DNA of 40,851 nucleotides, taken from Bacteroidaceae bacterium. GTDB lineage: Bacteria > Bacteroidota > Bacteroidia > Bacteroidales > Bacteroidaceae. The DNA lies in the NCBI GenBank assembly GCA_017642425.1, contig JAGCPB010000038.1:1-40851 (forward strand), in the 5' to 3' direction. Below the pieces are notes generated by a model. The model was not told the origin of the DNA, made no database searches, and saw only the letters and a list, made by a program, of their open reading frames with translations. Positions within the stretch are counted from its first letter, which is position 1. The number at the start of each line of letters is the position of its first letter. Made by a program: the position numbers and the translations under genes. Of this stretch, positions 1 through 40,851 are shown in pieces.

Positions 1-1439
1 CGGGCTGCCTTGGTGATGGTCTCACGATAAGGAATCTTGGGCTCCTCAAAGTTGATCATCATCTTATCGTTGTTCTCAATGCACCACTTGAAGGTACGGA
101 GATGGAACTCACCCTGACCGTAAAGGATTACCTGACGGAGCTCCTTAGACTGCTCGATAACGAGTGTGGGATCCTCCTCACGCATACGGTTGACGATGGT
201 CATCATCTTCTCCATATCGGCCTCATTAACGGGCTTGAGAGCACGTGAGTACTTAGAGTTAGGATACTTGATGAAGTTGAATGAACGGTCAGCACCCTCA
301 TTCAGAGTATTGCCGGTACGAACATCCTTAAGTTTAACTGTGCAACCTATATCACCCGGAAGCAACTCAGGAACCTGAACGCGGTTGTTACCCTGACTTA
401 CAAAGATCTGAGCTACGCGCTCCTTTGAGCCACGGTCTGCATTGATCATATCCTGACCCTCGTGAGCCTTGCCGCACATTACCTTGAAGAATGATACAGC
501 ACCGATATGGGGCTCTATTGTGGTCTTGAAGAAGAACAGGGATGTGCCGGAAGCGTCAAGCTTAACGACATCACCCTTGGCATCCTGAACTTCCTTACCC
601 TGCAGAGGTGAGGGAGCTACATTGCCCAGGAACTCTACCAGACGGCTGACGCCGATATTGGGAGCTGCGGCAGTGCAAACGATGGGGAACAGGCCACATG
701 TCTCAATACCCTTACGGAAACCTTCACGAATCTCATCAGTTGAGAGCTCACCCTGATCAAAGAATTTCTCCATGAGAGCCTCATCATTCTCTGCGGCAGA
801 CTCTGTGATGGCATCACGCATGGCCTGAGCCTTATCGGCTACTGCACCGGGGATATCCTCGGCCTTTACAGCTGCACCATCGGTAAATGTGAGCTTCTGG
901 TTGAGAAGAACATCTATTATGCTCTTGAAAGCGGGACCTGACTGCTCGGGGAACTGGATGGGTACACAGATAGTTCCGAATGTGGAACGGATCTGCTCAA
1001 CTACGCTGTCATACTCACACTTATCGCTGTCAACATGGTTGATTACGAAGAAGGCGGGCTTACCCAGTTTCTTGACAAGGCGATAGCTGTTGATGAGACC
1101 TACGTCAACACCGCGGGAACCGTTTACTACCAATATTGCTGAATCACAGATATTGAGGGCGGTTACTGCCTGACCGGAGAAATCATCTGAGCCCGGGCAA
1201 TCAAAGAAGTTGAACTTCTTGCCGAACATCTCGACAGCAAATACAGTTGAATAGACTGAATAGCCATATTCCAACTCTACTGCGGCAGTGTCACTGACTG
1301 TGTTCTTGGAGTTTACTGAACCACGGCGCTTGATCAGGCCGGCCTCAAAAAGGATGCTCTCGGTGAGAGTGGTTTTTCCTGATCCGGCTCCGCCGATTAT
1401 GGCGATGTTCCGGATGTCTTCTGTTTTATAATTCTTCAT
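1..1439 (-). CDS. EF-G-like translation elongation factor (EF-G2 type), 3' end outside window
   Basis: I translated the reverse strand by hand from the ATG ending at 1439; about 479 residues are visible and the C-terminal part lies beyond the left edge. The order matches EF-G: G domain, domain II, then domain III with LYGQGEFHL in place of the usual GMGELHL. The G motifs are atypical. The P-loop is GGAGSGKT (residues 16-23) instead of GHxDxGKT. The switch I RGIT motif is not recognisable. The G3 motif is DCPGS (80-84) instead of DTPGH, so the catalytic histidine is serine. The G4 motif is NHVD (134-137) instead of NKxD. Bacteroides carry a second EF-G (EF-G2) reported to support translocation without GTP hydrolysis; I infer that this is that paralog. 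It has its own promoter and is separated from hemW by 124 bp. The family call is firm and the subtype likely. Confidence 0.88.
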   Translation of the reverse strand, partial: MKNYKTEDIRNIAIIGGAGSGKTTLTESILFEAGLIKRRGSVNSKNTVSDTAAVELEYGYSVYSTVFAVEMFGKKFNFFDCPGSDDFSGQAVTALNICDSAILVVNGSRGVDVGLINSYRLVKKLGKPAFFVINHVDSDKCEYDSVVEQIRSTFGTICVPIQFPEQSGPAFKSIIDVLLNQKLTFTDGAAVKAEDIPGAVADKAQAMRDAITESAAENDEALMEKFFDQGELSTDEIREGFRKGIETCGLFPIVCTAAAPNIGVSRLVEFLGNVAPSPLQGKEVQDAKGDVVKLDASGTSLFFFKTTIEPHIGAVSFFKVMCGKAHEGQDMINADRGSKERVAQIFVSQGNNRVQVPELLPGDIGCTVKLKDVRTGNTLNEGADRSFNFIKYPNSKYSRALKPVNEADMEKMMTIVNRMREEDPTLVIEQSKELRQVILYGQGEFHLRTFKWCIENNDKMMINFEEPKIPYRETITKAA

Positions 1440-1491
1440 ATTGTTAATTATTGATTTGTCTATCAGGTTGAGCCTTCTTTGCAAAGGCTCG

Positions 1492-1523
1492 CAAATTTAT
1501 TTAATTAAGGTGGAAATTCCAAA
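1492..1523 (-). promoter_or_regulatory. Bacteroidota promoter for the EF-G-like gene
   Basis: On the minus strand TTTG (1520-1523) is followed after 20 bp by TAAATTTG (1492-1499), a full match to the Bacteroidota -33/-7 consensus. Transcription should start near 1488, giving a leader of about 48 nt before the ATG at 1439. This would let the gene be regulated apart from hemW-glmM. Confidence 0.7.
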
Positions 1524-1563
1524 TAATGATGGCGTTTTTAACCTGCAAAGGGAAGCATTTGCT

Positions 1564-2676
1564 TCATTTGAAGAGCGTGGTGATGAGGGAATCACTGATG
1601 AACATTTTTTGCTCGGGAATGCGAAGGTGGTTGTTTTCATGGAGCAGAAGACCGTCTTTTATTAGGGCATGGGCAGAGTGAAGAACAGAGAGACGGTCTT
1701 GGGGAGTGAGGGCAGAGAGATTGAGGCCTTGGGCGGTGCGGAGGGCGAGCATGATTCTCTCATTGTATTGGTCTGTGGCAGAAAGGTGCTCCAGTTCAAA
1801 TTGCGGATGGCCGGTCTCAACTGCGGTCATGTAGGCATCCAGATCGTTGGGATTCCATTGACGGGTGGTGCAGTTGTAGGAGTGAGCTCCGGCTCCTACT
1901 CCAAGATAGGGGGTACCGTCCCAGTAGCTGCTGTTGTGACGGGAGTGATAACCGGGTTTGCAGAAGTTGGATATTTCATAGTGCTCAAAGCCGGCATCAC
2001 GGAGATGGGTGCACATGCGGTCATACATTTGGGCGCAGGTGTCGTCATCGGCAGGGGTTATGAGGCCTTGGATGCGCATACTTTCCAAGGGAGAGCCTTG
2101 CTCGTAAGAGAGGCAGTAGGATGAGATGTGCTGCACATTCAGGCTGGTGGCCACATCAAGGTCTTGCTGTTGGATTGCGGCAGTCTGGCCGGGAAGGCCA
2201 TACATGAGGTCTATGCTTATGTTATCTATGCCGGATTCACCACAGATGCAGACAGCATCTGCTGCCTGCCGTGAAGTATGACGGCGGCCCAGGAAACGGA
2301 GCAGATCATCATTGAAGGTCTGGACTCCCATGCTGATGCGGTTGACACCCAGGGCACGGAGGGCAGAGACATACTCACGGGTGATATCATCGGGATTGTA
2401 TTCTATGGTTAGCTCTTTCAGGTCATCAAGGCCGAAGGTATTGCGGATGGCATCTATCACCTGCCCTATCTGTCCGAGAGTGAGGCGTGAGGGGGTTCCG
2501 CCTCCGAAATAGACGGTGGTGACGGAGGCTCCCTGCAGGTATTCCCGACGCTGGCTCAACTCAGAACAAAGGGCATTCACATAACGTGCGGCCTCTTTCT
2601 CACGCACGGTGGAAAAGAAGCCGCAGTATATACAGCGACGGGCACAGAACGGAATATGTACGTAAATGCCCGCCAA
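1564..2676 (-). CDS. hemW: Radical SAM heme chaperone HemW
   Basis: The 370-aa protein begins with the HemW/HemN radical SAM signature: C11, C15 and C18 in CARRCIYCGF. As in HemW, the fourth cysteine of true coproporphyrinogen dehydrogenase (HemN, CxxxCxxCxC) is replaced, here by F20. A glycine-rich SAM segment (YFGGGTPS) follows and the C-terminal half fits the HemN C-terminal domain. HemW proteins bind heme and pass it to membrane targets; members are often mislabelled as coproporphyrinogen oxidase. The start lies 4 bp after the glmM stop, so the two are probably co-transcribed. Length is normal for the family. Which heme protein it serves cannot be told from the window. Confidence 0.9.
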   Translation of the reverse strand: MAGIYVHIPFCARRCIYCGFFSTVREKEAARYVNALCSELSQRREYLQGASVTTVYFGGGTPSRLTLGQIGQVIDAIRNTFGLDDLKELTIEYNPDDITREYVSALRALGVNRISMGVQTFNDDLLRFLGRRHTSRQAADAVCICGESGIDNISIDLMYGLPGQTAAIQQQDLDVATSLNVQHISSYCLSYEQGSPLESMRIQGLITPADDDTCAQMYDRMCTHLRDAGFEHYEISNFCKPGYHSRHNSSYWDGTPYLGVGAGAHSYNCTTRQWNPNDLDAYMTAVETGHPQFELEHLSATDQYNERIMLALRTAQGLNLSALTPQDRLSVLHSAHALIKDGLLLHENNHLRIPEQKMFISDSLITTLFK

Positions 2677-2680
2677 GGGG

Positions 2681-4063
2681 TCAGATCATTGAGTTGATGA
2701 CATTCATCACATCCTGGCCAATTGCGTTGGCGGCATCCATAGTGGAGGCCTCGGAATAGACGCGGATGATAGGCTCGGTGTTGCTCTTGCGCAGGTGAAC
2801 CCACTTGTCGGGGAAGTCTATCTTGACTCCGTCAATGTCATTGATTTCTTCTTTTGCATAGATACCCTTGACCTTAGCCAGGATGGCATCGACATCTGTA
2901 CCGGGCTTAAGGTCTATACGGTTCTTTGCAATGAAATACGGAGGATAGGTCTTGCGAAGTTCACTTACGGTTTTGCCTTCATGTGCCAGATGGCTGAGGA
3001 AAAGAGCGATACCTACAAGAGCGTCACGTCCATAGTGGAGAGCGGGATAGATGACTCCTCCATTGCCTTCACCTCCGATAACGGCTCCGGTCTCTTTCAT
3101 CTTGGTGGTGACATTGACCTCACCTACAGCTGCTGCATTGTACTGGCCTCCGTACTGACGGGTAACATCACGGAGAGCACGGGTTGAGCTGAGATTGGAG
3201 ACGGTATTGCCTGGGGTGTGTTTGAGTACGTAATCAGCAACGGTTACAAGAGTATATTCCTCGCCGTACATGGCGCCGTTCTCATCGATGAACGCAAGAC
3301 GGTCAACATCAGGGTCAACCACGAAAGCCACATCACGACCGCCTTTCTTCATAAGGCTCATTATATCGCCTAGATTCTTTTCAAGCGGCTCGGGGTTATG
3401 CTGGAAATCGCCGGTGGGGTCACAATAGAGTTTGTCAACACTCTTGACTCCAAGCGCACTGAGAAGGTCAGGAAGGATAACTCCACCTACTGAGTTGACG
3501 CAATCTATAGCCACCTTGAAACCTGCCTTACGAATGGCGTCGACATCCACCAGGTCAAGAGCCAGAACTGACTCTATATGACGGCGGTTCATTGTATCAT
3601 CAGTTGAGTAATGGCCCAGATGGTCTACATCGGCATAGATGAAGGCCTCCTTATCGGCCAGTTCCAGGACGCGGTTGCCATCGGATGCGCTGAGGAATTC
3701 ACCCTCACGGTTAAGGAGTTTGAGGGCGTTCCAATGACGCGGGTTATGGCTGGCGGTAAGTATGATTCCGCCATCAGCCTTGAGCCATGTCACGGCAAGC
3801 TCTGTAGTGGGTGTGGTGGCAAGGCCTATATCGGTCACGTCAAACCCCATCCCCATAAGAGTTCCGCAAACGACCTGGCGGACCATTTCACCCGACAGAC
3901 GGGCATCACGGCCTACCACTATACGGCTGGCGGAGGGATTACCCTCACGTACCCATGTGGCGTATGCCGATACAAACTTAACTATATCAAGAGGAGTGAG
4001 GCCATTACCGGCCGGTCCTCCTATCTCTCCGCGAAATCCGGAGATAGACTTTACCATTGCCAT
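2681..4063 (-). CDS. glmM: Phosphoglucosamine mutase / phosphohexomutase
   Basis: The 460-aa protein has all four alpha-D-phosphohexomutase signatures: the phosphoserine loop TASHNP with catalytic S105, the metal loop DPDVDR (250-255), the sugar loop GEGNGG, and the phosphate loop RKSNTEP near the C terminus. GlmM converts glucosamine-6-phosphate to glucosamine-1-phosphate for UDP-GlcNAc, peptidoglycan and LPS synthesis. A phosphomannomutase role cannot be excluded from sequence alone, but length and motifs fit the enzyme annotated as GlmM in Bacteroidales. Translation may start at M1 or M3 (4063 or 4057). The DUF4827 gene ends 10 bp upstream, so glmM is inside an operon. Confidence 0.88.
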   Translation of the reverse strand: MAMVKSISGFRGEIGGPAGNGLTPLDIVKFVSAYATWVREGNPSASRIVVGRDARLSGEMVRQVVCGTLMGMGFDVTDIGLATTPTTELAVTWLKADGGIILTASHNPRHWNALKLLNREGEFLSASDGNRVLELADKEAFIYADVDHLGHYSTDDTMNRRHIESVLALDLVDVDAIRKAGFKVAIDCVNSVGGVILPDLLSALGVKSVDKLYCDPTGDFQHNPEPLEKNLGDIMSLMKKGGRDVAFVVDPDVDRLAFIDENGAMYGEEYTLVTVADYVLKHTPGNTVSNLSSTRALRDVTRQYGGQYNAAAVGEVNVTTKMKETGAVIGGEGNGGVIYPALHYGRDALVGIALFLSHLAHEGKTVSELRKTYPPYFIAKNRIDLKPGTDVDAILAKVKGIYAKEEINDIDGVKIDFPDKWVHLRKSNTEPIIRVYSEASTMDAANAIGQDVMNVINSMI

Positions 4064-4073
4064 AGCTGTTTAC

Positions 4074-4721
4074 TCAAAATTGGTTTTTCTGCTTACTGAT
4101 AATTATTTCATAGAATGTTGGATACACACTTGCCGCGGCGGTCTGGGTACCCTGATTATGAGGGACTATTAGACGCACTTTAGCCGCCGATGATCCGTTG
4201 AGAATGCCCGGTTTGATATATGGCATCATCATGATCCAGGAACTGGGTACGGAATTACCGTATTTCCTGACCATGATTCCGCTACTACGGAATGAGGCTG
4301 TGTAATTACCTCCGGTACGTTTCACATAGAACTGGTCAGGTTCATTCTCATAACGGTTCATAGTCATGGTATCACCGGTCTGAACATAAATTTCCTCATA
4401 TCTGGCATTCAGATACCATGTCTCATCAGTTCCCATGAGCCTGCCATCACCGCGACGTACAATCTGCATATATACTCCGTTATCGGAGAACAGTACGTAC
4501 TCATTACGGGTGGTATCGGGACCGGTCTCAGGATTGTTGGTTATGGTATCCTTAAGGAAATCAGCCATTGTTATGACATCAATATCGTGATTGGATATCC
4601 ACTGGTTGATATATTTGGCTTCACGCTCTTTCTGTTCGGCATACGTCTCCTCATCATCACAAGAGACAAGGACAAAAGACATTGCCATAAGGCCGGACAG
4701 AATGTAAACGAGTTTTTTCAT
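4074..4721 (-). CDS. DUF4827 family lipoprotein
   Basis: The 215-aa protein has a lipoprotein signal ending in LVSC with the lipidated cysteine at C21, followed at once by DDEE. Acidic residues next to the cysteine resemble the Bacteroidota lipoprotein export signal, so it may be displayed on the cell surface. The mature part matches the DUF4827 family as I remember it: an N-terminal helix, then a beta-rich domain. Function is unknown. It sits between nrnA (9 bp gap) and glmM (10 bp gap), an order I recall from other Bacteroidales. The family call rests on pattern and context, not on a search. Confidence 0.8.
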   Translation of the reverse strand: MKKLVYILSGLMAMSFVLVSCDDEETYAEQKEREAKYINQWISNHDIDVITMADFLKDTITNNPETGPDTTRNEYVLFSDNGVYMQIVRRGDGRLMGTDETWYLNARYEEIYVQTGDTMTMNRYENEPDQFYVKRTGGNYTASFRSSGIMVRKYGNSVPSSWIMMMPYIKPGILNGSSAAKVRLIVPHNQGTQTAAASVYPTFYEIIISKQKNQF

Positions 4722-4730
4722 TTGAGAATC

Positions 4731-5786
4731 TTATTTGAACAGTTGTCTTATGCAATCTTCTTGTGAACGGGACCATTCGTCAAGTCCTTTATGAAAACGT
4801 TCAACAGCCTCATCAAGTGTTCCCCTATACTCGCCTCCTGCGGCATTCTGATGACCGCCGCCGTTGAAGAAATCACTACTGAAACGGTTGCACGGCACAC
4901 TGCCCGATGAACGGAAAGAGAGTTTAATGAGCCCCTGCTCCTTATCCTCACGGAAGAAGGCACTCATGAGCACGCCATTTATCTGGAGAGGCATATTGAC
5001 AAACCCCTCAGTATCGCCTTTCTTGTAATTGAAACGGCGGAGTTCCTGGTCCGTCAAAGTGATAAGAGCGGTAGAACGGTCTGAGAAAACCTGCATTTTC
5101 TCATTGAGCACGAATCCCTGAAGGCGAAGGCGTGACTCGGAATAGTTGTTGTAGACCAGGCGGTATATCTGATCCTTGTCTATGCCCTTGTCAAGCAGAT
5201 GGGAGACAACCTGGAAGAGGTTGCTGTTATTGCTGTTGTATGAAAGGGCACCGGTATCAGTCATGATTCCGGTGTATATGCACTGGGCAAGTTCCTTGTC
5301 TATCATATTAAAATCACCCAACGCGCAGATGAGATAGAACACCAGCTCTGATGTTGATGAAGCCTCGGGATGAGACAGGGTGACATCAAAATTGGCACCC
5401 GGATAGGGATGATGATCCAGCAGAAACTTTTTAGCCCGGGAATAGAGGAAACTGGCGCCGACCTTACCGATACGGCCCACCACGTTGAAATCCAGGCAGC
5501 AGAGAACATCGGCCTTATACACCAGATCCTCATTGGCATCGGGATCATCGGAATAGACCCTGATATCCTGAGCATCGGGAAGCCATTTAAGGAAATCGGG
5601 CGCCGAATCCGGAACCAGTACGACAGCCTGCTTTCCCTTGCTCCTGAGATACCGGCTCAAAGCCAGGGATGAGCCCACGGCATCACCGTCCGGACCCATG
5701 TGAGTGAGTATGACATAACGGTCAGCCCATCCCATCCAGATACGGAACTCGGAAATATCAGTGCCGGAAAAGACATTTTCTATCAT
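4731..5786 (-). CDS. nrnA: DHH phosphoesterase, NrnA-like oligoribonuclease / pAp phosphatase
   Basis: With the start set at 5786 the protein is 351 aa. It has the DHH-family motifs in order: GPDGDAVGSS near the N terminus, a D in LDFN, the DHH motif in LLDHHPYPG, TDTGALSY, and the C-terminal DHHA1 motif GGGHQNAAGG. NrnA enzymes degrade 2-5 nt RNAs and, in many cases, dephosphorylate 3'-phosphoadenosine-5'-phosphate. The frame stays open to 5864, but that extension runs into comEC and adds residues unlike the family; MIENVF at 5786 is the better start. A consensus promoter ends only about 8 bp upstream, so the mRNA may be almost leaderless. Confidence 0.88.
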   Translation of the reverse strand: MIENVFSGTDISEFRIWMGWADRYVILTHMGPDGDAVGSSLALSRYLRSKGKQAVVLVPDSAPDFLKWLPDAQDIRVYSDDPDANEDLVYKADVLCCLDFNVVGRIGKVGASFLYSRAKKFLLDHHPYPGANFDVTLSHPEASSTSELVFYLICALGDFNMIDKELAQCIYTGIMTDTGALSYNSNNSNLFQVVSHLLDKGIDKDQIYRLVYNNYSESRLRLQGFVLNEKMQVFSDRSTALITLTDQELRRFNYKKGDTEGFVNMPLQINGVLMSAFFREDKEQGLIKLSFRSSGSVPCNRFSSDFFNGGGHQNAAGGEYRGTLDEAVERFHKGLDEWSRSQEDCIRQLFK

Positions 5787-5793
5787 AGCACCG

Positions 5794-5824
5794 CAAAGGT
5801 ACTTATTCTTGTTCAAACGGCAAA
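5794..5824 (-). promoter_or_regulatory. Promoter for nrnA, inside the 3' end of comEC
   Basis: On the minus strand TTTG (5821-5824) is followed after 19 bp by TACCTTTG (5794-5801), an exact Bacteroidota consensus. The -7 box lies between the comEC stop (5813) and the nrnA ATG (5784-5786). The predicted transcription start is within a few bases of the ATG. Confidence 0.65.
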
Positions 5825-7369
5825 GTTTTGATACAGTGCCAATACGCTTGCCGCAGCAATGCATGCAAGAGCCTGCACCAGACGATGGGTTCTCTTTTCC
5901 TTATACCACATATATACCAACAAGATAACCGCATATATAACCAATATGCTCCACCCGCTGTTCAGAGAGAGTTCAAGATGGGCATACGGCAGGGCCGATA
6001 TGCGGGTAAGCAATGATGTAAGGGTGTCTATCATCCAAGTCAATATACATACCACCAGATAGCGGACAGGAGCCAGCCAACCCACAATCCAAAGTGACAT
6101 GGAGAGTGAGACTATGACAAACATGGCGGGAACGACAAAAAGGTTTGCCAACAGGACGTATGTGGAGAATCCGGAGAAATGATACATGACTATTGGCACG
6201 GTTCCTATCTGAGCCGATATTGACAGTACAGACACACGCCACACATAGCGTCCCGGTGCTGTACGGGGCTTATATAGCTCCATAAGCGGAGGAGTGAGCA
6301 GGACTATAAAGAACACCGCACTGAAAGAGAGCTGGAAGCTCATGTCAAACAAGGCAGACGGATTGGCTGCCAGCAATATGACTGCCGCTATGCCAAGCGA
6401 ATTAAGTGCCGAGTTCTCCCGCTGGAAGGCATGGCACACAGCCACTATGGAAAACATAATGAGTGTGCGGGTTATGGAAACCGGCAGTCCTATGGCAAAT
6501 GCATAAGCCCACAAGACTCCCATAACAAGCAACTGACGCAGCCATTCACGCTTACGGAACATGAAGGCCGGAAAAACGGCATACAGGAACCAGCACATGA
6601 TTCCAACATGCAGTCCTGAAACAGCCAGAACGTGACTCACTCCCGATGTGGAGTATACCTCACGCAGCTTATCATCAAGAGCTTTCTTCTCACCCAAAGA
6701 GACTGCAGACGTCACTGACAAGGCATTGCCTTCCAGCCCCCACTCCTGATATTTGCGGATGACCGAACGCCTGAACCTGACTGCGCGGACACGGATACTG
6801 CCACCGCCATCAAACGGTTCCGCCCACCAGTCTTTAGCCTGGACACGAAGAGTTCCGGATATGCCGTGACTGAGAAGATATGACTCATAGTCAAAACCAG
6901 CGCCCTCGCTGGACGGTTTGTTGACCTTTCCGTCAAAAACTATCACCTGTCCGGGTTCAAGAGACAGGACAGTACTGTCTTTGGGAACATAAAGATAAAG
7001 GTTCTTTCCTTTATACAGAGAGTCCCGGAGAGTGACCTCAAGACGATAAGTACGATCACGTTCTACGGGATAGGATGTGAGAAGACCGTGATATACGGCA
7101 TAGCGCCCAGGCCACTCCACCTTTACCCTATCCATCTGGATACGAAAAGAGGTCATTCCGACAATAAAAAAAGAGAGCGACAGACAAAAGCCCGAAATAC
7201 GGGGTCTGCTGTCGCTGAATATCAGAATGAAAGATATCAGTAAACCTATTGCAGCAAAGGCACACCAAACCGGCACCTGTGCCCGGGTGTTCCCAATGGT
7301 ATCCGATATGATTATCCCTGCAATAAGGGGAATGACCAGCCTTAGAGAGGGCCAGTCCGAGAGCTTCAC
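5813..7369 (-). CDS. comEC: ComEC/Rec2-type membrane protein without the beta-lactamase-like domain
   Basis: The 518-aa protein has many hydrophobic segments. It contains a DUF4131-like N-terminal region (about 1-190) and the ComEC competence core, with ALSVTSAVSLGEKKAL and the diagnostic SGVSHVLAVSGLHVGI near the middle. ComEC forms the inner-membrane channel for single-stranded DNA uptake. Many homologues have a further metallo-beta-lactamase-like domain of about 250 residues; here the protein ends soon after the last membrane segment (stop at 5813), with no remnant downstream. The gene starts 6 bp after the rpe stop. Uptake function is inferred from family only. Confidence 0.85.
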   Translation of the reverse strand: MKLSDWPSLRLVIPLIAGIIISDTIGNTRAQVPVWCAFAAIGLLISFILIFSDSRPRISGFCLSLSFFIVGMTSFRIQMDRVKVEWPGRYAVYHGLLTSYPVERDRTYRLEVTLRDSLYKGKNLYLYVPKDSTVLSLEPGQVIVFDGKVNKPSSEGAGFDYESYLLSHGISGTLRVQAKDWWAEPFDGGGSIRVRAVRFRRSVIRKYQEWGLEGNALSVTSAVSLGEKKALDDKLREVYSTSGVSHVLAVSGLHVGIMCWFLYAVFPAFMFRKREWLRQLLVMGVLWAYAFAIGLPVSITRTLIMFSIVAVCHAFQRENSALNSLGIAAVILLAANPSALFDMSFQLSFSAVFFIVLLTPPLMELYKPRTAPGRYVWRVSVLSISAQIGTVPIVMYHFSGFSTYVLLANLFVVPAMFVIVSLSMSLWIVGWLAPVRYLVVCILTWMIDTLTSLLTRISALPYAHLELSLNSGWSILVIYAVILLVYMWYKEKRTHRLVQALACIAAASVLALYQNFAV

Positions 7370-7375
7370 TTGGCT

Positions 7376-8032
7376 TTATTTAAGATTCTTGAGATCTATG
7401 ATTGCCTGCTCCGGATCTGGTGCAGAGAATACGGTGTTGCCCGATACCAGGACATCGACACCGGCCTTGACCAGCCTGGGGGCGGTCTCAAAGGTTACGC
7501 CACCATCCACTTCTATGAGGGCGTGTGAACCGGTCTCGGTAATGAGACGGCGCAACTCCTTAACCTTTTCTATTGAATGCTCTATGAACTTCTGACCCCC
7601 GAATCCCGGATTTACGGTCATAAGCAGCACCATGTCAACGTCACGGATTACATCGGCCAACATGCAGACCGGTGTAGAAGGATTCAAGGTTACTGCAGCT
7701 TTCATACCACGGTTCTTGATCTCAAATATGGTACGGTTGAGATGTGTGCATGCCTCATAATGCACATTGTATGTAGATACGCCTATCTCATCATGGAAAC
7801 GGTCCAGGAACTTTTCAGGCTCCACTATCATAAGATGGAGGTCAAGCGGCTTGGTGCAATACTTGGCCACATACTTGAGAACAGGGAAACCGAATGAAAT
7901 GTTAGGCACGAAAACTCCATCCATTATGTCAAGATGAAGCCAGTCGGCCTGGCTGCGGTTAATCATCTCCAGATCCTTACGCAGGTTGCCGAAATCGGCC
8001 GACAGGAGCGAAGGGGCTACAATTGTGCTCAT
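7376..8032 (-). CDS. rpe: Ribulose-phosphate 3-epimerase
   Basis: The 218-aa TIM-barrel protein interconverts D-ribulose-5-phosphate and D-xylulose-5-phosphate in the pentose phosphate pathway. Visible signatures are the N-terminal APSLLSADF, LHLDIMDGVFVPN with metal-binding H and D, LHLMI, NPGFGGQKF, and the phosphate-binding end VDGGVTFETA...DVLVSGNTVF. Length is typical. The gene starts 57 bp after the 47-aa ORF stop and has its own possible -7 box; comEC follows 6 bp after its stop. Its product links to D-xylulose-5-phosphate made by the arabinose genes at 35-39 kb. Confidence 0.95.
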   Translation of the reverse strand: MSTIVAPSLLSADFGNLRKDLEMINRSQADWLHLDIMDGVFVPNISFGFPVLKYVAKYCTKPLDLHLMIVEPEKFLDRFHDEIGVSTYNVHYEACTHLNRTIFEIKNRGMKAAVTLNPSTPVCMLADVIRDVDMVLLMTVNPGFGGQKFIEHSIEKVKELRRLITETGSHALIEVDGGVTFETAPRLVKAGVDVLVSGNTVFSAPDPEQAIIDLKNLK

Positions 8033-8074
8033 AGTTTCTGTTTTATGAAAGGAATCCCGTTACGGATTCACCCA

Positions 8075-8082
8075 CAAATGTA
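8075..8082 (-). promoter_or_regulatory. Possible -7 box for rpe
   Basis: TACATTTG on the minus strand matches the TAnnTTTG consensus about 43 bp upstream of the rpe start. The -33 region at the right spacing is poor (TGTG), so this may be weak or need an activator. Confidence 0.45.
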
Positions 8083-8089
8083 GTCAATA

Positions 8090-8233
8090 TTATGCTACAA
8101 TACACATGCTTGCCGCGAAATTGCGGATGAAATCAAGTGTCTTTTGTGCAGGCTGGCCGTGAGATGCACTCCTGACGGCTGCGCGGATAAGGTTTTCAGA
8201 AAGATAAGAAGAAGTAGTAGAGGTCTGATCCAT
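8090..8233 (-). CDS. 47-aa hypothetical small protein downstream of ECF sigma gene
   Basis: This ORF runs from an ATG at 8233 to a TAA at 8090-8092 and encodes 47 residues beginning MDQTSTTSSYLSENLIRAAV and ending FAASMCIVA. A purine-rich AAAGGA sits 5 nt before the ATG. It fills most of the otherwise empty stretch between the sigma gene (72 bp upstream) and rpe. The middle is predicted amphipathic and helical (LSENLIRAAVRSA, QKTLDFIRNFA), with no signal peptide or membrane segment. I do not recognise the family. Its place directly after an ECF sigma gene suggests a regulator of that sigma factor. A rival 73-aa frame over the same bases looks non-protein-like. Confidence 0.55.
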   Translation of the reverse strand: MDQTSTTSSYLSENLIRAAVRSASHGQPAQKTLDFIRNFAASMCIVA

Positions 8234-8271
8234 AGGCGTCCTTTAGTTTGTTCACCTATAAAACGCAGACC

Positions 8272-8297
8272 TCCGGGAATTAGTATATGATTCCGGA
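8272..8297 (-). repeat. Inverted repeat between sigma gene and small ORF
   Basis: TCCGGGAAT (8272-8280) pairs with ATTCCGGA (8290-8297) with one bulged G and a 9-nt loop. It starts 9 nt after the sigma stop codon. There is no T-run on the minus-strand exit side, so it is more likely a processing or stability hairpin than a terminator. Confidence 0.4.
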
Positions 8298-8305
8298 AAA
8301 ATATT

Positions 8306-8902
8306 TTACACTGCAAGCGAGAGGGCTATGCCGTTGTCGACAGACATCTTACGGATGTTGATGAGGGCATAACGCATACGTCCCAATGCGGTATTTATGG
8401 ATACGCCTGTTATATCGGCTATCTCCTTAAAGCTCAGATCCTGATAGTAACGCATAAAGACCACTTCACGCTGATTGTCAGGGAGGGCATCCACCAGACG
8501 GCGTACGTCACGGAGTGTCTGCTCGTTGATGAGTGAATCCTCTATGTTAGCCTCAGCAAGACTGGCATCGTTGAGCAGGTCATACTCCTGAGCATCGTTG
8601 CTGACGGTGTTCTCATTCTTGTCCTGGCGGAAATAGTCAATGATGAGATTGTGGGCTATACGGGTAAGCCAGGCGCCGAACTTGCCGGTGCTGGTGTAGT
8701 TGCCCTTCTGGAGGGTTACTATAGCTTTTACGAATGTATCCTGGAATATGTCATCGGCAAGGTCACGATTGCGCACAATGAAGTTGATGTACGAATACAA
8801 CTTGTCCTGATAACGTGATAAAAGGGTATCGAACGCCTTTGTGTTTCCGTCTGAGTACAGAGCTACCAACTGGTCGTCGGTGAGCTGAATTAAATTCTGC
8901 AT
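8306..8902 (-). CDS. ECF-type RNA polymerase sigma factor
   Basis: The 198-aa protein has sigma region 2 (LLSRYQDKLYSYINFIVRN, DDIFQDTFVKAI, GAWLTRIAHNLIIDYFR) and sigma region 4 (LPDNQREVVFMRYYQDLSFKEIADITGVS...GRMRYAL), joined by an acidic linker. This is the usual two-domain ECF layout. It resembles the ECF factor broadly conserved in Bacteroidales and linked in B. fragilis to oxidative stress (EcfO); that subgroup assignment is from memory. No classical membrane anti-sigma gene follows; instead a 47-aa ORF does. A promoter is visible about 90 bp upstream. Confidence 0.92.
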   Translation of the reverse strand: MQNLIQLTDDQLVALYSDGNTKAFDTLLSRYQDKLYSYINFIVRNRDLADDIFQDTFVKAIVTLQKGNYTSTGKFGAWLTRIAHNLIIDYFRQDKNENTVSNDAQEYDLLNDASLAEANIEDSLINEQTLRDVRRLVDALPDNQREVVFMRYYQDLSFKEIADITGVSINTALGRMRYALINIRKMSVDNGIALSLAV

Positions 8903-8986
8903 TACTTCTTCTTTACTTGGTTTCTTGGAGTAAAGTTCAGTCTATAGGCAGTTCGGTTTTGGTTGATACTTTTATTATTTGTGGGA

Positions 8987-9019
8987 CAAAGATAATGTGA
9001 ATTTTTCTTAATTCGCAAC
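8987..9019 (-). promoter_or_regulatory. Probable promoter of the ECF sigma gene
   Basis: TATCTTTG (8987-8994) matches the -7 consensus; GTTG (9016-9019) at 21 bp spacing is a one-mismatch -33 element. The leader would be about 80 nt. The 175-bp stretch from 8903 to 9077 holds nothing else I can name and no clear terminator for fmt. Confidence 0.5.
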
Positions 9020-9077
9020 TTTTCTTGCTTTTTTAACACTTTGGAGGGAAAAAAACCGCTCGTTGAGAAGCAGCAGA

Positions 9078-10043
9078 TCAGATGAAGGTGCAGGCGGAGA
9101 GGTCTGTGCCGCAGAGGAAGGCGCAGATATCCATCCTTTTTTTGCCGGCAATTTGGACTTCAAGGAGGCGGAGGGCGCCATCAGAAGTGGCTACGCAGAG
9201 GGTCTTACGGCCGTCGCAGGTTATGGTGCCGGGAGTCTGCACCGGGGCATCTGTGACAGGCTCAGCGGCAAAGATCTTGAAGTCCTGGGCAGTGCCGTCG
9301 GCAGAATGGAGGACGGTCCAGGCGGCGGGGTATGGGGAGAGACCACGGATGAAGTCGTAAACTCGGGCGGTGGGTTGGTTCCAGTCTATGCGGCAGGTCT
9401 CCTTGAAGATCTTGGGGGCGGGACGCAGAGCATCGGCCGGGATATCGGACTGCGGGATGGGGTTAACGTTACCAGCAATGATGTCATCAAGGGTTTTGAC
9501 CGTAACGTCGGCTCCAAGTTCCATGAGTTTGTCATGGAGTGTGCCTACATTATCTGTGGGCAGAATTGGAATACGCTCCTGACGAATTACATCACCGGTA
9601 TCTATCTCATGCTTTAGGAAGAAGGTGGTTACTCCGGTCTCCTTGTCACCGTTTATTATGGCCCAGTTTATGGGGGCGGCTCCGCGATACTGCGGGAGCA
9701 GTGAGGCATGGAGGTTGAAGGTACCCAGACGGGGCATGCTCCATACTATCTCGGGGAGCATACGGAAAGCAACCACTATCTGGAGATCGGCCTTAAGGGA
9801 TCTGAGCTGTTCTATGAACAGGGGATCTTTCAGTTTCTCAGGCTGGAGGACAGGTATGCCCTGCTCCACGGCATATTTCTTGACCGGGCTGCTCTGCAAC
9901 ACACTGCCGTGACGGCCCATAGGTTTATCGGGCATAGTAACCACACCTATTATATTATAATGTTCTTCAACGAGTCGGCGCAGTATATGTTCGGCAAACT
10001 CGGGTGTTCCCATAAACACTATCCTAATCTCCTTCTTCTCCAT
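9078..10043 (-). CDS. fmt: Methionyl-tRNA formyltransferase
   Basis: With the start at 10043 (MEKKEIRIVFMGTPEFA) the protein is 321 aa, the usual length. It formylates initiator Met-tRNA using 10-formyl-tetrahydrofolate. The catalytic signature is clear: NLHASLLPQYRGAAP with the N and H, then DTGDVI with the aspartate. The C-terminal tRNA-binding domain follows (SPYPAAWT...). The open frame extends upstream to 10172, but that part overlaps the ClC gene and does not resemble the family, so I reject it. Fmt is the last gene of the run that starts at 19.7 kb; it starts 46 bp after the ClC stop. The operon also contains prfC and tsaC, both translation genes. Confidence 0.95.
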   Translation of the reverse strand: MEKKEIRIVFMGTPEFAEHILRRLVEEHYNIIGVVTMPDKPMGRHGSVLQSSPVKKYAVEQGIPVLQPEKLKDPLFIEQLRSLKADLQIVVAFRMLPEIVWSMPRLGTFNLHASLLPQYRGAAPINWAIINGDKETGVTTFFLKHEIDTGDVIRQERIPILPTDNVGTLHDKLMELGADVTVKTLDDIIAGNVNPIPQSDIPADALRPAPKIFKETCRIDWNQPTARVYDFIRGLSPYPAAWTVLHSADGTAQDFKIFAAEPVTDAPVQTPGTITCDGRKTLCVATSDGALRLLEVQIAGKKRMDICAFLCGTDLSACTFI

Positions 10044-10089
10044 TTCCGGTATTATATCGAAAAGGTTTGGGATATCTTCTTTTTTCCGA

Positions 10090-11889
10090 TCACTCCTCAG
10101 AAAGTTCAAGTAAGACATTTCGGTATGAATTGAATATTTTGGACTTTGAGACAAAACCAACATAACGGCCATCCTCGTCCTCTACGGGCAGGTTCCAGGC
10201 TCCGGTCTCATCAAACTTTTTCATCACGGTCTCCATGGGATCCTTGACCGACAGGCGGGCCGGCGGAAGTTCCATGAGTTTCTGGACATTGAAACGATGA
10301 TAGAGTTCCTGACGGAACATGATATTGCGGATGCTCTCCATATTGACTACTCCCACCAGGCTGTCATTATCATCAACCACGGGGAACAGGTTACGCTTGG
10401 AACGGGCTATCACGTTTACCAGCTGGCCCAGGTCCATATCGGGACGAACGCGCAGAAACTCCTTTTCTATAAGATTGTCCATGCTCATGAGCAGCAGGAC
10501 TGACTGGTCTTTATGGTGAGTCATGAGTTCACCCTTCTGTGCCAGACGCATTGAGTAGATGGAGTGTGACTGGAACAGATGGATGGTAAGATATGACATG
10601 ACAGAGACCATCATAAGGGGCAGGAACATTGAGTAGCCGCCGGTAAGTTCAGCTATCAGGAACACGCCGGTAAGCGGAGCGAACATTACTCCTGACATGA
10701 GTCCTGCCATGCCCAGCAGGGCAAAGTTCTGAACAGATATATCGGCTCCGGGAGAAAGACGGTTCATTAACGTGCCGAATATGAATCCGGTAAGGCAGCC
10801 CAGAAACAGACTGGGTGCAAATATACCACCGCAACCTCCGCCTGCATTGGTTGCAGTGGATGCAAAGACCTTGAACAGCAGCACAAGCCCCAGATATAGC
10901 AGTATGTTGCCTCCGTAGAACAGGGAGCCTTCCATTACCTTATCAGAGTTCTCTCCTGCATTGAGCAGCATGCCTATAGTGTCATAACCCTCACCAAACA
11001 GTGACGGGAAGAGGAATATGAGCACACTCAATATGACGGCTCCTATGACAAACCGTATCCAGGGATTTGCAAACCGCTTGAACCAGGTCTCAAACCAGTG
11101 CATGGTCTGCGAGAAATAGAGCGATACCAGACCACAGGCCACGCCCAAAAGCAGGGCATACGGTATGCGGGAGAGGTCGAATCCGTGCTCTGACACAAAA
11201 TGGAACATGGAATCGGTGCCGGTAAAGACGTATGATATGGTGGCTGCAGTTACCGATGACACAAGCAACGGCAGAAGCGAACCCATGCTCAAGTCAAACA
11301 TGAGCACCTCTAACACGAACACCAGACCGGCAATAGGGGCCTTGAAGATACCGGCAATAGCACCTGCCGAACCGCAGCCCACAAGCAGCATCAGGGTGCG
11401 GTGCTCCATCTTAAACATGCGGCCTATATTTGAGCCGATGGCCGAACCGGTGAGTACTATAGGAGACTCGGCACCTACCGAACCACCCATACCGATGGTT
11501 ATGGCACTGGCAATGACCGATGAATACATGTTATGGGGCTTGATTCGGCCGTTCTTCTTGGAGAGGGCATACAGTATCTTGGTTACGCCGTGACCTATGT
11601 CATCACGCACAATATAGCGGATAAAAAGCCCTGATACCAGAATACCTATGACAGGATAGACCAGTAGGCTGTAGTTTTCCTGACTGATAAAGAGATGACC
11701 GGATATGAATCCGTGAATGACAGAAATCAGGTACTTGAGCAACAGCGCGGCAAAAGCAGTAAAGACACCTACTACAAGACTGAGTAGCAGTATGAACTGA
11801 CGCTCGCTGATATGGTCCTTACGCCACAGATTGAATCTGTTGAGCAATGATTCTGTCTGACGCTCTATTTCCTCATTTGTATTTTCCAT
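10090..11889 (-). CDS. ClC-family chloride channel/transporter with C-terminal CBS domains
   Basis: The protein is 599 aa from the ATG at 11889, which overlaps the tsaC stop as TGATG; a GTG one codon earlier is a less likely start. Residues 30-430 are a ClC membrane domain with many hydrophobic helices. Filter motifs are present: GHGV (99-102) replaces the canonical GSGIP, GAESP (139-143) keeps the gating glutamate of GREGP at E141, and GGIFAPSLFLG matches the third motif. Residues from about 450 form a CBS pair (RKRNLFPVVDDNDSLVGVV, GAWNLPVEDEDGRYVGFVSKS) that probably binds adenine nucleotides. Whether it is a channel or an H+/Cl- exchanger is not decided. Confidence 0.92.
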   Translation of the reverse strand: MENTNEEIERQTESLLNRFNLWRKDHISERQFILLLSLVVGVFTAFAALLLKYLISVIHGFISGHLFISQENYSLLVYPVIGILVSGLFIRYIVRDDIGHGVTKILYALSKKNGRIKPHNMYSSVIASAITIGMGGSVGAESPIVLTGSAIGSNIGRMFKMEHRTLMLLVGCGSAGAIAGIFKAPIAGLVFVLEVLMFDLSMGSLLPLLVSSVTAATISYVFTGTDSMFHFVSEHGFDLSRIPYALLLGVACGLVSLYFSQTMHWFETWFKRFANPWIRFVIGAVILSVLIFLFPSLFGEGYDTIGMLLNAGENSDKVMEGSLFYGGNILLYLGLVLLFKVFASTATNAGGGCGGIFAPSLFLGCLTGFIFGTLMNRLSPGADISVQNFALLGMAGLMSGVMFAPLTGVFLIAELTGGYSMFLPLMMVSVMSYLTIHLFQSHSIYSMRLAQKGELMTHHKDQSVLLLMSMDNLIEKEFLRVRPDMDLGQLVNVIARSKRNLFPVVDDNDSLVGVVNMESIRNIMFRQELYHRFNVQKLMELPPARLSVKDPMETVMKKFDETGAWNLPVEDEDGRYVGFVSKSKIFNSYRNVLLELSEE

Positions 11890-12461
11890 CACTCTCTTAT
11901 TACTTTTACCAATCCGCCGGAACCCAGTTTGATTATGCCCGATGCAACAGAACGGGTCTGCTCACTGCGGCGGTATTCAACAATATAATCCACACCACTC
12001 TTTATTTCATCAGATATCTCACTGAAGTTTCCCGGCGAAGGCTGTCCGCTGATATTGGCCGATGTAGAGACCACTGCCCCACCCATGCGGCGGCAGAGTT
12101 CACGCGAGAACTCCTCCTTTGTGACACGGATGCCGGCACTGCCGTCATCGGCAATGAGTTCCGGTGCCATATGGCGCACGTTGTCGTATATGATAGTGAG
12201 AGGCTTCTCGGAAAGGTTCATAAGGTCATACGCCACATCAGGTATATCGGGAACGTAATAACCCAGCTTGGCATCGGAATCAATGAGACTCAGCATGGAC
12301 TTGCTGTCGCTGCGACGCTTTAGCTCAAAGATGCGGCGCACGGCAGAAGAGTTGGATGCATCACACCCTATCCCCCAGATTGTATCGGTGGGATAAAGGA
12401 TTATGCCGCCACTGCGCATTACCTCTACGGCCTTTTTTACGTCATCAATATACTCCTTCAT
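11889..12461 (-). CDS. tsaC: L-threonylcarbamoyladenylate synthase (TsaC/Sua5/YrdC)
   Basis: This 190-aa YrdC-like enzyme makes threonylcarbamoyl-AMP from threonine, bicarbonate and ATP, the first step of t6A modification of tRNAs that read ANN codons. Motifs are GGIILYPTDTIWGIGCDA, the basic KRRSDSK segment and VSTSANISGQ. It lacks the extra C-terminal Sua5 domain, so it is the short TsaC type. Its ATG begins on the base after the prfC stop side (no gap) and its stop overlaps the ClC start, so it is firmly inside the operon. Confidence 0.93.
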   Translation of the reverse strand: MKEYIDDVKKAVEVMRSGGIILYPTDTIWGIGCDASNSSAVRRIFELKRRSDSKSMLSLIDSDAKLGYYVPDIPDVAYDLMNLSEKPLTIIYDNVRHMAPELIADDGSAGIRVTKEEFSRELCRRMGGAVVSTSANISGQPSPGNFSEISDEIKSGVDYIVEYRRSEQTRSVASGIIKLGSGGLVKVIRE

Positions 12462-14027
12462 CTAGAACTCACTTGTAAAGTGGAACTTGATATGCTTAAA
12501 GTCTATCTGGGCCATCTGCAGCACATATCCGCTGTCGGCCAGGAAGACGTCACGGCCCTCCATATCGGTGGCCATGAACTGGTACTTGCGCTTCTTGAAA
12601 GCCTCAAGTTCTGCCTCATCATCACTCTCTATCCAGCATGCCTTGTATAGGCTGGCGGGCTCCCAACGGCACAGCGCGTTATACTCATGCTCCAGACGGT
12701 ACTGGATGACCTCAAACTGAAGCTGTCCTACCGTTCCTATAAGTTTGCGTCCGTTGAACTGGCTCACGAACATCTGGGCCACGCCCTCGCCCATAAGCTG
12801 GTCAATACCCTTGGCAAGCTGCTTGGCACGCATGGGATCAGCGTTCTCTATGTACTTGAACATCTCGGGCGAAAAGCTGGGCAAGCCCTTGAAATGAAGT
12901 TTCTCTCCCTGTGTAAGGGTATCACCTATCTTAAAGTTTCCGGTATCCGGAAGGCCGATGATATCGCCCGGCCAGGCCTCCTCAATGGTGCTCTTGCGCT
13001 GCGCCATGAACTGGGTTGGCGACGAGAACCGGAAGGTCTTGTCCAAACGCACGTGATAGTACGGCTCGTTACGCTGGAACCTACCCGAGCAGACCTTGCA
13101 GAACGCCACCGATGAACGGTGGTTGGGGTCGATATTAGCGGTTATCTTGAATATGAATCCGGTAAACTTGCTATCCTCTGGTTCCACCATACGCTCCAGC
13201 GCCTGCGTAGGACGCGGGCTGGGCGCAATCTGCACAAAGCAGTTGAGCAGCTCCTGCACACCGAAGTTGTTCAGGGCCGACCCGAAGAATACCGGGGCAA
13301 GTTCACCGCTCAGATACTGGCTGCGGTCAAACGGTTCATAAACTCCGTCTATCAGTTCCAGGTCAGAGCGCAGCTTGGCAGCCTCACGCTCGCCAACGTG
13401 AGCCTCGAGGTCAGTGCTATTAATATCAACCTCCACCTTCTCTGTAACCTTCTGCTTATCGGGGGTAAACAGGTCCAGCTTCTGCTCATAGATATTATAC
13501 ACGCCTTTAAAGCGGGCTCCTTTCTCTATAGGCCAGCTCAAAGGACGGACATGTATCTGGAGTTCCTCCTCAAGCTCGTCAAGCAAATCAAACGGATCAT
13601 TACCTTCACGGTCCAGCTTGTTGACAAAGACTATCACGGGAGTCTTGCGCATACGGCACACCTCCATGAGGCGGCGCGTCTGCAGCTCAACGCCCTTGGC
13701 GCTGTCAATCACTATGATTACACTGTCTACCGCGGTCAGGGTACGGAACGTATCCTCGGCAAAATCCTGGTGACCCGGGGTATCCAGTATGTTTATCTTG
13801 TAACCTTCATAATCAAACTCCATGACCGATGTGGTCACTGAAATTCCACGCTGTTTCTCAATGTCCATCCAGTCTGATGTGGCGGTCTTGCGTATCTTGT
13901 TTGACTTGACCGCGCCGGCCACCTGAATCTGGCCGCCGAACAGCAGGAACTTCTCAGTAAGTGTGGTCTTACCGGCATCGGGGTGCGATACAATCGCAAA
14001 CGTACGTCTTCTCTCTATCTCTTCCAT
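12462..14027 (-). CDS. prfC: Peptide chain release factor 3
   Basis: The 521-aa translational GTPase recycles RF1/RF2 from the ribosome after termination. All G motifs are canonical: SHPDAGKT near residue 15, QRGISVT in switch I, DTPGHQDF, and NKLDRE. This contrasts with the EF-G paralog at the left edge. The central and C-terminal domains fit RF3 ([29 protein letters not shown]). Spacing is 2 bp from DUF4924 and 0 bp to tsaC. Length is normal. Confidence 0.96.
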
Positions 14028-14029
14028 AA

Positions 14030-14575
14030 CTAATCCAAATCAAGTGTGCCATCCTTATCCTCACGGTAAAGCACGGCCAATTTTCCGATAAAAGCCGATA
14101 CAGCCTTTACTGCCTGCTCAGTTGCAGCACTTACAGGTTTGCACTGCACTTTCAACAGCCAGACTCCATAGAGCAGGTTGAAGCAATCGCGCAGCTCTTC
14201 ATTCTCAGTGCTGTGATTCTTGGCGCGGAACTCTACTATAAACGGCAACGCCTTGTAATAGAGATCCTTGTACTCCTGCTGCTTGTGTGAATCCAACAGA
14301 CGCTGATGCAGGTCACCCAACAGTATCAGCACATTCTCATTGATTTGAAGATGCCCCTGAGCGGTCTTACCCTCGGTACGCATCATCTCTATCAGGTCAT
14401 CATACCATTGACGCCACTCACGGCAATCGGCCTCACTGCGTCCGCTGCCTTTGATGACAGCATCATAGAGCCGGTCGCTGTCCAGACCGGCTGCACGTAT
14501 CATATCCTCAACCTGCCACATATACAACAGGTATTCGGCAATATTCTTCTCTCTTAACTCTTTCTGTACAAACAT
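14030..14575 (-). CDS. DUF4924 family protein
   Basis: The 181-aa soluble protein begins [20 protein letters not shown], the start I associate with DUF4924 of Bacteroidota. It is almost wholly helical by composition, has no signal peptide or membrane span, and contains a conserved-looking [13 protein letters not shown] segment. Function is unknown. It lies 1 bp after the LysE-type gene and 2 bp before prfC; the tie to prfC could mean a role linked to translation, but that is inference only. Confidence 0.82.
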
Positions 14576-14576
14576 T

Positions 14577-15224
14577 CTACAACTTAATCAAAATTGATGT
14601 GCACCACACCACGGCGGCCACTATCAGTATGGTGCCCAACACCCTGTTTATCATCCACAGACCACGCAGATCAAAGCGGTTACGCAGTTTGTTGATCAGA
14701 GTTGACAAGGTAAGCCACCAGCAAACATCGCCCATAAGGACAAACAGGTATGTCTGCATCTTGACGTCGGTGCTGAAATCATCGACCGGAAGTGAGAAGA
14801 ATGCAAACAGTCCCATATAGAAAAAGACCACCAGAGGATTTACAATGGCCACCCCGAATCCGGTAAGCATTATCTGCCATATGGAATCCTTCTTGACCTT
14901 TACCTCTTTTGAAGCCGCAAGTGGGTTGTTCCTTACGGTCGTGATGCCGAATACAAGCAACAGTGCGCATCCTACAAGCTTGACCACCAATGCAATGGTG
15001 GAATCCTCAAGATACCCGAGCACCAGTGACAGGCACATCATGGTAATCATGATGTAGATGGCATCACTTATACTCACTCCAAGGCCGGTCAGAAATCCCT
15101 TCCACCGGCCTTTGTTAAGTGTTCTCTGAATGACAAGCACCCCCGACGGACCCGTCGGGGCTGCTGCCAGAAAACCTATAGCCATGCCTTTGAGAATCAA
15201 CTCAAAGAGCGATATGTCAATCAT
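14577..15224 (-). CDS. LysE/RhtB-family amino-acid exporter
   Basis: The 215-aa protein has about six hydrophobic segments and the LysE signature near the N terminus (AAPTGPSGVLVIQRTLNKGR, then GLGVSISDAIYI). LysE-family proteins export amino acids or related small molecules across the inner membrane. The substrate cannot be read from the sequence. Its ATG overlaps the DUF5723 stop as ATGA, which implies translational coupling. Confidence 0.88.
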   Translation of the reverse strand: MIDISLFELILKGMAIGFLAAAPTGPSGVLVIQRTLNKGRWKGFLTGLGVSISDAIYIMITMMCLSLVLGYLEDSTIALVVKLVGCALLLVFGITTVRNNPLAASKEVKVKKDSIWQIMLTGFGVAIVNPLVVFFYMGLFAFFSLPVDDFSTDVKMQTYLFVLMGDVCWWLTLSTLINKLRNRFDLRGLWMINRVLGTILIVAAVVWCTSILIKL

Positions 15225-16621
15225 TTATCGCTGCGCTTAGAACCAAAAGCAAAATTAAGACCAAGACTGAAATTCAGGCCAAAATCATGCAAAGGAATAT
15301 ACTGGGGGTTGAACTCGGCCTTGAGACGGTCAATGGCAAGGAAGAAGTTGAATCCTCTGGGATGAAGATTCATAAGGAAGCCTAACGAGGTTCCCATGGT
15401 AGACAAGCCCAGATTACCCGTCACATCAAACCAGCCGCAAGGTGACATACAGATAGATGTACGTGACTCAACATAAGGCCACAGACCTGAACGATAGGTA
15501 AAGAGTTCACCAAATGACAGCCAAGCGGCAAACGGTGCCTCATACTCAACACCCAGCCTGAAGGTTGCATTAAGAGCCACATTCTCTGACTGGTCTGTTG
15601 TTCCGGTCTGATACAGTTTTACCATATCATTGAAATCATCGGTAATATTGTCTATAGTCTCATCACCGTTGTCTCCGTTGACATCATAGTTGTTGAAACC
15701 CTCAAACCTTACGTATTCATTGTTGTTGGTTGCAAAAGTATTCATGTCCGCCCAGCCTATGAAACCCAAATCCATGAGGGCAGCCGAAACCTTAAGGCCC
15801 TCAACCAGATCCTTGAAATCATACTCAGCCCCCAGATCCATGGCAAAGCCATAGCTGCTGGGGACACCGACATTATAATCACCTATTCCGTCAAAGGCCT
15901 GTGTCTCCGGGTCAAGCTTGTATGTTGCACCGGGTATAGAAGCCTTGATGGTGCCGTTTGACTTGACAAGCCATTCGCTGTCATGAAGTTTGGCATCAAT
16001 CTCATTGATGGTAACATCGGCGTATGCTATTCCTTCCAGGAACTTAAGTCCTGCACCTATGGTAAGATTGTCACCGATCTTATGAGAGTGTGTAACCGAA
16101 GTCTCCAGATAGGAGATGGAATTGATATTGGTATTCTCAATCAGATAGTCACCATTGGCAAAACTGGCCTTCATGAAACCGAACAGTTCCTTGGGCAGTG
16201 ATACAGTCTCGCTGTTTCTCAACTTGATATTGACCGATGTTGACCAGTTCTTTTTACCGAATCCGAATCCGAACAGGTCCATATTCAGACCCACCGTGAA
16301 CTGTGCGGCATCGGGCAGTCCATCCAGGAACTGCTGGGCCGATACATCTGAACTCATGAATGTGGTGAGCATTCCCGGTTTGGAGGTGGATTCAAACAGG
16401 AAGTTTGAAAGACCCACTGAACTCTGGGCATCGACCTGGATGTTGCTTATTCCGGGTATGACCAGGAAGAAACCACGCTCCGGACCGAAAGCCGGATTCA
16501 ACTGATAACGCTGGTTGAAACCTTCAAGGAAATATCCTGAGCCTGCACTCTGGGAGTATGACGCCGCTGACACAAGCAGTAATGCTGTAACAGCCAGTGA
16601 ATGTATTATATGCTTTTTCAT
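15221..16621 (-). CDS. DUF5723-type outer-membrane beta-barrel-like protein
   Basis: The 466-aa protein starts with a Sec signal peptide (cleavage likely after SYSQ-S or nearby) and has alternating short beta strands with glycine and aromatic residues to the C terminus (LNFSLGLNFAFG), as in outer-membrane barrels. The opening GYFLEGFNQRYQLNPAFGP fits the DUF5723 family of Bacteroidota, which is distantly like PorV/FadL barrels. It lies 19 bp after the 1004-aa lipoprotein gene, so the two are likely made together. Function is unknown; the family call is from memory. Confidence 0.78.
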   Translation of the reverse strand: MKKHIIHSLAVTALLLVSAASYSQSAGSGYFLEGFNQRYQLNPAFGPERGFFLVIPGISNIQVDAQSSVGLSNFLFESTSKPGMLTTFMSSDVSAQQFLDGLPDAAQFTVGLNMDLFGFGFGKKNWSTSVNIKLRNSETVSLPKELFGFMKASFANGDYLIENTNINSISYLETSVTHSHKIGDNLTIGAGLKFLEGIAYADVTINEIDAKLHDSEWLVKSNGTIKASIPGATYKLDPETQAFDGIGDYNVGVPSSYGFAMDLGAEYDFKDLVEGLKVSAALMDLGFIGWADMNTFATNNNEYVRFEGFNNYDVNGDNGDETIDNITDDFNDMVKLYQTGTTDQSENVALNATFRLGVEYEAPFAAWLSFGELFTYRSGLWPYVESRTSICMSPCGWFDVTGNLGLSTMGTSLGFLMNLHPRGFNFFLAIDRLKAEFNPQYIPLHDFGLNFSLGLNFAFGSKRSDK

Positions 16622-16640
16622 AACTGTATTTCTTCTTGGG

Positions 16641-19600
16641 TTACTTCTTGTCCTTGTTCATGTCAGTAAGGTCCACTTTCAAGCCTTGAGGCAGGTTCAG
16701 ACGGACCTTGTCAAGTTCTATATACTGGCCTTTCTTAAGACTTATGTCAACATCCTGGACAGACTGGCATGCAGCCGTGAACACTATTGCATCCAACTTG
16801 GCCAATCCGCCTTTCTGGACCTTGACAGAGAGTTTCATGGCTGACCTGCGGCCCTGGTCATTACCGGCGCCTATCACGCATGAGTCTATCTGCACCTCAT
16901 TTACTTCAACACCCTTGTTGTCAAGAGCCTTGGCAGAAAGCTTGACGCCCAGAGGTATGGTGCTTATGACATCGGCCAGGAGTTCAATATCGGCGGCATC
17001 TATCTTATCACCGATATCCTCAAGACTCTCACCCAGATCCTTGATGGTATCCGAATACTCTATGTACAGGCTGTCAAATGACAGAGGTATTGAAACCTTG
17101 TAGTCACCTGATACTGACAACTCACGGGTCAAGTCAATGTAATGAGGCTCTTTTGTATCGGCAACCTTTGCCTTGAGTGCAAACCGTATCTTGTCAGGTA
17201 ACGGAGACATTATGTCTGACAAACGGCTTATACGCACGAACATAGTGTCCTCCGAGAGCGACACAGGCCTTTCATTCTTGTAGATGACGATGGTTGTATG
17301 ACGGCTCTCAGCTGCGGTATCGCATTTTTCAAGCCTTATGATACCGTCATCGGGCATTATGCTGTCCGTAGGCTCACCCTGAGCATTCAAACGCATAAGT
17401 TTGAGGTCAAGGTCAATGGGTACCGTAACCGTACTGTTGATGTTGATGGTTATCTGAGGATCACTCAGTCCCAGACGATTATCATCATCCTTGAGGAAAT
17501 CAATATCATCGCCCAGGTCCAGATCCACATCCTCCTTGACATCGTCTATTACAGGATCAACCTTTCCGGTGACAGACTTGACCACAACGGGATCAAACTC
17601 TACAGTAGGAGTGACATGAAGATCCTTAAGGTCATTGCTGTTGATGCTTTGCCTGTCAATAAGAACCGAGCCCGAAATCTTTACGGAGTCTGTCATCTTT
17701 ATGCTGTCATTTACAAGCACCAGAGGTGTCTTGAACTCCATACCCTCAATCTGAAGGCCGCTCAGGTTGAATCCGTCACCGTCATCATCAAGTTCATAGC
17801 GTTTAAGGCTTCCGTCAATGACAAGCTTGTTTCCGGTCAGGTTCACGCGATTGTCATTACCCACATACCTGATAAGAAGGAATTCGGGGAATTCCAATGT
17901 AAGATTGGACATTTTCATCTCAGTGATGGTGATTGGGATGCCCTTGAACTTAAGCTGCAACGAGGCTCCCGCAGGCTTGGTCAGATCTATTCTGTTAACC
18001 TCTACCAGAGCCTGGTCAACCTTCTCGGCAATTGAAATTGACGTGGTCTTGTCAAACTCAGTCTCAATCCTGGCAGTCTCCACATTGGCATTATCCACGA
18101 CAAGGCTACCCCATACCTTGAAGCTGATCTCCTTGTCCGTAAGGACATCAAGAGCGGACTTGCCCATATCGGTCTTGGCGGCAATCTTGATATTACCGCT
18201 ATAATTGACATCATTGCTTACCTTGATGGATTTCTTGACCTCATCAACATCCTGATAGAGAGAGAGTCTCTCAATATGCAGTTCTATTGTCTTACCCTTA
18301 GCCTCACCCGGCCAGATATTAAGATAATTACCTTCACTCCACTGTCCTACGGCGGTACCGCCCACATACACCTTGTTGTCATCACCCTTGACGAATCCGA
18401 ATCCCAGCGGGAACTGGAGTGTTATAGCGCTGCTTTCATCGAAAGAAAACGGCTCTATGTCAAAGTCTGAGAGCGAGAGACACAGCATACTCTTGGACGG
18501 ATCAAAATCAATATAGTTCACTTTGGAAAGGTTGTCCAGGTTGGTAAGCTCATAGGATGAAGATATCTTCTCGGACGGCAGGTCCAGATCCTTGGCCTTG
18601 GTGTCAACAGAGAAATCCCTCATGTTCAGCTTCTCATTGATGCCCACATCAACCTTAGGTACGAATTCACCGGTCTTGGTGGTTTTTCCGGATACTGTCA
18701 GTTCAAGTTGATATGAGAAACTCTCATGGTACATTATGGGCGAACTGTAAGCTGAGAAATCAGCCTCATCCATATTGAATACCACCGACAGTATATGATC
18801 ACCACCTATTACCGGCAGATAAGTGCCAGCCGGCATTGCAATGCTGAACACGTTACCGTTCACGGTAACATACTCACTGGGAATATACTGGTCAAGGGCA
18901 CTGTTTGCGGAAACCGTGAATTCTGCAGGGAATGTAACCAAAAGTGAGGATACCCTGATATGAGGTTCATCCATCAACGCATATAAGGATGACAGGTCAA
19001 CCTTAAGTTCAAGGGCCTGACCTGAATTGGAGGTCTCCTCTCCAAAGTAAACCTTATTGAGACTTGACACATCCTCAGGGAGAGTGTAATTAAAGTCCAC
19101 GTCTTTTGACTGCAACGGAACAATGACAGGTACTTCAGGAATGTCGAAACCTGCCACAGGAACATTCATCTTCATCCCCTCATCCACCTCCATCTTGAAT
19201 TCCTTTACAATCTCCGGAAGGCTGTTGTTGATATCGCTCAGGGAAACGGATTTAATCTTGAGTGTGGCGTTCTGTGATTTCTCAGCAATCTCCACGTCAT
19301 CCACATCGGTCTCATCAAAGCTGGCAGTGATCTCATCAATATCAGGCTTGGGGATATTAATGGTTACATCACCTATGCTGACATTGACCTTTTCAATCTC
19401 GCCATCCATGGTGAAACCGTACAAGCCGTTGTCAAGAGTATCCAGGATAGACTCATCACCGTCTATCTTAATCAGAGAATCAAGGTAGATTCTGCTCAGG
19501 CTGCCTAACGGTATAGATAGGCCGCCGGGACCAATCTGCATATCCAGACTTATCTCCTTATCCAGATCCAGTTCATTGGTCATGGTCAGACAGGAGCCCA

Positions 19601-19655
19601 GACAGAATGCCGCCGCAAGGGCGCATAATGTCAATGATCGGTTCACTTTTTTCAT
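16641..19655 (-). CDS. 1004-aa Bacteroidota lipoprotein of unknown function
   Basis: The N terminus has a lipoprotein signal with lipobox LGSC and lipidated C22, followed by LTMTNELDLDKE. The rest is acidic and beta-rich, with several stretches of about 100-150 residues that open with patterns such as SIPLGSL or TIPLGVKL and contain repeated D/V/I alternation, suggesting a string of related beta-sandwich domains (LEA14-like by eye). An acidic segment in the second half (DPVIDDVKEDVDLDLGDDID) may bind calcium. There are no catalytic motifs I recognise. It is the first gene of the run down to fmt and is paired with the DUF5723 gene. A structural or surface-adhesive role is possible, but I assign no function. 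Confidence 0.85.
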   Translation of the reverse strand: MKKVNRSLTLCALAAAFCLGSCLTMTNELDLDKEISLDMQIGPGGLSIPLGSLSRIYLDSLIKIDGDESILDTLDNGLYGFTMDGEIEKVNVSIGDVTINIPKPDIDEITASFDETDVDDVEIAEKSQNATLKIKSVSLSDINNSLPEIVKEFKMEVDEGMKMNVPVAGFDIPEVPVIVPLQSKDVDFNYTLPEDVSSLNKVYFGEETSNSGQALELKVDLSSLYALMDEPHIRVSSLLVTFPAEFTVSANSALDQYIPSEYVTVNGNVFSIAMPAGTYLPVIGGDHILSVVFNMDEADFSAYSSPIMYHESFSYQLELTVSGKTTKTGEFVPKVDVGINEKLNMRDFSVDTKAKDLDLPSEKISSSYELTNLDNLSKVNYIDFDPSKSMLCLSLSDFDIEPFSFDESSAITLQFPLGFGFVKGDDNKVYVGGTAVGQWSEGNYLNIWPGEAKGKTIELHIERLSLYQDVDEVKKSIKVSNDVNYSGNIKIAAKTDMGKSALDVLTDKEISFKVWGSLVVDNANVETARIETEFDKTTSISIAEKVDQALVEVNRIDLTKPAGASLQLKFKGIPITITEMKMSNLTLEFPEFLLIRYVGNDNRVNLTGNKLVIDGSLKRYELDDDGDGFNLSGLQIEGMEFKTPLVLVNDSIKMTDSVKISGSVLIDRQSINSNDLKDLHVTPTVEFDPVVVKSVTGKVDPVIDDVKEDVDLDLGDDIDFLKDDDNRLGLSDPQITININSTVTVPIDLDLKLMRLNAQGEPTDSIMPDDGIIRLEKCDTAAESRHTTIVIYKNERPVSLSEDTMFVRISRLSDIMSPLPDKIRFALKAKVADTKEPHYIDLTRELSVSGDYKVSIPLSFDSLYIEYSDTIKDLGESLEDIGDKIDAADIELLADVISTIPLGVKLSAKALDNKGVEVNEVQIDSCVIGAGNDQGRRSAMKLSVKVQKGGLAKLDAIVFTAACQSVQDVDISLKKGQYIELDKVRLNLPQGLKVDLTDMNKDKK

Positions 19656-19709
19656 AAAACGTATTGGTTTGTTTACTTAAAATCCCGGTAAATGGAATGA
19701 TTATCTTGG

Positions 19710-19717
19710 CAAAGATA
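19710..19717 (-). promoter_or_regulatory. -7 box for the 1004-aa lipoprotein operon
   Basis: TATCTTTG matches the Bacteroidota -7 consensus and would give a leader of about 50 nt. No TTTG lies at the expected -33 position; an 18-bp palindrome (19729-19746) covers that position instead. Confidence 0.5.
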
Positions 19718-19728
19718 CTAAAATATGG

Positions 19729-19746
19729 GTACACACGCGTGCGTAC
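19729..19746 (-). promoter_or_regulatory. 18-bp imperfect palindrome at the -33 position
   Basis: GTACACACGCGTGCGTAC reads the same on both strands except for one mismatched pair, and its centre lies about 20 bp upstream of the -7 box. It could be an operator for an activator or repressor; it lacks the T-run expected of a terminator for gldE. Confidence 0.4.
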
Positions 19747-19775
19747 AGGCGAAAAAAATTAAAAAATGTGAAAAA

Positions 19776-21104
19776 CTACTCTTCCCTTGAGTTTTCGGAA
19801 TTACGGCTGACAGTAACGCGGATACCTGAAAGACGACGCTCCTTCTTTTCCATCACCTTAAGTATCAGCTGCTTGCAGACAAGTTCCTCATCTTTCTTAG
19901 GGAAATCGCCCTTAAGCTCCAAAAGGAAACCGGCCAAAGTGTCGGCCTCACCCACATACTGGGTGTAATCATCCTCATCCAACCCTACGATGCGGAAGAA
20001 ATCAGACAACAGTGTCTTGCCTTCAAAAACGTATGTATCGGGACCGGTCTTGCGGTAACTGACGGAATCATCGTCAAACTCGTCATTTATCTCACCCAGA
20101 ATCTCCTCTATCACATCCTCAAGGGTGACCAAGCCCGATGTCCCGCCAAATTCATCGACTACGATAGCCATGTGGATGCGGCCGGTCTGGAAGTCATGCA
20201 GCAGGTCATCAATCTTACGGGTCTCAGGAACAAAGAAGGCAGGCCGTATAAGAGACTGCCAACGGAATCCGTCACCCTTTTCAAGATATGGCAGAAGATC
20301 CTTGATGTAAAGAATTCCCTTAATATTATCGGACGTGCCCGAATAGACGGGAACACGTGAATAGAAGTTCTCCCTGATGCACTTCATGACATCACCGTAA
20401 CTGGCTTTTATATCCAGCATGATCATGTCAATACGTGATGTCATGATATCCACAACAGTTTCATCGCCAAAACGTATCACGCCCTCCAGAAGCTGTTGCT
20501 CATCATGTATCTCATCGGAATCAGTAAGTTCCAGGGCATGCTCCAGCTGATCTACCGATATGTTAAGGTTTTTCTTAGTCTGGACACGATCCGAAAGCAC
20601 CTTGGAACGAAGCAGGAGTGAAGACACGGGATGCAGCAGAACGGTGAGTGCAGACAGCAACGGAGCCGCCCTGAGACTGAACTTAAGCGAGTTGTGCGCC
20701 GAATAGAGTTTAGGGATAATCTCACCGAACAGCAGCAGTATGAATGTTAGAATGACCGTGAGTACAAGAAACTCCACCCATTCAGCTCCGAACACTATCA
20801 TTTGGGCAAAAGCCAGGTCAAGCAACAGAATGATTGCCACATTGACCAGATTATTGGCAGTGAGTATAGTGGCAAGAAGCCGTTCAGAATCAGAAAGAAG
20901 TGCGGAAGCCTTACGGTAGCGGGGGGAATCGGATTCTGAAATCTGCTTGAGTTCATCGGGAGAGAGAGAAAAAAATGATGTCTCGGATGCCGATACTAGA
21001 CCCGAGAGAACCAAAAGAAGCAGGGCCGTCACTATTGCAATGACGGACCCCGCTGTCGGAGCACAGAACGAAACAGCCCAACTGGCTGACGTTCCTGTAA
21101 TCAA
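19776..21104 (-). CDS. gldE: GldE-like CNNM/CBS/CorC-domain membrane protein
   Basis: The 442-aa protein has an N-terminal CNNM (DUF21) domain of about four membrane segments ([34 protein letters not shown]), then a CBS pair ([11 protein letters not shown]..., [20 protein letters not shown]) and a CorC_HlyC domain at the C terminus. This layout belongs to CorC/HlyC proteins linked to Mg2+ or Co2+ transport. In Bacteroidota the copy next to ssb is called GldE, named from gliding-motility studies, although non-motile members also keep it. It follows ssb by 36 bp; no gldD is seen here. The real role in this organism is probably ion or envelope related. Confidence 0.87.
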
Positions 21105-21140
21105 AAAAAGACCGGTTTCTATAATGACTCAGTTTTTTGT

Positions 21141-21554
21141 TCAAAACGGAATACCGTTGCCCTCACCTCCAGGCTGCTCGGGTGCAGGAACCGGGCCCTG
21201 CGGGGAATCCGGCCTGGGCTGCCTTGAAGAGAGCATCTCCATAGAATCCACAAAAATCTCAGTGACATAACGCTTCACACCGTTCTGGTCATCATAACTG
21301 CGGTTGCGGATACTGCCCTCGACATAAAGCTTGTCACCTTTGTGAACGTACTTTTCAACGGTCTCAGCCAAACCCCTCCAAAAAACAAGGTTGTGCCATT
21401 CTGTACGGTCCGGCACCTGAGTGCCGTTCTGAGCTGTGTAACCACGGTCTGTCGTGGCAAGGGTAAGATTAGCTACACAAACATGGTTGTCCAGATATCT
21501 CACATCCGGATCCTTACCCACATTTCCAAGTAAAAAAACTTTGTTAACTGACAT
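21141..21554 (-). CDS. ssb: Single-stranded DNA-binding protein
   Basis: The 137-aa protein has the OB-fold SSB core (MSVNKVFLLGNVGKDPDVRY; TEWHNLVFW; KLYVEGSIRNRSYDD) and a disordered Pro/Gly-rich tail ending GIPF, close to the DIPF tip that recruits repair and replication partners. It coats single-stranded DNA. A consensus promoter lies directly upstream and gldE is downstream in the same direction. Confidence 0.95.
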   Translation of the reverse strand: MSVNKVFLLGNVGKDPDVRYLDNHVCVANLTLATTDRGYTAQNGTQVPDRTEWHNLVFWRGLAETVEKYVHKGDKLYVEGSIRNRSYDDQNGVKRYVTEIFVDSMEMLSSRQPRPDSPQGPVPAPEQPGGEGNGIPF

Positions 21555-21582
21555 AATTAATTAGGTATTAATAATTCAACGG

Positions 21583-21614
21583 CAAATATAGTCACTGGCC
21601 GAGAGGAATCCAAA
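21583..21614 (-). promoter_or_regulatory. Promoter of ssb-gldE
   Basis: TTTG (21611-21614), 20 bp, then TATATTTG (21583-21590) on the minus strand: full consensus. The leader would be about 25 nt. Confidence 0.7.
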
Positions 21615-21703
21615 AACAAAGCGCGTTTTTTTTGCCCCGTCATGCCTTCAAAAGACGTTCCGGAACAAATACGTATTTTTTTAGAACAAAAACAGATGAA
21701 ATA

Positions 21704-21735
21704 TTTTATGAATCAACAAAAAAGACCTACATTTG
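21704..21735 (+). promoter_or_regulatory. Promoter of the HU gene
   Basis: TACATTTG (21728-21735) is a perfect -7 box; TTTT (21704-21707) at 20 bp spacing is a near -33 element. The leader is about 40 nt. It diverges from the ssb promoter; the two -33 elements are about 90 bp apart in AT-rich DNA. Confidence 0.65.
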
Positions 21736-21782
21736 CAACTCGAAAACCGAAAGCGACATTTTAGACTTAAATAATTGAGAAT

Positions 21783-22058
21783 ATGACAAAAGCAGAAGTT
21801 GTTAGCGAGATTGCAAAGAAGACCGGCATAGACAAGGCCGATGTGCTTGCATGTGTAGAGGGTTTCATGGAAGTAGTAAAAGATTCCCTTGAGAACGATG
21901 AGAACGTTTATCTGAGAGGTTTTGGCAGCTTCATCACCAAGAAGAGAGCAGCCAAGGCTGCACGCGACATCCTCAAGAACACCACCATCACCGTTCCTGA
22001 GCACAAGATTCCCGCTTTCAAGCCGGCCAAGACATTTGCACTTGCTGTAAGAAAGTAA
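21783..22058 (+). CDS. hup: HU-family DNA-binding protein
   Basis: The 91-aa histone-like protein bends and compacts DNA as a dimer. The N-terminal helices (MTKAEVVSEIAKKTGI) and the DNA-binding arm region (LRGFGSFITKKRAAKAARD...TVPEHKIPAFKPAKTF) are typical HU. It is preceded by a strong promoter and followed after 25 bp by a 29-aa basic peptide gene in the same direction. Host-factor (IHF-like) binding cannot be excluded but length and arm fit HU. Confidence 0.95.
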   Translation: MTKAEVVSEIAKKTGIDKADVLACVEGFMEVVKDSLENDENVYLRGFGSFITKKRAAKAARDILKNTTITVPEHKIPAFKPAKTFALAVRK

Positions 22059-22083
22059 TAGTTAACTTCAAATAATCACAGTT

Positions 22084-22173
22084 ATGCCAAGCGGTAAAAA
22101 GAAAAAAAGACATAAGATGTCTACGCATAAGCGTAAAAAAAGACTGAGAAAGAACAGACATAAGAGCAAATAA
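22084..22173 (+). CDS. 29-aa AURKAIP1/COX24-domain small basic protein
   Basis: The ATG at 22084 opens a 29-residue frame, starting MPSGKKKKRHKMSTHKRKKR and ending at TAA 22171-22173. About 60 percent of residues are K or R, with H at regular places. It matches the short Bacteroidota proteins annotated as AURKAIP1/COX24-domain, related to mitochondrial mS38 and likely bound to the ribosome near the decoding region. It sits 25 bp after hup and before a strong hairpin, so it is co-transcribed with HU. The reading frame and composition make it a confident gene despite its size. Confidence 0.85.
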   Translation: MPSGKKKKRHKMSTHKRKKRLRKNRHKSK

Positions 22174-22197
22174 GCCTTACGTCACAAAAGAAATCCT

Positions 22198-22242
22198 AAA
22201 GAACAAACTTGCCGCAAATGTTTTCCTGCAGGTTTGTTCTTT
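22198..22242 (+). terminator. Strong hairpin between the small basic gene and rng
   Basis: AAAGAACAAAC (22198-22208) pairs perfectly with GTTTGTTCTTT (22232-22242); four more pairs inside (one G-U) extend the stem to 15 bp around a 15-nt loop. The 3' arm is T-rich and followed by GCTTT, so it probably ends the hup transcript. No promoter consensus is visible between it and rng 32 bp later. Confidence 0.65.
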
Positions 22243-22274
22243 GCTTTATGAAACGTTAGAAACAACTACAACCG

Positions 22275-23846
22275 ATGACAAGTGAACTGACAGTAAACGT
22301 CCAGCCCGACAGCATACAGATAGCCATAACCGAGGACCACAACCTTGTTGAGTATCAGAAAGATGCCCAGGAGGTTACGTTTGCGGTAGGCAATCTCTAT
22401 CTGGGACGCGTCAAGAAGCTCATGCCCGGACTCAACGCCTGCTTTGTGGATGTAGGTTCGGAGAAAGAGGCGTTCCTGCACTTCCAGGACCTGGGCCCTC
22501 AGTTCGAGTCATTGAAGAGATATACCAAGCAGGTACGGTCCAACCGCAAGAAACTGGCACCTTTCAACAAGGCGCAGTTTGTCCCGTTTGACGAGAAACA
22601 GGGCAACATAAGCACCGCGCTTGAGCAAGGTGACGAGATTATAGTTCAGGTAACCAAGGAGCCCATCTCAACAAAAGGCCCGCGCCTGACCGGCGAGATA
22701 TCATTTGCCGGACGGTTTCTGGTGCTGATTCCGTTCGGAGACAAGGTGTCGGTATCATCCAAGATAAAGTCAAACGAGGAGCGCGCCAGGCTAAAGCAGC
22801 TCATTCACAGCATCAAGCCCAAGAACTGCGGTGTAATAGTGCGTACCGTGGCCGAGGGCAAGCGTGTGGCGGAACTGGACAACGAACTGTCAATCCTTTA
22901 CCAGCGTTGGGAGGATTGTCTGAGCAGGGCACAGAAGGCTGAGAAAGCCCCAAGCCTGATTTTTGAGGAGACCAGCCGTACCATAGCCATACTGCGTGAC
23001 ATGCTCAACTCGTCATACGAGTCAATTCACGTGAATGACGAGAAGACCTATCAGGAGATACGCGACTATGTTTCACTGATAGACCCGGAGAAAACCAAGA
23101 TAGTAAAACTATACAAGGGCGAGCTCCCCATATTTGACAACTTTGCCATAACAAAGCAGATAAAGTCATCATTCGGACGCATAGTATCATACAAAAGCGG
23201 AGCGTACCTTATCATAGAACACACAGAGGCGCTGCATGTGGTGGATGTAAACAGCGGCCACCGGGTAAAAGCCGGGACACAGGAGGAGAACGCGCTGGAG
23301 GTGAATCTGGGCGCCGCCGATGAACTGGCACGCCAGCTGCGTCTGCGTGATATGGGCGGCATCATCGTTGTGGATTTCATTGACATGGCACTGGCCGAAG
23401 ACCGCCAGAAACTCTATGAGCGCATGTGCCAGAATATGGAACGCGACCGCGCCAAGCACAACATACTGCCGCTGAGCAAGTTCGGCCTTATGCAGATTAC
23501 CCGCCAGAGGGTGCGCCCCGTGATGGATGTGCCGGTGGATGAGACCTGCCCGTCATGTTTCGGCACAGGCAAGATAAGACCGTCTATCCTGTTCACTGAC
23601 CAGCTGGAAAACAAGATAAGCTGTCTTAAGAACCAGATGAAGACCAGCTATTTCACCCTGTTTGTGCATCCGTACGTATATGCATACCTTACCAGAGGGT
23701 TGTTCTCTATCAAACTCAAATGGCATTTCCGCTACGGACCGGGCATAAACCTGCTCCCGGACCAGAATCTGCCTTTCCTCTCTTACAGGTTCATTGACCA
23801 GAAGGGCAACGAGATTGACATGAAGGAGGAGCACGAGATCCTCTAA
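22275..23846 (+). CDS. rng: Ribonuclease G / E family endoribonuclease
   Basis: The 523-aa protein matches the RNase E/G catalytic region. It has an N-terminal S1-like RNA-binding domain (VGNLYLGRVKKLMPGLNACFVDVGSEKEAFLH), a 5' sensor/RNase H-like region, the DNase I-like active site with the two metal-binding aspartates in VVDVNSGH and VVDFIDMA, and the zinc-link CPSC motif (CPSCFGTGK) that joins subunits. It lacks the long C-terminal scaffold of RNase E, so it is RNase G in size. It would cleave 5'-monophosphorylated RNAs and mature rRNA. It stands downstream of the hup hairpin; an ATG-AAA-CGT-TAG mini-ORF (22248-22259) lies in its leader. Confidence 0.94.
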   Translation: MTSELTVNVQPDSIQIAITEDHNLVEYQKDAQEVTFAVGNLYLGRVKKLMPGLNACFVDVGSEKEAFLHFQDLGPQFESLKRYTKQVRSNRKKLAPFNKAQFVPFDEKQGNISTALEQGDEIIVQVTKEPISTKGPRLTGEISFAGRFLVLIPFGDKVSVSSKIKSNEERARLKQLIHSIKPKNCGVIVRTVAEGKRVAELDNELSILYQRWEDCLSRAQKAEKAPSLIFEETSRTIAILRDMLNSSYESIHVNDEKTYQEIRDYVSLIDPEKTKIVKLYKGELPIFDNFAITKQIKSSFGRIVSYKSGAYLIIEHTEALHVVDVNSGHRVKAGTQEENALEVNLGAADELARQLRLRDMGGIIVVDFIDMALAEDRQKLYERMCQNMERDRAKHNILPLSKFGLMQITRQRVRPVMDVPVDETCPSCFGTGKIRPSILFTDQLENKISCLKNQMKTSYFTLFVHPYVYAYLTRGLFSIKLKWHFRYGPGINLLPDQNLPFLSYRFIDQKGNEIDMKEEHEIL

Positions 23847-23885
23847 GATCATTTACCAAAGTTCATTTTTTTGCATCAGGGCATT

Positions 23886-23908
23886 AACACTTTTGATGTC
23901 GGTGCGTC
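23886..23908 (+). promoter_or_regulatory. Possible ECF-type promoter upstream of the second sigma gene
   Basis: AAC (23886-23888), 16 bp, then CGTC (23905-23908) is the layout of many ECF-sigma autoregulated promoters and lies 29 bp before the ATG at 23937. No good TTTG/TAnnTTTG pair is present here. The motif is short, so chance is possible. Confidence 0.35.
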
Positions 23909-23936
23909 TTTATATCGGAAACGGTCAGAAACAGAG

Positions 23937-24416
23937 ATGACAGCAGAAGTCCTTACAGAAACATTCAAGTCCTTGAGCGACGGGCTCTACAGAGTGGCGT
24001 ACTACATTCTGGAGTCACAGACCGATGCCGAGGATGCCGTACAGGACCTGTTCATCAAACTGTGGGGAAACCGTGACCAACTGGATTCTGTCCTGAACTT
24101 CAAGGCCTACTGCACTACACTGATGAAAAACCTGTGCATAGACCGGCTCCGCAAAGAGCAGAAGGTACAGGCCATGGAACCGGGGCCTGACATAGCCGAA
24201 TCCCGTCTTGTGGATGATGACTATGACGCCCGCGAAAAACTGGAAAGGGTACTTGCCGCGATAGAGAGGCTGCCCGCCCGCCAACGTGACGTGATGAAGA
24301 TGTATGTGCTGGAGGAGATGTCATATGATGAGATTGAACAGAGAACAGGAATGTCTAACCTGACTTTAAGGGTGCTTTTGAGCAACGCCCGCAAGTCATT
24401 AAGGAGCCAGATATGA
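23937..24416 (+). CDS. ECF sigma factor, first gene of a sigma/membrane/DUF4252 operon
   Basis: With the start at 23937 (MTAEVLTETFKSL) the protein is 159 aa. It has sigma region 2 (YYILESQTDAEDAVQDLFIKLW, NFKAYCTTLMKNLCIDRLR) and region 4 (LPARQRDVMKMYVLEEMSYDEIEQRTGMS). The frame stays open upstream to 23871, but those residues do not fit sigma factors. Its stop overlaps the next ATG as ATGA. The order sigma, small membrane protein, DUF4252 recurs in Bacteroidota and suggests a cell-envelope stress circuit; signal and regulon are unknown. Confidence 0.9.
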   Translation: MTAEVLTETFKSLSDGLYRVAYYILESQTDAEDAVQDLFIKLWGNRDQLDSVLNFKAYCTTLMKNLCIDRLRKEQKVQAMEPGPDIAESRLVDDDYDAREKLERVLAAIERLPARQRDVMKMYVLEEMSYDEIEQRTGMSNLTLRVLLSNARKSLRSQI

Positions 24417-24835
24417 AACGATTGGAAGATATTGAAAACCTGAGTATCAGCGAGCTGGAACGGATTGCGTCCGATGAGAGCGTCAAGGTACCCGCCACGC
24501 TCAAGCACGACATTGCAGTTACTGCACGTGCCCTGGAGATGGCATCCAAGGAGGAAGAAGAGGCTAAAGAGAGCGGATTATCACGCAAGCGCTACAGGAA
24601 AATCCTCAGAATGATCTCCTACCCTGCTGCAGCGGTGGCCATATTGACAATTGGCATGCACCTGTCATTCCAGGATTCAATCCGCACTCCCAAGGATACA
24701 TTCGATGACCCCATGATGGCTTACGTACAGATGGAGCAGGTATTCGGGTTTATTTCAGAGAAAATGAGTACCGGTATGGATATTGCAGATGCAGCCGAAC
24801 CGGTAATTGACAAAACGATAAACGCACTAAGATGA
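24413..24835 (+). CDS. Single-span membrane protein, probable anti-sigma factor
   Basis: The 140-aa protein has an acidic, helical N-terminal half (residues 1-60), one membrane segment at about 66-86 (ILRMISYPAAAVAILTIGMH), and a short periplasmic tail. This is the topology of anti-sigma factors that hold an ECF sigma at the membrane, and both its ends overlap the neighbouring genes by 4 bp (ATGA). No zinc-binding HxxxCxxC motif is visible, so it is not a ZAS-type anti-sigma. The role is inferred from context and topology. Confidence 0.72.
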   Translation: MKRLEDIENLSISELERIASDESVKVPATLKHDIAVTARALEMASKEEEEAKESGLSRKRYRKILRMISYPAAAVAILTIGMHLSFQDSIRTPKDTFDDPMMAYVQMEQVFGFISEKMSTGMDIADAAEPVIDKTINALR

Positions 24836-25332
24836 AAAGGATAACAGCTTTTGTAGCAGCAATTGTTCTGCTAACAGCCGGAGCCTGGGCACAGGACGGC
24901 AAGGGTATCTACAACAAGTACTCTGACAACGAGAACGTAAGCGCGGTGTATATTTCATCATCCATGTTCAAGCTCATGGGCAACAAGGTGCCCAACATGG
25001 AACTGGGTGAAGGCAGCTCCATGAACCTGGGTTCAATAATCAAGAACCTGAACTCCATGTATCTGCTTGACTGCGAGGACCCGGACCTTTGCAAGGAGAT
25101 CAAGGCCGACGTGAACAAGTTCATCAACAAGTATGACTTTGAGATGCTAATGGAGATAAAGGACAAGGGTGAAGTTGTACGGGTCTATACAGCCGGCAAC
25201 GAAAAGACAGTATCCCAGTTCATAATGACAGCGGCAGAGTATGAGGCGTTCACGTTCATCTGCCTGGACGGCACAATGAGCCGCGCCGACCTGGAGAAAG
25301 CCATAGCCAAGGCGACACAACAGATGGAGTGA
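24832..25332 (+). CDS. DUF4252 family exported protein
   Basis: The 166-aa protein has a Sec signal peptide with likely cleavage after AWA (residues 18-20) and no lipobox cysteine. The mature part (ISSSMFKLM..., ...EVVRVYTAGNEKTVSQFIM) fits DUF4252 of Bacteroidota, of unknown function. It is the third gene of the sigma operon and would be periplasmic, so it may be a sensor or effector of the envelope response. Its TGA directly abuts the stop codon of the convergent glucosaminidase gene (TGATCA at 25330-25335). Confidence 0.82.
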   Translation: MKRITAFVAAIVLLTAGAWAQDGKGIYNKYSDNENVSAVYISSSMFKLMGNKVPNMELGEGSSMNLGSIIKNLNSMYLLDCEDPDLCKEIKADVNKFINKYDFEMLMEIKDKGEVVRVYTAGNEKTVSQFIMTAAEYEAFTFICLDGTMSRADLEKAIAKATQQME

Positions 25333-26253
25333 TCATCGTAGAAGAAGAGTCATTCCCACGGTAAGCGGGTTCTCCGCCGAAAGGCAGTTACGTTTGGCCA
25401 GCGGTTTCATCCTGATACCGAACTGCTGGGATATAGACCACAGACTGTCACCTTTCTTTACCACGTAAGTCCTGTGCTCACGGTCAGCACGGGACTTTTT
25501 TCTTTCCAGATATATCTTTGTGCCTGCAGGAGGGGTAAACTTACGCTCCACTTCATTGAAACGGCGCAGCAGACTGAGCTGCATTCCGTATTCACGCGCT
25601 ATATCCTTAAGGGTCTCGCCTTCACGCATAGCAACGCACCGCTGGCCGTTGACCAGAAGCGGCTGATGAGGTAGCTGACCAGGTTTAAGCCGGACTCCGT
25701 TCTTGCTGTCATATCTGTCCAGACCATACCGTTCTATAAGTTCTATCAGCTTGTCTGCATATGTGGGACTGGTGGCATATCCGGCTGCTTTCAAGCCTTT
25801 GGCCCACCCCTTATAATCAGTACTTCCAAGTTTGAACAATGACTTGTAACGAGCACCGTTTACCAGGAAGAGCGAATGGTCACGGAAAGACTCGTCGGCA
25901 TCACGGTAACAACGGAAACACTCCTGACGCTCATCATCGTCATGATACATCTTGCGGCCGGTCCAGTCACTGTGACACTTTATCCCGAAATGGTTATTGC
26001 ACTTGGTTGCCAGGGTGCTGCGACCCGCATCGGACTCCAACAGGCCCTGAGCAAGCGTGATGCTGGCCGGGATTCCGTATTGTTTCATCTGCTCTACAGC
26101 CATGTCACTGTAACGGCCGATGTACTCAGAATAGGCATCCTTGGCCGCAGCGTGTGTGGCAACCGTCTGTTTCTGGACAGAGCATGATGCCAAGGTGAAC
26201 AGCATTACGATTATTGACAGGCGGAGTATCTTCATCAACTGACGGATAGACAC
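25333..26253 (-). CDS. Lipoprotein glucosaminidase with two LysM domains
   Basis: The 306-aa protein has a lipobox LASC with C24 (a start at M7, 26235, is also possible). Residues 40-180 are a FlgJ/LytG-type glucosaminidase domain: QYGIPASITLAQGLLESDAGRS with catalytic E73, CNNHFGIKC, and GYATSPTYADKLI. Two LysM repeats follow (GETLKDIAREYGMQLSLLRRFN at about 212, and KKGDSLWSISQQFGIRM at about 270), which bind peptidoglycan. It would cut the glycan strands during cell-wall growth or septum splitting. It is a single gene, convergent with the DUF4252 gene and divergent from cdd. No convincing promoter consensus was found in the 62-bp gap to cdd. Confidence 0.9.
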   Translation of the reverse strand: MSIRQLMKILRLSIIVMLFTLASCSVQKQTVATHAAAKDAYSEYIGRYSDMAVEQMKQYGIPASITLAQGLLESDAGRSTLATKCNNHFGIKCHSDWTGRKMYHDDDERQECFRCYRDADESFRDHSLFLVNGARYKSLFKLGSTDYKGWAKGLKAAGYATSPTYADKLIELIERYGLDRYDSKNGVRLKPGQLPHQPLLVNGQRCVAMREGETLKDIAREYGMQLSLLRRFNEVERKFTPPAGTKIYLERKKSRADREHRTYVVKKGDSLWSISQQFGIRMKPLAKRNCLSAENPLTVGMTLLLR

Positions 26254-26315
26254 GCGAAGTTAGTGAAATATGACGGAAATGGATTAACTTAGCGCCGGAT
26301 AATGAATTTAACCGT

Positions 26316-26798
26316 ATGAAAAAGCTTAGCCGTACGATAGAATGGAGAGTTTTGAGCCAGGATGAACTGGACAGTAATGACCTGATGCTGGTAAACGCAG
26401 CCAAGGAGGCTACGGCGGGAAGCTGGTCGCCCTACTCCGGATTCAAGGTCGGGGCGGCACTGCTGCTGGATGACGGAACGGTAGTTACTGGCAGCAACCA
26501 GGAGAATGCGGCATACCCGTCCGGTCTTTGCGCAGAGAGAACGGCTCTGTTTGCCGCAGGGCACGCCCACCCCGGAAAGGCAGTCATGGCACTGGCCATT
26601 GCCGCACGTAACGACAAAGGTTACACAGCTCAACCCATCACCCCCTGCGGAGCATGCCGGCAGGTTCTGGCCGAGACCGAGCAGCGCGGCGGCAAGCCCA
26701 TCCGTTTCATCCTTTACGGCACGGAAGGGACTATGCTGATTGAAGGCGGGACGGATGCAATACTGCCGTTCTGTTTCGGTGCCGATTCAATGAAATGA
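26316..26798 (+). CDS. cdd: Cytidine deaminase
   Basis: The 160-aa enzyme deaminates cytidine and deoxycytidine to uridine forms in pyrimidine salvage. The zinc site is complete: CAERTALF with C and catalytic E, then PCGACRQVL with the other two cysteines. SPYSGFKVGAALLLDDG near residue 40 is the family signature. Length is slightly above the 130-aa minimum because of an N-terminal helix. Upstream, TTAG-N21-TAACTTAG (26260-26292) is a poor promoter match. Confidence 0.95.
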   Translation: MKKLSRTIEWRVLSQDELDSNDLMLVNAAKEATAGSWSPYSGFKVGAALLLDDGTVVTGSNQENAAYPSGLCAERTALFAAGHAHPGKAVMALAIAARNDKGYTAQPITPCGACRQVLAETEQRGGKPIRFILYGTEGTMLIEGGTDAILPFCFGADSMK

Positions 26799-26816
26799 CT
26801 TTTTGGTTTTTTAATA

Positions 26817-26873
26817 TGACACTGTGTCACCGCAAACGCCGTGGCACAATGTTTGCTGCGTATCAGGTGTCAC
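26817..26873 (+). promoter_or_regulatory. Symmetric leader of the grpE operon
   Basis: TGACACTGTGTCA (26817-26829) is a perfect 13-bp palindrome. CACTGT recurs at 26871-26876 and GTGTCAC at 26867-26873. The outer TGACAC (26817-26822) can also pair with GTGTCA (26867-26872) around an inner GCAAAC (26832-26837)/GTTTGC (26851-26856) stem. It could be an operator pair or a folded leader. I see no CIRCE element. Confidence 0.45.
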
Positions 26874-26889
26874 TGTAAGATTATTTGGA

Positions 26890-27498
26890 ATGAGTAGAAA
26901 AAACAAACATAAAATGTCAGAGAATTTCCAATCCGACAAGGAAAAAGAGAAAGAGGTTCTGAACAGTCCGGAAGAAAAAGAAGATGCAACCGCACAGGAA
27001 AATGAAAGTCAGGAACCGGATCAGGAACCTGAAGAGGAGACCGTAGAGACCAAACTGGCCAAGAGTGAAGCAGAAGTGGCTGACCTGAAAGACCGTCTGC
27101 TGCGCCAGATGGCTGAGTTTGACAACTACCGCAAACGCACCATGAAGGAGAAAGCGGATATAATCCTGAACGGCAGTGCTGGTGTGGTGACTGACATACT
27201 CCCCGTTATAGATGACCTGGAGAGAGCTATAGCGAACTCTGCCAAATCAGATGACTACAATGCTCTTAAGGAGGGCGTTGAGCTTATCTACAACAAGCTG
27301 ATGCACATACTGGAGCAGAAGGGACTGCAAAAGATATCACCCAAGAACGAGCCTTTTGACACTGATTTTCATGAGGCCATAGCAACGATTCCCGCTCCGA
27401 GCGAGGATCTTAAGGGCAAGGTCCTGGATTGCGCCATTGACGGATACAAACTTAACGACAAAGTGCTGCGCCATGCAAAAGTGGCCGTAGGAGAATAA
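26890..27498 (+). CDS. grpE: Nucleotide exchange factor GrpE
   Basis: GrpE releases ADP from DnaK. The N-terminal third is acidic and disordered, followed by a long helix ([30 protein letters not shown]) and the C-terminal beta domain ([24 protein letters not shown]). The start is uncertain: ATG at 26890 (202 aa) or ATG at 26914 (194 aa, [10 protein letters not shown]); codons from 26824 run through the palindromic leader and are rejected. dnaJ follows after 4 bp. No dnaK is in the window. Confidence 0.92.
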
Positions 27499-27502
27499 CG
27501 AT

Positions 27503-28675
27503 ATGGCAAAGAGAGACTACTACGAGGTGCTTGAGGTCCCCAAGACCGCAACCGCCGATGAGATAAAGAAGGCTTACCGCAAGAAAGCCATCCAGTACCA
27601 CCCTGACAAGAACCCCGGTGACAAGGAGGCCGAGGAGAAGTTCAAGGAGGCAGCCGAGGCGTACAGCGTGCTGAGCGACCCTGACAAGAGGGCCAAATAT
27701 GACCAGTTCGGATTTGACGGTCTGAACGGCGCCAGTGGATTCGGAGGAGGCGGCGGATTCGGAGGCGCCGGAATGTCAATGGACGATATTTTCTCCATGT
27801 TCGGCGATATATTCGGAGGCGGAGGATTCGGCAGTTTCGGCGGATTCGGAAGCAGCCGCGCACGCGGACGCAGCGGTGAGAGGAAATCGCGCGGATCAGA
27901 CCTTAGGGTAAAGGTTGCTCTTACCCTTGAGGAGATTAACACCGGAGTTACCAAGAAGTTCAAACTTAAGAAACTGGTTCCCTGCCAGCACTGTAAAGGC
28001 ACCGGAGCTAAGGACGGATCGGCCGCAGAGACTTGCCCCGACTGCCACGGATCAGGTGTGGTTATGCGTACGCAGCAGAGTTTCTTCGGGATGGTGCAGA
28101 CCCAGACCGTATGCCCCCGTTGCGGAGGTGAAGGCAAGATAATAAAGGACCGCTGCCCGCATTGCAGCGGCGACGGCGTGGTTTATGGTGAGGAGATAGT
28201 TGAGATCAACATACCTGCAGGTGTGGCCGAAGGAATGCAGTTGTCTGTAGAGGGCAAGGGCAATGCCGGCAAGCATAACGGTTACAACGGCAACCTGCTG
28301 GTACAGATTGAGGAGGTGCCGCACAAGGACCTGGTACGCGACGAAAACGACCTGGTCTACAACCTGCTGCTCACAGTACCGCAGGCTTCAATGGGCGGAG
28401 CCGTTGAGATTCCAACTCTGGACGGTGCGGTCAAACTCAAGATTGAACCGGGCACTCAACCTGGCAAGATGCTGCGCCTGCGCGGCAAGGGACTGCCCGA
28501 GCTGAACACCAGCCGCCGAGGTGACATGATAGTGAACGTAAGCGTATATATTCCGGAGACTCTCTCGCGCGATGAGAAGCAGGCAATGGAGAAGTTCCAG
28601 ACATCGGATCATTTCCAGCCCACTCAATCCGTAAAGGAGAGACTGTTCAGAAAGTTCCGTAGTTATTTTGACTGA
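27503..28675 (+). CDS. dnaJ: Chaperone protein DnaJ
   Basis: The 390-aa protein is a complete type I DnaJ. The J domain (1-70) has the HPD motif in YHPDKNPGD; a Gly/Phe-rich linker follows (about 75-125, unusually rich in GGGFG repeats); then the zinc domain with four CxxCxGxG repeats ([32 protein letters not shown]) and the substrate-binding C-terminal domains. It stimulates DnaK ATPase and delivers unfolded proteins. Its TGA overlaps the folC ATG by one base. Confidence 0.97.
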
Positions 28676-29988
28676 TGACTTATCAAGACGCGATAGAATA
28701 CCTTTACACACAGACACCCCTTTTCCAGAACGTAGGCCAGGAGGCATATAAGGAGGGCCTGTACAATACGGTGACGATTGACCGCCACCTGGGTTGCCCT
28801 CACAAGCTGTACAAGACCATACACGTGGCCGGCACAAACGGCAAGGGGAGCGTATCACATACGCTGGCCGCCATCCTGCAGGCATCGGGCTATAAGACCG
28901 GACTCTATACATCACCCCATCTGACCGATTTCCGCGAACGCATCAGGATAGACGGCAAACCCATAAGCCCCGATTTTGTGGTAAAGTTCATTGAGAACAA
29001 CCGCGATTTCCTGGAGCCGCTGCATCCCTCTTTCTTTGAGGTTACCACAGCGATGGCTTTCAGCTGGTTCGCCCAGCAGGAGGTTGATGTGGCCGTGATT
29101 GAGACCGGACTGGGCGGACGGCTGGACTGCACCAACATAATAAAGCCTGTACTCTCCATCATCACCAACATAGGGTTTGACCACACCAAATTTCTGGGCG
29201 ACACACTACCCAGGATTGCCTTTGAGAAAGCAGGAATCATAAAGAAGAACGTTCCGGCAATCATTGGCGAGCATTGTGACCAGACACGTCCAGTGTTTGA
29301 ACGCAAGGCAGAAGAGGTGGGTGCAAAAATTGTGTTCGCGCAGGACAATTGTAAAATAATTTCGCACAAATACATAAATCCTTCAAAGGTTGTTTATGAG
29401 ACTGCGGCACTGCCCGGTCTGGAGAGCGGACTGGCAGGAATGTGTCAGGAAAAGAATGCCAACACCATACTGACTGCAGTGGATGAACTTAAGCGCAGGA
29501 GGTTCAGGATAACCGAGGATGCCGTCAGGAAAGGTTTCAGGGATGTCTGCCGCATGACAGGACTGCGCGGGCGCTGGCAGCTGGTACGCAGAAAGCCTGA
29601 CATAATATGCGACACCGGACACAACAGCCACGGGCTCAAATACATTGCCCGGCATCTGGAGGAGCTATCGTCAAAACCTGGAGCCGGACAATTGCGCATT
29701 GTCATGGGTATGGTGAATGACAAGGACATATCGGATGTACTTGCAGTAATGCCCCGCAATGCCAGATATTACTTTACCCAGGCATCGGTACAGAGGGCTC
29801 TTGACGCAAGTACGCTCAGGGATATGGCGCGGCAGGCGGGACTGACAGGAAGGGTGTTCAGGACCGTAGCACAGGCTATAAACACGGCTCAGCGCGAGGC
29901 TGCCCCCGAGGACCTTATTTTTGTAGGAGGCAGCACATTTGTGGTAGCAGACCTGCTCACAATGCGGGATTTCTTTATCCAGGGATAA
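28675..29988 (+). CDS. folC: Dihydrofolate synthase / folylpolyglutamate synthase
   Basis: The 437-aa Mur-ligase-type enzyme adds glutamate to dihydropteroate and to folates. The ATP loop GTNGKGSV lies at residues 53-60, TSPHLTDFRERI follows, then ETGLGGRLDCTN and the DTGHNSHG segment near 305. Folate products feed the fmt reaction (10-formyl-THF). The ATG overlaps the dnaJ stop (TGATG). No terminator was seen in the 113 bp after its stop, only T-rich DNA and the promoter of the next operon. Confidence 0.94.
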   Translation: MTYQDAIEYLYTQTPLFQNVGQEAYKEGLYNTVTIDRHLGCPHKLYKTIHVAGTNGKGSVSHTLAAILQASGYKTGLYTSPHLTDFRERIRIDGKPISPDFVVKFIENNRDFLEPLHPSFFEVTTAMAFSWFAQQEVDVAVIETGLGGRLDCTNIIKPVLSIITNIGFDHTKFLGDTLPRIAFEKAGIIKKNVPAIIGEHCDQTRPVFERKAEEVGAKIVFAQDNCKIISHKYINPSKVVYETAALPGLESGLAGMCQEKNANTILTAVDELKRRRFRITEDAVRKGFRDVCRMTGLRGRWQLVRRKPDIICDTGHNSHGLKYIARHLEELSSKPGAGQLRIVMGMVNDKDISDVLAVMPRNARYYFTQASVQRALDASTLRDMARQAGLTGRVFRTVAQAINTAQREAAPEDLIFVGGSTFVVADLLTMRDFFIQG

Positions 29989-30027
29989 CAAAAACTTGGA
30001 ATCACACCCTATTTTTTCGGCTTTTCG

Positions 30028-30059
30028 CTTGCAATAGTATCTGAAATTGGTTTAATTTG
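30028..30059 (+). promoter_or_regulatory. Probable promoter of the galactose/arabinose operon
   Basis: CTTG (30028-30031), 20 bp, then TTAATTTG (30052-30059): each box differs from the Bacteroidota consensus by one base, as for a promoter that may need help from a regulator. The leader would be AT-rich and about 37 nt. No promoter-like pair was found in the short gaps between the following genes to 39369. Confidence 0.5.
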
Positions 30060-30101
30060 CATGTTTATTATAATAATAACCAATTAAGCTAATCATACTA
30101 T

Positions 30102-31187
30102 ATGAGCGATTTCTTTGTTAAAGACAATCTGGCAGGCCTCAAGAGAGAGGATTTCCAAGCCACCGTACAGGGTAAAAAAACCGATCTTTTCATCCTTAAG
30201 AACAAGAAAGGCAGTGAGATAGCCGTAACAAACTTTGCAGGTGCACTGTGCGCAATCATGATGCCGGACCGCAACGGCAAGATGGAGAGCGTAGTCTGGG
30301 GCCATGACAGCCTTCAGCATGTGATGGACAGTGAGGAGACATTCCTGAGCGTGCTTATCGGACGCTATGGCAACCGCATAGCAAACGGCAAGTTCACACT
30401 GGACGGCAAACAATATACACTGGCCATAAACAATGACCCCAACAGCCTGCACGGAGGCCCCACAGGTTTCCACAAGCGCGTTTTTGACGCTGAGCAGACC
30501 GATGCCCAGACACTGCACCTGCACTATCTGTGCAAGGATGGCGAGGAGGGATTCCCCGGCAATCTGGACGTGAACGTGATCTACCGTCTTACCGATGACA
30601 ACGAACTGGCCATAGAGTATGAGGCTACCACAGACAAGAAGACCGTAGTCTGCCTGACACAGCATGCCTACTTTACCCTTAACGGCATGAAGAAGGACCC
30701 GCTCACGGTTCTGGATTATGACATGACAATCAACGCAGACCACTATATTCCGATTGACAACACCGCAATACCTCTGGGTAATATCGACAAGGTTGAGGGC
30801 ACCCCGTTTGATTTCCGCACCCCGCATAAAGTGGGCGAGCGTATAGAGAAGGGACAGCAGACCAAGAACGGCAACGGTTATGACCACTGCTGGGTACTCA
30901 ACAAGCGTGAACCGGGCGAACTGAGCTTTGCAGTAAAATGCGTCGACCCGGCTAGCGGACGTACACTTGAGTGCTACACCACAGAGCCAGGCGTACAGTG
31001 CTACACCGGCAACTACTGCAGCGGCAGCACCTGCGCCCACGGATCAACCCTGCCCAAGCGTTGTGCAATCTGCTTTGAGGCAGAGCATTTCCCCGACAGC
31101 CCCAACCATCCCTATTTCCCCACTACGGTGCTGAATCCGGGAGAGGTCTACACACAGACAACAATCTATCGTTTCGGAGTGGAATAA
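30102..31187 (+). CDS. galM: Galactose mutarotase (aldose 1-epimerase), cytoplasmic
   Basis: The 361-aa protein has no signal peptide, so it acts in the cytoplasm. Catalytic motifs are NSLHGGPTGF (first His), QHAYFTLNG (second His) and FEAEHFPDSPN (Glu base). It interconverts alpha and beta anomers of galactose and possibly arabinose before phosphorylation. galK begins 9 bp downstream. It is the first gene of the sugar operon and one of three mutarotase paralogs here. Confidence 0.93.
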   Translation: MSDFFVKDNLAGLKREDFQATVQGKKTDLFILKNKKGSEIAVTNFAGALCAIMMPDRNGKMESVVWGHDSLQHVMDSEETFLSVLIGRYGNRIANGKFTLDGKQYTLAINNDPNSLHGGPTGFHKRVFDAEQTDAQTLHLHYLCKDGEEGFPGNLDVNVIYRLTDDNELAIEYEATTDKKTVVCLTQHAYFTLNGMKKDPLTVLDYDMTINADHYIPIDNTAIPLGNIDKVEGTPFDFRTPHKVGERIEKGQQTKNGNGYDHCWVLNKREPGELSFAVKCVDPASGRTLECYTTEPGVQCYTGNYCSGSTCAHGSTLPKRCAICFEAEHFPDSPNHPYFPTTVLNPGEVYTQTTIYRFGVE

Positions 31188-31196
31188 TCCCCCTGT

Positions 31197-32351
31197 ATGG
31201 ATACAACCACCCTGAGAAACAGGTTCCGCCGGCAGTTCGGCACGAGCGGTGACCTATACTTTTCGCCAGGCCGTATAAACCTGATAGGCGAGCACACTGA
31301 CTACAACGGAGGCTTTGTGTTCCCGGGCGCTGTAGACAAGGGCATTACCGTAGAGATTTTCCGAAACGGCACCCGTCAGGTCAAGCTGTTGGCCATTGAC
31401 GTGGAGGACACCCCCTATCTGGAGTTTTCACTTGATGACGCTCAGAAACCCGAACGTCATTGGGCATGCTATATCTACGGAGTCTGCAAGGAGCTTGAAA
31501 AACGCGGTGTGAACGTAGGCGGATTCAACGCCGCTTTCACAGGCGATGTACCTAAAGGTGCCGGAATGTCATCATCGGCCGCCCTTGAGAGCGCATTCGC
31601 ATTCGCCCTGAACACCATGTTCGCCGACGGTCGCGTGGATAAGTTTGAACTTGCCAAGATAGGTCAGGCCACAGAGCATAACTACTGCGGGGTCAAGTGC
31701 GGCATCATGGACCAGTTCGCATCCCTGTTCGGCCGCAAAGGCTGCCTTATACGTCTGGACTGCCGTTCGCTGGAATACGAATATTTCCCGTTTGACCCTC
31801 AAGGCTACAAGCTGGTCCTGGTAAACTCCATGGTCAAGCACTCTCTTGGAAACGAGTATAACGAGCGCCGTGAAAGCTGCGAGAAAGCCGTGGTTCTCAT
31901 GGACCGTCAGTTTGGAAGCGTGGAGACACTTCGCGACGCCAACTATGAGATGCTGGAAGCCGTCAAGGATGGACTTACCGATGACGACTACCGCCGTGCA
32001 CGTTATATTCTGGATGAGAAAGAACGTGTTCTTGCTGTATGTGAAGCATTGCAGGAAGGCGACTACGAACTTGTGGGCAGGAAAATGTATGAGACCCACT
32101 GGGGGCTGAGCCGTGACTTTACCGTAAGTTGTCCGGAACTGGATTTCCTGGTAGAAACCGCACAGAAATGCGGTGTGACCGGAAGCCGCGTCATGGGAGG
32201 CGGATTCGGAGGCTGTACAATCAACCTGGTGCGCGACACAATCTGTGACAAATTCACATCCAAGATCAGGCGCGAATACACAAAGAAATATGGAATCATT
32301 CCCGAAATCTATCAAGTGGTGATAGGTGAAGGTTCGAGAAGACTGCAATAA
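31197..32351 (+). CDS. galK: Galactokinase
   Basis: The 384-aa GHMP kinase phosphorylates galactose at C1. The galactokinase signature GRINLIGEHTDYNGG lies at 25-39, the ATP-binding PKGAGMSSSAALES near 118-131, and the C-terminal GGGFGGCTINLV motif is present. No galT or galE is in the window, so the Leloir pathway is completed elsewhere. The stop is 33 bp before the lipoprotein mutarotase. Confidence 0.96.
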   Translation: MDTTTLRNRFRRQFGTSGDLYFSPGRINLIGEHTDYNGGFVFPGAVDKGITVEIFRNGTRQVKLLAIDVEDTPYLEFSLDDAQKPERHWACYIYGVCKELEKRGVNVGGFNAAFTGDVPKGAGMSSSAALESAFAFALNTMFADGRVDKFELAKIGQATEHNYCGVKCGIMDQFASLFGRKGCLIRLDCRSLEYEYFPFDPQGYKLVLVNSMVKHSLGNEYNERRESCEKAVVLMDRQFGSVETLRDANYEMLEAVKDGLTDDDYRRARYILDEKERVLAVCEALQEGDYELVGRKMYETHWGLSRDFTVSCPELDFLVETAQKCGVTGSRVMGGGFGGCTINLVRDTICDKFTSKIRREYTKKYGIIPEIYQVVIGEGSRRLQ

Positions 32352-32384
32352 ATCCAAAAATCAACTAATAACAACAATCAAAAA

Positions 32385-33533
32385 ATGAAAAAAACTGGTT
32401 TTATCGCTCTGATGGCAGGCCTGCTCACTATGACAGCCTGTTCAGAGAAGGAGGCTCCGGTCCTGAACAGGGCTGACTTCCAGATGGAGTTCACAGGCAA
32501 GAAGACTGACCTGTACAAACTCACTAATGCAAACGGCTGCGAGATTTGGGTTACCAACTTCGGCGCACGTATCGTGGCTATCATGGTTCCGGACAAGAAG
32601 GGACAGATGCAGGATGTAGTCATAGGATTCAAGAACATCAAAGACTACACGACTCAGGCCAGCGACTTTGGTTCAACCGTAGGCCGTTATGCCAACCGTA
32701 TCAACCAGGGCCGTATTACTCTGGACGGTGTGACATACCAGCTGCCGCAGAACAATTTCGGACACTGCCTGCACGGAGGTTGCGACATTACGATCCCTAT
32801 GGGTTGGCAGAACCTGGTCTGGGACGTGAAGGAAGTAAAGGGCAACAGCATCACTCTGGTAATGAACTCACCTGACGGCGAGGCCGGTTTCCCGGGCAAC
32901 GTTGTAGCCACCGCCACCTACACCCTCAATGACAAGAACGCCATTGACATAGTATGGAAGGCCACGACAGACAAGAAGACTGTTGTTAACATGACCAACC
33001 ACAGCTACTTTAACCTGAACGGTGACCACTCAATTCCTATCACCAACCACCTGCTCACTCTGAACGCCAGCAACTTTACTCCCTGTGACGACACTTACAT
33101 GACCACAGGCGAGATTCTGCCTGTAGCAGGAACTCCGATGGACTTCACCAAGGCCAAGGCAATAGGCAAGGAGATTACCAACTTTGACTATGTTCAGCTT
33201 AAGAACGGTAACGGCTATGACCACAACTGGGTCCTGAACACCAAGGGCGATGACACCAAGTGCGCAGCCAAGCTGTACAGCCCCATCACCGGCATCTACG
33301 TTGAGGTTTACACCAACGAGCCGGGTATCCAGTTCTATTCAGGTAACTTCCTGGATGGTTCAGGTCTTGACAAGCAGGGCAACAAGATGGAGCAGCGTAC
33401 AGGCTGCTGCCTGGAGACACAGAAGTTCCCCGACAGCCCCAACAAGTCTAATCTGCCCGGTTGGTACAGCGCAGAGCTTGTTCCCGGTCAGCAGTACTAC
33501 AGCCATTGCATCTACCAGTTCGGCGTAGAATAA
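32385..33533 (+). CDS. Aldose 1-epimerase lipoprotein
   Basis: The 382-aa mutarotase has a lipoprotein signal with TACS and C19, so it is anchored in the envelope. The catalytic set is kept: HCLHGGCDI, NHSYFNLNG and LETQKFPDSPNK. It would convert sugar anomers in the periplasm before transport by the symporter encoded 32 bp downstream. B. thetaiotaomicron has an epimerase gene in its arabinose locus, which supports an arabinose role. Confidence 0.9.
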   Translation: MKKTGFIALMAGLLTMTACSEKEAPVLNRADFQMEFTGKKTDLYKLTNANGCEIWVTNFGARIVAIMVPDKKGQMQDVVIGFKNIKDYTTQASDFGSTVGRYANRINQGRITLDGVTYQLPQNNFGHCLHGGCDITIPMGWQNLVWDVKEVKGNSITLVMNSPDGEAGFPGNVVATATYTLNDKNAIDIVWKATTDKKTVVNMTNHSYFNLNGDHSIPITNHLLTLNASNFTPCDDTYMTTGEILPVAGTPMDFTKAKAIGKEITNFDYVQLKNGNGYDHNWVLNTKGDDTKCAAKLYSPITGIYVEVYTNEPGIQFYSGNFLDGSGLDKQGNKMEQRTGCCLETQKFPDSPNKSNLPGWYSAELVPGQQYYSHCIYQFGVE

Positions 33534-33565
33534 TTACGAAAATCAATCAACTAATTACTAAATAA

Positions 33566-35491
33566 ATGAACAATACAGACATTCTTGGTGCATTGTCAAA
33601 CAACGGTTTCAAACCTATTGACTATGTAGTATTCGTTGCCTATCTGGCAATTCTGATTTTCCTGGGATTTTTCCTGTCCCGCAGTAAAGACGGTAAAGAA
33701 AAGGATTCAAAGGACTACTTCCTGGCCGGTAACACCCTTACATGGTGGGCAGTAGGTGCTTCACTGATCGCCGCAAACATCAGTGCCGAGCAGTTCATCG
33801 GCATGTCAGGTACCGCTTTCGCATCCGGTATCGCAATCGCCGCTTATGAGCTTATGGCTGCAGCTACCCTGCTTGTAGTAGGTAAGTTCCTGCTCCCTGT
33901 CATGATTGAGAAGAAGATTTTCACCATCCCGCAGTTCCTGCGTGAGCGTTACAACCCGGGTACCGGTCTGGCATTCTCAATCTTCTGGCTGTTCCTGTAT
34001 GTATTCGTAAACCTGACTTCTGTTGCATGGCTGGGTGCTCTGGCTATCGAGCAGATCCTGGGTCTGCGCGGATGCGCTCTCCTGATAGGTTCAACAGAGA
34101 TTCCTGTACGTCTTATCATCATTCTCCTGCTCTATCTGATTGCCGGTGTATATTCAATCTACGGTGGTCTGTCATCTGTTGCATGGACCGATGTGATGCA
34201 GGTTACATTCCTGGTTGGTGGTGGTCTTATCACCGCTTATGCAGCTCTGGACGTTATTGCTAACCAACTCAATCTTGAAGGTGGCGCCATGTCTGCTTTA
34301 GGCAAGGTTTACCAAGAACTCAAATCACTGCCTGGAGACTCTCACTTCAACCTGGTTGTGAACCAGGCCAAGACCCCCGATGCATACTTTGACATTCCGG
34401 GTATCGCCGTTATCGTAGGTGCCCTGTGGCTGACCAACCTGGGTTACTGGGGTTTCAACCAGTACATCATCCAGAAGGGTCTTGCCGCAAAGAGTCTGGA
34501 CGAGGCCAAGAAGGGTATGGTATTTGCCGCATTCCTCAAGATTTTGATCCCGTTCATAGTATGTATCCCCGGCGTATGCGCATTCTACATCAAGACCTGC
34601 CGTCCTGAATTGTTCGCAACTCTGGCCGGTGGCATATCGGTATCAGATGACGCTTATCCTTTCCTGATCCGCAACTTTACTCCGGTATTCATCAAGGGTC
34701 TGTCATTCGCAGCTCTCAGTGCAGCCGTTATCTCATCACTGGCTTCAATGTTCAACTCAACATCAACCATCTTCACGATGGATATCTACAAGCAGTACTT
34801 CAAGAAGGATGCTTCTGAGAAGAACCTTGTAAACGTTGGTCGTATCACAGCCGTATGCGCTTTGATTATCGCTCTCTGCAGCGTATATCCTATCCTTGGA
34901 AGCATGGACCAGGCATTCCAGTTCATACAGGAGTATTCAGGATTCGTATATCCCGGTATCGTAGTCATCTTTGGTCTGGGTCTGCTCTGGAAGCGCGCAT
35001 CAGGTCCTGCTGCTGTTGTAGCCGCTATCGGTACATTCGCATTCTCTATCCTGTTCAAGTTCATCATGCCTAACACTCCGTTCATGCTCCGCATGGGTTA
35101 TGTGTTCATGGTTCTGGTTGCCATCTTTATCCCGATGTCACTTTACAACAAGAGCAGAATCGTTGAGGCCGACAAGCTTGACCAGCACACCATTGACGCT
35201 CAGATGAAGTGGTCACAGATACTCTTTATCTGCGCTGCAATCAGCCTGATTTTCGCAATTATCGGTGTAATCAATCCGGTACTGCGCGGTTGGGGATTCG
35301 AGGCTCTGTTCTTCTTTGCAGCTATTCTGGCTGTCCTGGGTCTTTACCTGCGTTCCAACGCCAAGGATAAGGTTCAGGATGCAAAGGCTGTAGGCATTGA
35401 CCTGGAGCTCTTCAAGACCGACAAGTCATTCAACTGGGGTGCTCTTGGCGTTATCGTAATCCTGGCTATTCTCTATATCTTCCTCTGGTAA
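33566..35491 (+). CDS. Sodium:solute symporter (SSS family), probable sugar/arabinose importer
   Basis: The 641-aa inner-membrane protein has about 14 hydrophobic segments and the SSS signatures ([23 protein letters not shown] near residue 60; [19 protein letters not shown] near 390-410). It resembles SGLT-type Na+/sugar carriers. The gene is placed before araD-araA-kinase, as is the SSS importer in the B. thetaiotaomicron arabinose locus, so L-arabinose is the likely substrate; galactose is an alternative. Codons favour GGT, GCT and CTG more than in the flanking older-looking genes, as expected for strong expression. Confidence 0.9.
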
Positions 35492-35495
35492 TATC

Positions 35496-36215
35496 ATGCT
35501 TGAAGAACTTAAAGAGAAGGTATTCCGTGCCAATCTGGATCTAGTAAAGCACGGTCTGGTAATATTCACATGGGGCAACGTATCGGGCATTGACCGTGAG
35601 AAAGGCCTCGTTGTGATCAAGCCCAGCGGCGTGAGCTACGACACGATGAAGGCAAGTGATATGGTTGTAGTCTCCCTCGAGACCGGTAAGGTTGTCGAGG
35701 GGGATCTCAACCCTTCATCGGACACCCCTACTCACCTGGTACTTTACAGAGCTTTCCCAAACATCGGAGGTGTAGTACATACCCATTCCTCTTATGCTAC
35801 GGCATGGGCACAGGCCGGTCGTGACATCCCCAACATCGGAACCACTCACGCGGATTATTTCCACGATGACATTCCTTGCACCAGGGACATGAAAAAGGCC
35901 GAGGTGTTTGGCGAATACGAGAAAGAGACCGGAAACGTGATCGTAGAGCGTTTCAAGGGAATGAATCCCGATGACACGCCAGCCGTTCTGGTGAAGAATC
36001 ACGGTCCGTTTGCATGGGGTACAGATCCTGATAATGCAGTTCACAACGCTGTCGTCCTTGAGGAGGTTGCCAAGATGGGATTCATTGCATCGACCCTGCA
36101 CCTCAACACGCTTGACGTTGTGGATCACGTACCGTCAATGAACAAGCTCCTGATTGAGAAGCACTATAGCCGTAAGCATGGCCCCAACGCCTACTACGGC
36201 CAGAAGAAAAAGTAA
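35496..36215 (+). CDS. araD: L-ribulose-5-phosphate 4-epimerase
   Basis: The 239-aa class II aldolase-like enzyme converts L-ribulose-5-phosphate to D-xylulose-5-phosphate. Zinc and catalytic residues can be placed: D76 (SSDTPTH), H95 and H97 (VVHTHSSY) and H169 (KNHGPFAWG), close to the E. coli AraD numbering. It starts 4 bp after the symporter stop and lies 21 bp before araA. Its product enters the pentose phosphate pathway, where rpe (7.4 kb) acts. Confidence 0.95.
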
Positions 36216-36236
36216 CACTATAAAAAAAGGATATTT

Positions 36237-37769
36237 ATGTTTGATAATTTTGAAATTTGGTGGGTCACCGGTGCACAGCTCCTTTACGGAGGCGATGCAG
36301 TAGTTGCAGTGGACGGTCACTCAAAGGAGATGGTTGAAGGTCTGAACAAGAGCGGAAACATCCCCGTCAAGATAGTATATAAAGGTACTGCCAACAGCAG
36401 CAACGAGGTTGAGGCCGTAATGAAGGCTGCCAACAATGACAGCAAGTGTATAGGTATCATCACCTGGATGCACACATTCAGCCCCGCTAAGATGTGGATC
36501 AAGGGTCTGCAGGCTCTTGAGAAGCCCCTGCTCCACTTCCACACACAGTACAACACCGATATTCCCTGGGACACCATCGATATGGACTTTATGAACCTGA
36601 ACCAGAGCGCCCACGGCGACATCGAGTTCGGTCACATATGCACCCGTATGCGTGTACCCCGCAAGGTTGTGGTAGGCCACTGGAAGAGCGTTGAGGCTCA
36701 GAAGCAGATTGCCGTATGGGCTCGCGCCGCTGCCGGCCGTGCCGATGCACACAACGTACGCTGCCTTATGTTCGGTATGAACATGAACAACGTGGCTGTT
36801 ACAGACGGTGACCGCGTTGAGTTTGAGCAGCGCATGGGTTACCATGTTGACTACTACCCCGTATCATCACTGATGGACTACTTCAAGAAGGTTACCGATG
36901 CCGAGGCCGATGCCCTTGTTGAGGAGTACAAGAAGCTCTACACCATCAAGATCGATGAGAGCGGCGAGAAGGTATACTGGGAGAAGGTTAAGAACGCAGC
37001 CAAGGCTGAGATAGCTCTGCGTCGCGTGCTCAAGGATGAGAACGCTACCGCTTTCACCACCAACTTTGACGACCTGGGTGATGCCGATATCGACGCCCCT
37101 GATTTCTGCGGATTCGACCAGATTCCGGGCCTGGCATCACAGCGTCTGATGCAGGAGGGTTACGGTTTCGGTGCCGAGGGCGACTGGAAGACAGCCTGCC
37201 TGCAGCGTACTCTCTGGGTTATGAACCAGGGTATGCCCAAGGGTTGCTCATTCCTTGAGGACTACACCCTGAACTTTGCCGCCGACTGCACATCAAGCCT
37301 GCAGAGCCATATGCTGGAGATCTGCCCGCTTATTGCTACCGGCAAGCCCAAGCTGGAGGTTCATTTCCTTGGCATAGGTATCCGCAAGCAGCAGACCGCC
37401 CGCCTGGTATTCACATCCAAGACCGGCCGTGGTATCAAGGCAACCGTTGTTGACCTGGGTAACCGTTTCCGTCTTATTACCAGCGAGGTAGAGTGCATCG
37501 AACCCAAACCGATGCCCAAACTGCCGGTTGCATCGGCCCTCTGGGTTCCGCAGCCTACATTCGAGATTGGCGCAGGCGCATGGATACTGGCAGGTGGCAC
37601 ACACCACAGTGCTTTCTCATACGATATCACTGCCGAGTATTGGGAGGATTTTGCCGAGATGTGCGGTATAGAGTACATCGGTATCGACAAGAATACCACT
37701 ATCAGCAGTTTCAAGCAGCAGCTTCGTAACAACGAGGTTTATTACATGCTAAACAAAGCCCTGAAGTGA
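36237..37769 (+). CDS. araA: L-arabinose isomerase
   Basis: The 510-aa enzyme isomerises L-arabinose to L-ribulose. Family features include WWVTGAQLLYG near the N terminus, ITWMHTFSPAKMWI, HFHTQYNTDIPW, FGAEGDWKTACLQRTLW with the metal-binding E, FLEDYTLNF, SHMLEICP and GGTHHSAFS. AAAGGA lies 7 nt before the ATG. The kinase gene follows after 1 bp. Confidence 0.97.
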   Translation: MFDNFEIWWVTGAQLLYGGDAVVAVDGHSKEMVEGLNKSGNIPVKIVYKGTANSSNEVEAVMKAANNDSKCIGIITWMHTFSPAKMWIKGLQALEKPLLHFHTQYNTDIPWDTIDMDFMNLNQSAHGDIEFGHICTRMRVPRKVVVGHWKSVEAQKQIAVWARAAAGRADAHNVRCLMFGMNMNNVAVTDGDRVEFEQRMGYHVDYYPVSSLMDYFKKVTDAEADALVEEYKKLYTIKIDESGEKVYWEKVKNAAKAEIALRRVLKDENATAFTTNFDDLGDADIDAPDFCGFDQIPGLASQRLMQEGYGFGAEGDWKTACLQRTLWVMNQGMPKGCSFLEDYTLNFAADCTSSLQSHMLEICPLIATGKPKLEVHFLGIGIRKQQTARLVFTSKTGRGIKATVVDLGNRFRLITSEVECIEPKPMPKLPVASALWVPQPTFEIGAGAWILAGGTHHSAFSYDITAEYWEDFAEMCGIEYIGIDKNTTISSFKQQLRNNEVYYMLNKALK

Positions 37770-37770
37770 T

Positions 37771-39369
37771 ATGGCATACGATCCCAAATCAGTAATTGAG
37801 AAAGGTCAGGCCATACTCGGTATCGAGTTTGGCTCGACCCGTATCAAGGCTGTGCTCATTGATCCTGAGTACAAGCCTATAGCACAAGGCAGTCATACAT
37901 GGGAAAACCAGTTGGTTAACGGTCTTTGGACATACAGCGTAGAGAGCATCTGGTTCGGTCTGCAGGACTGCTATGCAAACCTGCGTGAGAACGTGCTCAA
38001 GCAGTACGAAGTTGAGATTGAGAACCTTGCAGCAATTGGCGTAAGCGCCATGATGCACGGCTATATGCCGTTTGACAAGCATGGTGACATACTGGTTCCG
38101 TTCCGCACATGGCGTAACACCAACACCGCCAAGGCAGCCGCCGAGTTGTCCGACCTGTTCGTGTTCAACGTACCTCTGCGCTGGAGCATATCACATCTGT
38201 ATCAGGCTATTCTGGACAACGAGCCGCACGTTAAGAATATTGATTTCCTGACCACTCTGGCAGGTTTCATCCACTGGCAGCTCACAGGCAAGAGAGTTCT
38301 GGGCGTCGGTGACGCATCGGGTATGATTCCCGTTGATCCCAAGACCAAGACCTACAATGCCGATATGGTAGCCAAGTTTGACAAGCTGATTGCTACCAAG
38401 GGTTATCCCTGGAAGCTGCTTGACATTCTGCCCAAGTCACTTGATGCAGGCCAGGATGCAGGCGTGCTGACCGAGGCCGGCGCACGCAAGCTGGATATCA
38501 CCGGTCATCTTAAGCCGGGTGCTCCCATCTGCCCGCCCGAGGGCGATGCTGGTACAGGCATGGTGGCAACCAACGCCGTACGTCCGCGCACCGGTAACGT
38601 ATCGGCCGGAACATCATCATTCTCTATGATAGTACTTGAGAAAGATCTTAAGAAGCCGCATGATGTAATCGATATCGTTACCACTCCCGATGGCAGCCCC
38701 GTTGCCATGGTTCACTGCAACAACTGCACAAGTGACCTGAACGCATGGGTTAACTTGTTCAAGGAGTTTGAGGAGGTGATGGGTATTCCCGTTGATATGG
38801 GCAAACTCTTTACCAACCTGTTCAATGTTGCCCTCAAGGGCAATCCTGACTGCGGCGGCATTATGAGCTACAACTACGTATCAGGTGAGCCTGTTACCGG
38901 TTTTGCCGACGGACGCCCGCTGTTTGTACGTTCTGCAAATGACAAGTTCAACCTGGCCAACTTTATGCGCGCTATCATAAGCGGTGCAATAGGTGTACTC
39001 AAGGTGGGTAATGATATCCTGTTCAACGAGGAGAAGATCAAGGTGGACCGTATTACCGGTCACGGTGGTCTGTTTACTACTCCGGGCGTAGGCCAGAGGA
39101 TTCTGGGCGCTGCACTGAACTCACCTATCTCCTGCATGAAGACTGCAGGTGAGGGCGGTCCCTGGGGTATGGCAATACTGGCATCGTACCTTATCAACAA
39201 CAAGAAGAAGCAGTCATTGGCTGAGTTCCTTGACGATCAGGTATTTGCCGGCGATACCGGAACATCGGTCGCTCCTACCCCTGAGGATGTAGCAGGATTC
39301 AACGCATACATTGAAAACTACAAGAAATGCCTGCCTATTGAGGCTGCAGCTGTAGAATACAAAAAATGA
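37771..39369 (+). CDS. FGGY-family carbohydrate kinase, probable L-ribulokinase
   Basis: The 532-aa sugar kinase has the FGGY fold: phosphate 1 motif GIEFGSTRIKAVL (about 17-29), GVSAMMHGYM, GNVSAGTSSFSM and the C-terminal RITGHGGLFTTPGVGQRILGAAL. Its place after araD-araA fits the step L-ribulose to L-ribulose-5-phosphate. It does not look like E. coli AraB in detail and resembles the separate kinase type of Bacteroides arabinose loci; a xylulokinase role is the alternative. The stop codon lies inside the following terminator stem. Confidence 0.88.
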   Translation: MAYDPKSVIEKGQAILGIEFGSTRIKAVLIDPEYKPIAQGSHTWENQLVNGLWTYSVESIWFGLQDCYANLRENVLKQYEVEIENLAAIGVSAMMHGYMPFDKHGDILVPFRTWRNTNTAKAAAELSDLFVFNVPLRWSISHLYQAILDNEPHVKNIDFLTTLAGFIHWQLTGKRVLGVGDASGMIPVDPKTKTYNADMVAKFDKLIATKGYPWKLLDILPKSLDAGQDAGVLTEAGARKLDITGHLKPGAPICPPEGDAGTGMVATNAVRPRTGNVSAGTSSFSMIVLEKDLKKPHDVIDIVTTPDGSPVAMVHCNNCTSDLNAWVNLFKEFEEVMGIPVDMGKLFTNLFNVALKGNPDCGGIMSYNYVSGEPVTGFADGRPLFVRSANDKFNLANFMRAIISGAIGVLKVGNDILFNEEKIKVDRITGHGGLFTTPGVGQRILGAALNSPISCMKTAGEGGPWGMAILASYLINNKKKQSLAEFLDDQVFAGDTGTSVAPTPEDVAGFNAYIENYKKCLPIEAAAVEYKK

Positions 39370-39404
39370 TACAATTGGGGTCAGCCCCCTTTTGTATCAT
39401 TTTT
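39361..39404 (+). terminator. Terminator overlapping the kinase stop codon
   Basis: AAAAATGATACAA (39362-39374) pairs perfectly with TTGTATCATTTTT (39392-39404), and GGGG/CCCC extends the stem inward around TCAG. The 3' arm ends in a T-run. It contains the kinase TGA. It should end most ara transcripts before the third mutarotase gene 18 bp later. Confidence 0.8.
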
Positions 39405-39421
39405 CAAATAATCATTTAACT

Positions 39422-40552
39422 ATGAAGAAATTATCCAAAGTTTTAATGGCTGTTGCAGCAGTAGTATGCTGCATGTCGGCCGGCGCTGCAAAGCCCAAGT
39501 TCCCCTTGCTGCCCACAGCACCTTATGACACCATCATCGATGGCCAGAAGGTTGCCCTTTATACTATTAAAAAAGGTAAGGTGGCTGCTCAGATCATCAA
39601 CTACGGTGGTTTTGTGGTAGGTCTCTACTCTCCCGACAAGAACGGTGAATATGCCAACCTGGTAACACACTATGATGACATCCATCAGTACATGCGTTAC
39701 AATATGGGTATGGTAGGTCCTGCTCTTGGCCGTTATGCAAACCGTATCGCCAACGGCAAGTTCACACTTGACGGCAAGGAGTATAACATTACCAAGAACA
39801 GCGGACAGCACACCCTTCACGGTGGCGCCAAGGGTTTTGACCACACGGCATGGAAGGTTGTCAAGGCTAAGAAGAACAAGCTGATCCTGAGTTGTGTCCT
39901 GCCCGATGGTCTGGACGGATTCCCCGGCACTCTGACCACCACACTCACCTACTCCATTACCAAGGACGGCGGTCTGCAGATCAGCTATGAGGCTACTACC
40001 GATAAGGCTACTGTTGTCAACCTGTCCAACCACACTTATTTCAATCTGGACGGTGTAGGCAATGGCGACATCATGGACCATCAGCTTTATATCAACGCTG
40101 CTTTCATTACCGAGACTGACCGCAGCAACATCCCGACCGGTGACTGGGGTCTGGTTGACGGTTCCCCTTATGATTTCCAGAAGCCTGTACGTATTGGTGA
40201 CCGTCAGTATTCACCTGCTCCCGCTCAGGGTGGCGGCCGTGGCGGATTCGGTGGCTTTGGCCAGGTTCCCGAAGGCATGGTACGCAACTATGACAACAAC
40301 TTCTGCCTGATTCATACTGAGCAGGGCAAGGTTGAGCAGGTTGCTACTCTCTACTCACCCAAATCGGGTCGTTTCCTGGAGGTTTGGAACAATCATCCGG
40401 GACTTCAGGTTTATACAGGCGCCCGCACAGCTATCGCTCTTGAGTCACAGATGTATCCTGACTCACCTAACCACGACAGCTTCCCGAGCACTACTCTGCG
40501 TCCGGGTGAGAAGTATCAGCACACTGTTATTTACAAGCTTTCTGTTAAGTAA
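39422..40552 (+). CDS. Exported aldose 1-epimerase with Gly-rich insert
   Basis: The start at 39422 (MKKLSKVLMAV) gives 376 aa; the longer frame from 39392 begins inside the terminator. A Sec signal peptide ends near SAGAA-K; no clear lipobox. Catalytic motifs are intact: HTLHGGAKGF, NHTYFNLDG and LESQMYPDSPNH. A Gly/Arg/Phe-rich insert (GGGRGGFGGFGQ, about residues 270-282) is absent from the two other mutarotases of the operon. It would work in the periplasm. No separate promoter is visible, so expression may depend on read-through. Confidence 0.9.
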   Translation: MKKLSKVLMAVAAVVCCMSAGAAKPKFPLLPTAPYDTIIDGQKVALYTIKKGKVAAQIINYGGFVVGLYSPDKNGEYANLVTHYDDIHQYMRYNMGMVGPALGRYANRIANGKFTLDGKEYNITKNSGQHTLHGGAKGFDHTAWKVVKAKKNKLILSCVLPDGLDGFPGTLTTTLTYSITKDGGLQISYEATTDKATVVNLSNHTYFNLDGVGNGDIMDHQLYINAAFITETDRSNIPTGDWGLVDGSPYDFQKPVRIGDRQYSPAPAQGGGRGGFGGFGQVPEGMVRNYDNNFCLIHTEQGKVEQVATLYSPKSGRFLEVWNNHPGLQVYTGARTAIALESQMYPDSPNHDSFPSTTLRPGEKYQHTVIYKLSVK

Positions 40553-40568
40553 GTTTTTGATTTCTTTT

Positions 40569-40607
40569 AAAGAGCTCTGCAGGTTGCTTGCAGGGCTCTT
40601 TTTTTTT
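40569..40607 (+). terminator. Rho-independent terminator of the sugar operon
   Basis: AAAGAGCTCTGCA (40569-40581) pairs with TGCAGGGCTCTTT (40589-40601) with one mismatch, followed by a run of T to 40607. It is the canonical end of the 30.1-40.6 kb unit. Confidence 0.9.
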
Positions 40608-40620
40608 ACACCGCCGTACT

Positions 40621-40735
40621 ATCCCCTTTGGGGACGCAACGTTCCACGACTACTCGAGCTCCTTCCGGGGGCTAAACGTCGAACGCCTCCTTTTTAGTCC
40701 CCTTCGGGGCCTAACAGTATTCTAAGACTTTTCCA
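40621..40735. repeat. Degenerate tandem hairpin units of about 38 bp
   Basis: Three small hairpins, TCCCC-TTT-GGGGA (40622-40634), AGCTCC-TTCCG-GGGGCT (40657-40673) and CCCC-TTC-GGGG (40699-40709), are spaced 37-39 bp. The first two are each followed by AACGT, 3 bp, ACG, then CT-rich DNA, and the third by a decayed copy. I see no coding potential here. The 299 bp from 40553 to 40851 hold the terminator, these units, the possible promoter and a further hairpin. Confidence 0.55.
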
Positions 40736-40741
40736 AATATT

Positions 40742-40773
40742 TTTGGACGTTTTTTTAGAAACTGTTATCGTTG
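40742..40773 (+). promoter_or_regulatory. Possible promoter for a gene right of the window
   Basis: TTTG (40742-40745), 20 bp, then TATCGTTG (40766-40773): -33 exact, -7 with one mismatch. The transcript would begin near 40778 and run off the window. Confidence 0.4.
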
Positions 40774-40796
40774 AGTTTGTTACAATACGGATATCG

Positions 40797-40824
40797 CGGG
40801 GGACGCCTTCTAATGGTGTCCCTC
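40797..40824 (+). repeat. Hairpin in the putative leader at the right edge
   Basis: GGGGGACGCC pairs with GGTGTCCCTC around TTCTAAT, with flanking GATATCG/CGATAT symmetry. It lies 20-50 nt after the predicted transcription start and could be a leader hairpin. Confidence 0.4.
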
Positions 40825-40851
40825 GTTTCCGATATTACCAACTGAGTAAAC

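Follow-up and report, generated by a model that had tools for sequence, protein, structure and literature searches.

The closest described relative of the gene analysed here is fusA2 (BT2167) of Bacteroides thetaiotaomicron, which codes for a second elongation factor G, EF-G2. The fusA2 gene shows the largest mRNA rise on carbon limitation in this bacterium (238-fold) and is bound and activated by the regulator Cur (BT4338) via a 22-bp site resembling wwwTATGTTnTAnAACATAwww (PMC6989115). According to PMC10294740, B. fragilis, B. ovatus, and B. vulgatus share this induction; BT4338 and its orthologues are reported to be autoregulated (PMC3878776), and the arabinose operon of B. thetaiotaomicron is a Cur target (PMC3878776, PMC6989115). 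B. thetaiotaomicron EF-G2 is stated to translocate without GTP hydrolysis in passages of PMC12775393 and PMC10294740 that both cite Han et al. 2023. At the level of the protein family, Margus et al. 2011 (PMC3150367) describe the switch I sequence YGYSV as the variant of EFG II found in a Bacteroidetes sub-subgroup; its Ser preserves the hydroxyl of the Thr that RGITI has there.

The window, i.e., the whole stretch of 40,851 nucleotides that was analysed, corresponds to one contig (C29) of an assembly of 2.62 Mb in 114 contigs that is 87% complete. An EF-G2 gene is cut by the contig end; its frame runs without a stop for 479 amino acids from the initiation codon to the window edge (Table 1). 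The remainder opens contig C15 (L007:3-782, plus strand), which supplies 259 residues followed by a stop codon. The two pieces have 22 identical residues in common, the last 237 residues being present in C15 only, and their joining yields a protein of 716 amino acids. The nucleotide overlap between the contigs is 70 bases long with 3 mismatches, a pattern as for strain variants at an assembly break.

Table 1. Features of the window discussed in the text (positions counted from its first nucleotide).
Feature	Position	Strand	Remark
EF-G2 (fusA2) coding region, residues 1-479 of 716	3..1439	-	ATG at 1439, stop-free to window edge
G4 NHVD, residues 134-137	1029..1040	-	His for Lys of NKxD
G3 DCPGS, residues 80-84	1188..1202	-	Ser for catalytic His
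G2/switch I YGYSV	1254..1268	-	Bacteroidetes EFG II variant replacing RGITI
G1/P-loop GGAGSGKT, residues 16-23	1371..1394	-	fits GxxxxGK[ST]
Predicted hairpin (GAGCCTT...AAGGCTC)	1470..1490	-	start of 5' leader, directly after -7 box
-7 box TAAATTTG	1492..1499	-	TAnnTTTG consensus
-33 box TTTG	1520..1523	-	20 bases upstream of -7 box
prfC (RF3), control GTPase	12462..14027	-	motifs intact, including NKLD
Arabinose operon: aldose epimerase, symporter, AraD, AraA, AraB	32385..39369	+	

The joined protein passes the NCBIfam model NF058620 (EFG2_Bacteroid, “elongation factor G2”) with 1156 bits for a cut-off of 1000. The window fragment alone scores 666.4 bits and its relative L010, which is 97% identical to the window protein, 1157.1 bits. 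The top solved match to the window part is B. thetaiotaomicron EF-G2 (652 bits), and L010 is 62% identical to PDB 8dmf. An earlier note on this DNA, made from its sequence, had proposed a link to the EF-G2 of Bacteroides, and both the family model and the structure match agree with it. The likeness extends to protein family, length class, YGYSV, and DCPGSDDF (8dmf, 7uvp). In G4, B. thetaiotaomicron EF-G2 reads NQLD, its Lys being lost as well, where the window protein reads NHVD. The joined protein remains below the cut-offs of the canonical EF-G model TIGR00484 (467.3 versus 659.4 bits; RGITI and DTPGH differ) and of the tetracycline ribosomal protection model NF012153 (231.8 versus 775 bits). 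The EF-G2 chain of 7uvp and 8dmf bears the depositors' molecule name tetracycline resistance protein TetQ, while the title of 8dmf reads EF-G2; the molecule name could mislead annotation. A structure prediction of L010 was poor (mean pLDDT 62.9, pTM 0.48) and served only for retrieving PDB titles.

The genome also carries a complete canonical fusA (contig C3, L008:591-2708, minus strand) that scores 965.2 bits with TIGR00484 (cut-off 659.4), has two small neighbouring genes taken for rpsL and rpsG, and keeps RGITI, DTPGH, and NKMD intact. Because this gene exists, the reservation of the earlier note that the window gene might be the only EF-G of the genome falls away. EF-G2 and this EF-G1 are 31% identical. 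The window gene is the known Bacteroidales EF-G2, a paralogue of EF-G; the protein itself has been described already and the motif observation alone is ordinary. Two side observations were made on the canonical genes. The P-loop of EF-G1 reads AHIDDGKTT in the window genome and AHIDAGKTT in 18/18 other genomes compared, which is either a change in a single genome or an assembly error. Another member of the genus has a second EF-G1-like gene (L228; G276:C89:18315-20363) that is 51% identical to the canonical EF-G of the window genome.

Translation of the minus strand from the ATG at 1439 reproduces the motif readings of the earlier note: GGAGSGKT in the P-loop, no RGIT in switch I, DCPGS with Ser for His, and NHVD. 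Its summary that every G motif is changed holds only in part. The G3 His and the G4 Lys are lost and YGYSV replaces RGITI in switch I, but the P-loop (general consensus GxxxxGK[ST]), DxPG, and the N and D of G4 are kept, and the switch I Ser keeps a hydroxyl. The motifs of the prfC GTPase are intact, as had been noted. Relatives were counted among the best 80 of 382 matches. In this sample G1 fits G....GKT and switch I is YGYSV in 80/80, and the position of the catalytic His is occupied by Ser (70), Ala (7), or Thr (3), never by His. G4 is more variable (NQLD 44, NHVD 21, NYVD 8, NNVD 3, NKLD 2, NFVD 1, SNVD 1). The changes are family-wide among these best 80 of 382 matches and not private to the window gene. 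Because this family-wide pattern keeps the P-loop and never has the catalytic His, nucleotide binding is probably intact in the window EF-G2 and the loss would be one of catalysis. The protein resembles the EFG II subfamily by a relaxed RGITI with Ser at the fourth position (PMC3150367); it differs by NHVD, since the same paper gives NKxD as conserved in EFG II. When aligned with the EF-G1 of the same genome, EF-G2 displays an insert of 27 residues in domain IV, a region kept in 77/77 relatives longer than 600 amino acids (among the best 80 of 382). Han et al. (2023, EMBO J) reportedly trace the lack of GTPase activity to 26 residues that are specific to EF-G2. By homology with B. thetaiotaomicron EF-G2, whose switch motifs are identical, the window EF-G2 would translocate without GTP hydrolysis.

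EF-G2 was detected at E ≤ 1e-90 in 225/247 genomes sampled from the order, 90/91 from the family, and 36/37 from the genus; in these 36/37 genus genomes its frame is free of internal stops. The dN/dS of the window part ranges from 0.03 to 0.05 in comparisons with 8 close relatives. The gene is under purifying selection and is not decaying. Codon adaptation of EF-G2, scored against the EF-G1 of each genome and expressed as the excess over neighbouring genes, averages +0.124 in the genus (n = 6) and +0.060 in the others (n = 12; of the 13 outgroup genomes, G287 is left out, its EF-G2 frame not having been recovered). This difference has a Mann–Whitney p of 0.028 for genomes that are phylogenetically non-independent; the lowest excess of the genus is that of G276 (+0.051), and outgroups G283 and G288 are as high as the genus. 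The bias fits weakly with expression during growth. As a proof of high expression it was discarded, being only supportive because the genomes are not independent. A fast evolution specific to EF-G2 was likewise rejected: the branch of the genus is similarly long for EF-G1 (stem of 0.246, versus 0.293 for EF-G2). Across 19 genomes, identity between genus and outgroup is 69.8% for EF-G1 and 65.1% for EF-G2, and between outgroups 78.9% and 74.0%, respectively; the EF-G2 of G165 in this comparison is partial (632 amino acids).

The promoter consensus of Bacteroides consists of TTTG at −33 and TAnnTTTG at −7. Upstream of EF-G2 the exact arrangement TTTG-N20-TAAATTTG is found (1523-1492, minus strand), followed by a predicted leader of about 50 nt. 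The exact pattern, with a spacer of 19 or 20, occurs three times in the whole window (1492-1523, 5794-5824, 21583-21614), always on the minus strand and close to where an open frame of that strand begins. The earlier note had given the gene a promoter of its own that would allow separate control. The promoter is there in the sequence, but it is of the consensus type and tight starvation-only control of the window EF-G2 is therefore less likely. In the window and its relatives, leaders are predicted to fold at ≤ −4 kcal/mol in 26/35 cases, with stem letters often changed; folding is weaker in L025, L030, L031, and L037-L042.

The Cur operator TATGTTnTAnAACATA was not found upstream of the window EF-G2, where the best match covers 8 of 14 positions (mean of shuffled sequences 8.8). 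The upstream scan covered the window and 78 of the 80 loci (L066 and L089 have too little upstream DNA), again among the best 80 of 382 matches. The genus set consists of the window and loci L010-L043, which are 69-97% identical in the window part. A consensus promoter (spacing 18-21) precedes EF-G2 in 33/35 genus loci versus 0/44 others. The operator is present at ≥12 of 14 positions in 0/35 genus loci and in 25/44 others, and at ≥11 in 1/35 and 29/44, respectively. All shuffles used in this analysis preserve base composition only; here they yield the promoter in 0.3-0.5% of cases and an operator at ≥12 in 0.3-0.4%. The genus of the window differs in this way from B. thetaiotaomicron fusA2: it has a consensus promoter, and neither a Cur operator nor a Cur-like regulator was found. 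Among the non-genus loci, a second lineage, of eight loci around L049 (L047, L049, L050, L053, L058, L062, L067, L069), shows no operator before EF-G2 (≤10/14); the regulator is present in 7/8 of these genomes.

The candidate for Cur is a Crp/Fnr protein that is 60-80% conserved between six outgroup genomes. The candidates of G059 and G165 are 80.8% identical, the only Crp-like pair of these two genomes at the level published for Bacteroides (77-96% to BT4338); the next pairs reach 68.5, 67.5, and 53.6% in a comparison that took in 10 of the 11 G165 hits. A Cur motif lies before the candidate's own gene at ≥12 positions in 9/40 genomes (null 0.6%) and at ≥11 in 16/40 (null 6.7%), a set of 40 of the 41 matching genomes (one stretch has 104 bases only); this agrees with the published autoregulation of BT4338. 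An earlier look at the promoters of six members had given a weak signal (11/14 in 4/6, single-sequence p of 0.04-0.14). We infer from these comparisons that the candidate is Cur. It was found in 0/37 genus genomes at E ≤ 1e-6, 8 of them with a completeness of 90% or more, and in 41/46 non-genus EF-G2 genomes at E ≤ 1e-30. As a positive control, the same query matched 61/91 family genomes; of the 5 genus genomes included in the 91 it matched none. The sole PF00027 match of the window genome falls in a different paralogue group. Of the five non-genus genomes that lack the regulator, two do show an operator (L082, 14/14; L088, 11/14). Counted genome-wide on one strand with ≤1 mismatch, the Cur motif occurs 2 times in 8 genus genomes (9 for the reversed-pattern control) and 39 times in 6 other genomes (7 for the control). 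With neither regulator nor operator found in the genus, the starvation use that the earlier note held probable is not supported there.

Within the non-genus loci alone (n = 44) the link between operator and regulator is weak (operator at ≥11 in 27/39 with the regulator and 2/5 without). The test was carried out also on the Bacteroidaceae, where 89 of 91 genomes have a readable upstream region (the exceptions are G376, for lack of an EF-G2 match, and G391, because of contig ends). Six weak regulator matches (39-50%), one of which has an operator at ≥11, were set aside after the identities were known. The EF-G2 operator is found at ≥11 in 41/54 genomes with the regulator versus 4/29 without (Fisher p = 4.6e-8) and at ≥12 in 29/54 versus 3/29 (p = 1.1e-4); these p-values are nominal because the genomes are not independent. 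The association is visible also inside genera. Operator scores (of 14) in g186 are 13, 13, and 12 where the regulator is present and 9 and 10 where it is absent; in g183 they are 12 and 10, 9, 9, respectively. Operator and regulator thus occur together across the Bacteroidaceae and EF-G2 persists. No published report of EF-G2 persisting after loss of the Cur switch, here with a consensus promoter in its stead, was found in a limited open-licence literature judged by titles and abstract openings, including that on Prevotella.

The exact consensus promoter is present in 1/21 other regulator-less genomes and in 2/54 genomes with the regulator, and a near promoter (≥9/10 positions) in 8/21 and 11/54, respectively, and in 4.9% of shuffles. 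G357, G363, and G410 are not part of this set of 21: an operator is present in each, other sampled members of their genera match the regulator (weakly in the case of G363), and the regulator may be missing from these three assemblies. Because only 1/21 carries the exact promoter, regulator loss was rejected as its sole cause, and this promoter is for the most part a peculiarity of the window's genus. In genus g192 the exact consensus promoter occurs in two genomes that have the regulator and no operator.

The genes flanking EF-G2 were compared among the best 80 of 382 matches. On the upstream side, pgm precedes EF-G2 in 30/32 genus loci versus 1/30 others and hemW in 21/32 versus 0/35 (BLAST filter). 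Since the upstream neighbours differ, a rearrangement may have accompanied the promoter change, and transcripts that enter from the genes upstream may contribute to EF-G2 expression. A histidine kinase gene and rprY lie after EF-G2 (L007:822-3222). The window holds a second target of the Bacteroides Cur (BT4338) regulon beside fusA2, the arabinose operon. Unlike in that regulon, neither target has an operator in the window: none was found at the arabinose operon, and a search of the whole 40.9-kb window with ≤3 mismatches returned a single match (1.2 expected), at 12849, far from the operon. No gene lies between the symporter and AraD genes in the window, where the name of the B. thetaiotaomicron operon, araMPRDAB, places araR (PMC3878776).

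These observations can be assembled into the following scheme. In Bacteroides, expression of the EF-G2 gene is low in sugar and turned on by Cur at carbon starvation. In the genus of the window, composed of Bacteroidaceae from rumen and horse gut, the Cur-like regulator and its operator appear to be missing, and an exact-consensus housekeeping promoter with its leader of about 50 nt stands before the gene instead. EF-G2 would bind guanine nucleotide via the intact P-loop, promote translocation without GTP hydrolysis, and be made in ordinary growth alongside canonical EF-G, sparing GTP. Synthesis during ordinary growth is most likely because Cur control is missing and the consensus housekeeping promoter is present; constitutive expression and a growth role in this genus are thus what the sequences suggest. 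As a whole, the reading of EF-G2 as a GTP-sparing second translocase of ordinary growth, beside canonical EF-G, with the Cur switch gone and a consensus promoter instead, appears to us reasonably probable.

A different possibility, which we consider unlikely, is that EF-G2 is still a starvation factor and that another regulator replaced Cur, for instance the RprXY system encoded downstream or a repressor acting on the consensus promoter. A consensus core promoter may indeed still be regulated. RprXY would be well placed: among the best 80 of 382 matches, rprX follows EF-G2 in 31/31 and rprY in 28/28 genus loci with enough flank, and RprY exceeds the cut-off of its NCBIfam model (433.9 versus 370 bits). 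However, rprY is downstream in 20/36 other loci and rprX in 20/40, 7 of which have a Cur operator, so that RprXY is no special substitute for Cur, and codon adaptation suggests growth expression, if weakly. It is still less probable that EF-G2 hydrolyses GTP and acts as a second ordinary translocase or as a ribosome-recycling factor, roles that have been proposed or shown for some other EF-G paralogues. The conserved P-loop, switch I Ser, DxPG, and N..D would be in keeping with such an activity, and Thermus thermophilus EF-G-2, another EFG II, is reported to hydrolyse GTP (PMC3150367). The absence of the catalytic His from all of the best 80 of 382 matches speaks against it, as does the closest characterised protein, whose G2 and G3 letters are identical and which is reported as active without hydrolysis (PMC12775393, PMC10294740). 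A decaying paralogue or an assembly artefact, finally, could be suspected from the cut at the contig edge, the base differences at the join (3/70), and a few shorter relatives. This explanation is refuted by the intact frames of the genus genomes, the low dN/dS in 8 pairs, and the presence of EF-G2 in nearly all Bacteroidaceae genomes, and we give it almost no credit.

The growth-phase reading of EF-G2 leads to a broader proposal that we advance tentatively and with more doubt than confidence: the non-hydrolysing EF-G2 may have left the starvation response to become standing translation machinery of the growth phase, and its uncoupling from Cur may have taken place several times in the Bacteroidaceae. 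If this is true, the ribosomes of a growing cell would be served by two EF-Gs, one that consumes GTP and one that does not. The co-occurrence of operator and regulator across the family extends the link of Cur with EF-G2 past the few Bacteroides species that have been studied. The published role of EF-G2 is in starvation and gut colonisation under Cur, and the genus described here, which maintains EF-G2 under strong purifying selection and in which the starvation switch was not found, separates the protein from such a context. It makes two questions testable: whether a growing cell benefits from an EF-G devoid of GTPase activity, and whether such a factor needs starvation control or has it as one wiring of several.
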